DNA from: Variovorax sp.
GTDB taxonomy: Bacteria; Pseudomonadota; Gammaproteobacteria; Burkholderiales; Burkholderiaceae_C
Direction: 5' to 3'
Assembly (NCBI GenBank): GCA_004210915.1
Contig: SEGS01000002.1
Coordinates: 1 to 64,000 of the forward strand
Length of the DNA: 64,000 bases
A program made the position numbers and the translations under genes. Of this stretch, positions 1 to 64,000 are shown piece after piece. The notes under the pieces are model-generated. The model was not told the DNA's origin and searched no databases. It saw nothing but the letters and a program-made list of their open reading frames with translations. How positions within the stretch are numbered: position 1 is the first letter of the stretch; each line of letters starts with the position of its first letter.

Positions 1-1859
<1,859 letters not shown>

Positions 1860-1935
1860 GTCTGAAGCGCGTCCCTGTGGCAAAGCGCGGGAGTTTGCCA
1901 TAGGGCCTCTGAGGGTCCGCCGGGGCTGATTTATT

Positions 1936-1976
1936 TTTACCCGGGTATATTGCAATTCTAATTTTGCCCGGGTAAA
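1936..1976. promoter_or_regulatory. Pair of CCCGGG-centred palindromes (putative operator)
   Basis: TTTACCCGGG at 1936-1945 and CCCGGGTAAA at 1967-1976 are perfect 10-base inverted copies. Each has its own palindromic core (TACCCGGGTA and the CCCGGG of the second site). The two cores lie 27 bases apart and bracket the -35 and -10 region of the GIY-YIG promoter. A dimeric regulator bound here would block RNA polymerase. The regulator is not identified, and the site could also affect the divergent tex gene. Confidence 0.6.
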
Positions 1977-1978
1977 TT
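1950..1978 (+). promoter_or_regulatory. Sigma70-type promoter of the GIY-YIG gene
   Basis: A -35 box TTGCAA (1950-1955) is followed after 17 bases by a -10 box TAAATT (1973-1978). The expected transcription start, about seven bases downstream, falls on the A of the ATG at 1985. That would make the mRNA leaderless. Only a weak AGG lies 4-6 bases upstream of the ATG. TTGCAA is self-complementary, so a weaker divergent promoter toward tex (about 16 bases to TAAATC) is also possible. Confidence 0.5.
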
Positions 1979-1984
1979 AGGCGC

Positions 1985-2449
1985 ATGACTGAAACATCCA
2001 CCGACCGCGCTTCGTGCGCGCACCCTCCCTTGCGGGATCCCACAACGGCGCCTGCTTTCACCCCCGCGGCGCGACGCGCGCTGGTTCGCGCTTACAAGGA
2101 AACGCGGCCGCCCGCCGGTGTCTTCGTGATCCGCAACCTGGTCAATGGCCGCATCTACGTGGGCGGCAGCCTCAACCTGGAGGGTGCGATGAACCGTCAT
2201 CGCTTCGAGCTGAACATGCGCTCCCACGGCAACAAGCTGCTGCTGAAAGACTGGCTCGAACACGGCGCCGAGCGCTTCAGCTTCGAGGTGGTCGACCACA
2301 TCAAGGAACGCGACGATCCGCACTTTGACTACGAGGCGGAGCTGCAGAACCTGCTGCCGCTGTGGCGCGATGAGCTCCAGGGCCAGGGCCAAGACGGCTA
2401 CAACCCGCCCGGACACGGCGCAGTTGAATCGCGGCGAGCGCGGACCTGA
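1985..2449 (+). CDS. GIY-YIG nuclease family protein
   Basis: The protein has 154 residues with one compact GIY-YIG-like domain. The two signature strands read GVFVIRN (about residues 45-51) and IYVGGS (about 57-62), so the canonical GIY and YIG triplets appear as GVF and YVG. They are followed by an Arg-containing helix (NRHRFEL), the stretch HGNKLLLKDWLEHGAERFSF and a Glu-rich helix (DYEAELQNLL) that could supply the metal-binding Glu. No second DNA-binding domain is visible, unlike UvrC or homing endonucleases. The ATG at 1985 sits directly at the predicted transcription start. The substrate is unknown, and a stand-alone domain regulated by a strong palindrome pair suggests a stress or DNA-metabolism role only by inference. 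Confidence 0.8.
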   Translation: MTETSTDRASCAHPPLRDPTTAPAFTPAARRALVRAYKETRPPAGVFVIRNLVNGRIYVGGSLNLEGAMNRHRFELNMRSHGNKLLLKDWLEHGAERFSFEVVDHIKERDDPHFDYEAELQNLLPLWRDELQGQGQDGYNPPGHGAVESRRART

Positions 2450-2530
2450 GAGCCCATCCGCTTCGCTTTCCGGGTAGATACTCAGCTCGCCTCGCGACAG
2501 GGGCGCATCGACAGCCCCATTTCCAACCAC

Positions 2531-3106
2531 ATGTCTACACCCCTCCCATCTTCCTCCGCTGCAACCTTCACGGCGTTCGTGGATTTCGAGCGCATCGCCT
2601 CAGGCACCCGCGCCGAAGTCGTCGCCGAGCTGCGTCGCCGCGCCGACGTCTCACCGGTCTTCGTTTTCGACGACGCCACCGGCGAGGCGCTCGATCTCGA
2701 CCTTCGCAGCGGATCGCCAGAAGGCGCGGGCGACCACGGCGCGGAAGCGCTGCCGGCGCGCACGGTCGGCCGCCCGAAACTTGGCGTGGTCGCGCGGGAG
2801 GTCACGTTGCTACCGCGCCATTGGGACTGGCTCAACCACCAGCCGGGCGGCGCCTCCGTCGCGTTGCGCAAGCTGGTTGAAGAAGCGCGCCGCGTGCATG
2901 CCGGGCGGGACGTTGTACGCGCGTCGCGCGAAAGCACCTACCGGTTCATGAGTGCCATGGCCGGTCAGCTGCCTGGCTTCGAAGAAGCCTCTCGCGCTCT
3001 CTTTGCGGGGGAACGCGAGCGCTTCGATGCGCTCATCGCGCCCTGGCCGCAGGACGTGCGCGTGCACCTCGGCACGCTGTCCGCCGCAGCCTGGAGCGCC
3101 GAATGA
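2531..3106 (+). CDS. DUF2239 family protein
   Basis: This 191-residue soluble protein matches the DUF2239 family. The most conserved block is RPKLGVVAREVTLLPRHWDW, followed by LNHQPGGASVALRKLVEEAR (about residues 80-120). The N-terminal part (TFTAFVDFERIASG) is also typical. The family has no assigned function; the conserved block resembles a short DNA-binding or regulatory helix, but this is conjecture. The last codons overlap the MATE gene by four bases (ATGA), so the two are probably translationally coupled. Confidence 0.85.
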   Translation: MSTPLPSSSAATFTAFVDFERIASGTRAEVVAELRRRADVSPVFVFDDATGEALDLDLRSGSPEGAGDHGAEALPARTVGRPKLGVVAREVTLLPRHWDWLNHQPGGASVALRKLVEEARRVHAGRDVVRASRESTYRFMSAMAGQLPGFEEASRALFAGERERFDALIAPWPQDVRVHLGTLSAAAWSAE

Positions 3107-4479
3107 GCGCCGCTCTCCCGCTGGCGCCACAGGCGACCGAACGCGCGTTGTGGAAGACCTTCCTGTTCTTCCTCGCGCCGATGATGTTGAGCAACATCCT
3201 GCAGTCGCTGTCGGGCACGCTCAACAACATCTTCCTCGGGCAGATGATCGGCGTCGGTGCACTGGCTGCGGTGTCGAGCTTCTTCCCGGTGATGTTCTTC
3301 TTCATCGCCTTCACGATCGGCCTGGGTGCCGGTGCGTCGGTGCTGATCGGGCAGGCCTGGGGCGCGCGCGAGATCGACAAGGTCAAGGCCATCGCAGGCA
3401 CCACGCTGTCGGTCGGCATGCTGCTGGGCTTATTGGTCGCGCTGTTCGGCGGCACGTTCGCGTCGCCGATGTTGACCGCGCTGGGCACGCCGCCCGACAT
3501 CCTGGCCGACGCCACGCGCTATGCCCGCGTCATGCTGTTCGCGATGCCGGGGCTCTTTCTGTTCCTGCTGTCGACCGCGATGCTGCGCGGCGTGGGCGAT
3601 ACCGTCTCGCCGCTGCTGGCGCTGGTGATGTCGACCGCCGTTGGCCTGGTGCTCACCCCTGCGTTGATTCGCGGCTGGGGCGGCCTGCCGCAGATGGGCG
3701 TGACCAGCGGTGCGTGGGCGGGCGTGGTGGCCTTCGTGGTCGCGACGCTGTGGCTCGCCTGGCGCCTGCGGGTGCGCGGCAGCCCGCTGGCGCCCGACGG
3801 CGCGCTGTGGAGGCACATGCGCATCCAGCCCGCGTTGCTGAAAAAAGTGCTGACCATCGGGGTGCCGACCGGCGTGCAGATGATCATGATCGCGCTCGCC
3901 GAAATCGTGCTGCTCTCGATGGTCAATGGCTACGGCTCGGGCGCCACGGCAGCCTATGGCGCTGTCAACCAGGTGGTGGCGTACGTCCAGTTTCCGGCCA
4001 TCTCGATCGCCATCACCGCGTCGATCCTCGGCGCCCAGGCCATCGGCGGCGGTCGCGCCGACAAGCTCGGGGCCATTGCGCGCACTGCGCTCCTCATGAA
4101 CCTGGTGCTGACCGGCGGCCTTGTCCTGATCGGCTACCTGTTCTCGCGGCACCTGATGGGCTTCTTCATCACCAGCGCGCCGGTGCTCGAGGTCGCGCAG
4201 ACCCTGCTGCACATCATGCTGTGGAGCATCGTGATCTTCGGCATGGCGTCCGCGCTGTCGGGGATCATGCGCGCCAGTGGCTCGGTGCTGGTGCCGACCG
4301 CCATCTCGATCTTCTGCGTGGTCTGCGTCGGCGTGAGCGTGGGCTGGTTCATGAGCCAGCGCATCGGGCTCAACGGCATCTGGATGGCCTACCCGGCTTC
4401 GTTCACATCGATGCTGGTGCTGCAGACGCTGTATTACCGGCTGGTGTGGCGGAAGAAGGCGATTCAGCGGCTGGTTTGA
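3103..4479 (+). CDS. MATE family efflux transporter
   Basis: This inner-membrane protein of 458 residues has the usual length and 12 hydrophobic segments of the MATE family, in two six-helix halves. The N-terminal half carries LAPMMLSNILQSLSGTLNNI and the second half begins near LKKVLTIGVPTGVQMIMIAL. Family members export cationic drugs and metabolites in exchange for Na+ or H+; the substrate here is not predictable. The start ATG at 3103 overlaps the DUF2239 stop. No regulator gene lies beside it. Confidence 0.92.
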   Translation: MSAALPLAPQATERALWKTFLFFLAPMMLSNILQSLSGTLNNIFLGQMIGVGALAAVSSFFPVMFFFIAFTIGLGAGASVLIGQAWGAREIDKVKAIAGTTLSVGMLLGLLVALFGGTFASPMLTALGTPPDILADATRYARVMLFAMPGLFLFLLSTAMLRGVGDTVSPLLALVMSTAVGLVLTPALIRGWGGLPQMGVTSGAWAGVVAFVVATLWLAWRLRVRGSPLAPDGALWRHMRIQPALLKKVLTIGVPTGVQMIMIALAEIVLLSMVNGYGSGATAAYGAVNQVVAYVQFPAISIAITASILGAQAIGGGRADKLGAIARTALLMNLVLTGGLVLIGYLFSRHLMGFFITSAPVLEVAQTLLHIMLWSIVIFGMASALSGIMRASGSVLVPTAISIFCVVCVGVSVGWFMSQRIGLNGIWMAYPASFTSMLVLQTLYYRLVWRKKAIQRLV

Positions 4480-4601
4480 AAAGGTGACTCCCAGGGGTAT
4501 TGGCACGGCGTGGCGCGAAACGCGGCCCCATGGTCAGGCGCGACCCGAAGGCCGATGTTCCTTGCGGATATCGACCGCAACTTGCGACGCGCGCGGCTGT
4601 C

Positions 4602-4622
4602 TGCGAAAGTGCCGATTTCGCA
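4602..4622. promoter_or_regulatory. Inverted repeat upstream of the DUF1428 gene
   Basis: TGCGAAA at 4602-4608 and TTTCGCA at 4616-4622 form a perfect 7-base inverted repeat with a 7-base spacer, ending 28 bases before the ATG at 4651. It could be an operator or a 5' UTR hairpin. A possible -35 TTGCGA lies at 4582-4587, but the matching -10 is poor. Confidence 0.3.
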
Positions 4623-4650
4623 AACAACCCCCACCGCAAGGAGCCTGACG

Positions 4651-5022
4651 ATGTCCTATATCGATGGTTTTGTGCTCGCCGTCCCGAGCGCAAACAAGCA
4701 GAAGTTCATTGAGCATGCGAGGACTGCCAACGCCGTCTTCATCGAGCATGGCGCCACCCGTATCCGTGAGTGTTGGGGCGACGAGGTCAAGGCGGGCAAG
4801 CAGACCGACTTCCAGCGAGCGGTGCAGGCAAAAGACGACGAGACGGTCTGCTTCTCCTGGGTCGAGTGGCCCGACAAAGCCACGCGCGATGCAGCCATGG
4901 CCAAGATGGACGAGTTGATGAAAGACCCGAGGATGGACCCGGAGAAGAATCCGATGCCCTTTGACGGCATGCGCATGATCTTCGGAGGGTTCGTCCCCGT
5001 CGTTGCGCTCGGTCGGGAGTGA
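4651..5022 (+). CDS. DUF1428 domain-containing protein
   Basis: This small cytoplasmic protein of 123 residues begins MSYIDGFVLAVPSANKQKF, the characteristic opening of DUF1428 proteins (YbaA-like, dimeric alpha-beta barrel fold). The C-terminal half has the expected MKDPRMDPEKNPMPFDGMRM block. The ATG at 4651 was chosen because AAGGAG lies about eight bases upstream and homologues start here; an upstream in-frame ATG at 4510 would add an unrelated Arg-rich extension. The function of the family is not established. Confidence 0.9.
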   Translation: MSYIDGFVLAVPSANKQKFIEHARTANAVFIEHGATRIRECWGDEVKAGKQTDFQRAVQAKDDETVCFSWVEWPDKATRDAAMAKMDELMKDPRMDPEKNPMPFDGMRMIFGGFVPVVALGRE

Positions 5023-5136
5023 TGCACGGGTGAGCGTTCCGGCACCGACCGCACCGCTCATCCATCGGCGCTACAGTGACGCCACAGCCAAGGCGACCGC
5101 ACGCCCCAGCCAGCAACAAGTTCGGGGAGACAGCAC

Positions 5137-7071
5137 ATGCGACGGTTCGGGATGGCGCTTGGCCTGTGGTTGGGTATTCACACCTTGGCGGCGGCGCAGT
5201 CAGCGCCGATCCAACCACCTTCACCCTCACCTTCTGTGCCCGCGCCCGCGCCGGCGCCGGCGCTGACGCCTGCGTCGCCCGGCGCAGCGGCGGGCTTCTC
5301 GCCGGGCATCGCCTACGAAAAGCGGCATGTCGACTACACGGTCGAGCGCGACGGCCGCTACGTCAAGGAGACCGAGAGCCTGCGCCTGGTGCTCAACGAT
5401 GCCGGCGTGCGCGAGGCCACGCAGATCCTGATGCCCTACAGCGCCAGCCTGCAGACCGCCGAGGTGGTGTTCGTCCGCGTGATCGCGGCCGATGGGGAGG
5501 TGACCGAGGTCTCGGCCTCGGCAATCTTCGATCAGGAGCCCTATGCGTCGCAGGGCGCGCCGACCTTCAGTGACCAGAAGGTCAAGGCGATCGTGCTGCC
5601 GCAGATCAAACCGGGCGTGCGCATCCATCTCAAGACGCGCCTGACCCAGCGCACACCGTTGCTGCCAGGTGCTTTCAGCGCCGTCGGGTTCGTCTCGCCG
5701 CATTCGGCGCGGCGCGACTTCGTTTTCACCGTGACCGCGCCGCCGGAGTTGCCGATGCACGTGCAGACGATCGACCTGCCGCACACGCGCGACGTCCTGG
5801 GCGATGGCCGGGTGCGCCACACTTTTCGCGGCGAGACCGCGGAAGCCGTGCCGCAGGAAGTCGGTAGCGTCGCGCGCATCGACTACAGCCCGCGCATGGT
5901 CGTGAGCAGCATGGCCGGCGGCGCCGACCTGGCCGCCACCTACCGCGCGCTGGTGGGCGATCCGACGCGGCCGACCGAGCGCGTCACTGCGCTGGCGCGC
6001 GACATCACCAGGGGACAGACCGAGCCGCGCGCCCAGGCCCGGGCGCTGTACGACTGGGTGCGCCTGAACATCCGCTACGTCAACGTGGTGCTCGCGCGCG
6101 GCGGCTTCGTGCCGCGGCCCCTCGACACCATCCTCGCCAACGGCTACGGCGATTGCAAGGATTCGGCGGTGCTGCTGGGCGCGTTGCTGCGCGCCGTCGG
6201 CATCGAGAGCACGCCGGTGTTGATCAACGCCGGCAACAGCTACTGGACGCCGGAGCCCGGCGCGGTCGAAGCCTTCAACCACATGATCACCTACGTGCCG
6301 GCGCTCGACATCTATCTGGACGCGACCGGCCGCTACCACCGCTTCGAGACGCTGCCAGGCGCAGATGCCGGCAAGCGGGTGCTGCATGTGGCGACGGGGA
6401 TCTGGGCGCGCACGCCGCCGACCGCGCGCGGCACGCTGTCGAGCCAGCAGCTGATCGACGTGGCCGACGACGGCTCGGCCACGGTGCGGACGGTCGTTCG
6501 TGGCGATGGCGAGGCCGCGTCGATGCTCCGTGGCCTGTTCGCCGGATTGCAGGCCGCGCCGGATTCGCAACTCGTCACCGCCCTCCTCGCACAGGCCGGC
6601 GCCAACGGTACGGGCACCCTGCGGCGTCCGGACGTGAACGCCGATGCCCCTGAGACGACCATCGGTTTCGACTACACGACGCGCGGCTTCCTCGACGTGC
6701 CGGGTCCGGGTGCGATCCGCATCCCGGCCACCTTCACTGGCGGCCTCAGCCCGCTGATCTCGCAGACGCGGGTGCGCAGCTTTCCGTTCCCCTGCCCCGG
6801 CGGCGTGATGCGCGAGGACATCGAACTGCGCCTGCCCGCCAACGTGCGGCTGCTGCGCACGCCCGTCGACGAGACGCGCGCGTTGCAGATGGACGGCGGC
6901 CGCACCACCTACCGCGCCACCCACGTGCGCGAAGGTCGGGTGCTGAAGCTGACCCGCGAGATCGCCAGCGAAACGGCGCAGCCGGTCTGTCGTGCCGCGA
7001 CGCCGGAAGCGCAGCAAGCCTTCGTCGAACAGGTCCAGCGCCATCTGCGGGCGCAGATGCTCTATGAGTAG
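5137..7071 (+). CDS. DUF3857 and transglutaminase-like domain protein, secreted
   Basis: The 644-residue protein has a Sec signal peptide (residues 1-21, ending LAAAQS) and a Pro/Ala-rich linker (about 25-50). A DUF3857 beta-rich domain (about 60-240) is followed by a transglutaminase-like cysteine domain (about 285-410). The catalytic triad can be read as Cys340 (GYGDCKDSAVLL), His382 (FNHMITYV) and Asp395 (IYLDATG), so the enzyme looks intact. The C-terminal 230 residues are beta-rich and of unknown role. Proteins of this design act in the periplasm or on the surface, but substrates are mostly unknown. It stands alone, with 106 bases before the next gene. Confidence 0.85.
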   Translation: MRRFGMALGLWLGIHTLAAAQSAPIQPPSPSPSVPAPAPAPALTPASPGAAAGFSPGIAYEKRHVDYTVERDGRYVKETESLRLVLNDAGVREATQILMPYSASLQTAEVVFVRVIAADGEVTEVSASAIFDQEPYASQGAPTFSDQKVKAIVLPQIKPGVRIHLKTRLTQRTPLLPGAFSAVGFVSPHSARRDFVFTVTAPPELPMHVQTIDLPHTRDVLGDGRVRHTFRGETAEAVPQEVGSVARIDYSPRMVVSSMAGGADLAATYRALVGDPTRPTERVTALARDITRGQTEPRAQARALYDWVRLNIRYVNVVLARGGFVPRPLDTILANGYGDCKDSAVLLGALLRAVGIESTPVLINAGNSYWTPEPGAVEAFNHMITYVPALDIYLDATGRYHRFETLPGADAGKRVLHVATGIWARTPPTARGTLSSQQLIDVADDGSATVRTVVRGDGEAASMLRGLFAGLQAAPDSQLVTALLAQAGANGTGTLRRPDVNADAPETTIGFDYTTRGFLDVPGPGAIRIPATFTGGLSPLISQTRVRSFPFPCPGGVMREDIELRLPANVRLLRTPVDETRALQMDGGRTTYRATHVREGRVLKLTREIASETAQPVCRAATPEAQQAFVEQVQRHLRAQMLYE

Positions 7072-7177
7072 GGGCTTGTAACAGCGGGTTATCACCGAGA
7101 AACATTCGGACACAAATAGGCGTTAATCGGGTCCGGCCCGTTCTTCGGCCTTCCCCAGATTCAACGAGAGGTTTCGC

Positions 7178-8293
7178 ATGACCCGATTGCGGCTGCTCTG
7201 CAGCGCCTGCCTGTTTGCCTTCAGCGTCGCGGGCGCTGCCCACGCCCAGATCCTGATCGGGCAAACCGCCGGCATCACCGGTCCGGTGGCGTCCAGCGTC
7301 AACGAGACGATCGCCGGGGCGCAGCTGGTGATCGACGCGGCCAACGCACAGGGCGGCGTCAACGGCGAGTTGATCGAGGTCGTGCGCCTGGACGACGGCT
7401 TCGACGTCACGCGGGCCGGTGAAAACGCCCGGGTGTTGATCGAGGACAAGAAGGTCGTCTCGCTGTTCCTCACGCGCGGCACGCCGCACGCGCAGGCGAT
7501 CATTCCCTGGCTCGACAAGCACGGCGTGGCGCTGATCGCGCCTTCGACCGGGGCGATGGTGCTGCACAAACCCGTGCAAAAGCATGTGTTCAACGTGCGG
7601 TCGAGCTACCAGCGCGAGTCAGAGAAGGCGGTACAGCACCTGACCACGGTGGGCATGGAGCGCATCGCGGTCGTGCACGTGACGGATTCCTTCGGTGCCG
7701 ATGCGCTCGAGGGCGCGATGACCGGTTTCAAGAAGTCCGGCAAGCAGCCCGCCGCGCTGGTGCCGGCGGACCGCGCCAAACCCGACTACGCGGCGATCGT
7801 GCCGAAGATCGTGGCGGCGAACGCGCAGGCGGTGATCTGGATCGGTTCGGGCAGCGCCGTCGTCGACGGCATCAAGGCGCTGCGCGCCGCGGGGTCGGCC
7901 GCGCAGGTGGTCACGCTCTCCAACAATGCCTCGTCAGGCTTCATCAAGCAGTTGGGCAGCCAGAGCGCAGGCGTCATCGTGACGCAGGTGTTTCCGTACG
8001 AGCGCGCCTATGGCAACGGAATGATCCGCGAAGCACTGGCGCTGGCCAAGGCCAAGGGCCAGGCCGAGCTGTCACCTGCGCTGCTCGAAGGCTATGCCGC
8101 CGGCAAGGTGTTGGTCGAGGCGCTGCGCCGCGCAGGGCCCAAGCCGACCCGGGCCAAGGTGCTCGCGACGCTGGACAACCTGCGCGGCTACGACATGGGC
8201 GGCGGGATGGAAGTCAGCTACTCGCCGCAGGACCATTCGGGCATCGACTTCGCGGACCTGTCGATCATCAGCGACGGCCGCTTCAAGCGCTGA
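7178..8293 (+). CDS. Liv-type ABC transporter substrate-binding protein (orphan)
   Basis: This periplasmic binding protein of 371 residues belongs to the branched-chain amino acid type (Peripla_BP_6). A signal peptide ends at about residue 23 (GAAHA/QILIG). The mature start ILIGQTAGITGPVASSVNET and the lobe-hinge pattern fit the family. No permease or ATPase genes are nearby, so it may serve a transporter elsewhere or act as a sensor partner. It converges with the MFS gene at 8375 across a structured 81-base gap. The ligand could be an amino acid, an amide or a carboxylate; the sequence does not say. Confidence 0.88.
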   Translation: MTRLRLLCSACLFAFSVAGAAHAQILIGQTAGITGPVASSVNETIAGAQLVIDAANAQGGVNGELIEVVRLDDGFDVTRAGENARVLIEDKKVVSLFLTRGTPHAQAIIPWLDKHGVALIAPSTGAMVLHKPVQKHVFNVRSSYQRESEKAVQHLTTVGMERIAVVHVTDSFGADALEGAMTGFKKSGKQPAALVPADRAKPDYAAIVPKIVAANAQAVIWIGSGSAVVDGIKALRAAGSAAQVVTLSNNASSGFIKQLGSQSAGVIVTQVFPYERAYGNGMIREALALAKAKGQAELSPALLEGYAAGKVLVEALRRAGPKPTRAKVLATLDNLRGYDMGGGMEVSYSPQDHSGIDFADLSIISDGRFKR

Positions 8294-8396
8294 CGCCGGA
8301 TCGCCTTCCAGGCGATCACGGCGTTGCTTCGCCTTGCCGTGCTTACGCACTGTCTGCGGCTTTGCGCCTTGTGCTCACCTGGAAGGCGAACCGGCG
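8294..8396. repeat. Long imperfect inverted repeat between convergent genes
   Basis: CGCCGGATCGCCTTCCAGG at 8294-8312 is repeated in inverted form at 8378-8396, with 18 of 19 bases matching. Inside it are a tight hairpin (GATCGCC at 8299-8305 pairing with GGCGATC at 8311-8317) and a second one (CACGGC at 8317-8322 with GCCGTG at 8336-8341). The right arm runs into the end of the MFS gene and encodes its last residues. There is no T-tract, so it is either a bidirectional transcription barrier or a REP-like mobile repeat. Confidence 0.6.
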
Positions 8397-9811
8397 TTCG
8401 GCCCGGCTGCGCGCTGGCGCAACGTGCTGAAAACCGCCGCCAGCAGTGCGCACACGGCGGCCACTGCGAGCGCGACGGTCAAGCCGCGTGCATCGTGCGC
8501 GCCCCACAGACTGAAGATGCCCGCCAGCATCACCGCACCCAGCGTCTGCCCGGTCAGCCGTGCCGTGCCCAGCATGCCGCTGGCGGCGCCGCTGCGGTGC
8601 GCGGGCGCGGTGGTCACGATGGTGTGGTTGTTGGGCGACTGGAACAGGCCGAAGCCGATGCCGCACAGGGCCATGCGCCAGACGATGTCGATGTTCGACG
8701 GGTTGGCCGGCAGCGCCGCCAGCAGGCCGAGCCCGAGCGCCATCAAGCCCATGCCGACGCCGCCCAGCACGCTGGCGGGCACGCGTCCGATCAGCCGCCC
8801 GGCGATGGGCGCGACGACCACAATGGCCAGCGGCCAGGCAGTGATGAGCAGGCCGGCTTCGAGGTGCGAACGGCCGTAATGGTCGAGCAGCAGGAACGGC
8901 AGCGCGATGTACGAGAGCATTTGCGCGGCGAACGCGCTGACCGAAGCGCACATCGACAGCGCGAACACCGGCAGGCGCATCAGGTCGACCGGAAACAGCG
9001 GCACGGCCAACGTGCGCTGCCGCAGCAGGTAGAGCACGCCGACCGCGACGCCGGCGCCCAGCAGGCCCCAGGCCAGCGGGTCGGTGCCCTGCCCCGCTGC
9101 GCCGCTGCGCACGCCCAGCCGGTCGGCGCCGATGAAGATCAGCGAGAACATCAACACGTTGAACGCCACGTCGGTCAGGGAGAAGCGGGACCCGACGGCC
9201 GGCGCGCTGCGGTTCTGCGGCAGGGCCGCGTAGCCGGCCACCAGCACCAGCGCGCCCAGCGGCAGGTTGAGCGCGAACAGCCAGGGCCATGACGCCACCG
9301 ACAGGATCGCCGCCGCCACGGACGGCCCGGCCACCGAGGCCGTGGCCACCACCATCGAATTGATCGCCATGCCCCGTCCGAGCCCGGCCGCGGGATAGAT
9401 CAGGCGCACCAGCGCCGCGTTGACGCTCATGATGCCAGCCGCGCCCAGCCCCTGGATGGCGCGCGCCGCGATCAGCGTGCCCAGCGAGTCGGCCAGGATG
9501 GCGCCGAGCGAGGCCAGCGCGAACAGCGCCATGCCCAGCAGGTACACGCGCCGATAGCCGAACAGATCCCCGAGCGAGGCCAGCGGCAGCAGCATGCCCA
9601 GGGTGGCGATCTGGTAGGCGTTGACCACCCAGATCGCATGGGCCGGGTCGGCGTTCAGCTCCCGCGCGATGCCCGGCAGCGCCAGGTTGACGATGGTGCC
9701 GTCGAGCACCGCCACCGCAATCCCCAGGATGATGACCAGCATGGCGCGCGCCCGCGCAGCCGGCTCGAGCCCGTCGAACACCGGCACCGCGGCGACCCCT
9801 GGCGCATTCAC
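8375..9811 (-). CDS. MFS drug exporter, DHA2 (EmrB/QacA-like) type
   Basis: This inner-membrane transporter of 478 residues is of the drug:H+ antiporter-2 type. The first membrane helix carries the diagnostic LDGTIVNLALPGIARELN motif, followed by GDLFGYRRVYLLG (MFS motif A). The length suits the 14-helix DHA2 class. The start is a GTG at 9811, four bases after the stop of the upstream Bcr/CflA-like gene; a nearby ATG at 9807 is out of frame. The two exporters are probably co-transcribed. The last residues lie inside the inverted repeat at 8294-8396, so the C-terminus may have been altered by it. Confidence 0.9.
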   Translation of the reverse strand: MNAPGVAAVPVFDGLEPAARARAMLVIILGIAVAVLDGTIVNLALPGIARELNADPAHAIWVVNAYQIATLGMLLPLASLGDLFGYRRVYLLGMALFALASLGAILADSLGTLIAARAIQGLGAAGIMSVNAALVRLIYPAAGLGRGMAINSMVVATASVAGPSVAAAILSVASWPWLFALNLPLGALVLVAGYAALPQNRSAPAVGSRFSLTDVAFNVLMFSLIFIGADRLGVRSGAAGQGTDPLAWGLLGAGVAVGVLYLLRQRTLAVPLFPVDLMRLPVFALSMCASVSAFAAQMLSYIALPFLLLDHYGRSHLEAGLLITAWPLAIVVVAPIAGRLIGRVPASVLGGVGMGLMALGLGLLAALPANPSNIDIVWRMALCGIGFGLFQSPNNHTIVTTAPAHRSGAASGMLGTARLTGQTLGAVMLAGIFSLWGAHDARGLTVALAVAAVCALLAAVFSTLRQRAAGPNAGSPSR

Positions 9812-9815
9812 CGGT

Positions 9816-11027
9816 TCAGGCCCCGGACGCCATCGTCGGCGTGGTGCGGCGCCAACCGCCGAAAGTTTTCCAGGTGAGGAAGGCTGCGATCAGCGCCCCG
9901 GCCGCCATGCCGGTGACCATCGGCAGCGGCCGGCCGTCGGTGAAGACGCCGACGATGCCCATCGCCACCGCCCCGGTCAGCATCTGCATCGTCCCCAGCA
10001 GAGCCGACGCGGTGCCGGCGATGGCGCCGTGCTTCTCGAGGGCGAGCACGCTGGTGGTGGGAATCACGAGGCCCATGCAGCCGCTGGCGATGAAGTACAG
10101 CACCAGCAGCACGGTCAGCCGGTCGCCGCCGGCCGCGTAGTAGGCAAACATTGCGACCATCACCACGCTGCAGGCGGCCACGCCAACCTGCGCCAGCCGG
10201 GCCAGGCCAAAGCGCTCGCCGAGCGGGCCGGTCAATTGCGCGGTCGCGAAAAAGGCGATCGCGTTGACGCCGAAGGCCACGCTGTAGACCGTCGGCGACA
10301 GGCCGTAGTGGTCGATCAGCACGAAGGACGAGTTGGCCAGGTAGGTGAAGAAGCCCGCCATCGCGAAGGCGCCGATGAACACCAGGCCCAGGTAGTGGGT
10401 GTCGCGCAGCAGCAGCAGATACCCCGCCAGGGCACTTTGCAAGCTGCTTTCGACGCGGCGCTCGGCCGGCCGGGTTTCGTCGAGCTGCGCCATCATCATC
10501 GCGATGCCCGCCACCGCAGCCACGGCCACCGCCCAGAACACGCCGCGCCAACTGCTCAGCGCAATGACCGCACTGCCCGCAAGCGGCGCGAGGATCGGCG
10601 AGACGCTGAACACCAGCATCAGCAGTGACATGAGCCGCGCCGCGTCGGTGCCGGTGTGCAGGTCCCGCACGACGGCGCGCGGAATCGCCATGCCGGCCGC
10701 GGCGCCCAGGCCCTGGACAAAACGCAGCGCGATGAGGGTGTCGACGTCGTTCGTCAGCGCACAGCCGACGCTGGCCACGGCGAACAATCCGAGGCCGAAA
10801 TAAAGCGGTGGCTTGCGCCCCACCATGTCGGAGACCGGTCCGTACAGCAATTGGCCCACGCCCAGCGAGATGAAGAAGGCCGTGAGGCTCATCTGCACCG
10901 CGCCGATGTCGGCGCCCAGGCTCTGGCCGATCGCCGGCAGCGCCGGCAGGTACATGTCGATGGCGAAAGGGCCGATGGCGGAGAGCAGGCCCAGCAGCAC
11001 GGCCATCTTGAGGAAAGGAGAACGCAT
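9816..11027 (-). CDS. Bcr/CflA family multidrug efflux MFS transporter
   Basis: The 403-residue protein has 12 hydrophobic segments. The start MRSPFLKMAVLLGLLSAIGP is followed by the Bcr/CflA signature FAIDMYLPALPAIGQSLGA and by GPVSDMVGRKPPLYFGL (MFS motif A). Members export chloramphenicol, bicyclomycin, sulfonamides or cysteine-type metabolites by proton antiport. The ATG at 11027 was chosen because it sits just behind a GGAATGCG-type leader and gives the family-typical N-terminus; an upstream frame extension to 11162 is Arg-rich and not membrane-like. It is followed directly by the second MFS exporter. Confidence 0.9.
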   Translation of the reverse strand: MRSPFLKMAVLLGLLSAIGPFAIDMYLPALPAIGQSLGADIGAVQMSLTAFFISLGVGQLLYGPVSDMVGRKPPLYFGLGLFAVASVGCALTNDVDTLIALRFVQGLGAAAGMAIPRAVVRDLHTGTDAARLMSLLMLVFSVSPILAPLAGSAVIALSSWRGVFWAVAVAAVAGIAMMMAQLDETRPAERRVESSLQSALAGYLLLLRDTHYLGLVFIGAFAMAGFFTYLANSSFVLIDHYGLSPTVYSVAFGVNAIAFFATAQLTGPLGERFGLARLAQVGVAACSVVMVAMFAYYAAGGDRLTVLLVLYFIASGCMGLVIPTTSVLALEKHGAIAGTASALLGTMQMLTGAVAMGIVGVFTDGRPLPMVTGMAAGALIAAFLTWKTFGGWRRTTPTMASGA

Positions 11028-11118
11028 TCCGTCGATTGTCGCGGGGCGCGCAAAGGATTGCCGCAGCGGCGCGGCTTCGGCTGTGCTAGCGCCCGCCGCA
11101 GCCAGGCTTACTGGCCGT

Positions 11119-11667
11119 TCAATACGGGTCGAACAGCGCGCCCATGCCGTTCGGCCGCGCACCCTCGATGGCGAGCATGCGCAGCTTGGTCAATGCACCG
11201 CCGCCTGCAGAGAAACCGCCGGGCTTGTTGCCCGCGGCCAGCACGCGGTGGCAAGGTACCACCGGCGCGAAGGGGTTGAGTCCCATCGCCTGGCCGACGG
11301 CGCGCGCGAATCCCTTGTCGCCCAGCGCTTCAGCCACTTCCCCGTAGGTGCGCGTTTGCCCGGGCGGAATGCGGCGCACGAGGGCATACACCCGCTGGTG
11401 GAAGGCGGACACGCCGCGCATGTCGAGTGCGATGTCGCCCAGATCGTCAGGATCGCCGGCCAGCAGGCGCTGGATGGCCGCGATGGCCTTCTCTGCGGTC
11501 GCGTCCGGTTCGGCCTCGTCCAGTGCGGGGAAGCGCTGCACCATGCGGGCGCGCGTCGCCGCGGCGTCGGCTTCGGGCAACTGCACGCCCGTCAGGCCAT
11601 GCGGGCCCCACGCCAACGCGCAGTGGCCAAGGGCCGTGTCGAACAGCGCGAAACCTGTCGCGCCCAT
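11119..11667 (-). CDS. ogt: Methylated-DNA-[protein]-cysteine S-methyltransferase
   Basis: This suicidal DNA repair enzyme transfers the alkyl group from O6-alkylguanine to its own cysteine. It has 182 residues, and the active site is VVPCHRVLAAGN with Cys139. The conserved helix-turn-helix part (TRTYGEVAEALGDKGFARAV) and the Asn/Arg finger region are present. It lacks the AdaA-type regulatory half. The ATG at 11667 lies four bases after the pqiC stop, so it is probably the last gene of the pqi transcript. Confidence 0.93.
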   Translation of the reverse strand: MGATGFALFDTALGHCALAWGPHGLTGVQLPEADAAATRARMVQRFPALDEAEPDATAEKAIAAIQRLLAGDPDDLGDIALDMRGVSAFHQRVYALVRRIPPGQTRTYGEVAEALGDKGFARAVGQAMGLNPFAPVVPCHRVLAAGNKPGGFSAGGGALTKLRMLAIEGARPNGMGALFDPY

Positions 11668-11671
11668 GGCT

Positions 11672-12313
11672 TCAGGCCGGGCAGGCGCCGCTGGTGAGCC
11701 CCGGTGGCGTCCCGATGCTGCGCGCAACGGCATCGGCCAGGCGCGAGGTCACGCGCTGCGCGCTGCGGGCGAGCGCGTCGATGCCGGGCGCGGCCGCGGG
11801 CTCGGACAGCGTCAGCTGACAGGCGCGGGTGGGCTGGTCGTTGCCGGGGCGCAGCGTCCAGCTGAAGGCTGCGTCGACGCGGCTGCCCTCGATGGCGTCA
11901 AACTGCCGCAACTGGACCGCGATTCGCACGCCGGGCTGGCCGGCGGGCCGACCTGAGCGGGTGGCATCGACCGCGCCGAGCCGCATGGCCACGCCGCTGG
12001 CGAGTGCGTCGCGCAATTCGCTTTCGAACGAGGACGACCAGCGGTGCTGTTCGAGGATGTCGACGGCCGGGCCTTCGTTGGCGCCCTTCTGCCGCACCAC
12101 GAGCTGCGGCCGGGCGAAGCGCTCGGGCATCGCCACCGGCGCCAGATCGATGTAGAAGGCGGCCGCGCCGGAGGTCGCCGCAGGCGCCGTGACCGCCGCG
12201 GCATCTGCCAGGCTGTAGTACTGCGGTGCCGTGCCGGCGCAACCCCCAAGCGCCAGCAACGCGAAGGCACAGGCCACGGTGCGGCGGCTGGCAGCCAATG
12301 TCATGAAGCTCAT
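11672..12313 (-). CDS. pqiC: PqiC-type outer-membrane lipoprotein (ABC_trans_aux)
   Basis: The 213-residue protein has a lipobox LALGGC, with the lipidated Cys at residue 25, and the family opening APQYYSLADA. It matches the PqiC/ABC-type transport auxiliary lipoprotein family. In E. coli, PqiC is an outer-membrane lipoprotein that works with the PqiB needle and the PqiA membrane protein in lipid traffic across the envelope. The start ATG at 12313 overlaps the pqiB stop (ATGA), so translation is coupled. Confidence 0.85.
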   Translation of the reverse strand: MSFMTLAASRRTVACAFALLALGGCAGTAPQYYSLADAAAVTAPAATSGAAAFYIDLAPVAMPERFARPQLVVRQKGANEGPAVDILEQHRWSSSFESELRDALASGVAMRLGAVDATRSGRPAGQPGVRIAVQLRQFDAIEGSRVDAAFSWTLRPGNDQPTRACQLTLSEPAAAPGIDALARSAQRVTSRLADAVARSIGTPPGLTSGACPA

Positions 12314-13797
12314 TTTTTCTTGTCCTCGGGCTTGCCCAGCAGCAACGACTGCGGATGCCGTTCCAGGTAGTCGGTCAGGATGCGCAGCGAGCCCGCGGCG
12401 CGCGTGACTTCCTGCAGCGTCTGGCGCAGGTCCTGTTGCAGCGGTGCGTCCTCGGCGATGGTCTTTTCGGCCGCGCTCAGCGTCTTGCGAACGTCCTTCA
12501 TCGCCGCCGTCATTTCGGGCGTCAGGTCGTTGTTGATGCTTTTTGCCACCTGCTCGGCGCTCTTCAGCGTGGTGTTCAGGGTGGCCAGTGCCTTGCGCAG
12601 ATCGGCGCCGATCTCCTCGAACGGCACTTTGTTCACCTTGTTCACGATCTCGCCCACCTGCTCCTGCAGCGCATCGAGGCTGTTCGGCGTGGTCGGCATC
12701 AGCAGCGGACTTTGCGTGATGTCGATCTTCGCGGCCGCGGCCTTGGGGAAGAAATCGAGCGCGACGTAGACCTGCCCGGTCAGCAGGTTCCCGGTGCGCA
12801 GCTGCGCGCGCAGGCCCTTGCCCACGAGGAAACGCAGCCGCTCGAGTTCTGTGTAGCGTGATTCGCGCGCCACGTTGTCGGCGCCGCGGCGCATGCGATC
12901 GGGGTAGATCTGCACCAGCACCGGCATCTTGAATTCGCGCTCTTCGCGGTCGAACTCGATGCCGATGGACTTGACCTCGCCGATCACCACGCCGCGGAAA
13001 TCGACCGCCGCGCCGGGCGACAGGCCGCGCAGCGACTGATCGAAGTACATCAGCATGGTCTGTGCCGGCCCGTCGCGCGGGCGCATCGCGCTGCTCTCGT
13101 CTTCGGCCAGCACGAAGGCTGCGTTTTCCGGCGCGATCGGTCCCATGTCGTCGTCGGTCGGCGGCTGGAAAGCGATGCCGCCCAGCAGGATGGTGGCCAG
13201 CGATTGCGTGCGCACCTTGATGCCGCTGGCGCTCAGTTCGGCGTCCACGCCGCTGGCCTGCCAGAAGCGCGTGTTCGCGCCGACGAACTTGTCGTAGGGC
13301 GTGTTCACGAACACGCGCAAGGTCACGCCGCGCCCGTCCGGGTCCAGCTCGTAGGCCGCGAGCTGGCCGACCTTGATGCGGCGGAAGTAGATCGGCGACC
13401 CGATGTCCAGCGACCCGATGTCCTTGGCCTTGAGCGTGAACTGCCGGCCCGATGCATCGCGCGTCACGATCGGCGGTGTTTCGAGGCCGGTGAATTCGCC
13501 CGCGGTCTCTTCCGCGGTGCCGGGATCGGCGCCGATGTAGGCGCCCGACAGTAAGGTGCCCAAGCCGGAGATACCGGAGGTGTCCAGCCGCGGGCGCACC
13601 ACCCAGAAGCGGGTGTCGAAAAGAATGCGCGCGATCAGCGCCACACCCACCAGCGCAGCCACCACGGGAATCAGCCAGATGAGCGATGGCAGCCAGTTGC
13701 GCTGCCGGGCGACCACGGGCTCGGCCGGGCCCGTGGGCGGCCCGGCATCGGGCGCGGGCGCGCGCGGGGCCTCCGGCGCTGTGCGTTTGTCATTCAT
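12310..13797 (-). CDS. pqiB: PqiB-like MCE protein with shortened first MCE domain
   Basis: This is an inner-membrane anchored MCE-family protein thought to form a hexameric tube between the membranes for lipid transport. It has 495 residues, against 546 in E. coli PqiB. A membrane helix (about 36-60) runs straight into DTRFWVVRPRLDTSGISGLG, which in E. coli PqiB is the end of the first MCE domain. The roughly 58 residues normally in between are absent. MCE domain 2 starts near FTLKAKDIGSLDIGSPIYFR and domain 3 near YFDQSLRGLSPGAAVDFRG. The C-terminal helical needle (SLDALQEQVGEIVNKVNKVP onward) is intact. The frame is open, so this is an in-frame loss, a lineage trait or a sequencing artefact. 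Confidence 0.88.
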   Translation of the reverse strand: MNDKRTAPEAPRAPAPDAGPPTGPAEPVVARQRNWLPSLIWLIPVVAALVGVALIARILFDTRFWVVRPRLDTSGISGLGTLLSGAYIGADPGTAEETAGEFTGLETPPIVTRDASGRQFTLKAKDIGSLDIGSPIYFRRIKVGQLAAYELDPDGRGVTLRVFVNTPYDKFVGANTRFWQASGVDAELSASGIKVRTQSLATILLGGIAFQPPTDDDMGPIAPENAAFVLAEDESSAMRPRDGPAQTMLMYFDQSLRGLSPGAAVDFRGVVIGEVKSIGIEFDREEREFKMPVLVQIYPDRMRRGADNVARESRYTELERLRFLVGKGLRAQLRTGNLLTGQVYVALDFFPKAAAAKIDITQSPLLMPTTPNSLDALQEQVGEIVNKVNKVPFEEIGADLRKALATLNTTLKSAEQVAKSINNDLTPEMTAAMKDVRKTLSAAEKTIAEDAPLQQDLRQTLQEVTRAAGSLRILTDYLERHPQSLLLGKPEDKKK

Positions 13798-13806
13798 AAC
13801 GAATTG

Positions 13807-14472
13807 TCACTTCGATTCTTGAGTCTTCAGTTCGAGGGGTGCAGCGCCGGCCGGCGCAACGGTGTCGCGGCCGGTGTCCCAGGTCAGGCGCGGATCGAAG
13901 CTGAGCGATGCCAGCATCGTCAGCACCACCACCGCGCCAAAGGCGGCGATGCCGACGCCGGCCGTGATCTCGGCAAAGCCCTGGATGCGCACCAGTCCGG
14001 CCAGCAGCGAGACCACGAACACGTCGAGCATCGACCAGCGGCCGATCACTTCGAGGATGCGGTAGAGCTTGGCCCGCTCCAGCTGCCGCCATTCGCTCCG
14101 GCGCTGCGCCATCAGGTTCAGCAGGACCAGCGCTGCCAGCTTGAACAGCGGCACCAGAAAGCTGGCGATGAAGATGATGGCGGCCAGGCCATAGCTTCCC
14201 GACACCCAGAAAAAGATCACGCCGCTGAGGATGGTGTCGGTTTGCTGGCCGAAAAAGCTGCGCGTGACCATCACCGGCAACAGATTGGCCGGGATGTACA
14301 GAATGCAGGCCGCTGCCAGCAACGCCCAGGTGCGATTGATGCTGTCGGGCTTGCGGGTGTGCAACCGCGTGCCGCAGCGTCCGCAGCCCTCCCCGTCTGC
14401 AGCGTCCTGCCACACGGCACCGCAGTGGTGACAACCCTTGAGGCCAGAGGCCGCTGCGCTGTCGACGCTCAT
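13807..14472 (-). CDS. pqiA: PqiA-like membrane protein, second half
   Basis: The 221-residue protein matches one half of E. coli PqiA (two homologous halves in about 417 residues). A zinc-ribbon-like pair of Cys motifs (CHHCGAVW and CGRCGTRL) precedes about four membrane helices, with the conserved start LLAAACILYIPANLLPVM. It probably forms the inner-membrane gate of the PqiABC lipid transport system together with the upstream paralogue. The ATG at 14472 overlaps the stop of the upstream gene (ATGA). The gap to pqiB is nine bases. Confidence 0.87.
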   Translation of the reverse strand: MSVDSAAASGLKGCHHCGAVWQDAADGEGCGRCGTRLHTRKPDSINRTWALLAAACILYIPANLLPVMVTRSFFGQQTDTILSGVIFFWVSGSYGLAAIIFIASFLVPLFKLAALVLLNLMAQRRSEWRQLERAKLYRILEVIGRWSMLDVFVVSLLAGLVRIQGFAEITAGVGIAAFGAVVVLTMLASLSFDPRLTWDTGRDTVAPAGAAPLELKTQESK

Positions 14473-15095
14473 GCCCGGGCATCCTCCGGCCGCGGCTCGA
14501 AGGCCAGCTCCCAGAACGCGCGCGGGTTGAAGGACAACACCGCTGTCAGCAGCACCGTGAGCCCGATGAACGCCCACAGCGCGGCGCCCGGAATCACCGT
14601 CGCCATGCTGCCCAGCTTGACCAGCGCGACCAGCACGCCGAGCAGGAACACCTCGACCATGCCCCAGGGGCGGAGCATCTGCAGGACGTTGACCAGCGTG
14701 CTAAACCCGGCGGGCCGGCGGGCGTGGGCCAATGGGACGAGCAGATAGAAGAGGATGCACAGTTGAAGCAGCGGAAACAGCAAGGTGGTGGCGAGCACCA
14801 GCAATGCGACCACCGACATGCCCTCGTTGGCCAACACCACCACGGCGCCCACCAGCGTCGTCCGGCTGCTCAGGCCTTGGAGCTGGATCTCGACGATCGG
14901 AAACAGGTTGGCGATGGCGAAAAGAATCAGGCTTGCCACGGTCAGCGGAAGGATGCGTGCGCTCTGGTCGCCGGCATGGCGGTCGAGCTCGGTACCGCAG
15001 CGCTGGCAGCGCGACACCTCACGCGGCTGCAATGGCACCCGACGGCAGATGGCGTCGCAACCTTCGCAAACGATGATGTCCGGTACTTCTTTCAT
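14469..15095 (-). CDS. pqiA: PqiA-like membrane protein, first half
   Basis: The 208-residue protein is paralogous to the next gene and matches the other half of a full-length PqiA. It opens MKEVPDIIVCEGCDAICRR, followed by a second Cys pair (CQRCGTEL), giving a four-Cys ribbon. About four membrane helices follow, with the typical LFAIANLFPIVEIQLQG start. The ATG at 15095 was preferred because the Cys motif then sits near the N-terminus; an in-frame ATG at 15137 would add 14 residues, and neither has a strong ribosome-binding site. It is the first gene of the pqi operon. Confidence 0.85.
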   Translation of the reverse strand: MKEVPDIIVCEGCDAICRRVPLQPREVSRCQRCGTELDRHAGDQSARILPLTVASLILFAIANLFPIVEIQLQGLSSRTTLVGAVVVLANEGMSVVALLVLATTLLFPLLQLCILFYLLVPLAHARRPAGFSTLVNVLQMLRPWGMVEVFLLGVLVALVKLGSMATVIPGAALWAFIGLTVLLTAVLSFNPRAFWELAFEPRPEDARA

Positions 15096-15290
15096 GGAGG
15101 CGCGCGGCCCTCGGTTCCATTTCGCTACTGAATCCATAGCGCGCCGCGCAGCGGCGGCGGGCGCCGCGGCGAATTCTGGCACAGAGGTCCGGCAGCGACA
15201 GCACGCGCAGCCGTGTCCGGCGTCCTGGTGCGGCTATTGGCGAGGTTGCGAGGCGGCCCGACCCCGTCCCGGTCGCCAGCCGCCAGGCCG

Positions 15291-16193
15291 CTAGCCGCGC
15301 AGCTGTGCGCGCAGCTTTTGGCCGATCTCCGGCCGCTCGTGGAACGGGTCGGAGGGGTTGACGATCGAGACGATGTTCTCCATGCGCGCCCGCACGTTGC
15401 CCAGGGCCTTCGGATGGCTGAACACGTAGAACTGGTTGGCCGTGATCGCATCGAACACCTTGTTCGCCACCTCTTGCGCGGTGATCTTGCCGCTGCTCAC
15501 GGCCTTGTTGCTCATCGCCTGGCCGATCAGTTGGCTCTTGGTGAGTTCGCTTTCCTTCGGCGCGTTCGGCCGGTTGCGCTCGCTGCTGGTGATGCCCGTG
15601 GGAACGAAGTACGGGCACAGCAGGCTCGCGCCGATCTGGTCGGTCACGAGGTTCAAGTCCTGGTACAGCGTCTCGGTGAGGCTCACCACCGCGGCCTTCG
15701 CCGCGTTGTAGATCCCCATGTTCGGCGGCGTCAGCAGGCCCGCCATGCTGGCCGTATTGGTGATGTGGCCGCGATAGTTCGGGTCGGCCGCCGCAGCCTC
15801 GAGCATCATCGGCGTGAACAGGCGCACACCGTGGATCACGCCCCAGAGGTCGACCCCCAGCACCCATTCCCAATCGGCTACGGTGTTCTCCCACACCAGG
15901 CCGCCCGCGCCCACGCCCGCGTTGTTGAAGACGAAGTGCGGCGCGCCGAAGCGCGCCTTGACGTCGGCCGCCAGCTGCGCCATCTGGCCCGCATCGGCCA
16001 CGTCGACCTTGCGCGCCAGCACCTGAACGCCCGCCGCCTCCATTTCGGCCTGCGCCTTGTCGAGTGCGTCCTGCTGCACATCGACCAGCACGAGGTTCAT
16101 GCCGCGGGCGGCGCCGATGCGCGCGCACTCGAGCCCGAAGCCCGAGCCCGCGCCGGTGAGAACGGCGGTCTTGCCCTTGAAATCCTGAATCAT
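15291..16193 (-). CDS. SDR family oxidoreductase
   Basis: This 300-residue short-chain dehydrogenase has the nucleotide-binding motif TGAGSGFG, the NNAG strand (FNNAGVGAGG) and a catalytic YNAAK. Ser is supplied by the NTASMAG strand. Asp at the end of the second strand (LVLVDVQQ) suggests NAD rather than NADP. The substrate is unknown. It follows the FAD oxidase gene by 79 bases on the same strand and could share its transcript. The ATG at 16193 gives the expected start MIQDFKGKTAVLTGAG. Confidence 0.9.
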   Translation of the reverse strand: MIQDFKGKTAVLTGAGSGFGLECARIGAARGMNLVLVDVQQDALDKAQAEMEAAGVQVLARKVDVADAGQMAQLAADVKARFGAPHFVFNNAGVGAGGLVWENTVADWEWVLGVDLWGVIHGVRLFTPMMLEAAAADPNYRGHITNTASMAGLLTPPNMGIYNAAKAAVVSLTETLYQDLNLVTDQIGASLLCPYFVPTGITSSERNRPNAPKESELTKSQLIGQAMSNKAVSSGKITAQEVANKVFDAITANQFYVFSHPKALGNVRARMENIVSIVNPSDPFHERPEIGQKLRAQLRG

Positions 16194-16272
16194 GAAAGCG
16201 TCCTTGGGGTGTTGATGTCTCCAGGCGGTATTGAACCCGCTCGGATCGCGATTTCGTGTCGTACGGGCGACC

Positions 16273-18087
16273 TCAGGCGCGGCGGGTGAAGCCGTCGGCG
16301 CTCCAGCTTTCGCTGTCGACGCCGTGGTGGACCACGAAGAGCCCGTCCGGGTCGTAGCGGCGCTTGGTGGCCAGCAGCCGCGGGTAGTTCGTGCCCCAGA
16401 AGGCGCGCTGCCAGTCGGGCTCGAAGTAGTTGCTCTCTGAAAGGTAAGCGCCTGGCTCAAGCCCGAGCTTGCGCAACTCGGCGGTCGCGCGGCCGATGGC
16501 ATCGCGCTGGCGCCGCGCGAGGGCCGCATCGGGCTCACGGCCAGCCACGCCCGGGTACGCAGGCCGGCCGGTCGTGGCGAGGATGACGAGCGCAAACGCG
16601 TCCAGCACGGCCGGGTTGACGGCGGTGTCTCGCGCCGCCGCAACCACCTCGGACGGCCCGCCGGCCAAGCCCTTGTTGAAGTGCAGCGACAGGGAAGCCT
16701 GCCGGCTGGCGGCAAAGAGCGCATCTGCCAGCGCGGCGCGCCGGCCCGGCTGCAGCAGCGCAGCGGGCAGCCAGGCCGAATCGTAGGCATGCATCACCTG
16801 GCCGGCTTGCCCTTCGTCGCCGGGCCAGAACACATTGGATTTCGGCGCATCGGGCCGTGCATCGCTCTTGATGAAACCAAGCGTCTTCTTCACGAGCGTC
16901 GGCGCCCAGAAGTCGCGTGCCGAAGTCGAGACGATGAACGGCGCGGATTCAAACCAGAAGTCTTGCGGCGCTGCGGCGACCGCATCGATGAACGGCTGCC
17001 ACACCCCCTGCGCCTCGCCGCGCCCGATGCCCTGGAACACCATCGACACGCGCAACGTGTTGTCTGGCCGCAGCCGAATTTGCTCACCCCAGCTTGGGTT
17101 GATGAGCGCGGTGGCGCAGAAATCCACCATGCGGCCGACCAGCCGGCGGAATGCCTCCGGCGAGCGCGCTTTGACCGTCATGTTGACGGCGCCGAAGGGC
17201 TCCGGCAACGGATGCACGCGCAATGTCAGGCGGGTGACGATGCCGAAGCTGCCCCCACCGCCGCCCTTCAGCGCCCAGAACAGTTCCGGTTCCGTGCAGG
17301 CGTTGACCGTGCGGGCCTCGCCGTCGGCCGTGATGACCCGGGCCTCGAGCAGGTTGGCCGAGGCCAGCCCGAAGGCCTTGGAGAAGCTGCCGAAGCCGCC
17401 GCTCTGCACCAGGCCCGCCACACCCACTGTCAGACAGCCGCCGCCCTGGACATATCCGCCGCCCTGCGTCGTCACCGCATCGTAGGCCTGACTCCAGATC
17501 GCGCCGGCGCCCACCGTCACGGCGCGCTGCGGCGCGATGCGGCCATCGCAACCGGCAGGCACGAACGCGTCGTGCAGAACGGTGTGGTTCATGCGCCGCG
17601 TCCAGACCAGCAAGGAATCGGGCGCACTCGAGGTGCCCTGGTAGCTGTGGCCACCGCCCTTCACCACCAGCCGGAGGCGCCGCTCCCGTGCGAAGTTGAC
17701 CGCGGCGACCACGTCTTCGTCAGTGCGCGCCTCGACGGCATAGGCGCTTGGCTGCAACGTCCATGCGTCGACCCAGCCGAGGGTCTGCGTCAGCGCCGGG
17801 TCGTCGCCAATGGCGTAGGGATTCCTGAGGGTCTCATCGAACAGGCGCGCGCAGGCCGGGTCGACGCCGTCCCGACACGCGTTGAAGGGCGATCGCAAGG
17901 CGGTCAGGCGACCGCCGACCGCGCTGCGCAGCGCCGCCCACTCGGCAGCGGTGGGCCAGCCCGGCTCGCCAGGTCGCACGCGCCCTGCCACCGGCTGCGC
18001 GAAGGCGGGCGCGGACAGGCCCTGAACCACAGGTGCGGCCAGCGCCGCGCCGAGCAAGCGCCGCCGATGTTTCGATGCAGGTTGCAT
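16273..18087 (-). CDS. Tat-exported FAD-binding oxidase with BBE domain
   Basis: The 604-residue protein is a flavoprotein of the berberine-bridge/VAO type. A twin-arginine signal (KHRRRLLGAALAAPVV) is at the N-terminus. The FAD-binding PP-loop domain contains KGGGHSYQG, whose His is the usual covalent FAD attachment site. The C-terminal BBE segment reads SESNYFEPDWQRAFWGTNYP. A second flavin link through Cys is less clear; GGGYVQGGGCLTVG is the region to examine. Members oxidise sugars, alcohols or alkaloids with oxygen. Export by Tat fits a folded flavoprotein acting in the periplasm. It lies nine bases after the GST gene. Confidence 0.87.
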   Translation of the reverse strand: MQPASKHRRRLLGAALAAPVVQGLSAPAFAQPVAGRVRPGEPGWPTAAEWAALRSAVGGRLTALRSPFNACRDGVDPACARLFDETLRNPYAIGDDPALTQTLGWVDAWTLQPSAYAVEARTDEDVVAAVNFARERRLRLVVKGGGHSYQGTSSAPDSLLVWTRRMNHTVLHDAFVPAGCDGRIAPQRAVTVGAGAIWSQAYDAVTTQGGGYVQGGGCLTVGVAGLVQSGGFGSFSKAFGLASANLLEARVITADGEARTVNACTEPELFWALKGGGGGSFGIVTRLTLRVHPLPEPFGAVNMTVKARSPEAFRRLVGRMVDFCATALINPSWGEQIRLRPDNTLRVSMVFQGIGRGEAQGVWQPFIDAVAAAPQDFWFESAPFIVSTSARDFWAPTLVKKTLGFIKSDARPDAPKSNVFWPGDEGQAGQVMHAYDSAWLPAALLQPGRRAALADALFAASRQASLSLHFNKGLAGGPSEVVAAARDTAVNPAVLDAFALVILATTGRPAYPGVAGREPDAALARRQRDAIGRATAELRKLGLEPGAYLSESNYFEPDWQRAFWGTNYPRLLATKRRYDPDGLFVVHHGVDSESWSADGFTRRA

Positions 18088-18096
18088 CGTGCGCGC

Positions 18097-19035
18097 TCAG
18101 GTCTCTGCCTTTTTCAACACGTATCCGATGCGCGGAAAGTGCACATGCACCGTGCCCGCGCGCTCGCTGCTGCGCGCCAGCGTGTAGTGGGTCCGGGTCG
18201 CCGCGACAAGCGTGCCGGTCGTTTCTTCCAGCCCGAAGCTTTCGGCGCGGATCGTGACGGTGCTGCCCAGGGGTATGCCGTGGTCGTCCTGGAAAGTGCT
18301 GTCGGTCAGCAGCGATGCGGGCGCCGCTGCCTTGGCGGCGGCGATGGCTTCGTCGGCGCTGAACTTGTCGGGCGCGCCGTGGCCGATGGCGGCCATGCGG
18401 TCCATCCAGTCGGTCACGGCCGGCGTGAGGTCGAGGATGCCCTTCACCGCTTCAATGCGCCGCGTGTACCAGAGCGGGTGGTACGCGGAGAAGTCCGCGA
18501 TCGACGGCACTTCGCCGAGCAGAAAGGGCTTGTCGTCGAGCATGTCGGACAGGCGGCGCAGGTACGACTTGTAGGCGCTGGCGGCATCGGCCGGTCGCAG
18601 CCGCGTCATGTGGCCGGCGGTCATCTTGCCGCGGTCTTCGCCGAAGGCCTTGGCGGCTTCGGGCGGTGCGTTGCCGAAGACTTCGGCCGCGCCCTTCGGC
18701 TGCAGGTTCCAGGCCATCGCGGCCCAGAAGAGCGTCGTGTCGGCCCATTGCGCGAGGATGCGCGACATGCCTTTTTCGGGCTCCGGGTACAGCGTCGCTT
18801 CGGGCTGCAGGTGCTCGAGCACGTCGGCAATGAGCGCGCTGTCGCAGTACATGTCCGCGCCGATTTGCAGGAACGGCGTCTTGCGATACCCGCCCGTGAG
18901 CTCGAGGACATTGGGCTTGGGCATGATCGGCGGGATGAAGACCGACTTCCACGGCAGCTTCTTGGCCCCGAGGATCAGGCGAATCTTTTCGGAGAACGGG
19001 GACGTGGGGTAGTGGTGGAGGATGAGATCGGTCAT
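18097..19035 (-). CDS. Glutathione S-transferase family protein
   Basis: The 312-residue protein has a thioredoxin-like N-terminal GST domain, starting MTDLILHHYPTSPFSEKIRL with the cis-Pro region GGYRKTPFLQIG and the glutathione-contacting DSALIADVLEHL. An all-helical C-terminal domain follows. About 70 extra residues at the end (after TDSTFQDDHGIPLG) make it longer than a standard GST of about 210. The substrate is unknown. It is divergent from the YcnI-PCuAC fusion across 69 bases. Confidence 0.87.
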   Translation of the reverse strand: MTDLILHHYPTSPFSEKIRLILGAKKLPWKSVFIPPIMPKPNVLELTGGYRKTPFLQIGADMYCDSALIADVLEHLQPEATLYPEPEKGMSRILAQWADTTLFWAAMAWNLQPKGAAEVFGNAPPEAAKAFGEDRGKMTAGHMTRLRPADAASAYKSYLRRLSDMLDDKPFLLGEVPSIADFSAYHPLWYTRRIEAVKGILDLTPAVTDWMDRMAAIGHGAPDKFSADEAIAAAKAAAPASLLTDSTFQDDHGIPLGSTVTIRAESFGLEETTGTLVAATRTHYTLARSSERAGTVHVHFPRIGYVLKKAET

Positions 19036-19104
19036 GCCACAACCCTACCGCTTCGCCCCGCTGGCGTCGAGCGACTCCGGGACAAGACAGGGGAAAACAG
19101 GCAC

Positions 19105-19971
19105 ATGACAAGACGACAGATACGCCGCGGATGGGCCGCCTCGATGGTGGCGCTCGCCAGTGCGTGCGCAACGGCGCAGGTGACACTCGCGCCGCACGAA
19201 GTGGCGGCGGGGAGCCGGCAGACGTTGCGCTTCCAGATCACTGGCGGCTGCCCGGCCGGACAACGCATCACGTCCGTGGCGATCGATCTGCCGATGTGGT
19301 TCCGACTTGATCAGGCCCTGCCCCGCGACGGCTGGAGGCTGCGCCAGCGCGAGGCTGTGCAAAAGAACGGGCCGCTGGGCCAGACTGGTGCGGTGTACTG
19401 GTCTCTGCCGACGTCCACACCGGACGGGGCGACCGACCCCGCGGCTCCGCTCGAATTTTTACTGCAGGGCCGACTCGCGTCGCACGGAGGGCGCTGGTTC
19501 ACGGTACGACAGGCGTGCGGCGGTGGGCACGAAGTGAGCGCGCGGGTCTCGATGCGCGTGCGCGAGCCGGCCCCTGCGCCGGTTCAGGTGTCGAACGCCT
19601 GGGTACGCACCCCGGCGGCCGGCGAGCGCAACGGCTACCTGTTCATGTCCCTGACCGCCTCGGAGCAGCTTCGATTGATCGACGCCATCTCGCCGGCCGC
19701 GCGCCGCATCGAAGTGCGGCACACCCTGTTCAGCAAGCTCAAAGGCATGACGCTCTTCCCGGCCGAAGCCATCGACCTGCCTGCCGGGACGCGTGTCCGA
19801 CTGCAGCCTGGCGGCGTTCAGCTGGCGCTCCTGGACCTGAACGAGCCGCTTGGCGAGGGCTCGACGCTCACGGTGACATTGCGCTTCGAAGACGCCGAAG
19901 GCGTTGTCACTGCCAAGACCTTGACCGTCCCCGTGCAGCGGTTGCCGGCAGAACAGCCGGGCCGCAAGTAG
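19105..19971 (+). CDS. YcnI-PCuAC fusion protein with most copper ligands lost
   Basis: The 288-residue exported protein has a signal peptide ending ACATA/Q25. A YcnI-like (DUF1775) domain spans about 25-155 and a PCuAC copper-chaperone domain about 160-280. In the family, YcnI binds copper with the mature N-terminal His; here that position is Gln25 (AQVTL), although Trp131 of the site is kept. The PCuAC motif H-x10-M-x21-H-x-M reads His206, Leu217, Gln239 and Ala241, so three of four ligands are changed. The fold seems intact, but ordinary copper chaperoning is doubtful. The ATG at 19105 is preceded by an AGG-containing leader. Confidence 0.82.
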   Translation: MTRRQIRRGWAASMVALASACATAQVTLAPHEVAAGSRQTLRFQITGGCPAGQRITSVAIDLPMWFRLDQALPRDGWRLRQREAVQKNGPLGQTGAVYWSLPTSTPDGATDPAAPLEFLLQGRLASHGGRWFTVRQACGGGHEVSARVSMRVREPAPAPVQVSNAWVRTPAAGERNGYLFMSLTASEQLRLIDAISPAARRIEVRHTLFSKLKGMTLFPAEAIDLPAGTRVRLQPGGVQLALLDLNEPLGEGSTLTVTLRFEDAEGVVTAKTLTVPVQRLPAEQPGRK

Positions 19972-19994
19972 CCGGGCCTCGCCAAAGCGCCCGG
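19972..19994. terminator. Hairpin between convergent YcnI-PCuAC and DUF899 genes
   Basis: CCGGGC at 19972-19977 pairs with GCCCGG at 19989-19994 around an 11-base loop, right after the TAG of the upstream gene and before the DUF899 stop at 20003. There is no T-tract, so termination is only likely in combination with Rho. Confidence 0.3.
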
Positions 19995-20002
19995 AGCGGC
20001 GT

Positions 20003-20701
20003 TCAGGCGTAGTCGAGCTTCGGATACCAGTCGGTCCCGCGCCCTGCGGGCGTCAGGTCGAGGATGTTCCACAGCGGCGTCGGGTCGGGCGCACCGCGCG
20101 GGTCCTGGCCGGGATCTTCGGTGCCGCCGAGTTCCGAGGCCCAGAAGTGCCGCACCTTTCCGCCCTCGCGCGTCCAAACGTCGAGCGCCGGCCACTCCTC
20201 GCCATCGGGCGACAGGCCGCGGTAGTCGCGCGCGAAGTCGTCGCTGATGCTCGTGTAGAAGTCCAGGTTGCGCCAGCCGCGCTCGCGCGCGAACGCGAGC
20301 TGGCGCGCCACCGGCGAGCGGCCAATGACTGCGAAAGCAACCTTTTGCGTGAGGTCGCGCACGGGGATGTCCATCGCGCCCAGGAACGCTGTGCACATGG
20401 GGCACGGCCGCTTTCGTTGTGGGCCGAACATCCAGAAGTACGTGACCAGCGTGTCGTGCGTGCCGAACAGCTCGGCCAGCGTGCGCGTGCCGCCTTCCGC
20501 GTCGAGAAACAGGTAGTCCTGCGACAACTCGCCCCCGGGCGGCAAGGCGCGGCGCGCAGCCGCCACGCGCTCGATGTGCCGGCGCAATTCGATCTCGTCG
20601 GCCAACAGCGCGACCCGTGCGCGGCGGTACTCGGCGCTGTCGTTGGGATAGGGCTTGGCGGCTTCGGCCGCGAGCGTGGCGGCGTCTTTCAAGTCAGGCA
20701 T
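20003..20701 (-). CDS. DUF899 family thioredoxin-like protein
   Basis: The 232-residue protein belongs to the DUF899 family (thioredoxin-like fold). The characteristic middle part reads LVTYFWMFGPQRKRPCPMCT, with a Cys-x-x-Cys pair at a redox-like position, and later ISDDFARDYRGLSPDG. The biochemical role is unestablished. The start ATG at 20701 gives the family start MPDLKDAATL; the frame extends further upstream without homology. It converges with the YcnI-PCuAC gene. The 249 bases upstream (20702-20950) hold no gene; I see only a 6-base hairpin (TCTCGT 20841-20846 with ACGAGA 20852-20857), possibly part of its promoter region. Confidence 0.85.
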   Translation of the reverse strand: MPDLKDAATLAAEAAKPYPNDSAEYRRARVALLADEIELRRHIERVAAARRALPPGGELSQDYLFLDAEGGTRTLAELFGTHDTLVTYFWMFGPQRKRPCPMCTAFLGAMDIPVRDLTQKVAFAVIGRSPVARQLAFARERGWRNLDFYTSISDDFARDYRGLSPDGEEWPALDVWTREGGKVRHFWASELGGTEDPGQDPRGAPDPTPLWNILDLTPAGRGTDWYPKLDYA

Positions 20702-20950
20702 GGCAGGTCTCCTGGAACGAGCGTCCATGCTGATGTGTGCGGCGGCGCTTCGCAAGGCCGGCTTGGGCGTCCACGACCCGATGACGGTGAGGCGCGACCG
20801 GCTTGCGGCGGAGGTCGGGCGGGCGCTGAGCCCAAACCCTTCTCGTCTGTGACGAGATCAAAACGCCCAGCGAATGCGGCGCAGACCTACGCCACGCGGC
20901 CAGACCGACCGCTGCGCCGTCGCGGATCTCGCGGGCGCCGGCACGCAGGC

Positions 20951-21862
20951 CTAGAGGTGGAAGTCGCCCGCGGCTTCTGGCTGGTAGATCACTTTGTCGA
21001 TGGAGATCCGGCGGGTGCGATCACGAATTCGCCAGTCGATGGCATCGCCTTCCTTGTAGCCCAGGATCGCCGTCCCGATGTCCGAGCAGATCGACAGCTT
21101 CCCGGCACGGTGGTCGGCATCCTCCGGGTACACCACCGTCACCTCGAGCTTCTCGTCGTCCAGGCGAAGCAAGGCCTTGGAGTTCATCGTGACCACATCG
21201 CGCGCCACCTGCTGGGAGTCGACCACCCTGGCCCGCTCGATCTCGTATTCCAGATCGACCACGGGCGAAGCCTGCGCGAGCGCGATCAGGCTCGTGAGAC
21301 GCTCCTTGTCGATCTCGGTGATGTAGAGCTCGGAGCCGTCCTCCCCGACGTTTTCACGCAGATGACGGCGATAGGTTTCCGCGCTCAAGGAAAACGACTT
21401 CAGCGCGGGAGTTTCGCTTTTGAGCAGGAAACCGCAGCGCAAGAAGGCATTCAGGGAGCGCGTGTTCTCTGTGTGGATTTTGGCAATCAGCTTTTCGGCC
21501 CGCATGTCAAAGAAGGCGAGCTTCATGCCTTCGCGCAGCGCACTGGCGCCGAGCTTGCGGCCCCAGGACTGACTGTCTCCAATGACCAGGACGATCTCGC
21601 AGTCAGCGCCTGTTTTCACGAGCCGCACGAAGCCGACAGGGGCGTCATGCCGGTCATACGCGATGAAAAATCGACCGCCCTGGTTGAACAGGTGGGTCAG
21701 GATCGGCAAGTTGACTCGAGCGAGGACCTGCTCGATCGACCGGGAGACATCCCCAGAGTCGCTCAGGTAGCGCACAACGTTGTCGTCGTCCAACCAGGTC
21801 ATCAGGTTCAGCGCGTTGGACCGCGTGATCTCTGGGCACAAGGCAATAAAAGGCTTGTTCAT
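20951..21862 (-). CDS. Bifunctional GNAT acetyltransferase and Rnk/GreA-C domain protein
   Basis: The 303-residue protein has two domains. Residues about 1-165 form a GNAT N-acetyltransferase fold, with QSWGRKLGASALREGMKLAF at the acetyl-CoA loop and NTRSLNAFLRCGFLLKSE at the C-terminal strand. Residues about 170-303 resemble Rnk, regulator of nucleoside diphosphate kinase, ending in a GreA/GreB C-terminal domain (LSICSDIGTAILGYKEGDAI). Rnk-type domains can touch RNA polymerase near the secondary channel. The combination suggests acetylation linked to transcription, but the substrate is unknown. The ATG at 21862 was chosen over an upstream TTG because GTGAAG lies directly before it. Confidence 0.85.
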   Translation of the reverse strand: MNKPFIALCPEITRSNALNLMTWLDDDNVVRYLSDSGDVSRSIEQVLARVNLPILTHLFNQGGRFFIAYDRHDAPVGFVRLVKTGADCEIVLVIGDSQSWGRKLGASALREGMKLAFFDMRAEKLIAKIHTENTRSLNAFLRCGFLLKSETPALKSFSLSAETYRRHLRENVGEDGSELYITEIDKERLTSLIALAQASPVVDLEYEIERARVVDSQQVARDVVTMNSKALLRLDDEKLEVTVVYPEDADHRAGKLSICSDIGTAILGYKEGDAIDWRIRDRTRRISIDKVIYQPEAAGDFHL

Positions 21863-21896
21863 CTTCACCACTTCTGGTTGCAAGGATGAAAGCCCT

Positions 21897-21940
21897 TCAT
21901 GGCCGCGGCCATGACGGTTCTTTCGACAGCCCGTATTTTA
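21897..21940 (-). promoter_or_regulatory. 18-base perfect palindrome downstream of a TAAAAT -10 box
   Basis: TCATGGCCGCGGCCATGA at 21897-21914 is a perfect palindrome of 18 bases. On the minus strand a -10-like TAAAAT lies at 21940-21935, which would place the transcription start near 21928 and the palindrome just downstream of it, 35 bases before the GNAT-Rnk ATG. It could be an operator or a 5' UTR hairpin. No convincing -35 was found. Confidence 0.4.
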
Positions 21941-22023
21941 AGTTGACGAGTCAGCCGGGCGTGTGGGCAGGGCTTCTCACCTTTGCGGCGACGGCGCCAT
22001 GCGATGGCAGGTGTTGCGCCCGC

Positions 22024-23676
22024 TCACACCCGAGGGAGGGCACGCGCGATGATCGCGTCGAAGTCGGCCCCGCCGCCCAGCGTGCCGAACGCATGGCCCC
22101 AATCGCCGCCCAGCCGCGACGCGCAAAAGGCGTCGGTGACCGCCGCGGGCGCCGTCTGCGAGAGGAGCACGGCCTGCACCGCGAGCGCCACGTCTTGTGC
22201 CAGTCGCCGCGCTTCGAACTCCGTGGCCATGGCCTCAACGCGCGAGGGCAGCGCGTCGATCAAACGATCAAGCGCCGCATGCTGCCCGCGCGCTGGCGCC
22301 AGTTCATGCGCCAGCGCCGCGGCGGCGTCGCCCTTGCGGAGGCCGCGCAGCAGGTCGATCGCCATGATGTTGCCAGCGCCCTCCCAGATGGAGTTGAGCG
22401 GCATCTCGCGGTACACGCGCGCCATCACGCCCTCGCCGCCCTCCTCCACATAGCCGTTGCCGCCGAGGCACTCCATCGCCTCCTGCGCGAAGTGGCTGCC
22501 GCGCTTGCAGATCCAGAATTTGGCGACCGGCGTGAGCAAGCGCGACATCAGCCGCTCGTGCGCGTCGCCGGGGTGATCGAAGGTCCGGGCCAGACGAATC
22601 GCCAACGCGGTGGCGGCTTCGCTTTCGAGAGCGAGGTCAGCCAGCACGTTCTTCATCAACGGCTGTTCGATGAGCGGCTTGCCGAAGGCGCTGCGCTGGG
22701 ATGTGTGATTCAAAGCCAGGCTCAGCGCCTGCCGCATCAAACCGCTGGTGCCGAGCGCGCAATCGAGCCGGGTCATCGTGCCCATCTCGAGAATCTGCGG
22801 GATGCCGCGGCCCTCTTCGCCCACAAGCCACGCGCCGGCGCCGTGGAACTCGACTTCGGAACTGGCGTTGGCCTTGTTGCCGAGCTTGTCTTTCAGGCGC
22901 TGGATGTGGATGGCGTTGCGTTCGCCGTCGGGCAACACGCGCGGCAGGAAGAAGCAGCTCAAGCCAGCCGGCGCCTGCGCCAGAACGAGAAACGCATCGC
23001 ACATCGGCGCCGAGAAGAACCACTTGTGGCCCGTGATCTCGTAGCGCTCGCCCCACGCGTCGCTGCCGGCGCGCACCGCGCGCGTGGTGTTCGCGCGCAC
23101 GTCGGAGCCGCCCTGCTTCTCGGTCATGCCCATGCCCATCGTCACACCGGGCTTGTCCTTGAACGATTTGAGCGCCGGGTCGTACCAGAGGCTGGCGAGC
23201 TTCGGGCCCCATTCGACGTGGATCAACGGGTTGCTTCGCAGCGCAGGCGTGACCGCGTAGCTCATCGAGATCGGGCACAGCACCGAGGGCTCGAGCTCGG
23301 TGAAGAGCATGAAGCCGGCCGCGCGCAGCACGTGGGGCGACGCCGACGTGCCGCTCCACGGCGTGCCGTGCAAGCCGGCGCCGACCGCGGCCCTCATCAG
23401 CACGTGGTAGCTCGGATGAAACTCCACCTCGTCGATGCGCCGTCCGAAACGGTCGTGCGTGTGCAGCTGTGGCGTGTGGATGTTGGCCAGGCGCGCATGC
23501 GTCTGCATCTCTGTACTGCCGATCGTTTCGCCGAGCGCGTGCAGTGTTGCAATCTGCAACGCGGGCGCGTTGAAGTTCAACGCATCGCGCAGCGCCCGAT
23601 TCGTGTCAAACAGGTTGTAATCCGCGAGCGGCGCGGGCTGGTTGAACACGTCGTGCGTGTCGGCGGCAGCGGTCAT
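22024..23676 (-). CDS. AidB-like acyl-CoA dehydrogenase
   Basis: This 550-residue flavoprotein of the acyl-CoA dehydrogenase superfamily is longer than classic members (about 380) and fits the AidB/isovaleryl-CoA dehydrogenase-like branch. It opens with THDVFNQPAPLADYNLFDTN, typical of AidB-type proteins. FAD-contacting parts include MTEKQGGSDVRANTT and GHKWFFSAPMCDAFLVLAQ. The C-terminal part has LGGNGYVEEG and SIWEGAGNIMAIDLLRG, where the catalytic Glu of related enzymes sits. AidB is induced by alkylating agents in E. coli; many homologues are simply metabolic. The start MTAAADTHDVF at 23676 gives the best N-terminus. It is divergent from a small lipoprotein gene. Confidence 0.87.
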   Translation of the reverse strand: MTAAADTHDVFNQPAPLADYNLFDTNRALRDALNFNAPALQIATLHALGETIGSTEMQTHARLANIHTPQLHTHDRFGRRIDEVEFHPSYHVLMRAAVGAGLHGTPWSGTSASPHVLRAAGFMLFTELEPSVLCPISMSYAVTPALRSNPLIHVEWGPKLASLWYDPALKSFKDKPGVTMGMGMTEKQGGSDVRANTTRAVRAGSDAWGERYEITGHKWFFSAPMCDAFLVLAQAPAGLSCFFLPRVLPDGERNAIHIQRLKDKLGNKANASSEVEFHGAGAWLVGEEGRGIPQILEMGTMTRLDCALGTSGLMRQALSLALNHTSQRSAFGKPLIEQPLMKNVLADLALESEAATALAIRLARTFDHPGDAHERLMSRLLTPVAKFWICKRGSHFAQEAMECLGGNGYVEEGGEGVMARVYREMPLNSIWEGAGNIMAIDLLRGLRKGDAAAALAHELAPARGQHAALDRLIDALPSRVEAMATEFEARRLAQDVALAVQAVLLSQTAPAAVTDAFCASRLGGDWGHAFGTLGGGADFDAIIARALPRV

Positions 23677-23805
23677 CGATCTTGTCTCCAGCAAGGTGCG
23701 GCGTTTGCGTCAGCCTACAGGCCCAGGCGGCGGTGGCCGGTCGCGGCTGGCGACATTGGAAGGCATTCTGCGGCGTATCGACGTCAATGAGAACGGAGGA
23801 TCCAC

Positions 23806-24327
23806 ATGTCCAGACTCGATGAAGAACCGAGGGTCAATCTGCACGGCCCGCTCGAACCGCTGGCCACCGCGCCGACGGACGGGGGCACCGAGACAGCCCT
23901 GCTGCGCCTCGCGCTGCTGACCTGCATCGTGTTGCTAAGCGCCTGCCAGGGCACGAACGATGTGACGGGCCGCAACTGCGTGCCCCTGCGCGTGCCTGCC
24001 AAGGTAGCGCTCATGCAAGAAGCCGGGCTCTACACCGCGAACGCCGAGAAGGCTGTGTTCCTTCAGGCGCGCCCGCGCAACAGCGCAAACGACAGCCTCA
24101 ATGGAATGCGCCTGCTGCGCAAGCTGTCTGCAGGAACGCAACTGGAGATCGACCGGCTTCAGCAGCGCTGGGGCTTCGACTCGGGCAAGGGCCGCATCAG
24201 TGCGATGGGCAAGGTGTCGGGTGGCGAGCGTTTCGAATATGCGTGGGGAGCCGGCACGTCCATCGGCCGCGCGCCGTGGGAGCCGGCCACGGTACCGAAC
24301 CTGCGTACGGTGTCGTGCGGCGACTGA
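23806..24327 (+). CDS. Putative lipoprotein of unknown function
   Basis: I do not recognise this 173-residue protein. A hydrophobic stretch (ALLRLALLTCIVLL) ends in a lipobox LLSAC, with Cys47 as the likely lipidated residue. About 30 polar residues precede the hydrophobic core, which is unusually long for a lipoprotein signal. GGAGG lies seven bases before the ATG at 23806, so the start is well supported. The mature part is small and soluble, without repeats. The gene converges with the LOG-type gene, with 20 bases between stops. Confidence 0.7.
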   Translation: MSRLDEEPRVNLHGPLEPLATAPTDGGTETALLRLALLTCIVLLSACQGTNDVTGRNCVPLRVPAKVALMQEAGLYTANAEKAVFLQARPRNSANDSLNGMRLLRKLSAGTQLEIDRLQQRWGFDSGKGRISAMGKVSGGERFEYAWGAGTSIGRAPWEPATVPNLRTVSCGD

Positions 24328-24347
24328 GGTGAGATCGCCCGAGCGGG

Positions 24348-24863
24348 TTACCGAACCAGCGCCAGGGTTTGCAGTTGCGCCTGCAACTCGGCCGCCGAAC
24401 TCCACGGCAGGATCGGCGAGTTCTTCCGCTCGTCCGGCGGGTTGTCTAGCAGGCCATCGGACCAACCACCACAGCCCACCAACGGCAGCAGCGGCCGCTT
24501 GTGCAGCCAGGCCAGGCAGACCTCCGAGATCGTTCCCGCACGCCCGCCGATCACGATGCAGGCGTCGCCGGCCAATGCCATCAGCAGGTTGCGCGCATCG
24601 CCAACGCCCGAAGGAATGACGACGGTCGCGGGCCAGGAGGAATCGGGCATCTCTCCCTCGGGAACGATGCTGACGACGAGGCCGCCCGCAGCGACGGCGC
24701 GTTCTGCCGCCACGCGGGTGGCGGGGCTGCCGCAGCCGCTGACCACGGTGATCCCCAGTCCCGCGAGCAGTTCGCCCGCTTCACCGGCCAACTCGTAGGC
24801 GCGCGAGCCCGGCTCGGCGCTGCCCAGCACGCACACCTGGGGTCGTCGGTTCGTCGTCGTCAT
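24348..24863 (-). CDS. TIGR00725/LOG-like Rossmann-fold protein
   Basis: The 171-residue protein matches the TIGR00725 group related to LOG/lysine decarboxylase-like proteins. The N-terminus (RPQVCVLGSAEPGSRAYELA) starts a Rossmann fold. The phosphate-binding motif is IGGRAGTISEVCLAW, a variant of the PGGxGTxxE motif of LOG phosphoribohydrolases: the proline is replaced, but the Gly-Thr and Glu remain. LOG enzymes release cytokinin-like bases from nucleotides; activity here is not assured. It is the last gene of the minus-strand run that begins at 43060, 22 bases after the CurA-like gene. The ATG at 24863 fits the family start. Confidence 0.82.
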   Translation of the reverse strand: MTTTNRRPQVCVLGSAEPGSRAYELAGEAGELLAGLGITVVSGCGSPATRVAAERAVAAGGLVVSIVPEGEMPDSSWPATVVIPSGVGDARNLLMALAGDACIVIGGRAGTISEVCLAWLHKRPLLPLVGCGGWSDGLLDNPPDERKNSPILPWSSAAELQAQLQTLALVR

Positions 24864-24885
24864 GGCGTCACAACCCCGCCTTCGT

Positions 24886-25902
24886 TCAGACCAGCTTGAC
24901 CAGCTGCTTGCCGAAGTTCTTGCCTTTGAGCAAGCCGAGGAAAGCTTCCGGCGCCGACTCGATGCCATCTGCAATCGATTCGCGCGGCTTGAGCTTGCCG
25001 CTGCCGACCAGTTGGCCGAGTTCGGCCAGCGCTTCGGGCCAGACTTCCATGTGCTCGCTCACGATGAAGCCTTCGAGCTTCACGCGGTTGATGAGGAACA
25101 GCGCCGGGTTGGCCAGCGGCAGCGGAGCGCCGTCGTAGCCCGCGATCATTCCGCACAGGGCAATGCGCGCGAAGGCGTTCAGGCGCAGCATCACCGCGTC
25201 GAAGATGTAGCCGCCGACGTTCTCGAAGTAGCCGTCGATGCCCTTCGGGCAGGCTTCCTTCAGCGCGGTGCTCATGCTCTTGACGTCGGGGTGCGCGCGG
25301 TAGTCGATGCAGGCGTCGAAGCCCAGTTCGTCGGTGACGTACTTGCACTTGTCAGGGCCCCCGGCGATGCCGACCACGCGGCAGCCGCGCGCTTTGGCCA
25401 ATGCACCGAACGCGCTGCCGACGGCACCCGACGCGGCGGTGATGACCACCGTCTCGCCTTCCTTCGGCGCAATGATTTTCACGAGGCCGTACCAGGCGGT
25501 GACGCCCGGCATGCCGACGGCGCCGAGGTAGTGCGACAGCGGCACGTGCGTGGTGTCGACTTTCTTCAGCGAGCCCGGCACCGAGGCGTCGACCACGCTG
25601 TATTGCTGCCAGCCGCCGAAGCCCACGACCTTGTCGCCGGCCTGGTACTTCGGGTGCTTGCTCTCGACCACCTCGCCGACGGTGCCGCCCTGGAACACGG
25701 CGCCCGTGGGCTGGTTGGCGGTGTAGCTCTTGGAGTCGTTCATGCGGCCGCGCATGTACGGGTCCAGGCTCATGTAGTGGTGGCGCACCAGCACCTGGTT
25801 GTCCTGCAGGGCCGGCGTTTCGGACGTGACCAGCTTGAAGTTGGACAGCGAGGCTTCGCCGTCGGGGCGGTTGTCGAGGTGGATCTGCTTGTTGGTGGGC
25901 AT
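24886..25902 (-). CDS. NADP-dependent oxidoreductase, CurA/PTGR-like MDR family
   Basis: The 338-residue protein is a zinc-free medium-chain reductase. The start MPTNKQIHLDNRPDGEASLS and the substrate-region block MSLDPYMRGRMNDSKSY are typical of the CurA/leukotriene B4 dehydrogenase-like group. The NADP-binding motif is TAASGAVGSAFGALAKARGC. These enzymes reduce C=C bonds of alpha,beta-unsaturated carbonyl compounds. Near acyl-CoA enzymes it may help process unsaturated intermediates, which is inference from position only. It follows the thioesterase gene by 84 bases. Confidence 0.9.
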   Translation of the reverse strand: MPTNKQIHLDNRPDGEASLSNFKLVTSETPALQDNQVLVRHHYMSLDPYMRGRMNDSKSYTANQPTGAVFQGGTVGEVVESKHPKYQAGDKVVGFGGWQQYSVVDASVPGSLKKVDTTHVPLSHYLGAVGMPGVTAWYGLVKIIAPKEGETVVITAASGAVGSAFGALAKARGCRVVGIAGGPDKCKYVTDELGFDACIDYRAHPDVKSMSTALKEACPKGIDGYFENVGGYIFDAVMLRLNAFARIALCGMIAGYDGAPLPLANPALFLINRVKLEGFIVSEHMEVWPEALAELGQLVGSGKLKPRESIADGIESAPEAFLGLLKGKNFGKQLVKLV

Positions 25903-25986
25903 GTGTGGCTCCGTTGTGATGGTTTCGATCGCTGCTTGCATCCGACTTGCGGGCACAGCAGCCACTTTTGGCTTGTAAGGCCGGAA

Positions 25987-26421
25987 TCAGTCGGTCGACA
26001 GCGGCTGCAGACTGTGGACGGTTTTTGAGTCGACCGGCAGGCGTTTGACGTACTTGAAAGTGCCGGTCGAATGCGCGCAGGCGTGCCCCTCGGCGTCGTA
26101 CAGCGTGGCCTCGGTGAACGCCAGCGTCGCAGTGCGGTGCATCAACCGGCCCTTGCCCGTGAGCGCGCCGCGCGCTGGTCGCATGAAGCTGGTTTTCATC
26201 TCGATGGTGACCACGCCCATGTCTGGCTGGATGCTGCGCGCGGCCGTCGCCATGGTCACGTCCAAGAGCGTCATGCAGGCGCCGCCGTGCGTGACAAAGA
26301 AGCTGTTCAGGTGCTCGGGCTTTGCGGTGTAGCGTACTTCCGACTCGCCGCCTTCAAAGCGCTCGAGCGTGAACCCCAGATGGGTCACGAACGGGACCGC
26401 AACGCCGAACGAGATGCTCAC
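25987..26421 (-). CDS. PaaI family thioesterase (hotdog fold)
   Basis: The 144-residue hotdog-fold thioesterase has the PaaI-type core LNSFFVTHGGACMTLLDVTM, which contains the conserved His-Gly-Gly before the long helix. The later VVTIEMKTSFMRPARG strand is typical. Such enzymes hydrolyse acyl- or phenylacetyl-type CoA esters and can recycle CoA. The start is a GTG at 26421 that overlaps the TGA of the preceding SDR gene (GTGA), an arrangement that couples translation. There is no ATG in the frame near this point that keeps the family N-terminus. Confidence 0.88.
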   Translation of the reverse strand: MSISFGVAVPFVTHLGFTLERFEGGESEVRYTAKPEHLNSFFVTHGGACMTLLDVTMATAARSIQPDMGVVTIEMKTSFMRPARGALTGKGRLMHRTATLAFTEATLYDAEGHACAHSTGTFKYVKRLPVDSKTVHSLQPLSTD

Positions 26422-27215
26422 GCGGCCCCCAGCACCACGCTCACGCCACCATCTACCGCCAGCCACTGGCCGGTGATGTGCTTGCCGGCGTCGCTGGCGA
26501 ACAGCAGCGCGAGGCCCTTCAGGTCTTCCTCGTCGCCCAGGCGGCGCAGCGGTGCGGCGTTGGCCATCTTTTCTTCACCGATCGACTTGACCAGCGCGCT
26601 CGCCATCTTGGTCATGAAGAAGCCGGGGCAGATCGCGTTGACGTTGATGCCGTACTTGCCCCACTCGGCCGCCAGCGTCTGCGTGAAGCCGATCACTGCG
26701 GTCTTCGAGGTGTTGTAGGCCAGCGTCTGCATTTCGGGTGGGTTGCCGTTCAGGCCTGCGATCGAGGCGATGTTGATGATCTTGCCGGTCTTCTTCGGGA
26801 TCATGTAGCCGTTGGCGATCTGCTGCGACAGGATGAAGTAGCCCCGCACGTTGAGGTTCATCACCTTGTCCCAGGCCGCGACCGGATGCGATTCGGCCGG
26901 TGCGCCCCAGCTTGCGCCGGCGTTATTGACCAGGATGTCGACCGCGCCCATGCGCTCGAGCGTTTCGTCGGCCAGGCGGCGCGTGTCTTCTTCCTTCGAG
27001 CAGTCGGCGGCGATCCAGCGCGCATCGATGCCGGCGGCCTGCAACTCGGCGGCAGCCTGCTCCAGGTCTTCGGCCTTGCGCGAGCTCAGCATGATCTTTG
27101 CGCCGGCTTCGCCGAGCGCGTGCGCCATCTGCAGGCCGAGGCCCCGCGAGCCGCCGGTGATGAGGGCCGTCTTGCCCGTGAGGTCGAACAGCTGCTGGGT
27201 GGTGCGGGGGGTCAT
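26418..27215 (-). CDS. SDR family oxidoreductase, likely 3-oxoacyl-type
   Basis: The 265-residue classical SDR has ITGGSRGLGLQMAHALGEAG at the cofactor site, NNAGASWG, a Ser in NIASIAGLNG and the catalytic YNTSK. The Arg in SSRKAEDL after the second strand suggests a preference for NADP(H). The C-terminal GQWLAVDGGVSVVLG is typical. Position inside a beta-oxidation-like run suggests hydroxyacyl or oxoacyl substrates. The ATG at 27215 gives the start MTPRTTQQLFDLTGKTALIT; the longer open frame upstream lacks homology. Confidence 0.9.
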   Translation of the reverse strand: MTPRTTQQLFDLTGKTALITGGSRGLGLQMAHALGEAGAKIMLSSRKAEDLEQAAAELQAAGIDARWIAADCSKEEDTRRLADETLERMGAVDILVNNAGASWGAPAESHPVAAWDKVMNLNVRGYFILSQQIANGYMIPKKTGKIINIASIAGLNGNPPEMQTLAYNTSKTAVIGFTQTLAAEWGKYGINVNAICPGFFMTKMASALVKSIGEEKMANAAPLRRLGDEEDLKGLALLFASDAGKHITGQWLAVDGGVSVVLGAA

Positions 27216-27237
27216 GTTGTTTCTCTCCGGTTTGAGA

Positions 27238-27540
27238 TCAGGTCGTGTAGTCCATGCACTGGCGTTCGAGCCGCACGGCACCAAGGAAGGGTTTGAGCGC
27301 GACGTGCTGCGGGTGCTCGGCACAGGCAGCCAGCGCGGCGGCGTCGGTGAACTGCGCGTTCAGGATCAGGTCGTAGGTCGCTTCCAGGCCGGGCTCGGCG
27401 GTGGCGACCTCGAAGCGCAGCGTGCCGGGCGAGAGCGCGGCGCAGGCTTCGAGCAGCGCCTTGGCCTTGGCGATGTTGGTCGCCTTGTCGGCGCCCTCGG
27501 CCTCATCCTTGAACTTCCAGAGGACGATGTGCGTCAGCAT
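27238..27540 (-). CDS. Dabb family protein (stress-responsive alpha-beta barrel)
   Basis: The 100-residue protein starts MLTHIVLWKFKDEAEGADKA, the hallmark N-terminus of Dabb-domain proteins, with the later LILNAQFTDAAALAACAEHP strand-helix block. Dabb proteins form dimeric alpha-beta barrels; some are olivetolic acid cyclase-like or act on aromatic acids, but most are unassigned. It lies between the SDR gene (22 bases) and a small membrane protein gene (13 bases), so it belongs to the same transcript. Confidence 0.9.
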   Translation of the reverse strand: MLTHIVLWKFKDEAEGADKATNIAKAKALLEACAALSPGTLRFEVATAEPGLEATYDLILNAQFTDAAALAACAEHPQHVALKPFLGAVRLERQCMDYTT

Positions 27541-27553
27541 GGCAGTTCCCTGG

Positions 27554-27784
27554 TTACTTCATGCGTGAGCGCACGTAGATCAGCACCACGCCGACCACCG
27601 CGGCGACGGCGCCGGGCACGCCGATCGACCACCCAAGCGCCTCTTCGGAGCGCCCGGTCGCGATGCCCAGGGTGACGAGAAACAGGCCGCCGTAAATCAG
27701 GATCCAGATCCACTTCTCGAGCCGGGCGTGCGGCTTGGGTGGCTGGTTGGATTTGAGTTTGGGCATGTAGCTACCGGGGTTCAT
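27554..27784 (-). CDS. Small two-helix membrane protein, unknown function
   Basis: The 76-residue protein has a basic N-terminus (KLKSNQPPKPHARLEK) and two membrane helices (WIWILIYGGLFLVTLGIAT and IGVPGAVAAVVGVVLIYV). I do not recognise a named family. The ATG at 27784 overlaps the stop of the acyl-CoA dehydrogenase gene (TGATG) and has GGAAG about nine bases upstream; an internal ATG at 27766 is the alternative start. Its place within the acyl-CoA gene run suggests an accessory membrane role. Confidence 0.7.
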   Translation of the reverse strand: MNPGSYMPKLKSNQPPKPHARLEKWIWILIYGGLFLVTLGIATGRSEEALGWSIGVPGAVAAVVGVVLIYVRSRMK

Positions 27785-29640
27785 CAAAAAGCTTCTTCCG
27801 CCAATGTGGCGCAGGTCAGGTCGCGGTTCTCGACCACGTTGAGCCATGCACCGATCTTCGGCAATTCGTAGTTAAAAAAGTAAGTGGCGGCGCCGGTTCG
27901 GCCTGCCGTGGCGGGCATCGATTTTGCCTCGTCCACTGCCAGGGCCCGTTGCGCGACATCCAGCCAGAGCCAGGCAAGCACCGTGTGGCCGAAAGCCTGC
28001 ATGTACGGCACGGCATTCGCGAGGGCATCGGCCGGGTCGCCGGTCGACCAGGCCGCCTGCGTCGCGCTGCCGATGCGGACCAGCGCGGCGCCCAGCGATT
28101 TGGCGTGCGGCGCCAGCGAGGGCACTGCTGCTGCGCGCTCGATGGTGTCGTTGATGCGCGCGGCCAGCAGGGTCAGGCCGCGCCCGCCCTCCATCAGGAC
28201 CTTGCGGCCCAGCAGGTCGGCGGCCTGAATGCCGTGCGTGCCTTCGTGGATCATGTTCAGGCGGTTGTCGCGCCAGTACTGCTCCACCGGAAAGTCGCGC
28301 GTGTAGCCGTAGCCGCCGTGGATCTGGATGGCCAGCGAGTTCGCCTCCAGGCACCACTCGCTCGGCCAGCTCTTGGCAATGGGCGTGAGCACTTCGAGCA
28401 GCAGGCGTGCGTCGTCGGCGCTTTGCGCGTCACCGGTCTTCTGCTCGTCGACCAGCTTCGCGCAGTAAAGCTCGAGCGCCAGCGCGCCTTCGCAGTACGA
28501 CTTTTGCGCGAGCAGCATGCGGCGCACATCGGCGTGCTCGATGATGCGGACCTGCGGGCTGGCCGAATCCTTGACGACGGCGCTGCCGGCGCCGGGCTCG
28601 GGCTTCTTGACGAGGCGGCCTTGCGGGCGCGCCTTCGCGTAGTCGAGCGACGCGTAGTAGCCGGCCATGCCGAGCATCGTGGCCGCCGTGCCCACCCCGA
28701 TGCGGGCCTCGTTCATCATGTGGAACATGCAGTGCAGACCCTTGCCCACCTCGCCCACCAGGTAGCCGACCGCACCGGCTTTACCGCCGACCGGGAACTT
28801 GCCTTCGCCGAAGTTGAGCAGCGTGTTGGTGGTGCCGCGCCAGCCGAGCTTGTGGTTGAGGCCCGCCAGCGCCACGTCGTTGCGTTCGCCGGTGAGTTGG
28901 CCGTCGGTGTCGACCATCTTCTTCGGCACGATGAACAGCGAGATGCCGCGCGTGCCCGGCACCAGCTTGCCGTTGGCATCGGGGATCTTCGCCAGCACGA
29001 TGTGCACGATGTTCTCGGTCAACTCATGGTCGCCCGAAGAGATCCACATCTTGTTGCCCGTGAGGCGGTAGCGCGGGCCGAGCGGATCGTCCTGGAAATC
29101 GGCGCCGTCGGGCACCGCGCGCGTCGCCACGTCGCTGAGCGACGAGCCAGCCTGCGGCTCCGACAGGCACATGGTGCCGGCCCAACGCCCCGAGAACTCG
29201 TTCTTGGCGAAAACATCCTTCTGCATGTCGGTGCCGTGCACCAGCAGGAGGTTGGCGTTGCCGCTGGTCAGCATGTTCGAGCCGATGCTGACCGAGGCCA
29301 TCGCGAAGAAGCTGCTCGCTGCAGCTTGCAGCGTGTAGGGCAACTGCATGCCGCCGATGTCGTAGTCCTGCGCGGCGCTCATCATTCCGGATTCGACATA
29401 GGCCTTGTGCGCATCGTGCGTGGCCTGCGGCAGGATGACCTTCTCGCCGTCGAAGTGCGGCTCCTGGATGTCGACCGTGCGGTTGTGCGGTGCGTACTTC
29501 TCGCGCGCAATGCGCTCGCAGGTATCGAGCACCGCGTCGAAGGTTTCGCGCGAATGGTCGGCGAAGCGCTCGCGCTGGTTGAGCGACCCGGCGTCGAGCC
29601 AGTCGTAGAGCAGGAAATCGAGGGTGGGACGGAGGCTCAT
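27784..29640 (-). CDS. Acyl-CoA dehydrogenase with extended C-terminal domain
   Basis: The 618-residue FAD enzyme catalyses the first oxidation of acyl-CoA. It starts MSLRPTLDFLLYDWLDAGSL, typical of the long (about 600-residue) family with an extra C-terminal domain. FAD contacts include GTMCLSEPQAGSSLSDV and GNKMWISSGDHEL. QIHGGYGYTRDFPVEQYWRD and NMIHEGTHGIQAADLLGRKV hold the predicted catalytic Glu. Chain-length preference is not predictable. The downstream small membrane protein gene overlaps its stop codon. An intergenic repeat lies upstream, between it and the thiolase gene. Confidence 0.93.
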   Translation of the reverse strand: MSLRPTLDFLLYDWLDAGSLNQRERFADHSRETFDAVLDTCERIAREKYAPHNRTVDIQEPHFDGEKVILPQATHDAHKAYVESGMMSAAQDYDIGGMQLPYTLQAAASSFFAMASVSIGSNMLTSGNANLLLVHGTDMQKDVFAKNEFSGRWAGTMCLSEPQAGSSLSDVATRAVPDGADFQDDPLGPRYRLTGNKMWISSGDHELTENIVHIVLAKIPDANGKLVPGTRGISLFIVPKKMVDTDGQLTGERNDVALAGLNHKLGWRGTTNTLLNFGEGKFPVGGKAGAVGYLVGEVGKGLHCMFHMMNEARIGVGTAATMLGMAGYYASLDYAKARPQGRLVKKPEPGAGSAVVKDSASPQVRIIEHADVRRMLLAQKSYCEGALALELYCAKLVDEQKTGDAQSADDARLLLEVLTPIAKSWPSEWCLEANSLAIQIHGGYGYTRDFPVEQYWRDNRLNMIHEGTHGIQAADLLGRKVLMEGGRGLTLLAARINDTIERAAAVPSLAPHAKSLGAALVRIGSATQAAWSTGDPADALANAVPYMQAFGHTVLAWLWLDVAQRALAVDEAKSMPATAGRTGAATYFFNYELPKIGAWLNVVENRDLTCATLAEEAF

Positions 29641-29735
29641 GATCGATCTTGGTGTGAGGTCAGCCACCGGATCGCATGGCCGACCACCGGCCGGCGAAGC
29701 CTGGCCCGTTCGTGGAACACCGCGGAACCGGCTTT

Positions 29736-29807
29736 GCCGGGCCGCTGGTGTTGCCCCCGGAAGGGGGAAGGCCAAGCGGACACGAAGTGCCGCGCAGCCT
29801 CGGGGGC
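29736..29807. repeat. Intergenic repeat, copy 1 (GCCCCC hairpin plus ACACGAAGTG)
   Basis: In the 170-base gap between the thiolase and acyl-CoA dehydrogenase genes, GCCGGGCCGC (29736-29745), GCCCCC-GGAA-GGGGG (29753-29767), ACACGAAGTG (29780-29789) and GGGGGC (29802-29807) occur in order. The same four blocks, in the same order, occur at 35546-35616. I recall such repeats in Comamonadaceae genomes. The function is unknown; the hairpin might affect mRNA stability inside the operon. The rest of the gap (29641-29735) shows nothing I can name. Confidence 0.65.
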
Positions 29808-29810
29808 GAG

Positions 29811-30986
<1,176 letters not shown>

Positions 30987-31017
30987 GGGCAAGTCCTTTG
31001 AAAGGTGGAAGAGCGGG

Positions 31018-32487
31018 TTACTGGGGCTGCGCGGTGTTGCGCAACAGCTGGTGATAGAACTGGATCATCTCGGCGTAGTTGGAGATGGCCAGCCGTTCGT
31101 TGTTGCCGTGGAAGCGGGCCAGGTCTTCGTTTTTCACGCGGAACGGCGAGAACCGGTAGACCGAATCGCTCAGACCCGTGAAGTGGCGCGAATCGGTCGC
31201 GGCCGTCATCAGGCCGGGCGCGACCACGGCATCGGTGAAGACTTCGCGCACGGCCTTCTGCACGGCGAGGTAGCCGGCGCTGTCGGTGGGCGACACGGGC
31301 GAAGGTTCGGAGTTGCCCGGGTAGGCCTTGATCTGGATCGCGTCGTTGCCGAGCGCTTTGCGCAAATGCGCCTCGACGCTGGCCAGTGAATCGCCCGGCA
31401 GCACGCGGAAGTTGACAGCGGCTTCGGCGCGACCGGGCAACACGTTGTCCTTGTTGCCGGCGCGCACGATGGTCAGCGCCGTGGTGGTGCGCAGCATGGC
31501 GTTGCTGCTGGGGCTCTTCTCGAGCTGGCTCGTGACCAGCGCGCCGGTCAGCCAGAGGTTCGACAGCATGACGCGATTCATGCCGCTCATTTCGGGCGCC
31601 AGCGTGCCGAACATCTCGCCGGCGACGCCCTGGATGCCGCCGGGCATCGGAGTCGCTTCGAGGCGCGCGAGCGCAGCGCTCATCGAGCCGATCGCGCTGC
31701 GCGCCGGTGGCATGGACGAATGGCCGGGCGCCGTGTCGAGCGACAGAAAGAAAGTGGCATAGCCCTTTTCGGCCAAGCCGATGAGCGCGGCGGGCTTCGA
31801 CAGGCCGGGCAACACGCCATCGAGCACCAGCAAGCCTTCGTCCAGCACCCAGTCGAGCCTGACGTTGCGCGACTTGAGCAGTTCGACGATCGGCACCGCG
31901 CCACGCAGGCCGCTCACCTCCTCGTCGTCGCCCATCACGAGGTAGACCGTCTGCCGCGGCTTGAAACCGCTGCCGATGAGCAGCTCGATGGCCTCCATCT
32001 GCGCGAACAGGTTGCCCTTGTTGTCGAGCGCGCCGCGACCCCAGACGTAGCCGTCCTTGATCACACCGGCGAAGGGGTCGACCGACCAGGCCTTCTCGGT
32101 GCCGGGCGCGATGGGCACCATGTCCTGGTGCGCCATCAGGGCGATGGGCTTGGCAGCGGGGTCGGAGCCGGTCCAGGTGTAAAGCAAGGCTTTCTGGCCG
32201 ACCACTTCCCGCTTCAGGGTTGCATGGACCTGGGGAAATTGCTGCGCCAGGTAGGCGTGCAGTTTGTCGAACTCCGCGTTGTTGCCCGCGATGTCGTCGA
32301 GGCTGGAGATCGTTCGAATGGGGATCGCGCCGGCGAGCCGCTTGGCGGCCGCGTCGACGTCGACGGAAAGCTTCGGCGCCGCCGGCACCGCGAGCTGTCG
32401 CGAGGGCGTGCGCCAGGTGTTGACCGCTACGGCGGCCACCAGTGCCAGAAGCACCAGCAGCAGCCCGAGCAAAACGCGTTTGATCAT
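31018..32487 (-). CDS. M20 family metallopeptidase with N-terminal membrane anchor
   Basis: The 489-residue protein has an N-terminal hydrophobic helix (about 4-23) and then an M20 peptidase fold of the carboxypeptidase S/PM20D1-like branch. Metal-binding motifs are visible: [20 protein letters not shown] and GDDEEVSG with the catalytic Glu pair. A later DSRHF holds the last metal His. The dimerisation/lid domain spans about 230-350. Relatives hydrolyse or form N-acyl amino acids, which would link it to the surrounding acyl-CoA genes; this is inference. The position between the FadB-like and thiolase genes is unusual for a peptidase. Confidence 0.88.
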
Positions 32488-32514
32488 GGTGGCGGTCCCG
32501 GTGGCAACAAGGTG

Positions 32515-34617
32515 TTAGCTGAAGCTCTTGCCTTCGGCCACCAGCTTCTGGATCAGCGGCGCCGGTTGCCAGAACTCGGCGTCGTCGCGCGGATTCTTGG
32601 CGAAGCGCTTCATCGACTCGGCGACGTTGTAGAGCCCCACCTGGCTGGCGTAGTGCATCGGGCCACCACGCCAGATCGGGAAGCCGTAGCCGGTCAGGTA
32701 CACCATGTCGATGTCGCCGGACTTGCTGGCAATGCCGTCTTCGAGGATGTGCGCGCCTTCGTTCACCAGGGCGTAGACCAGGCGCTGCACGATCTCGTCG
32801 TCGGAGATCTTGCGCGGCGTGATGCCCAGTTCCTTGCGGTGATCCTCAATCATCTTGTTCACCAGATCGCTCGGGATCGCATCACGCTTGCCGGCCTGGT
32901 AGTCGTACCACCCTGCCCCGGTCTTTTGGCCGAACCGGCCCAACTCGCAAAGCTTGTCGGCGGTGCGGCTGTACTTCATGTCGGCGCGCTCGGTGGCGCG
33001 CCGCTTGCGAATGGCCCAGCCGATGTCGTTGCCGGCCAGGTCGCCCATGCGGAACGGGCCCATCGCAAAGCCGAACTTCTCGACGGCCTTGTCGACCTGC
33101 TGCGGTGTCGCGCCTTCGTCGAGCAGGAAGCCTGCCTGGCGCGAGTACTGCTCGATCATGCGGTTGCCGATGAAGCCGTCGCAGACGCCCGAGACCACGG
33201 CCGTCTTCTTGATCTTCTTGCCGATGGCCATCACGGTGGCCAGCACATCTTTCGCGGTTTCCTTGCCGCGGACGACTTCGAGCAACTTCATCACATTGGC
33301 CGGGCTGAAGAAGTGCATGCCGACCACGTCTTGCGGGCGCTTGGTGAAGGCAGCGATCTTGTCGACGTCGAGCGTCGAGGTGTTCGACGCCAGGATCGCG
33401 CCGGGCTTGGCCACGCGGTCCAGTTCCTTGAACACGGCCTCCTTGACGCCGAGCTCTTCGAACACGGCCTCGATGATGAGGTCGCAGTCTTTCAGGTCGT
33501 CGTAGCTCAGGGTGGTGCTGAGCAGCGCCATGCGTTGGTCGTACTTGTCCTGCTTGAGCTTGCCCTTCTTGACCTGCGCTTCGTAGTTCTTCTTGATGGT
33601 GGCGACGCCACGGTCCAGCGCCTCCTGCTTCATCTCCAGAATCTTGACCGGGATGCCCGCGTTCAGGAAGTTCATCGAAATGCCGCCGCCCATGGTGCCG
33701 GCACCGATGACGCCGACGGCCTTGATGTCACGCTTCGGTGTGTCGTCAGCCACATCGGGGATGCGCGAGGCTGCGCGCTCGGCCATGAACAGATGGCGCA
33801 GCGCCAGCGATTCAGGCGTGAACATCAACTCGGTGAAAAGCCGACGCTCTTCGGCCATGCCGGCGTCGAACTTCAGCTTCGTGGCTGCCTTGACCGCCTC
33901 CACGCACTTGAGCGGCGCGGGGTAGTTCTTCGACATGCCACCCACCATGTTCTTGGCGAACTGAAAGTAGGCGTCGCCTTGCGGATGTTTGCAGGGAAGG
34001 TTGCGCACCAGCGGCAGGTCGCCGCCCTTCGCGGCCACCGAGCTCGCGAATGCGAGCGCCTCTTCCATCAGGGACTCGGGCGAGGCAGCCACGCGGTCGA
34101 ACAGCTTCTGGCCTGGCGCGGCGGCGAGCAGATCGCTTTTCACGGCTTCGCCGCTGACGATCATGTTGAGCGCGGTCTCGACGCCGAGTACGCGCGGCAG
34201 GCGCTGCGTACCACCGGCGCCGGGGAGCAGGCCTAGCTTGACTTCAGGGAGCGCGACGCTGGTGCCCGGCGCGACCACGCGGTAGTGGCAACCGAGTGCG
34301 AGTTCTAGGCCGCCGCCCATACAGACAGAGTGGATCGCCGCCACGATGGGCTTGGGCGATGCTTCCAGCGCCAGGATGACGCTCAGCAGGTTCGGCTCCT
34401 GCAGTGCCTTGGGCGTGCCGAATTCCTTGATGTCCGCACCGCCCGAGAACGCCTTGCCGGCGCCGGTGATCACGATGGCCTTTACCGCGTCGTCGCCATT
34501 GGCCTTCGCCAGGCCATCGGTGATGCCGATACGGGTCGAGAAGCCGAGCCCGTTGACCGGCGGGTTGGTCATCGTGATCACGGCGACATCGCCGATCACC
34601 TTGTATTCAGCCGTCAT
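32515..34617 (-). CDS. Bifunctional enoyl-CoA hydratase / 3-hydroxyacyl-CoA dehydrogenase
   Basis: The 700-residue FadB/FadJ-type protein has an N-terminal enoyl-CoA hydratase/isomerase domain (about 1-190). Its oxyanion-hole segments are [16 protein letters not shown] and [19 protein letters not shown], with [20 protein letters not shown]. The NAD-binding dehydrogenase domain starts near residue 298 with [15 protein letters not shown] and continues to [12 protein letters not shown] and [19 protein letters not shown]. It catalyses hydration and then NAD-dependent oxidation in beta-oxidation. The start ATG at 34617 lies after AAGGAACGCAGC. An operator-like palindrome is 100 bases upstream. Confidence 0.94.
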
Positions 34618-34717
34618 GCTGCGTTCCTTAGGTAGGGGAAAAAATGAATGATCGGAGGGTGCGGGCACGCAGGTCCGGTGACAAGTGACATGCCATCGAC
34701 CTCCCCGCAAACACCCG

Positions 34718-34737
34718 AAAAGCACGAGTGTTCTTTT
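34718..34737. promoter_or_regulatory. Operator-like palindrome upstream of the FadB-like gene
   Basis: AAAAGCACGAGTGTTCTTTT at 34718-34737 is an imperfect palindrome, AAAAGnACnnnnGTnCTTTT, with symmetrical outer arms. A second overlapping inverted pair, AACAC-CG and CG-GTGTT, spans about 34710-34732. The shape suits a TetR-type dimer such as regulators of fatty-acid degradation, but the regulator is not identified and no such gene lies in the window. A -35-like TTGAAA is on the minus strand at 34742-34737; no good -10 was seen. Confidence 0.45.
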
Positions 34738-34785
34738 TTCAAATTCTAGGCGTTTCCGCGACCTCCGCAACCCGATGAAGTCGCT

Positions 34786-34803
34786 GCGGGGACAAAGCCC
34801 CGC
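34786..34803 (-). terminator. Hairpin after the Liv transporter operon
   Basis: GCGGGG at 34786-34791 pairs with CCCCGC at 34798-34803 around a 6-base loop, about 35 bases past the livF stop on the minus strand. No T-run follows, so it may be a weak or Rho-aided terminator, or an mRNA end stabiliser, separating the transporter from the FadB-like transcript. Confidence 0.4.
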
Positions 34804-34837
34804 GAGCTCTTGGCGCCTCGGTCGGCACGCGACGAGG

Positions 34838-35533
34838 TCAGACCTCGAGCCACTCCTTGCGGGTGGCGTCGTCGGCGCGCAGGCTGTCGGGCGTGCCGTC
34901 GAAGACGATGCTGCCGTGTCCCATGACCAGCGCGCGATCGGAGATGTGCATGGCGATGGTGAGCTTCTGCTCGATGAGCAGCACCGAAACACCCTTCTGC
35001 TTGAGTGTTTGCAGGTACTGCCCCACCAGTTCGACGATCTTGGGCGCCAGGCCCTCGGTCGGCTCGTCGATGATGATCAGGTCCGGATCGCCCATCAGCG
35101 TTCGGCACAGGGTCAGCATTTGCTGCTCGCCGCCTGAAAGCACGCCGGCTTCGGTGTGCTCGCGCTCCTTCAATCGCGGGAACATCTCGTACATGTCCTT
35201 GAAGGTCCAGCGGCTCCCCTTGCCCGAGCCTTTCTGGCCCAGCAGCAGGTTTTGCGAAACGGTGAGCTTGGGGAAGATGTCGCGGCTCTCGGGCACGTAG
35301 CCGATGCCCATGTGGGCGATCTCGTAGGCCTTCTTGCGCAGGATGTCCTGGCCCTTCCAGGTGATCTGCCCTTCGGCGTGCACCAGACCCATGATGGCCT
35401 TGGCGGTGGTCGAGCGGCCCGACCCGTTGCGGCCCAGCAGCGCGACGATCTCGCCCTGCCCGACTTCGAACGAAACGCCGTGCAGCACATGGCTTTTGCC
35501 GTAATAGCCGTGGATGTCTTGAAGTTTGAGCAT
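34838..35533 (-). CDS. livF: Liv-type ABC transporter ATP-binding protein LivF
   Basis: The 231-residue ATPase subunit belongs to a branched-chain amino acid-type importer. It starts MLKLQDIHGYYGKSHVLHGV. Walker A reads GRNGSGRSTT, with Arg40 in place of the usual Lys. The signature is LSGGEQQML and Walker B is DLIIIDEPTEGL. The H-loop region holds EQKLTIAMHI, where a His is expected. The length is normal. It is the last transporter gene, separated from livG by 84 bases that hold the second copy of the intergenic repeat. Confidence 0.93.
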   Translation of the reverse strand: MLKLQDIHGYYGKSHVLHGVSFEVGQGEIVALLGRNGSGRSTTAKAIMGLVHAEGQITWKGQDILRKKAYEIAHMGIGYVPESRDIFPKLTVSQNLLLGQKGSGKGSRWTFKDMYEMFPRLKEREHTEAGVLSGGEQQMLTLCRTLMGDPDLIIIDEPTEGLAPKIVELVGQYLQTLKQKGVSVLLIEQKLTIAMHISDRALVMGHGSIVFDGTPDSLRADDATRKEWLEV

Positions 35534-35545
35534 GTCAGGTCTCCC

Positions 35546-35616
35546 GCCGGGCCGCCCGAAGGGCGACCGCGCCCCCTTGGGGGGCAGTAAATACACGAAG
35601 TGATGAAGGTGGGGGC
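35546..35616. repeat. Intergenic repeat, copy 2
   Basis: The blocks GCCGGGCCGC (35546-35555), GCCCCC-TT-GGGGGG (35571-35584), ACACGAAGTG (35593-35602) and GGGGGC (35611-35616) match the copy at 29736-29807 in order and orientation. Block spacing differs, by eight bases between the first and second blocks and five between the second and third. It fills the gap between livF and livG. Confidence 0.65.
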
Positions 35617-35617
35617 A

Positions 35618-36385
35618 TCAGTGTCCTGCCTGCGCGTCTGCCACCGAAGAGCCGAGATACGCTTCCTGCACCTTGGCATTCGCGCGCACCGCTGCGGGCG
35701 TATCGAAGGCGATCACCTCGCCATAAACCACCACGGCGATCTTGTCCGCCAGGCCGAAAACGACGCCCATGTCGTGCTCCACCGTCAGCAAGGTCTTTCC
35801 GATCGTCACTTCCTTGATCAGCGCGATGAAGTGCGAGGTTTCGGTCTTGCTCATGCCGGCCGTCGGTTCGTCGAGCAGGATCACGCTGGCGCCGCCGGCG
35901 ATGGTCACGCCGATCTCGAGCGCACGTTGCTCGGCGTAGGTCAGGTTGACCGCCAGCACGTCGCGCTTGCGCTCGAGGCCGACCTGTCGAACCAGCTCTT
36001 CGGTGCGTTCGTTGGCGTCATCCAGGTTCGACAGGAAGCGCAGGAAGGTGTAGCGATAGCCGAGGCTCCACAACACGCCGCAGCGCAGGTTCTCGAAGAC
36101 ACTGAGCTTGGGGAAGATGTTCGTGATCTGGAAGCTGCGCGCGAGGCCCAGCCGGTTGATCTCGTACGGCTTCTTGCCGTCGATGCGCTCGCCGTTGAGC
36201 AGCACCTCTCCGCTGCTCGGCGTCAAGCGGCCGCTGATGAGGTTGAACAGCGTCGACTTGCCGGCGCCATTGGGTCCGATCACAGCGATGCGTTCGCCGG
36301 CGTTCACCGCCAGGTCGACGCCGCGAATGATCTCTGTCTTGCCGAAGCTCTTGGTCAGCGCTTTCAGTTCCAGTGCGTAGCTCAT
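35618..36385 (-). CDS. livG: Liv-type ABC transporter ATP-binding protein LivG
   Basis: The 255-residue ATPase subunit has a canonical Walker A (GPNGAGKSTLFNLISG), Walker B (ASVILLDEPTAGM) and an H-loop His (LTVEHDMGVVFGLADKI). The signature position reads LTYAEQRALEIG instead of LSGGQ, which is common in LivG proteins. The extended LivG insert (INRLGLARSFQITNIFPKLS) is present. Its start overlaps the livM stop by four bases (ATGA). It pairs with LivF to drive import. Confidence 0.94.
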   Translation of the reverse strand: MSYALELKALTKSFGKTEIIRGVDLAVNAGERIAVIGPNGAGKSTLFNLISGRLTPSSGEVLLNGERIDGKKPYEINRLGLARSFQITNIFPKLSVFENLRCGVLWSLGYRYTFLRFLSNLDDANERTEELVRQVGLERKRDVLAVNLTYAEQRALEIGVTIAGGASVILLDEPTAGMSKTETSHFIALIKEVTIGKTLLTVEHDMGVVFGLADKIAVVVYGEVIAFDTPAAVRANAKVQEAYLGSSVADAQAGH

Positions 36386-37686
36386 GCCGCCTCCCGACGC
36401 TTGATTTCTGCTTCGATCTCTTCCTGAGCCTTGCCCCACACGCGCACGAAGCGGCGGCGGACGACCTCCAGTGCGGCGAGGCCAACGACCAGCACTCCGA
36501 CCGCGCCCGCCCAACTCGCCACGCCGGCGGTGTTCAGCACCAGCCCGAAGAACTTGACGTCCGGGCCCAGGGCCGCATTCAACTGGATGTGATAAATCAT
36601 CTCGATCAGTGCTGCAGCGCCGGCGACCACAGGAATGCCCGTCAACAGCAGACCGGCGTAGAGGCCCCAGAAACGATTGAACTTGCCGAACTTCGCCACC
36701 CGGAGGTTCATCATGATCAGGCTCGCGATGCCGCCCGGGGCGAACATCACCATGAACACGAACACCAGGCCGAAGTAGAGCTGCCAGGCCTTGGACAGCT
36801 CCGACAACAGGATGGACGCGAACACCAGCAGCACGGCACCGATGATCGGCCCGAAGAAGAACACCGCGCCGCCCAGGAAGGTGAACAGCAGGTAGCCGCC
36901 CGAGCGGATCGCGTTGAGGCTGTCCGCGGCATTGACGATTTCGAAGTTGATGGCCGCCAGGCCGCCGCCGACGCCCGCAAAGAAGCCGGCGATGATGAAG
37001 GCCAGGTAGCGCACGCGCTGCGTGTTGTAGCCGATGAACTCGACGCGCTCCGGGTTGTCCCGCACCGCGTTCAGCATGCGGCCCAGCGGCGTGCCGGTGA
37101 AGGCGTACATCAGGGCCGTGCACACGAAGCAGTACACCGCGATCAGGTAATACACCTGAATTTGCGCGCCGAAGTTGAAGCCGAAGAAGGTGGCGCCGTA
37201 GACCCGGTCGGTGGTGATGCCGCCCTCGCCGCCGAAGAAGGTGGGGAACATGAGCGCCATCGAGGCTACGAGCTCGCCGATGCCCAACGTGATCATCGCG
37301 AAGGTCGTGCCCGACTTCTTGGTCGTGACAAAGCCGAAGAGGATTGCGAAGAACATGCCGGCCAGGCCGCCGACGATCGGAATGGCGACGAGCGGGATTG
37401 GCAGGCCGCCCTTGCTCGCGAGGTTCATCGCGTGGATGGCGATGAACGAGCCCAGCCCGGTATAGACCGCGTGGCCGAAGCTCAGCATGCCGCCCTGCCC
37501 CAGGAGGATGTTGTAGCTCAGGCAGATGATGATGAGGTAGCCCATCTGCGAGAGCATCGTCAGCGCCAGGCTGCTCTTGAACAGCATCGGCAAGACGATC
37601 AGCGCGATCGCGAAAAGCGACCAGATCAGCGCCCGCCCGATGTTCCAGGGCTTGAAGCGGTAGTACTGCGTGGTGGTCGTGGTCAT
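36382..37686 (-). CDS. livM: Liv-type ABC transporter permease LivM
   Basis: The 434-residue inner-membrane permease carries the family motif region CLSYNILLGQGGMLSFGHAV and the coupling-helix segment GTPLGRMLNAVRDNPERVEF, which contacts the ATPases. It is longer than LivM proteins of about 330 residues because of two extra C-terminal membrane segments and a charged tail (KAQEEIEAEIKRREAA). It is four bases after livH and overlaps livG. Confidence 0.93.
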   Translation of the reverse strand: MTTTTTQYYRFKPWNIGRALIWSLFAIALIVLPMLFKSSLALTMLSQMGYLIIICLSYNILLGQGGMLSFGHAVYTGLGSFIAIHAMNLASKGGLPIPLVAIPIVGGLAGMFFAILFGFVTTKKSGTTFAMITLGIGELVASMALMFPTFFGGEGGITTDRVYGATFFGFNFGAQIQVYYLIAVYCFVCTALMYAFTGTPLGRMLNAVRDNPERVEFIGYNTQRVRYLAFIIAGFFAGVGGGLAAINFEIVNAADSLNAIRSGGYLLFTFLGGAVFFFGPIIGAVLLVFASILLSELSKAWQLYFGLVFVFMVMFAPGGIASLIMMNLRVAKFGKFNRFWGLYAGLLLTGIPVVAGAAALIEMIYHIQLNAALGPDVKFFGLVLNTAGVASWAGAVGVLVVGLAALEVVRRRFVRVWGKAQEEIEAEIKRREAA

Positions 37687-37690
37687 GGCC

Positions 37691-38644
37691 TCAACCCTCC
37701 CGCTTTCCGAGCAGGCCCTTGGGCCGGAAGATCAGGATCAGCACCAGGAAGAGGTACGGCAGGATCGGAGCGACCTGCGAGATCGTGAGTTTGAGGATTT
37801 CGTAGCCGAAGGTCTGGTCGGTGACTGCAACGCCCAGGGCCTGCAGTCCGGACGCGAGCGATTGGTCCATGGCGACGGCAAAGGTCTGGATCGTTCCGAT
37901 CAGCAGGGACGCGATGAACGCACCTGCCAGCGAGCCCATGCCGCCGACCACCACCACCACGAAGATGATGGGTCCGACCGAGGCCGCCATGGCGGGTTCG
38001 GTCACGTAGGTGTTGCCGCCGACCACGCCTGCCAACCCGGCCAGTGCCGCACCGCCGCCGAACACCAGCATGAAGATCCGGGGCACGTTGTGGCCCAGCG
38101 CCTCGACCGTTTCCGGGTGCGTGAGCGCAGCCTGGATCACCAGCCCGATGCGCGTGCGCGTCAGCAGCAACCACACCGACACCAGCATCAGCACGGCCAC
38201 CATCATGATGAACGAGCGCGATTTGGGGAATTGTGTGCCGAACAAGGTGAACAACGGACCCTGCAGTTGCGTCGGCAACGCGTAAGGCACTGTGGAGCGG
38301 CCCCAGATCAGTTGGACCAGTTCAAGAATCAGGAAGGACAGCCCGAAGGTGACGAGCAGTTCCGGCACGTGGCCGAACTTGTGAACGCGCCGCAGGCTGA
38401 AGCGTTCGAAGATCGCGCCGAGCGCGCCGACCAGCAGCGGCGCCAGAAACAGCGCGGGCCAGAACCCGACGATGCCCGACAAGGTGTACGCGATATACGC
38501 GCCCAGCATGTAGAAGCTGGCGTGCGCGAAATTGAGCACGCCCATCATGCTGAAGATCAGCGTCAGGCCAGAGCTCAGCATGAACAGGAGCAAGCCGTAG
38601 CTCACTCCGTTCAGCAATGAGATGACGAAGAATTCGACGTTCAT
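37691..38644 (-). CDS. livH: Liv-type ABC transporter permease LivH
   Basis: The 317-residue inner-membrane permease opens FFVISLLNGVSYGLLLFMLS and has GLTLIFSMMGVLNFAHASFY, the typical LivH signature. The coupling segment ALTHPETVEALGHNVPRIFM is present. It forms the channel with LivM. The gene starts at the ATG at 38644 after a terminator-like hairpin that separates it from the upstream binding-protein gene, so it is likely expressed at a lower level than the binding protein. Confidence 0.93.
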   Translation of the reverse strand: MNVEFFVISLLNGVSYGLLLFMLSSGLTLIFSMMGVLNFAHASFYMLGAYIAYTLSGIVGFWPALFLAPLLVGALGAIFERFSLRRVHKFGHVPELLVTFGLSFLILELVQLIWGRSTVPYALPTQLQGPLFTLFGTQFPKSRSFIMMVAVLMLVSVWLLLTRTRIGLVIQAALTHPETVEALGHNVPRIFMLVFGGGAALAGLAGVVGGNTYVTEPAMAASVGPIIFVVVVVGGMGSLAGAFIASLLIGTIQTFAVAMDQSLASGLQALGVAVTDQTFGYEILKLTISQVAPILPYLFLVLILIFRPKGLLGKREG

Positions 38645-38657
38645 CGGGTGTCCGGAT

Positions 38658-38695
38658 CAAGAAAAAGAAAAAGGCCCGATGTTTGACGTCGGGCC
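38658..38695 (-). terminator. Intrinsic (partial) terminator between binding protein and livH
   Basis: On the minus strand GGCCCGA and TCGGGCC (plus positions 38689-38695 and 38673-38679) form a 7-base stem, followed by a T-rich run TTTTTCTTTTTC. It sits between the binding-protein stop (38727) and the livH start (38644). It probably reduces read-through, giving excess binding protein over permease. Confidence 0.75.
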
Positions 38696-38726
38696 TCGAC
38701 CGTTTGTGCTGGTTAAGCCCTGTCGC

Positions 38727-39956
38727 TCAAGGGCGCTTCATCTGGCAGGTGGTGGGCGTGCTGGCGACGTACGGCTCGTAGTACTTCACGGGCGCCAGCG
38801 TGTAGCCGGTGTTCTCCGGGCTGTACGGGTACTTCGGCGTCGCCTTCTCCCAACGGGCGATCCACAGGCCTTGCTGCAACTGGTGGTCGGCTTTGCGCAT
38901 CTCGACGTCGCCGTTGAAGTTCTTGAACTTCATGCCTTCGAGCGCCGCGGCCACTTTCACCGGGTCGGTCGACTTCGTCTTGACGAACGCTTCGCTCAGC
39001 ATGTTGTAGACGGTGTATACGGCGGTGGTGTACAGGTCGTCGTTGAACTTCGATTTGAACTGGCTCATCAACGGCTTGACCGGGCCTTCGGCGTTGTAGT
39101 GGCTGTAGCCGACCTGGTACACGCGACCGTCGGAAGCCGCGCCCATGGCCGTCGGGGTGCCGCTCGTCACCGCGTAGTAGGTGTAGTACTTGACGTTCAG
39201 GCCGGCGTCGTTGCCTGCCTTGATGAGCAGCGCCAGGTCGGAGCCCCAGTTGCCGGTGATCACGGTGTCGGCACCCGACGCCTTGATCTTGGCGATGTAC
39301 GGTGCGAAGTCGCGAACCTGTGCAAGTGGATGCAGATCGTCGCCGACGATCTGCACGTCAGGCCGCTTGGTCTTGAGGTTGTCCTTGGCGAACTTCGAGA
39401 CCTGCTGGCCGTGCGAGTAGTTCTGGTTGATGAGGTAGACCTTCTTGATATCGGCCTGCTCCTTCATGAAGGCCGTGAGGGCTTCCATCTTCATCGACGT
39501 GTCGGCGTCCACCCGGAAGTGCCAGTAGCTGCACTTGCTGTTGGTCAGATCAGGGTCGACCGCCGCGTAATTGATGAACAGCACTTCCTTGCCGGGGTTG
39601 CGGGCATTGTGCTTTTCGAGGGCATCCATGATCGCCAGCGCCGGGCCAGAGCCGTTGCCCTGAACCACATAGCGCACGCCCTGGTCCATGGCCGAGCGCA
39701 GTGCGCTGGTGGTTTCCTGCGGGCTGAGCTTGTTGTCGATGCCGATGATCTCGAACTTCACGCCGGCAGCGTTCTTCTTGTTGAACTCTTCGGCGAGGAA
39801 CTGGAAGGTTTTGAGCTGGTTGGTGCCCACCGAGGCCATCAAACCCGACAGCGGGTCGAGCCAGGCGATCTTGACGGTTTCACCCTTTTGAGCCAGCGCG
39901 CCGGTGGCGGCTGCGGCGAGGATGGCGGCGGTTGCGAACTTCAATGTGAATTTCAA
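38727..39956 (-). CDS. Liv-type substrate-binding protein, copy proximal to livH
   Basis: The 409-residue periplasmic protein has a signal peptide ending TGALAQ (about residue 23). Its mature part starts KGETVKIAWLDPLSGLMASV and ends with a Cys (TPTTCQMKRP). Another Cys in TNSKCSYWHFRVDAD could form a disulfide with it. It is a close paralogue of the next upstream gene. The start is a TTG at 39956; AGGAG lies seven bases before it, and the paralogue starts at the same residue with ATG, so TTG is well supported. The ligand is unknown, and neighbouring genes point to a carboxylic acid. Confidence 0.9.
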   Translation of the reverse strand: MKFTLKFATAAILAAAATGALAQKGETVKIAWLDPLSGLMASVGTNQLKTFQFLAEEFNKKNAAGVKFEIIGIDNKLSPQETTSALRSAMDQGVRYVVQGNGSGPALAIMDALEKHNARNPGKEVLFINYAAVDPDLTNSKCSYWHFRVDADTSMKMEALTAFMKEQADIKKVYLINQNYSHGQQVSKFAKDNLKTKRPDVQIVGDDLHPLAQVRDFAPYIAKIKASGADTVITGNWGSDLALLIKAGNDAGLNVKYYTYYAVTSGTPTAMGAASDGRVYQVGYSHYNAEGPVKPLMSQFKSKFNDDLYTTAVYTVYNMLSEAFVKTKSTDPVKVAAALEGMKFKNFNGDVEMRKADHQLQQGLWIARWEKATPKYPYSPENTGYTLAPVKYYEPYVASTPTTCQMKRP

Positions 39957-40101
39957 TCTGTGTCTCCTGGTCAGGGGGCTGTCAAAGCGGTTTGAGCGTA
40001 CAAGTGTTTGGGGTGCCTCCCCTCAGGGAATGCCCGTAAGCGCGCCGTTACGCAGCGGGTTTCTATCGCGCAGGCGACAGCCTCGATGCGCTGCGGCGCG
40101 G

Positions 40102-40125
40102 GATTTCTACCCACCGGTAGAAATC
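40102..40125 (-). terminator. Perfect 10-base hairpin between the two binding-protein genes
   Basis: GATTTCTACC at 40102-40111 pairs exactly with GGTAGAAATC at 40116-40125 around a 4-base loop, 11 bases past the stop of the upstream binding protein. No T-run follows. It may stabilise the mRNA 3' end or serve as a regulatory site for the downstream copy. The remaining bases to 39957 show a TTGACA-like box but no clear -10. Confidence 0.5.
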
Positions 40126-40135
40126 TCCCGGCCGA

Positions 40136-41371
40136 TCACGATGGCCGCTTCATCTGGCAGCTGGTCGGGGTGCTTGCGACGAACGGCTCGTAGTACTTGA
40201 CCGGGGCCATCGTGTAGCCCGTGTTCTCGCCGTCGTACGGGTACTTGGCACTCTTCTTTTCCCACTTCGAGATGTAGAGGCCCTGCTGCAGCTGGTGGTC
40301 GGTCTTGCGCATCTCGACCTCGCCGTTGAAGCTCTTGATCTTCATCCCCTCGAGCGCCGCAGCGACCTTCACCGGATCAGTGGACTTGGTCTTGGCGAAT
40401 GCGTTGTCCAACAAGGCGAACACGTGGTGGATCGAGGTCTGCACCATGTCGTCGTTCATCTTCTTCTTGTAGCCGTCGATGCTTTTCTGGATGTCGCCAC
40501 CCATGTTGTAGTGGCCATAGGCGACGGCGTACACCTTGCCGTCCGACTGCGCGCCCATCGCGGTCGGCGTGCCGGCCCCATAGGCGTAATAGGTCAGGAA
40601 CTTGACGTTGTTCAGGCCCGCGTCGTTCGCGGCCTTCACCAACAACGACAGGTCGGACCCCCAGTTGCCCGTGATCACCGTGTCGGCGCCCGATGCCTTG
40701 ATCTTCGCGATATACGGCGCGAAGTCACGCACCTGCGCCAGCGGATGCAGATCGTCACCGACAACCTGGATGTCCGGGCGCTTGGTCTTCAGGTTGTCCT
40801 TCGCGTACTTGGACACCTGCACGCCGTGGGCGTAGTTTTGCCCGAGGAGGTACACCTTCTTGATGTCGGGCTGATCCTTCATCCAGGTGGTCAGTGCTTC
40901 CATCTTCATCGAGGTGTCGGCGTCCACGCGGAAATGCCAGTAGCTGCACTTGCTGTTGGTGAGGTCGGGGTCGACCGCCGCATAGTTCATGAACAGCAAC
41001 TCCTTGCCCGGGTTGCGCGCGTTGTTCTTCTCGATGGCATCAATGATGGCCAGTGCCGGGCCGGAGCCGTTGCCCTGCATGACGTAGCGCGCGCCCTGGT
41101 CCTGTGCCGAGCGCAGCGCGCTGGTGGTTTCCTGCGGGCTCAACTTGTTGTCGATGCCGATGATCTCGAACTTCACGCCTGAGAGATTTTTCTTGTTGAA
41201 CTCCTCGGCCAGGTACTGCGTGGTCTTGAGCTGGTTGGTACCGACGGCCGCCATCAGGCCCGAGAGCGGGTCGAGCCAGGCGATCTTGACGGTCTCGCCT
41301 TTCTGGGCGAACGAAGCGGCCGCACCGGCCAGCATGGCGCCGGCCGCGATGGCTTTAAGGGTGAATTTCAT
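40136..41371 (-). CDS. Liv-type substrate-binding protein, copy next to the acyl-CoA ligase gene
   Basis: The 411-residue periplasmic protein has a signal peptide ending AASFAQ. The mature start KGETVKIAWLDPLSGLMAAV is almost identical to its neighbour's, and most blocks are shared (LTNSKCSYWHFRVDADTSMK, VITGNWGSDLSLLVKAANDA). The two copies differ mainly in the C-terminal lobe around residues 270-330, where ligand choice could differ. The ATG at 41371 follows GGAGACAAGACAAC. It is 45 bases after the ligase gene. Tandem duplication is the simplest origin. Confidence 0.92.
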   Translation of the reverse strand: MKFTLKAIAAGAMLAGAAASFAQKGETVKIAWLDPLSGLMAAVGTNQLKTTQYLAEEFNKKNLSGVKFEIIGIDNKLSPQETTSALRSAQDQGARYVMQGNGSGPALAIIDAIEKNNARNPGKELLFMNYAAVDPDLTNSKCSYWHFRVDADTSMKMEALTTWMKDQPDIKKVYLLGQNYAHGVQVSKYAKDNLKTKRPDIQVVGDDLHPLAQVRDFAPYIAKIKASGADTVITGNWGSDLSLLVKAANDAGLNNVKFLTYYAYGAGTPTAMGAQSDGKVYAVAYGHYNMGGDIQKSIDGYKKKMNDDMVQTSIHHVFALLDNAFAKTKSTDPVKVAAALEGMKIKSFNGEVEMRKTDHQLQQGLYISKWEKKSAKYPYDGENTGYTMAPVKYYEPFVASTPTSCQMKRPS

Positions 41372-41416
41372 GTTGTCTTGTCTCCGTTTTGTAATGAGAA
41401 AACCGCACCCGCCTCG

Positions 41417-43060
41417 TCAGGTCCTGGGCAGCTTGTAGTCCTTCAGCTGCTCGCGCAGTTTGGTCTTCAGGATCTTGCCGGTGGCGCCAATTGGGATCGC
41501 CTCGACGAACACCACGTCGTCCGGGATCTGCCACTTGGCGGTCTTGCCTTCGTAGAACTTCAACAGCTCCTCGCGCGTGACTTCCGCATTCGGCTTTTTC
41601 GCGACCACCACTATCGGCCGCTCGTCCCACTTCGGATGGAACACGCCGACGCAGGCCGCCATCGCGATCGCTGGATGCGCCACCGCAATGTTCTCGATGT
41701 CGATGGAGCTGATCCATTCGCCACCCGACTTGATCACGTCCTTGCTGCGGTCGGTGATCTGCAAATAGCCGTCGGCATCGATCGTGGCGACGTCGCCGGT
41801 CGGGAACCAGCCGCGGTGCTGCGCGTCCTTCACCAGCGGATCGCCCCCCTCGCCCTTGAAGTACTCCTTGACGATCCAGGGGCCCTTGACCAGCAGGTCG
41901 CCATAGGCCTTGCCGTCCCACGGCAGTTCCTTGCCATCGCCGTCGACGATCTTCATGTCGACACCAAAGATCGCGCGGCCCTGCTTGAGGCGAATGGCCG
42001 TCTGTGCGTCCTTCGGCAACGCGAGGTGCTTGTTCTTCAGCGTGCACAGGGTGCCAAGCGGGCTCATCTCGGTCATGCCCCACGCGTGCAGCACTTCCAC
42101 GCCGTACTGTTCCTGGAACGCGTGGATCATGGCCGGCGGGCAAGCCGAGCCGCCGATCACGGTGCGATTGAGTTTGGAGAACTTCAGGTTGTTCGTCTGC
42201 ATGTGGCCCAGCATCATTTGCCAGACGGTCGGCACGCCGGCCGCGAAGGTGACGCCCTCCGACTCGATCAGTTCGAAGATCGATTTGCCGTCCATCGCAG
42301 GACCGGGGAACACCAGCTTGCAACCCACCAGCGCCGCGGAATACGGAATGCCCCAGGCGTTCACGTGGAACATCGGGACCACGGGTAGCACCGAATCGCG
42401 AGCCGAAATGCACATCACATCGGGCAGCGCCGCCGCATACGCATGCAGTGTCGTCGAGCGGTGGCTGTAAAGCGCCGCCTTCGGGTTGCCGGTGGTGCCG
42501 CTCGTGTAGCACATGCTCGACGCCGAGTTCTCGTCGAAGGTCGGCCAGTCGTAAGTCGTTGCGCGCTGGCCCATCCAGGCTTCATAGCTGACCAGATTGG
42601 GGATGCCGCTGTCGGCGGGCAACTTGTCCGCGTCGCACAGCGCGATCCACTTCTTGACGGTTGTGCACTTGGCGTGCATTGCCTGCACCAGCGGCAGGAA
42701 AGTCAGGTCGAAGCACAGGATCTGGTCTTCGGCGTGGTTGGCAATCCAGGCGATCTGTTCCGGGTGAAGGCGCGGGTTGATGGTGTGCAGCACCCGGCCG
42801 GTGCCACTGACGCCGTAGTAGAGCTCCAGATGCCGGTACCCGTTCCAGGCCAGTGTGGCGACGCGGTCGCTGAAGATCAGCTGTTCATCGTCCAGCGCAT
42901 TGGCGACCTGGCGCGAGCGCGAGGCGATCTGCGCCCAGGTGGTCCGGTGAATGTCCCCCTCGACGCGCCGCGACACGATCTCTGCGTCGCCATGGTGGCG
43001 CTCCGCAAACTCGATCAGCGACGAGATCAAAAGCGGTTGGTCCTGCATCAAACCCAGCAT
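41417..43060 (-). CDS. Fatty acid/carboxylic acid-CoA ligase (AMP-binding)
   Basis: The 547-residue adenylate-forming enzyme makes acyl-CoA from acid, ATP and CoA. The P-loop-like motif is [19 protein letters not shown]. The A5 block is [10 protein letters not shown], the A7/A8 region [20 protein letters not shown] then [15 protein letters not shown], and the catalytic Lys is in [12 protein letters not shown]. The middle-length specificity looks like FadD3/AlkK-type medium-chain ligases. The ATG at 43060 has GGAG eight bases upstream; a GTG at 43069 would overlap that site. It is the first gene of the transporter operon, pointing to vectorial uptake and activation. Confidence 0.93.
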
Positions 43061-43236
43061 CAAAGGCACTCCTTCATTCGACGAAATTAAGCGGTATCCA
43101 GGTCAACCGCGATTCACGCAATGTTTAGGCGTTCGCACAATGACAGAAACCCGCACCGGCCGGCTGTGCTGACACATCGCGGCGCGCAGCCCCGCCCGGT
43201 GGTGGGACTGCGCGCCGGATTATGAGGTGCCAGTTC

Positions 43237-45060
43237 TCAAGGCAAGCTGTTCTGCAGCTGTGTGGGTGTCGCGTCGAAGACCAGCCGGCCGGGCCAGCTG
43301 GGCCAGGTGACACCAAGGCCCGCATGGTTCGGATTGCCCGTGCGTGCGAAAGCCGCAAGACTGTCCATCATGGCGGCCGACAGCGCTTCGCGCCCCGGCG
43401 CATTGGCCGTGCTGTAGGCGAACGAGAACACATTGACTCCGAAGTTGCCGAAAAGAAAGGGCATGTCGAGCGCATGGGTTGCCCCGTACACGGTGGCGAA
43501 CGGCGCGGGCGCCTCGTTCCAGTCGAAGCGGTAGTACCAGGTCTGTGCCTGTTGCTGCGCCGAGAGGGAGTTGAGCTGGGGAACGATCGGTCCGGTGAAG
43601 ATCGAATGGGTCGCAAAAGCCGAAAGCGCGTTCCAGCCGAACGGCACGGCGTCCACGGGCAGGTACGGCGCACTGATCAGGTCGGCCTCGGTGAGGCTGC
43701 CGGGCGCGTCGGGATCGAAGTTGAATTGCAGGCCGAAGCGGTCGTAGTCGTTCGGCTTGAAGCCGGAGACACCGCTGCCAGTCACCGCACCGAACAGCCC
43801 GGCGAACAGTGTGCCTTCGTCCTTGGTGTTGCCGACCATCAGCGGGATCTTGCTGTGCTGCCCCGCTGCCAGGGCTGCCACCGCGTTCACCGGGAGCACC
43901 GTTCCGTCTTCGATCGGCGCCGGCGCGTTGCCAAGCTGGGGGTTTGCCAGCATCACGGTCAGCAGCATGGCGGCGGGCTTGGCGCGCAGGTACGCCGAGA
44001 TCTGCGCATTCGTCTGCGTTGCCAGCCAGCTCTGGGCGGTGGCTGTGTCGGTGGCCTTGCCGTCTGCAATGACGATGGCGTCGAGCAGCGCCTTCGAATA
44101 GGTCTGCGCCGTGCTGCGGGACGCGTTGGCCACGCCCCCGCTGAGCGGCACCGCCTTGTGCATCAGCCCCTCGGACAGTGGCGAGAGGAGCAGCGCCCAG
44201 ACGTTGACCGCGCCCGCCGATTGCCCCATCACCGTCACGTTGCCCGCATCCCCGCCGAACGCGCCGATGTTGCCTTTCACGAACTTCAGCGCCTGGAGCT
44301 GATCGAGCAATGCGAAGTTGCCCGAATCGCCCTGGACCTCGCCTGCCTTGAGTTGCGGCAGATCCAGCCAGCCGAGGATGCCGACCCGGTAGTTCAAAGT
44401 GACGACGACGGCGTTGGCGCGCTTTGCGAGCGCCGCGCCGTCATAGACCGGGTCCGCCGAATAGCCCGAAATGTTGCTGCCTCCATGGATGAAAACGAGC
44501 ACGGGCAGATTGGCGTCGGCGCCCGCTGGCCGCCAGACGTTGAGCGTGAGGCAGTCCTCGTCGCCCACGGGCTTTCCAAAGCCCTCGCGCACGGCGAGGC
44601 TGTAAGGCGCGTTGTCGGGCGCGGGACTGTAGAAGCGCCCGCCCTGCGCGCAACTCTGGCCGAACTGCTGCGCGGCGCGCACGCCGTCCCACGCGACGGA
44701 ATCGACAGGCGGCGCCCAGCGCAGCGGCCCAACCGGCGGCTGCGCGAACGGAATGCCCTTCCAGAAATGAGTGCCTGACGCTGCACTGTCGTCGACCCCA
44801 TCGACCTTGCCGGCCAGTGTCTGCCGGACCATCGGGCCATCCTGCGGGGCAGCCGGTGGCGGCTCGGGAGGCGCCTCGGGCGCGGGCGCGGGTGCAGGTG
44901 TCGGCAGGAACGCGCCGGACGAACCCGAGGATCCGCCACCGCAGCCTGCAAGCGCAGCCAGGGCAGCGGCCATCGCCGCGCCTCGCAGGACCCTGCGCAA
45001 CGTCGTTTCAGGGCTGGACGGCATCGGGCGCTGGCCGAGGCTTGTGGTCAATCGTTGCAT
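43237..45060 (-). CDS. Type B carboxylesterase lipoprotein
   Basis: The 607-residue alpha/beta hydrolase belongs to the carboxylesterase/lipase type B family. The N-terminus has a lipobox (LAALAGC) followed by a Gly/Ser and then Pro/Ala-rich linker, suggesting anchoring in a membrane. The nucleophile Ser is in VMGQSAGAVN, the oxyanion hole in VFIHGGSNISGY, and the early Cys region (GDEDCLTLNVWRP) is typical. Candidates for the catalytic Glu and His are in NTKDEGTLFAG and GATHALDMPF. The ATG at 45060 has GGAG nine bases upstream; an ATG 15 bases earlier is the alternative. It is divergent from an AraC-type regulator gene. Confidence 0.88.
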   Translation of the reverse strand: MQRLTTSLGQRPMPSSPETTLRRVLRGAAMAAALAALAGCGGGSSGSSGAFLPTPAPAPAPEAPPEPPPAAPQDGPMVRQTLAGKVDGVDDSAASGTHFWKGIPFAQPPVGPLRWAPPVDSVAWDGVRAAQQFGQSCAQGGRFYSPAPDNAPYSLAVREGFGKPVGDEDCLTLNVWRPAGADANLPVLVFIHGGSNISGYSADPVYDGAALAKRANAVVVTLNYRVGILGWLDLPQLKAGEVQGDSGNFALLDQLQALKFVKGNIGAFGGDAGNVTVMGQSAGAVNVWALLLSPLSEGLMHKAVPLSGGVANASRSTAQTYSKALLDAIVIADGKATDTATAQSWLATQTNAQISAYLRAKPAAMLLTVMLANPQLGNAPAPIEDGTVLPVNAVAALAAGQHSKIPLMVGNTKDEGTLFAGLFGAVTGSGVSGFKPNDYDRFGLQFNFDPDAPGSLTEADLISAPYLPVDAVPFGWNALSAFATHSIFTGPIVPQLNSLSAQQQAQTWYYRFDWNEAPAPFATVYGATHALDMPFLFGNFGVNVFSFAYSTANAPGREALSAAMMDSLAAFARTGNPNHAGLGVTWPSWPGRLVFDATPTQLQNSLP

Positions 45061-45136
45061 TTGTCTTGTCTCCATACCGGGTTAATCGGAATTCCTGCGT
45101 CGCCGCCTGGCGCCCATACTCGTCAGCGCGTCAGGC

Positions 45137-45156
45137 TTCCAGGAAAATTCTAGGAA
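45137..45156. promoter_or_regulatory. Palindrome between carboxylesterase and AraC-type regulator genes
   Basis: The 20-base sequence TTCC-AG-GAA-AA-TTC-TA-GGAA at 45137-45156 is palindromic apart from the 2-base spacers. It is central in the 136-base divergent gap. It is a candidate operator for the adjacent regulator, although AraC proteins more often bind direct repeats. Confidence 0.4.
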
Positions 45157-45196
45157 CGACCGCGCCTTCCCCTGCTATCGCAAGCGAGCCAATCTC

Positions 45197-46315
45197 ATGA
45201 CTTCAGGAACGCCAGGCCCGCGCCTCGCCCGCCGGCCGCCACGCCGCCCGGGCTGCATGCCGCAACCCGAAGTGCGCACCAGTTCTGCCGCCTGGCTCGA
45301 AGGCGTCCTCTTGATGTTCGAAGCCGAGGGGCTCGATGTTCCCTCGCTGCTGCGCGATGCCGGCTTCGATCCCGAGTCGCTGCACCGGCAGAACACCCGC
45401 ATCCCCGTCGACGAGATCTCGGTGCTCTGGCAACTGGCCGTGACGCGCTCCGGCAGGTCCACGTTCGGCTTGCGCCGTGAATTCGCTGCCACCCACAGCA
45501 AGCTGGGGACGGTCGGGCACGCCATGGCCTGCAGCACCGACCTCGGTGAAGCCATGGGCCGTCTGGCGCGTTACATGCCTGTGATCTCCGATGCCACAGC
45601 CTTTTCGGTACAGCCTGAGCAGCGGGGCTGCTGGATGGTGATGGCGCACACCGGCGGCAGCTTGCCGATACCGCGGCAGCGCGTCGAATACGCCCTGCTG
45701 ACCATGCTGATGCAATGTCGCTGGCTGACGCGCCGCGAAATGCAGCCGCTGGCCATCGAGTTCGTCTACCCGGCGCCAGCCACCGACCGGTTGCACCGCG
45801 AAGCCTTCGGTTGCGACGTGCGCTTCGATGCGCCGGCCAACCGCATGCTGTTGTCTGCGGCTGACCTGGCGATGCCGCTGCCGACTTCCCATGCCGAACT
45901 GGCGCAGATGCAGGAAAGCCTCCTGGACGACCAGCTGGACCACCTGGGCCAGACCACCACCAGCACGCTCGTTTGCGCAGAAATCGCCCGCCGCCTCCCT
46001 CACGGCGAACCCCGACGGCAGGACGTGGCGTCGGGTCTGGGCCTTGCCGAGCGCACCCTCCAGCGCCGGCTGCAGGAAGAATCGGTGTCCTTTCAATCCC
46101 TGCTCGACCGCACCCGGCGCGAGCTGGCGCAGCAGCACCTCGCGCAGGAGCGCCACACCCTGACCGATGTGGCGGATCTGCTGGGTTTCGTTGACAGCAG
46201 CAATTTCTTTCGCGCCTGCAAGCGCTGGTTCGGCGTGACGCCAGCCCAGTACCGCAACCGGCTGTGGCACAACGCTGCCGGCATGCCGCCTTCGGCTCGG
46301 GCGACAGTGGGCTGA
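45197..46315 (+). CDS. AraC family transcriptional regulator
   Basis: The 372-residue protein has an N-terminal ligand-binding domain of the Arabinose_bd (OruR/ArgR-like) type (about 30-220), with [16 protein letters not shown], and a C-terminal AraC double helix-turn-helix (about 265-350). The latter includes [20 protein letters not shown] and [20 protein letters not shown], then the family end [13 protein letters not shown]. It is divergent from the carboxylesterase lipoprotein gene, which is its probable target. The inducer is unknown. The ATG at 45197 leaves a 25-residue basic/Pro extension; the ATG for [13 protein letters not shown] (residue 21) is a possible later start. Confidence 0.88.
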
Positions 46316-46376
46316 CCGCGCGGGGCCTGCGGGCCCATGGACTTCGGGGTCTCCCTCTCTGCCGGACAATCGGCCT

Positions 46377-47873
46377 ATGAGCTTTTCTGCCGAAACGACC
46401 GCGACCAGGGATTCGGGCCTGCGCTGGACACCCGGCTTCCAGACCCTGGGCCCCGCCTTCTTCACCGAACTGCGCCCGACCCCTTTGCCCTCCCCCTATT
46501 GGGTCGGCCGGAGCGATGCCGTGGCGCGCGAGATCGGTCTCGATGCGGCGTGGTTCGATTCGGCCGAGGCGCTGGAGGTGTTCACCGGCAACGCGCTGCT
46601 GCCGGGCATGACGCCGCTGGCCACCGTGTACAGCGGGCATCAGTTCGGCGTCTGGGCCGGCCAACTCGGCGACGGCCGGGCGATTCTGCTGGGCGAGACG
46701 GACCGCGGTTTCGAATTGCAGCTCAAGGGGGCCGGCCGCACGCCCTATTCCCGCATGGGCGACGGGCGGGCGGTGCTGCGGTCCAGCATCCGCGAGTTTT
46801 TGTGCAGCGAGGCGATGCACGCGCTCGGCATCCCCACGACGCGCGCGCTGTGCGTCACCGGCTCCGACGCCCGCGTGCGGCGCGAAGAACTGGAGACCGC
46901 GGCGGTCGTCACGCGGGTGGCGCCCAGCTTCATCCGTTTCGGTCACTTCGAGCACTTCGCGGCCAGTCAGCGGATCGACGAACTGCGCGCGCTGGCCGAC
47001 TTCGTGATCGACCGCTTCTATCCGGCCTGCCGCACGAGCGACCGCTTCGGTGGCAATGCCTACGCGGCGCTGCTCGAAACCGTGAGCGAGCGCACCGCCG
47101 CGCTCATGGCGCAATGGCAGGCCGTCGGCTTCTGCCATGGCGTGATGAACACCGACAACATGAGCATCCTCGGGCTCACCATCGATTACGGGCCGTTCCA
47201 GTTTCTCGACGGCTTTGATCCGGCGCACATCTGCAACCACAGCGACTCGAGCGGGCGCTACGCCTTCAACCAGCAGCCGAACGTGGCGTACTGGAATCTC
47301 TTCTGTCTCGGCCAGGCGTTGCTGCCACTGATCGGCGACCAGGAGGTGGCCGTTGCCGCACTGGCGTCGTACCGGACGGTGTTTCCCGAAGCGTTCGAAG
47401 CCCGCATGCGGGCGAAACTGGGCCTGGTTGACCGGGCAGAGGCCGCCGAAGGCGACCGCGCCCTGATCGAACAGGTGCTGAAGGTACTGGCGGCCGAGAA
47501 GGTCGACTGGACCATCTTCTGGCGGCGGCTGTCGCAGCGCGTGGCGGACGGCAACGACGAGCCCGTCCGGGACCTGTTCATCGACCCTGCGGGCATCGAC
47601 GCGTGGCTGCGGGCTTTTGCCGAGCGGCACGCGCAGTCGGACACGCCGTCGACCGCGGCTGCCGACGCGATGCGCCGGGTCAACCCGAAGTTCGTCCTGC
47701 GCAATCACTTGGGCCAGCAGGCCATCGAAGCAGCGGCGGGCAAGGACTTCACGGGCGTGGCCACCTTGTCCGCGCTGCTCGCGACCCCATTTGAAGAACA
47801 CGCCGGCTTCGATGCGTATGCCGGCTTCCCGCCCGATTGGGCCTCCTCCATCGAGATCAGCTGCTCATCATGA
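46377..47873 (+). CDS. selO: Protein adenylyltransferase SelO (YdiU)
   Basis: The 498-residue pseudokinase-fold enzyme transfers AMP to Ser, Thr or Tyr of target proteins in an inverted ATP orientation. Hallmarks are [40 protein letters not shown], the catalytic-loop region [20 protein letters not shown] with its Asp and Asn, and the following DYGPFQFLD. The C-terminus is ISCSS: the bacterial Cys matches the selenocysteine of animal SelO, so the conserved end is intact. E. coli SelO targets redox proteins. The stop overlaps the msrB start (ATGA), which fits a role in oxidative stress. Confidence 0.95.
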
Positions 47874-48289
47874 CCACCTCGCCCGTACAGAAATCCGACG
47901 CCGAATGGAAAGCCCTCCTGGCTGAAAAAGGGGCCGAGCCCGCTGCGTTCGAGGTCACGCGCCATGCCGCCACCGAGCGCCCCTACACGGGGAAGTACGA
48001 AGCGCATTGGGCCGATGGCACTTACCACTGCATCTGCTGCGGCGCCAAGCTGTTTGAGGCCGGGACCAAGTTCGACGCCGGCTGCGGCTGGCCCAGCTTT
48101 TCCGAAGAGGCGGTGCCGGGCGCGATCAGGAACATCGTCGACCGGTCGCACGGCATGGTGCGCACCGAAAACGTCTGCGCCAACTGTGGTGCGCACCTGG
48201 GCCATGTGTTCCCCGACGGCCCGACCGAGACGGGCCTGCGCTATTGCATGAACTCGGCATCGCTCGATTTCCAGCCCCGCTCCGAATGA
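47870..48289 (+). CDS. msrB: Peptide-methionine (R)-S-oxide reductase
   Basis: The 139-residue enzyme repairs R-methionine sulfoxide in proteins. Zinc-binding pairs CICC and CANC are visible, together with [10 protein letters not shown] and the catalytic Cys in [11 protein letters not shown]. The length is normal for a stand-alone cytosolic MsrB. The ATG at 47870 overlaps the selO stop, and its own stop overlaps the yciB start, both as ATGA. Pairing with selO suggests joint response to oxidation. Confidence 0.96.
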
Positions 48290-48825
48290 AACTTGCCCTC
48301 GACTTTTTTCCCATCCTGCTGTTCTTCGGCGCGTTCAAGCTGTACGACATCTACACGGCAACCGGCGTCCTGATGGCCGCGACCGTGCTGCAGATGGCCA
48401 TCGTCTGGTTCACGCACAAGCGGCTGGAGCCGATGCAGAAGGCCACGCTGGTGCTGATCCTGTTGTTCGGCACGCTGACGCTCGCACTGCACGACGACCG
48501 CTTCATCAAGTGGAAGCCCACCGTGCTGTACGGGGCGATGGCGATGGCGCTGGCCGTGGCGTTGTGGGGGTTCGGAAAGAACTTTCTGCACAGCATGCTG
48601 GGCGGTCAACTGCAGTTGCCCGACCGCATCTGGACGCACCTGAACGTGGCGTGGATCGGCTATTGCCTCTTCATGGCGGCCATCAACGCCTATGTGGCGC
48701 TCTACTTCAGCACCGAGGCCTGGGTCAACTTCAAGCTGTGGGGCTACGCGTTCCCGATCGTGTTTCTGGTCGCGCAGGGGCTGTATATCTCGCCCCACCT
48801 GAAATCGGACGAGCCCACCGCATGA
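48286..48825 (+). CDS. yciB: Septation protein A (YciB/IspZ family)
   Basis: The 179-residue inner-membrane protein has five to six hydrophobic helices. It starts [20 protein letters not shown], the typical YciB/IspZ opening, and contains [14 protein letters not shown] and [19 protein letters not shown]. It is linked to septation and envelope integrity in several bacteria; the exact activity is unknown. The ATG overlaps the msrB stop and its stop overlaps the bolA start. Confidence 0.94.
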
Positions 48826-49097
48826 GCGCGCTCCCGTTACCGCCCACCGCGGCCGCGATCGAGGCGACGCTGCGCGCCGCGTTGGCGCCGACGACGCTCG
48901 AAGTCATCGACGAAAGCGCATCGCATGCCGGCCATGCCGGGGCCAACGCCGAGGGCTATGGCACGCACTTCCGGGTGCGGATCGCGTCTGCGCAATTCGA
49001 CGGCAAGAGCCGCGTGGCGCGGCATCGCCTTGTGTATGATGCCCTGCACATTTTTATCGCAGAGGGCCTTCACGCCATTGCCATCGAGGCGCATTGA
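48822..49097 (+). CDS. BolA family protein
   Basis: The 91-residue protein has the BolA fold: [19 protein letters not shown], then [20 protein letters not shown] with the family-typical basic loop, and the final LHAIAIEAH. The His residues near SASHAGHAG fit iron-sulfur cluster ligation with a monothiol glutaredoxin. It lies in the selO-msrB-yciB operon with a four-base overlap upstream and the parvulin gene 71 bases downstream, consistent with an envelope and redox theme. Confidence 0.93.
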
Positions 49098-49168
49098 TGC
49101 TCTTCACCGGCTTTCCGCCGGGCGCCCTGCCCACTCCCTTTCGCTTTCCGCCTTCTGGCCTGTCTTCC

Positions 49169-49954
49169 ATGAAAAAACAACTCCTTCAGGCCGTTGCGGC
49201 CGCTGCCATCGTCGGCACCCTTCCCTTCGCCGCCCTCGCGCAGAACGCCGCCATCGTCAACGGCAAGGCAGTCCCCAAGGCGCGCATGGACATCCTGGCG
49301 CAGCAGCTGGCCAGCGCCGGCCGGCCGGTGACGCCCGAGATGCAGGGCCAGCTGCGCGAGGAAGTGATCGCGCGCGAGGTGTTCATGCAGGAAGCACACA
49401 AGCAGGGGCTGGACGCCGGCGATGACTACCGCAACCAGCTGGAACTGGCCCGCCAGGCGATCCTGATCCGCACCTTGTTCGACAACTACCGCAAGCAGAA
49501 CCCGGTGACCGATGCGGCCGTGCAGGCCGAGTACGACAAGTTCGTGGCCGCCAATTCGGGCAAGGAATTCAAGGCGCGGCACATCCTGGTCGAGACCGAG
49601 GACCAGGCCAAGAAGGTGCTGGCCGATCTGAAGAAGGGCCAGAAGTTCGAAGACATCGCCAAGAAGCAGAGCAAGGACCCGGGATCGGGCGCCAATGGCG
49701 GCGACCTGGACTGGTCCAATCCGTCGAGCTTCGTGCAGGAGTTTTCCGAAGCCATGATCAAGCTCAAGAAGGGCGAGACCACGCCAGCGCCCGTCAAGTC
49801 GGAGTTCGGCTATCACATCATCCGCGTCGACGACATCCGTCAGGCGCAGCTGCCCAAGCTCGAGGAAGTCAAGCCGCAGGTCATGCAGCAGTTGCAGCAG
49901 CAGAAGCTGCAGAAGTACCAGGAAGAATTGCGCGCCAAGGCGAAGGTGGAGTAA
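49169..49954 (+). CDS. Periplasmic parvulin-type peptidylprolyl isomerase
   Basis: The 261-residue exported foldase starts MKKQLLQAVAAAAIVGTLPF, with a signal peptide ending at ALAQ (about residue 24). An N-terminal SurA-like helical chaperone region follows (about 30-130), then a single parvulin domain (about 135-230) with KARHILVETEDQAKKVLADL and the typical SKDPGSGANGGDLDW and EFGYHIIRVDD. It ends in a Gln/Lys-rich helix. The ATG at 49169 was chosen for the signal peptide; the longer frame from 49094 is hydrophobic in an unusual way. A strong terminator follows. Confidence 0.92.
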   Translation: MKKQLLQAVAAAAIVGTLPFAALAQNAAIVNGKAVPKARMDILAQQLASAGRPVTPEMQGQLREEVIAREVFMQEAHKQGLDAGDDYRNQLELARQAILIRTLFDNYRKQNPVTDAAVQAEYDKFVAANSGKEFKARHILVETEDQAKKVLADLKKGQKFEDIAKKQSKDPGSGANGGDLDWSNPSSFVQEFSEAMIKLKKGETTPAPVKSEFGYHIIRVDDIRQAQLPKLEEVKPQVMQQLQQQKLQKYQEELRAKAKVE

Positions 49955-49976
49955 GCGTCAGGCATCCTGTCGACGG

Positions 49977-49998
49977 CGGCCTTCGGGCCGTTTTTTTT
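49977..49998 (+). terminator. Intrinsic terminator after the selO-parvulin operon
   Basis: CGGCC (49977-49981), a TTCG loop and GGCCG (49986-49990) form a stable tetraloop hairpin followed by eight T residues (49991-49998). It lies 23 bases past the stop of the isomerase gene. Confidence 0.9.
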
Positions 49999-50016
49999 GA
50001 TCTTGCGTTTAGCTCC

Positions 50017-50502
50017 ATGACCTTGTTCAAACCCATGCACGCCTTTCGCGCGTTCCGGACATTCCGCGTTGGGGCCTTTCTGATCGCTGGTGCCGCTGCA
50101 TGGAGCGCTGCGATCGCGCAGCCGACGCGCTGGATTCCGTTGCCAGGCATTGGCGCCGGCAACGACGTCAGCGCCATCCAGTTCGACGGACGCGGACTGA
50201 TGGAATTCGACAACCACAACATGGACGACGATCGGGCTTACCCGGTCGCGATGGTGCTGATCGATTTTTCGCGCGAGCGCAATGCCGGCTTGCTGGGCGG
50301 CTACCGGTCGATGGTGCACACCGTGGCCGTCGATTGCGCCCGGCGTCGTGCGCAGACCATCCAGGACCGGCTCTACGCGCAGCCGGGTGCCAAGGAGCGC
50401 ACGGCCATCATGGGCACCGTCGCGCTCTGGAAGTGGGATCCGGCGCAGACCACCCAGCCCGCCTTGGCGCGGCCACTGCTCGCCCAGGTCTGCAAGAACT
50501 AG
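50017..50502 (+). CDS. Secreted protein, possibly surface-adhesin E-like
   Basis: The 161-residue protein has a signal-like N-terminus (AFLIAGAAAWSAAIAQP, cut near residue 35). The mature part opens TRWIPLPGIGAGNDVSAIQF and ends with a Cys. The block YRSMVHTVAVDCARRRAQTI resembles the Cys-containing strand of surface-adhesin protein E-like domains, and two Cys could form a disulfide. I am unsure of the family. It lies between the terminator at 49977-49998 and the convergent purL end (10-base gap). A role is not evident. Confidence 0.65.
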   Translation: MTLFKPMHAFRAFRTFRVGAFLIAGAAAWSAAIAQPTRWIPLPGIGAGNDVSAIQFDGRGLMEFDNHNMDDDRAYPVAMVLIDFSRERNAGLLGGYRSMVHTVAVDCARRRAQTIQDRLYAQPGAKERTAIMGTVALWKWDPAQTTQPALARPLLAQVCKN

Positions 50503-50512
50503 CGGCGGCGGT

Positions 50513-53500
50513 TCACGCCACCCATTTGCGCGCGTTGCGCCAGATCTGCATCCATGGGCTGAACGCGCTCTTGTCTTCGCTGGTCCAGCTCATCTGGACG
50601 TTGCGGAACACGCGCTCCGGGTGCGGCATCACGGCGGTGAATCGGCCGTCGGCGGTGGTCACCGCCGTCAGGCCGCCGGCGCTGCCGTTCGGGTTGAACG
50701 GGTATTGCTCGGTCGGCCGCCCGTGGTTGTCGACGTAGCGCATCGCGGCAATGGCGCTGGCCGCATCGCCGCGGTGCTTGAAGTTGGCGTAACCCTCGCC
50801 ATGCGCAACCGCGATCGGCAGCCGGCTGCCCGCGAGGCCGCCGAAGAAGATGCTGGGCGACTCGAGCACCTCGACCATCGACAAGCGCGCCTCGAAGCGC
50901 TCGCTCTGGTTGGTGGTGAAGCGCGGCCAGTCCTGCGCGCCGGGGATGATGTCGGCCAGTTCGGCGAACATCTGGCATCCGTTGCACACGCCGAGACCGA
51001 AGGTGTCGCCGCGGCCGAAGAAGGCCTGGAACTGCGCTGACAGTTTCGGGTTGAAGGTGATGCTGCGCGCCCAGCCGATGCCGGCACCGAGCGTGTCGCC
51101 GTAGCTGAAGCCGCCGCAGGCGACCACACCCTGGAACTGAGCCAGGTCCGCCCTGCCCGTCTGCAGGTCGGTCATGTGCACGTCGTAGGCCTCGAAGCCG
51201 GCTTCGGTGAAGGCGTAGGCCATCTCGACATGCGAGTTGACGCCCTGCTCGCGCAAGATCGCAACCTTTGGCCGGGCGCCGAGAATTGCTGGCGCGCCGA
51301 TGGACTGCAAGGCCCGTTCCGACAGGACGACATGCGCGCCCGGATCGGCAGGCTCGCCGGCGGCGGCGTGCTCCGCGTCGGCGCACGCCGGGTTGTCGCG
51401 CTCGCGGTTGATCTTCCAGCTCACGGCATCCCAGACCTGGTGCAGGTCATGCAAAGACGCGCTGAAGACCGACTTGGCATCGCGCCAGACTTCGAGCTTG
51501 CCCTTGCCGACGTCCATGGTCGAGTTGGCCGGCCGCGTCTTCCCGACGAAGTGACTGTGCGCGCTGAGGCCGTGTGCGCGCAGCCCCTGCATCACGTCGT
51601 TGCGCTCCGCGGTGCGCACCTGCAGGACCATGCCGAGCTCTTCGTTGAACAGCGCCTTGAGCGTCAGTTCCTCGCGCCGCGCACTGACCTGCTGTGCCCA
51701 GTTCTTGGCGTCGCCGGTTTCCATTCGGCTGTCGGAGATGCCGTCGCCCTCGGTGACGAGCATGTCCACGTTCAGCGCGACGCCGACATGGCCGGCGAAG
51801 GCCATCTCGCAGGCGGTCGCGAACAGGCCGCCGTCGCTGCGGTCGTGCATCGCGAGGATCTTGCCGTCGGTGCGCAGCGCGTTGACCGCGTTCACCAGCG
51901 CCACGAGTTGCGCCGGTTCGTCGAGGTCGGGCACGGCGTCGCCACTCTGGCGCAGCGTCTGCGCCAGGATGCTGCCGGCCATGCGGTGCTGCCCACGGCC
52001 CAGGTCGATCAGCACCAGCGTGGTGTCGGCCTCTCGTGCATCGAGCTGTGGCGTGAGCGTGCCGCGCACATCCGTCAACGTCGCGAAGGCGGTCACGATC
52101 AGGCTGACCGGCGAGGTGACCTTCTTCTTTTGATCTCCCTCCGACCACTGCGTGCGCATCGACAGCGAATCCTTGCCGACGGGAATCGACACGCCCAGCG
52201 CCGGGCACAGTTCCAGGCCCACAGCCTTGACGGTCTCGTACAGCGCGGCGTCCTCACCCGCCTCGCCGCAGGCGGCCATCCAGTTGGCCGACAGCTTGAC
52301 GCGTGACAGTTCGATTGGCGCGGCCAGCAGGTTGGTGATCGCCTCGGCCACCGCCATGCGGCCCGACGCCGGCGCGTCGAGCGCGGCGAGCGGCGTGCGC
52401 TCGCCCATGCTCATGGCTTCACCCGCGAAGCCCTTGTAGTCGGCCAGCGTGACGGCACAATCGGCCACCGGCACCTGCCAGGGCCCGACCAGCTGGTCGC
52501 GGTGGCTCAGGCCGCCCACCGTCCGGTCGCCGATGGTGATCAGGAAGCGCTTGGACGCCACCGTCGGGTGCGACAGCACATCAATGGCCGCTTGCTGCAG
52601 GTCGACGCCCGTCAGGTCGAGCGGCTTGAACCGGCGCGCAACGGTCTTCACGTCGCGCAGCATCTTGGGCGGCTTGCCCAGCAGCACGTCCATCGGCATA
52701 TCGACTGGCGCGGGGGGCGATTCGCTCGCCGGGTCGGCGACGACGAGCTGGCGCTCTTCGGTCGCTACGCCGATGACGGCGAACGGGCAGCGCTCGCGTT
52801 CGCAGAATGCGGTGAACTGATCGAGCGACGCCGGCGCGATGGCCAGCACGTAGCGCTCCTGGCTTTCGTTGCACCAGATTTCCTTGGGCGCCATGCCCGA
52901 TTCTTCGAGGTGCACAGCGCGCAGGTCGAAGCGCGCGCCGCGGCCGGCGTCGTTGGTCAGTTCGGGAAAGGCGTTGCTGAGGCCGCCCGCGCCCACGTCG
53001 TGGATCGCGAGGATCGGGTTGGCCGCACCGGCCTGCCAGCAATGGTTGATGACTTCCTGCGCGCGCCGCTCGATCTCGGGGTTGCCGCGCTGCACCGAGT
53101 CGAAGTCAAGCTCGGCCGCGTTCGCGCCGGTCGCCATCGAGCTGGCGGCGCTGCCGCCCATGCCGATGCGCATGCCCGGGCCACCGAGCTGGATCAGCAG
53201 CGAGCCGGCCGGAAACAGGATTTTCTTCGTCTGCGTCGCGTCGATGCTGCCGAGGCCGCCAGCGATCATGATCGGCTTGTGATAGCCGCGCTGCACCGTG
53301 TCGACATCGCTCGAAATCGACTGTTCGTACTCGCGGAAGTAGCCCAGCAGGTTCGGCCGGCCGAACTCGTTGTTGAAGGCCGCGCCGCCGAGCGGGCCCT
53401 CGGTCATGATTTGCAGCGGACTCGCGATGTGTGCAGGCTTGCCGTAGCGGCCTTCGGCCCTGTCGCCATCGGGCCAGAGCTTCGACACGGTGAAGCCCGT

Positions 53501-54592
53501 CAAGCCGGCCTTGGGTTTCGAACCGCGGCCCGTAGCGCCCTCGTCGCGGATCTCGCCACCCGCGCCGGTCGATGCACCGGGGAACGGCGAGATGGCCGTC
53601 GGATGGTTGTGCGTCTCGACCTTCATCAGCACGTGGCTGAGCGCATCCTGCTTGCGGTAGCTGGCGCTGGTGGCGCCCTCGCCGGCTCCAAACTGCTCGA
53701 TCTGCGAACCCTCCATGATCGACGCGTTGTCGGCATAGGCGACGACCGTGTGCTGCGGGTTCTGCTTTTCGGTGTGGCGGATCATGCCGAAGAGGCTGAC
53801 CGGCTGCTTCTGCCCGTCGATCACGAAGTCGGCGTTGAAGATCTTGTGGCGGCAATGCTCGCTGTTGGCCTGCGCGAACATCATCAGTTCGACGTCGCTC
53901 GGGTTGCGCCCGAGCTTTTTGAACGCATCGACCAGATAGTCGATCTCATCCTCGGCGAGTGCGAGGCCGAAGGCCGTGTTGGCGTCGACCAGCGCGGTGC
54001 GTCCGCCTTCAAGCACATCGACCTGCGCCATCGGCTGCGCGGGGAGTTCGGCGAACAGCGCCGCAGCGCCCTCCACACCGGGCAGCACCGATTCGGTCAT
54101 GCGGTCGTGCAAGACAGCGGCGACCGCGGTGAGCTGGTCCTGGGAAAGCACGGGCGCCTTGCCGATCAAGGGCGACTTGAGCCCGAGGTGGTACTGCGTC
54201 ACGCGCTCGACGCGGCGAAGTGCGAGGCCGCAGTTGTGCGCGATGTCCGTCGCTTTCGAGGCCCAGGGCGACACGGTGCCCAGGCGCGGCGAGACGACCA
54301 GCGTGGTCACCGCCTGCCTGGGCGCCTCGAACGGTTCGCCATAAGAAAGCAGTGCCGCGAACTGGCTGTGCGCATCGCCCACCAGCGGCGCATCGGTCAC
54401 GACCAGGTGCACGAAGCGCGCGGCGATGGCCTCGATCCTGGGCTCGATGGCCTGCAGCCTGGGCAGCAGCTGGCGCGCGCGAAATTCGCTGAGCGCGCTG
54501 CCGCCCTCGAACAGGGTGACGACGGGGGTGGTGGTGGATGCGGGCTGCGTCACAGTGATGGGGCCTTGGGCCGAGGGGAAGAACGATGGCAT
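50513..54592 (-). CDS. purL: Phosphoribosylformylglycinamidine synthase
   Basis: The 1359-residue single-chain PurL catalyses step four of purine synthesis (FGAR + Gln + ATP to FGAM). Domains in order are an N-terminal PurS-like region, a linker, two PurM-like synthetase halves (ATP sites near [20 protein letters not shown] and GGRIR-type [21 protein letters not shown]) and a C-terminal glutaminase. The glutaminase has Cys in [13 protein letters not shown] and an HGEG-type strand ([10 protein letters not shown]). The start ATG at 54592 gives [19 protein letters not shown]. It is divergent from map and of normal length, with no visible break. Confidence 0.96.
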
Positions 54593-54649
54593 GACGAAGC
54601 GCCGCTGACTGGGACTCTCCGCGTTAACCCGGAATTTTAGCGGGGCGAA

Positions 54650-54658
54650 TGGGATAAT
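54650..54658 (+). promoter_or_regulatory. Extended -10 promoter of map
   Basis: TGGGATAAT at 54650-54658 fits the extended -10 form (TGn plus GATAAT). The predicted start, seven bases on, coincides with the ATG at 54665, so the map mRNA may be leaderless or nearly so. No good -35 and only a weak GGGA ribosome site are visible. Confidence 0.45.
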
Positions 54659-54664
54659 TCGGGC

Positions 54665-55489
54665 ATGAGCATTACCTATCACGACGCAGCGGGCATTGCC
54701 GCGATGCGCACCGTAGGCCGGCTGACCTCCGAGGTCCTGGACTACCTCACGCCCTTCATCCAGCCCGGCGTCACCACGAACGAAATCGATCGACTGGCGG
54801 CCGAGTACATGGTCAAGCAAGGCACCACCTCCGCCACGGTGGGCTACATGGGCGCAAGCAGCACGCCCTACCCCAAGTCGCTCTGCACGTCGGTCAACAG
54901 CGTCGTGTGCCATGGCATCCCCGACGACAAGCCGCTCAAGAAGGGCGACATCCTCAACATCGACGTCACGGTCATCAAGGACGGCTGGTTCGGCGACAAC
55001 AGCCGGATGTTCATCGTCGGCGACGCCTCGATCGCGGCCAAGCGGCTGTGCAGCATCACCTTCGAGGCGATGTGGCACGGCATCCTGCAGGTCAAGCCGG
55101 GCAATCACCTCGGCGATGTGGGCCACGCGATCCAGAAGTTCGCCGAAGGCCACGGTTTTTCGGTGGTGCGCGAGTTCTGCGGCCACGGCGTCGGCCGCAA
55201 TTTCCATGAAGAGCCGCAGGTGCTGCACTATGGCCGCCCGGGGACGCTCGAGGAACTCAAGCCCGGCATGATCTTCACCATCGAACCGATGATCAATGCC
55301 GGCAAGCGCGACATCAAGGAAGACCACCGCGGCGGCAAATACGACGGCTGGACGATCGTGACGCGCGACCGTTCGTTGTCGGCGCAGTGGGAGCATTCGG
55401 TGCTGGTCACCGAGACCGGCTACGAGGTGCTGACCCTGTCGGCCGGCAGCCCACCCCTGCCGTCGTTCGTGAAGGCGACCGCCACTTGA
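54665..55489 (+). CDS. map: Type I methionyl aminopeptidase
   Basis: The 274-residue cytosolic enzyme removes the initiator Met from nascent proteins. The two-metal site residues are visible: Asp in [20 protein letters not shown] (both Asp), His in [15 protein letters not shown], Glu in FTIEPMI and the last Glu in [10 protein letters not shown]. It ends without a C-terminal extension. It overlaps glnD by four bases (TTGA). It is divergent from purL across 72 bases. Confidence 0.96.
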
Positions 55490-58089
55490 TCGAGGCGGCC
55501 CGCCTCGACGTGGCCACGTTGCGCGAGGGCTATCGCGCCAGGAAGCTCGCGCTCTTCGACACGCTGCGCTTCGCGCGCGCGCCCACCCGCAGCGTGCATG
55601 GGGTGTTGCGGCAGCTGTCGGCACTGGCCGATGAGACGCTGGGCGTGCTGTGGGCCAATGCGGGCTTCGGCCAGGAGGTGGCATTGGCGGCCGTGGGCGG
55701 TTTCGGCCGCGGCGAGTTGTTTCCCTATTCCGACGTCGACGTCCTGCTGCTGCTGCCGGACGACCACGCAGAGGCGATCGATCCGGCCCGCATCGAGGCC
55801 TTCATCGGACATTGCTGGGACGCCGGGCTGGAAATCGGCTCGAGCGTGCGCACGGTCGGCGAATGCCTGGACGAAGCGCGCAAGGACGTGACGGTCCAGA
55901 CCTCGCTGCTCGAATCGCGTCTGGTTCTGGGCGACAAGAAACTCTACGCGCGTTTTCGCAAGGACTTCGCGGCCGCGATCGATCCGCATGCCTTCTTCGC
56001 AGCCAAGGCGCAGGAGATGCGCCACCGCCACCAGAAGTTCGACGACACGCCTTATGCGCTGGAGCCCAACTGCAAGGAATCGCCCGGTGGCTTGCGCGAC
56101 CTTCAGACCATTCTGTGGATGACCAAGGCCGCGGGCTTCGGCAACCGCTGGGACGATCTGGCAAAGAACGGGCTCGCGACCTCCTATGAAGCGCAGCAGA
56201 TCAAGCGCAACGAAGCCCTGCTCAGCCTGATTCGCGCACGACTGCATGTGATCGCAAACCGGCGCGAGGATCGCCTGGTCTTCGATCTGCAGACCGCCGT
56301 GGCTGCGACCTTCGGCTACGAGGGCGAGTCGCAGCGCAAGGCCAGTGAAGCGCTGATGCGCCGCTACTACTGGGCGGCCAAGGCGGTCACCCAGCTCAAC
56401 GAGATCCTGCTGCTGAACATCAGCGAGCGGCTCAATCCGCAGGTCGAAGCACCGACGCGCATCAACGACCGCTTCTTCGAGAAAGCCGGCACCATCGAAG
56501 TGGCGAGCGACGACCTGTACCTTCGCGATCCGCACGCGATCCTCGAAACCTTCCTGCTGTATCAGAAGACGATTGGCGTGAAGGGCCTGTCGGCGCGGAC
56601 CTTGCGCGCGCTGTACAACGCGCGGCACGTGATGGACAGCAAGTTCCGCAACGACCGCGTGAACCACGTCACCTTCATGCGCATGCTGCTGGAGCCGCGC
56701 GGCATCACGCACGCCTTCCGGCTGATGAACCAGACCTCGGTGCTCGGGCGCTACCTGCGCGTGTTCCGCAGCATCGTCGGGCAGATGCAGCACGACCTTT
56801 TTCACGTGTACACGGTCGACCAGCACATCCTTATGGTGTTGCGCAATGTGCGGCGCTTCTTCATCGCCGAGCATGCGCACGAGTACCCGTTCTGCTCGCA
56901 GCTCGCGGCCGGCTGGGACAAGCCCTGGATCCTGTACGTCGCGGCGCTGTTTCACGACATCGCCAAGGGCCGCGGCGGCGATCATTCCAAGCTCGGGGCA
57001 CGCGACGTGCAGCGGTTCTGCCGCCAGCACGACATCGCGCGCGACGACATGAAGCTCATCGAGTTCCTCGTGGCCGAACACCTGACGATGAGCACCGTCG
57101 CGCAGAAGCAGGACCTGAGCGATCCGGAAGTGATCGGCGCCTTTGCGGCGCGCGTGGGCAACGAGCGCTACCTCACGGCGCTTTACCTGCTGACGATCGC
57201 CGACATCCGCGGCACGTCGCCGCGCGTGTGGAATGCCTGGAAGGGCAAGCTGCTCGAGGACCTGTACCGCTCGACGCTGCGGGCGCTGGGCGGCCGCATG
57301 CCGGATGCCAATGCGGAAATCGAGGCCCGGAAGCGCGAAGCGCTGGTGCAACTGGCGCTGCATGCCCAGCCTTTCGAAGCGCACAAGCAGCTTTGGGACA
57401 CGCTGGACGTCGGCTACTTCATGCGGCACGACGCCTCTGAGATCGCCTGGCACGCGATGCAGCTGTCGCGCCACGTGCCGCACAAGGGCGTGCCGATCGG
57501 CTCGGGCAACGCACCGATCGTGCGCGCGCGGCTGTCGCCCGTCGGCGAAGGTTTGCAGGTGGTGGTCTACACACCCGATCAACCGGACCTGTTTGCGCGC
57601 ATCTGCGGCTATTTCGACCAGTCGTCGTTCAGCATTCTGGATGCCAAGGTGCACACCACAAGCAACGGCTATGGCCTGGACACCTTCCAGATCGTGACTG
57701 CGATGGTGCCCGACCACTATCGCGACCTGATCAGCATGGTCGAAACAGGTCTGGCCAAGACCTTGGAAGAAGTGGGCCCGCTGCCGGCGCCCAGCAAGGG
57801 CCGCGTCTCGCGCCGGGTGCGCAGTTTCCCGATCAAGCCGCGCATCAGCCTCTTGCCTGACGAGAAGGCGCAGCGCTGGTTGCTGAACATTTCGGCCAGC
57901 GACCGAGCGGGCCTGCTCTATTCGGTGGCGCTCGTGCTGGCGCGCCACCAGCTCAATCTGCAACTGGCCAAGGTGACCACCCTGGGGGAACGGGTCGAGG
58001 ACACCTTCCTGATCAGCGGGCCGGAACTGCAGGGTCAGCGCGCCCAGCTGGCGATCGAAACCGAACTGCTGGCGGCATTGACCGCGTGA
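55486..58089 (+). CDS. glnD: Bifunctional uridylyltransferase/uridylyl-removing enzyme GlnD
   Basis: The 867-residue sensor of glutamine modifies the PII protein. The nucleotidyltransferase motif reads [20 protein letters not shown] with the catalytic Asp pair. The HD hydrolase domain is at [19 protein letters not shown]. Two ACT domains for glutamine are near [20 protein letters not shown] and [20 protein letters not shown]. The start is a TTG at 55486 overlapping the map stop (TTGA); GAAGG lies ten bases upstream. No ATG is in a suitable position, and the open frame upstream codes out of frame across map. The length matches the family (about 850-880). Confidence 0.93.
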
Positions 58090-58164
58090 GTCCGCGGCGC
58101 GGGGAATGCGCGCAAAGGTGACAGAGAATCATGGCCTCTACATTTCGAATGAAAGGTCACAAAA

Positions 58165-58569
58165 ATGATTCGTTCCGACGACACCGGCAAGTTCGTCCTT
58201 CGCATGGCGCTGGGCATTCTCATCTTGCTGCACGGCATTGCCAAGATCAGCGGCGGCGTGGGCGGCATTTCCGGCATGCTGGCATCGCAGGGCCTGCCCG
58301 GGGCATTGGCCTATCTGGTGTACGTCGGTGAGATCGTGGCGCCGATTCTGCTCATCGTCGGTATCTACACGCGGCCTGCGGCGTGGATCGTCGCCATCAA
58401 CATGGTGGTAGCGATCTGGCTGGTGCATGCCAACGAGCTTTTCGCGCTGAGCAAGAACGGCGGCTGGGCCCTCGAGTTGCAGGGCATCTTCCTGTTCGCT
58501 GCGGTGGCAGTGGCTTTTCTGGGGGCTGGCCGCTTCAGCGTGGGCGGCAACGGCGGCAAGTACAACTGA
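58165..58569 (+). CDS. DoxX family membrane protein
   Basis: The 134-residue inner-membrane protein has four hydrophobic helices. It starts MIRSDDTGKFVLRMALGILI and has the family pattern HGIAKISGGVGGI, then YVGEIVAPILLIVGIYTRPA. DoxX proteins are associated with redox processes and quinones, without a clear reaction. It stands between glnD (75 bases) and the convergent deformylase gene. Confidence 0.9.
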   Translation: MIRSDDTGKFVLRMALGILILLHGIAKISGGVGGISGMLASQGLPGALAYLVYVGEIVAPILLIVGIYTRPAAWIVAINMVVAIWLVHANELFALSKNGGWALELQGIFLFAAVAVAFLGAGRFSVGGNGGKYN

Positions 58570-58594
58570 CACGGCTGGTCCAATGGAGCCGCGA

Positions 58595-58612
58595 CGGACG
58601 CCGCGGCGTCCG
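58595..58612. terminator. 18-base perfect palindrome between convergent DoxX and def genes
   Basis: CGGACGCCGCGGCGTCCG at 58595-58612 is a perfect palindrome in the 55-base gap between two convergent genes. It could form a strong hairpin on either strand. No T-run follows, so it may stop transcription only partly. Confidence 0.45.
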
Positions 58613-58624
58613 CCGGCGCGGTGG

Positions 58625-59164
58625 TCAGTCGTCCTCGGCGGCGTCCAGGCCAGGGAACAGCACCTCGGTGTAACCGAAGCGCGAGAAATCGCGCACCCGC
58701 ATCGGATACAGCTTTCCGAACAAATGGTCGACCTCGTGCTGGACCACCCGCGCATGAAAACCACTGGCGGTCCGGTCGATCGGATCGCCGTAGGGGTCGA
58801 AACCGGTGTAGCGGATGCGCGCAAAACGCGGCACGACGCCCCGCAGGCCCGGCACCGACAAGCAGCCCTCCCACCCCTCTTCCTCCTCGTCGCCCAGTGG
58901 CGTGATCACCGGATTGGCCAACACCGTGCGAGGTACAGGCGGCGCATCGGGGTAACGCGGGTTGACGGTATCCGTGCCGAAGATCACGAGTTGAAGATCG
59001 ATGCCGATCTGCGGAGCCGCCAAACCTGCGCCGTTCACAGCATGCATGGTCTGGAACATGTCACGCACGATCAGGTGCAACTCATCGGTATCGAAGGCGG
59101 CGACCGGCTGCGCTGCGCGCAGCAGCCGGGGGTCGCCCATCTTGAGAATCTCACGCACGGTCAT
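58625..59164 (-). CDS. def: Peptide deformylase
   Basis: The 179-residue metalloenzyme removes the formyl group from nascent proteins. All three motifs are present: [18 protein letters not shown] (metal Cys) and QHEVDHLFG (two metal His and the catalytic Glu). It has no fmt neighbour, so it may be a second, stand-alone deformylase; the genome would need checking. The ATG at 59164 starts [15 protein letters not shown]. The 37 bases to the lipoprotein gene are plain. Confidence 0.95.
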
Positions 59165-59201
59165 CTTCGGCCCGCGGACCCGATCTGCAATGACGCCAGG
59201 G

Positions 59202-59699
59202 TCAAGGCGCGTCCGCCGGACCCATCTGGTTGCCGCGGGTGCCGCGGCGCACCGAGTCTCGAATCGCGCTTCCTTGCGTCAGCGCCGGACGTCCTGGCGT
59301 TCCGGCGGGTGGCGGCTGCGCCACCACGGGGGGCACCACCACGCCCGGGCGGCCTGGTCGGACGCCGGGCACATTCGGGCGCGAACCAGGCCTCCCGTCG
59401 TAAACGGGCCGACCGTCGTAGCCTGGGCGCCCCGAATAGCCGGGTCGCCCCTGATAAGCCGGCCGTCCGCCGTAATAGCCAGGTTGCCCGTAGTACCCCG
59501 GCCGCCCGTAGTAGGTGCCGCCTTCGATGTAAACCGGCGCCGGGTTCACGACGACCCCGCCGGAGCCGTAGTAAGGCTCCGAATAGCCGCCGCCGTAGTA
59601 GCCGCCGTCATAGGCAGGGCCGGGGACGCCCACGCAACCGCCCAGCAGCAGCACGCCGCCCAGGGCCATCGAGGTTCCGACGAAACGAATTCTGTTCAT
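59202..59699 (-). CDS. Gly/Tyr/Pro-rich putative lipoprotein
   Basis: The 165-residue protein starts [20 protein letters not shown], followed by the lipobox LLGGC (Cys about residue 22). The mature region is low in complexity, rich in Gly, Tyr and Pro, with many GRPGY- or YYG-type repeats (about residues 30-110) and a Pro/Val-rich tail. The ATG at 59699 has AAGGAG nine bases upstream. I do not assign it to a family with confidence; such proteins are often surface or outer-membrane anchored and disordered. It is probably monocistronic. Confidence 0.75.
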
Positions 59700-59801
59700 G
59701 ATGAGGTACTCCTTGTGGGCATCACTGCTCAACGTCCGGTTGTAGATGCCGCTGACATCCTGCGTGTGAAGACCACGTAACGCAGGGTAAAGACGCTTCA
59801 G

Positions 59802-63009
<3,208 letters not shown>

Positions 63010-63010
63010 C

Positions 63011-64000
63011 TCAGCCCTCGACCATCGAGGCGGCCGCTTCCATGTCGACCGCCACGATGCGCGAGACGCCCTGCTCCTGCATCGTCACGCCGATCAACTG
63101 CTCGGCCATTTCCATGGCGATCTTGTTGTGGCTGATGAAGAGGAACTGGGTTTCGCGGCTCATGGCGGTCACAAGTTTGGCATAGCGCTCGGTGTTGGCG
63201 TCGTCCAGCGGCGCATCCACTTCGTCCAGCAGACAGAACGGCGCCGGGTTCAGCTGGAAGATCGCGAACACCAGTGCGATGGCGGTCAGCGCCTTCTCCC
63301 CGCCCGAGAGCAGGTGAATCGTCTGGTTCTTCTTGCCCGGCGGCTGGGCCAGCACCTGCACGCCGGCATCCAGGATCTCGTCACCCGTCATCACCAGGCG
63401 CGCGTTGCCGCCGCCGAACAGCTCGGGGAACATGCGGCTGAAGTGCTCGTTGACGACCTTGAAGGTGCCGCCAAGCAGCTCGCGGGTTTCGCCGTCGATC
63501 TTGCGGATCGCGTCTTCGAGCGTGCCGATGGCTTCGTTCAGGTCGGCCGACTGCGCATCGAGGAAGGTCTTGCGCTCGCTGGCCGAGGCCAGTTCGTCGA
63601 GCGCGGCCAGGTTCACGGCGCCCAGCGCAGCGACCTCGCGATGCAACCGGTCGATTTCGCCCTGCAAACCGGTCAGCCGCACCTTGTCCGTCTCGATCGA
63701 CAGCGCCACGGCTTCGATGTCGGCTTCGGCGTCGGCCAGCAACTGCTGGTACTGCTCGAAGCCCAGGCGCGCGGCCTGCTCCTTCAACTGGAATTCGGTG
63801 ATGCGCTGGCGCAGCGGATCGAGCTCGCGCTCCAGGCTCAGGCGGCGCTCGTCGCTGGCCCGCAGCTTGAGCGTGAGGTTGTCGTACTGGCTGCGCGTGG
63901 CGCCGAGCGCGGTTTCGCGCTCGAGCTTGAGCGACAACGCGTCCTGCAGGCCCGCTTGCGCCGCGGCATCCGACAGGCGCGATAGCTCGGATTGCGCGCG
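63011..64000 (-). CDS. smc: Chromosome segregation protein SMC, C-terminal part
   Basis: About 329 C-terminal residues are visible; the 5' end lies beyond 64000. The visible part is the last coiled coil, followed by the ATPase tail domain with the signature HLLSGGEKALTAIALVFAIF and Walker B FCLLDEVDAPLDDANTERYA. The Walker A half is outside the window. SMC forms the bacterial condensin that organises and segregates chromosomes. The order smc-zipA-ligA is a familiar arrangement in Betaproteobacteria and supports the taxonomic assignment. Confidence 0.95.
   Translation of the reverse strand, partial: RAQSELSRLSDAAAQAGLQDALSLKLERETALGATRSQYDNLTLKLRASDERRLSLERELDPLRQRITEFQLKEQAARLGFEQYQQLLADAEADIEAVALSIETDKVRLTGLQGEIDRLHREVAALGAVNLAALDELASASERKTFLDAQSADLNEAIGTLEDAIRKIDGETRELLGGTFKVVNEHFSRMFPELFGGGNARLVMTGDEILDAGVQVLAQPPGKKNQTIHLLSGGEKALTAIALVFAIFQLNPAPFCLLDEVDAPLDDANTERYAKLVTAMSRETQFLFISHNKIAMEMAEQLIGVTMQEQGVSRIVAVDMEAAASMVEG

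Follow-up and report, generated by a model that had tools for sequence, protein, structure and literature searches.

A 183 bp in-frame deletion within the first MCE domain of PqiB in the assembled genome of a Variovorax sp.

In the assembled genome of a Variovorax sp. (GenBank assembly GCA_004210915.1) the pqiB gene lacks 61 codons, in frame, from the first MCE domain of the encoded protein. The rest of the gene is conserved and no readable relative carries a similar form. We consider a lineage-specific and rather recent deletion, which would eliminate ring 1 and probably leave Pqi transport impaired or abolished, to be the best explanation (probability about 0.6), and it is from the assembled sequence that we infer the reality of the deletion in the cells, its age and its effect. 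The gene represents a deletion allele of a known gene in a single genome, or an assembly error, and it is not a new kind of system.

The DNA analysed here, referred to as the window, is a stretch of 64,000 nucleotides (contig SEGS01000002.1, positions 1 to 64,000 of the forward strand) from a draft genome (4.16 Mb, 139 contigs) which is estimated to be 96% complete. An initial annotation of the window had identified the gene as pqiB, and this is borne out by alignment of its product, as PqiB, to 16 named relatives and by its location in a pqiABC operon, with neighbours matching PF04403 (twice) and PF03886 (Table 1). Ten relatives included in a comparison share the gene order pqiA-pqiA-pqiB-pqiC. 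Among the named relatives, those with the most similar PqiB proteins belong to Variovorax, the nearest PqiB being 80% identical, and a search of the genome with the pqiB open reading frame, which is open throughout, produced no further match besides itself. The protein scores 360.7 bits against the NCBIfam equivalog NF008070, under the cut-off of 525 bits, and this result is not telling because an intact relative also falls below the cut-off (445.8 bits).

Among characterised proteins, PqiB of Escherichia coli K-12 (a type III MCE protein, b0951, 5uvn) resembles the window protein in its membrane helix, MCE domains 2 and 3 and a conserved, putatively helical C-terminus, with 35% identity over 421 columns counted from D61, and in the gene order pqiA-pqiB-pqiC. 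The two proteins differ in the 61 codons of MCE domain 1 that the window gene lacks and in their total lengths, for which the initial annotation had already given 495 aa against 546 aa. Moreover, two pqiA genes are present in the window genome and, judging by sequence matches, in the relatives compared whereas E. coli carries one. Hexamers that form a stacked, lipid-carrying tube are a further characteristic of PqiB as a type III MCE protein.

Table 1. Features of the pqi operon and of the short PqiB protein in the window; residue numbers refer to the short protein.
Feature	Position	Strand	Basis and remarks
First PqiA gene (PF04403)	14469..15182	-	Pfam
Second PqiA gene (PF04403)	13807..14577	-	Pfam
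pqiB with in-frame 61-codon deletion, 495 aa	12310..13797	-	ORF list, Pfam, alignment
N-terminal membrane helix, residues about 36-60, kept	13618..13692	-	Alignment
Deletion junction F60/D61	13615..13620	-	Alignment, motif spacing
MCE domain 1 remnant, residues 61-109	13471..13617	-	Alignment, boundary by eye; still highly conserved
MCE domain 2, residues about 110-236	13090..13470	-	Pfam, alignment; boundary by eye
MCE domain 3, residues about 237-351	12745..13089	-	Pfam, alignment; boundary by eye
Putative C-terminal helical needle, residues about 352-495	12313..12744	-	Alignment; boundary by eye
pqiC, outer-membrane lipoprotein (PF03886)	11672..12313	-	4-base overlap with pqiB end

In the alignment with the 16 named relatives a single block is absent from the window PqiB, and it lies between F60, where the membrane helix ends, and D61, which begins the motif DTRFWVV. 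The spacing from the WLIP-type motif to the DTRFWVV-type motif is 16 residues in the window protein and 77 residues at all 49 readable loci among the 63 others examined (14 gave no match to the pattern, and some loci represent one genome fetched twice). Thus, 61 codons, or 183 bp, are absent and the reading frame is retained. The in-frame loss had been recognised earlier and stands, while its size, then put at about 58 residues, becomes 61 residues relative to the relatives and 59 relative to E. coli K-12 PqiB, as counted on the alignment. The junction is located at 13618|13617, and the bases GAC at 13617-13615 could belong to either flank. Since relatives carry GAC at the right-hand breakpoint and GAT, GAC, GAG or GAA at the left-hand one, the two breakpoints would, as judged from the relatives, have shared at most three bases.

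The missing segment belongs to MCE domain 1, as initially proposed. Pfam detects two MlaD stretches in the window PqiB compared with three in the intact relative L002, and the segment, at 61 residues, compares with the 81 positions of the Pfam MCE model (MlaD). In a second intact relative, L049, the segment comprises residues 43-103, and the alignment of this protein to E. coli PqiB (5uvn) begins at residue 44, one residue into the segment, and continues unbroken through MCE domain 1. Taken together, the Pfam counts and the 5uvn alignment indicate that the first 61 residues of MCE domain 1 are gone and that about the last 49, which include the GISGLGTLLSGAYIG stretch, are kept. The three tandem MCE domains by which PqiB-type proteins are defined in PMC5561183 are therefore not present in the window protein. 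The opposing reading, that the missing stretch is a variable linker outside any MCE domain, found no support and is refuted: across the genus the segment shares 65-100% identity with the query (a single remote additional copy has 36%), its alignment to the solved LetB and PqiB chains falls at the start of MCE domain 1, and its loss is accompanied by one fewer MlaD stretch. We regard the probability of a linker as negligible.

Outside this segment the protein looks normal, as had been claimed, with MCE domains 2 and 3 and the needle conserved in the alignment and the frame open. The sequence of the N-terminal membrane helix is also conserved, and a helix at residues 42-59, as well as helices in the needle, appear in a low-confidence AlphaFold model. 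Mean pLDDT values were 42.6 for the short protein and 44.4 for an intact control, both models being too weak for structural conclusions, and the values that they give for what is left of MCE domain 1, 21-28 for the short protein and 31-56 for the control, carry little weight.

The initial annotation had suggested a check against close relatives, and these carry the full segment. The 61-residue segment of a relative was present in 99 of 101 genomes of the genus and absent from the window genome and from one other, G106, where the match ends at position 8015 of a contig of 8025 bases; since that contig stops ten bases past the match, G106 says nothing about the segment. At the family level, a 111-residue query spanning the junction, which falls between its residues 35 and 36, yielded matches in 62 of 399 genomes, the window genome included. 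The earliest start of a main matching stretch in the other genomes was at residue 20 and, because matches could thus begin up to 16 residues before the junction, the segment itself was searched for separately. It was found in all 61 other genomes (four of them genus genomes already included in the set of 101), adjoining their matches to the junction query. Accordingly, no other genome of the genus or family sample that is readable across the junction showed the same short pqiB form. A control with E. coli gave a place covering at least 80% of pqiB in 5374 of 5426 genomes, a measure which is blind to a loss of this size. Among the literature matches listed, which leave many journals uncovered, none describes a natural deletion form of PqiB in its title or at the start of its abstract.

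Further pqiB-like sequences were encountered in Variovorax during these searches. The draft genome G029 carries a pqiB match, L017 (G029:C170), that contains a single internal TAG, and in addition a more distant copy at G029:C39:22231-23827 that is matched in separate pieces. Extra PqiB-like copies also occur in some other Variovorax genomes (G098:C216, G098:C110 and G119:C25:45798-46175), one of which is a partial match with a stop.

The presence of the segment in all 99 readable genus relatives also fits an assembly or consensus artefact, in which the pqiB gene of the organism is complete and 183 bp were passed over in the draft assembly, for instance when the path of a minor strain was chosen. 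The draft status of the assembly, with its 139 contigs, is in keeping with this, as is a conserved remnant within a gene whose remainder lacks relaxed selection (see below). Against it, the loss is exactly in frame, for which the chance is one in three, and the missing segment was not found elsewhere in the window genome, other contigs included. The DNA flanking the junction is nearly unique, with one other match in the genome, of 37 bases at 86%, and no direct repeat of at least 10 nt joins the breakpoints in the intact relative L049, where the one 10-nt repeat detected has its copies 141 apart and does not fit 183. No repeat therefore explains a jump by the assembler, and repeat-driven loss or misassembly was rejected on the same grounds.

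A broader comparison was made between 1.2 Mb of the relative G124 and about 0.95 Mb of the 4.16 Mb window genome, and it yielded 148 gene pairs, 34 of them within the window. The pqiB pair was the only one with a block of the size of 183 nt gone and both flanks adjoining; the other 147 showed no such loss, with 120 of the 148 matched near both ends. General decay of the genome was rejected as a cause, given that pqiB is the one loss of this size among the 148 pairs, which cover part of the genome. As to other differences, three pairs had gaps of 20-22 residues, three had frame-shifting differences (1, 2 and 11 nt) and one pair was about 720 nt longer in the window genome; a smaller count of 90 pairs also brought up a weakly similar gene (57%) with a gap of 37 residues and, on L077, a frame shift. 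The few small frame differences are a point in favour of an artefact, and those of 1, 2 and 11 nt could reflect faulty assembly, genuine pseudogenes or mistakes in the sequence of the relative. These results indicate that the assembly seldom drops large blocks, yet has small differences, and on balance we judge an artefact at pqiB to be somewhat unlikely.

Two loci noted during the comparison lie apart from pqiB. On L086 (G000:C16, G000 being the window genome), at about 2286-3488, two neighbouring gene pairs show frame-shifting differences of 2 and 11 nt relative to G124, possibly reflecting a pseudogene or a local assembly error, in the window genome or in G124. In the window, two adjoining genes on the minus strand (38727-39980 and 40136-41386) encode substrate-binding proteins of the branched-chain amino acid or urea type; they appear to be a tandem pair, their NCBIfam matches are under the cut-offs, and one G124 gene matches both.

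Selection on the remaining gene was estimated as dN/dS by the Nei-Gojobori method, comparing the window gene with nine intact genes and using seven intact pairs as a baseline. For MCE domains 2 and 3 and the needle the ratios were 0.19-0.42 for window against intact genes and 0.15-0.34 between intact pairs, the highest value for each region arising against L055, which was outside the intact pairs. The corresponding ranges were 0.08-0.18 and 0.02-0.19 for the MCE domain 1 remnant and 0.15-0.48 and 0.21-0.44 for the membrane helix stretch. The remnant carries 6-10 nonsynonymous differences from intact genes, compared with 1-2 in two of the closest intact pairs and 5-9 in the other five; one of these differences is at residue 92, which is P in the window protein and A in all 16 relatives. 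These nine genes and seven pairs gave no clear indication that selection was relaxed once the deletion had occurred. The deletion could be young relative to the branch, the short protein could still function, or the sequence could be in error, and dN/dS does not separate these.

The second of these options would correspond to a functional PqiB with two rings, in which lipids continue to pass through a shorter tube and the short form was retained in the lineage. The frame and operon are intact and dN/dS is low in MCE domains 2 and 3, the needle and the remnant, in keeping with such a protein. Precedents for other architectures also exist, since PMC5561183 reports that other numbers of MCE domains occur at lower frequency, in Proteobacteria, and PMC12436622 describes a Brucella MCE protein with a PqiB-like needle together with a PqiC-like lipoprotein. 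No readable relative has a two-ring form, however, about half an MCE domain is left behind and would need to be accommodated, and too little time may have passed for selection to be informative. A working two-ring protein seems unlikely. Its most specific version, in which a one-step loss of ring 1 left a remnant that serves as a collar between PqiA and ring 2, such that a single deletion changes the ring count of a lipid tube with function retained, we consider very unlikely.

For the wider family, the PqiABC channel is described in PMC10897342. The Brucella MpcD system, with its MCE-plus-needle protein, differs from the window system in working with an Mla-type ABC transporter, and is a distinct architecture as opposed to a shortened PqiB. 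LetB/YebT, a type IV protein, has MCE domains homologous to those of the window protein. LetB is not known to have a needle. LetB/YebT carries seven MCE domains (PMC5561183).

Under the preferred explanation, a probably recent deletion, a single in-frame event of 183 bp would have occurred on the branch of this Variovorax genome, excising the region that begins where the membrane helix ends and reaches midway into MCE domain 1, with the frame, both pqiA genes and pqiC untouched. The short PqiB is still expected to insert in the inner membrane, and it may form rings 2 and 3 and the needle. Since the remnant of ring 1 is hardly foldable as an MCE barrel, the tube should lose its membrane-proximal ring and would be joined to the membrane and to PqiA by about 50 residues without an MCE fold. 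Pqi transport is then expected to be impaired or lost, and the other MCE proteins of the genome may make this tolerable. Two other MCE genes exceed the Pfam cut-off (G000:C48:31187-31420 and G000:C24:3223-3429) and they are possible back-ups for a damaged PqiB.

If the deletion proves to be an artefact, it is a reason for caution with draft genomes, and if it is a null allele, it would add one more lost accessory transporter. If it is real and the short gene is expressed, it would constitute a natural test of the need of PqiB for its membrane-proximal ring.
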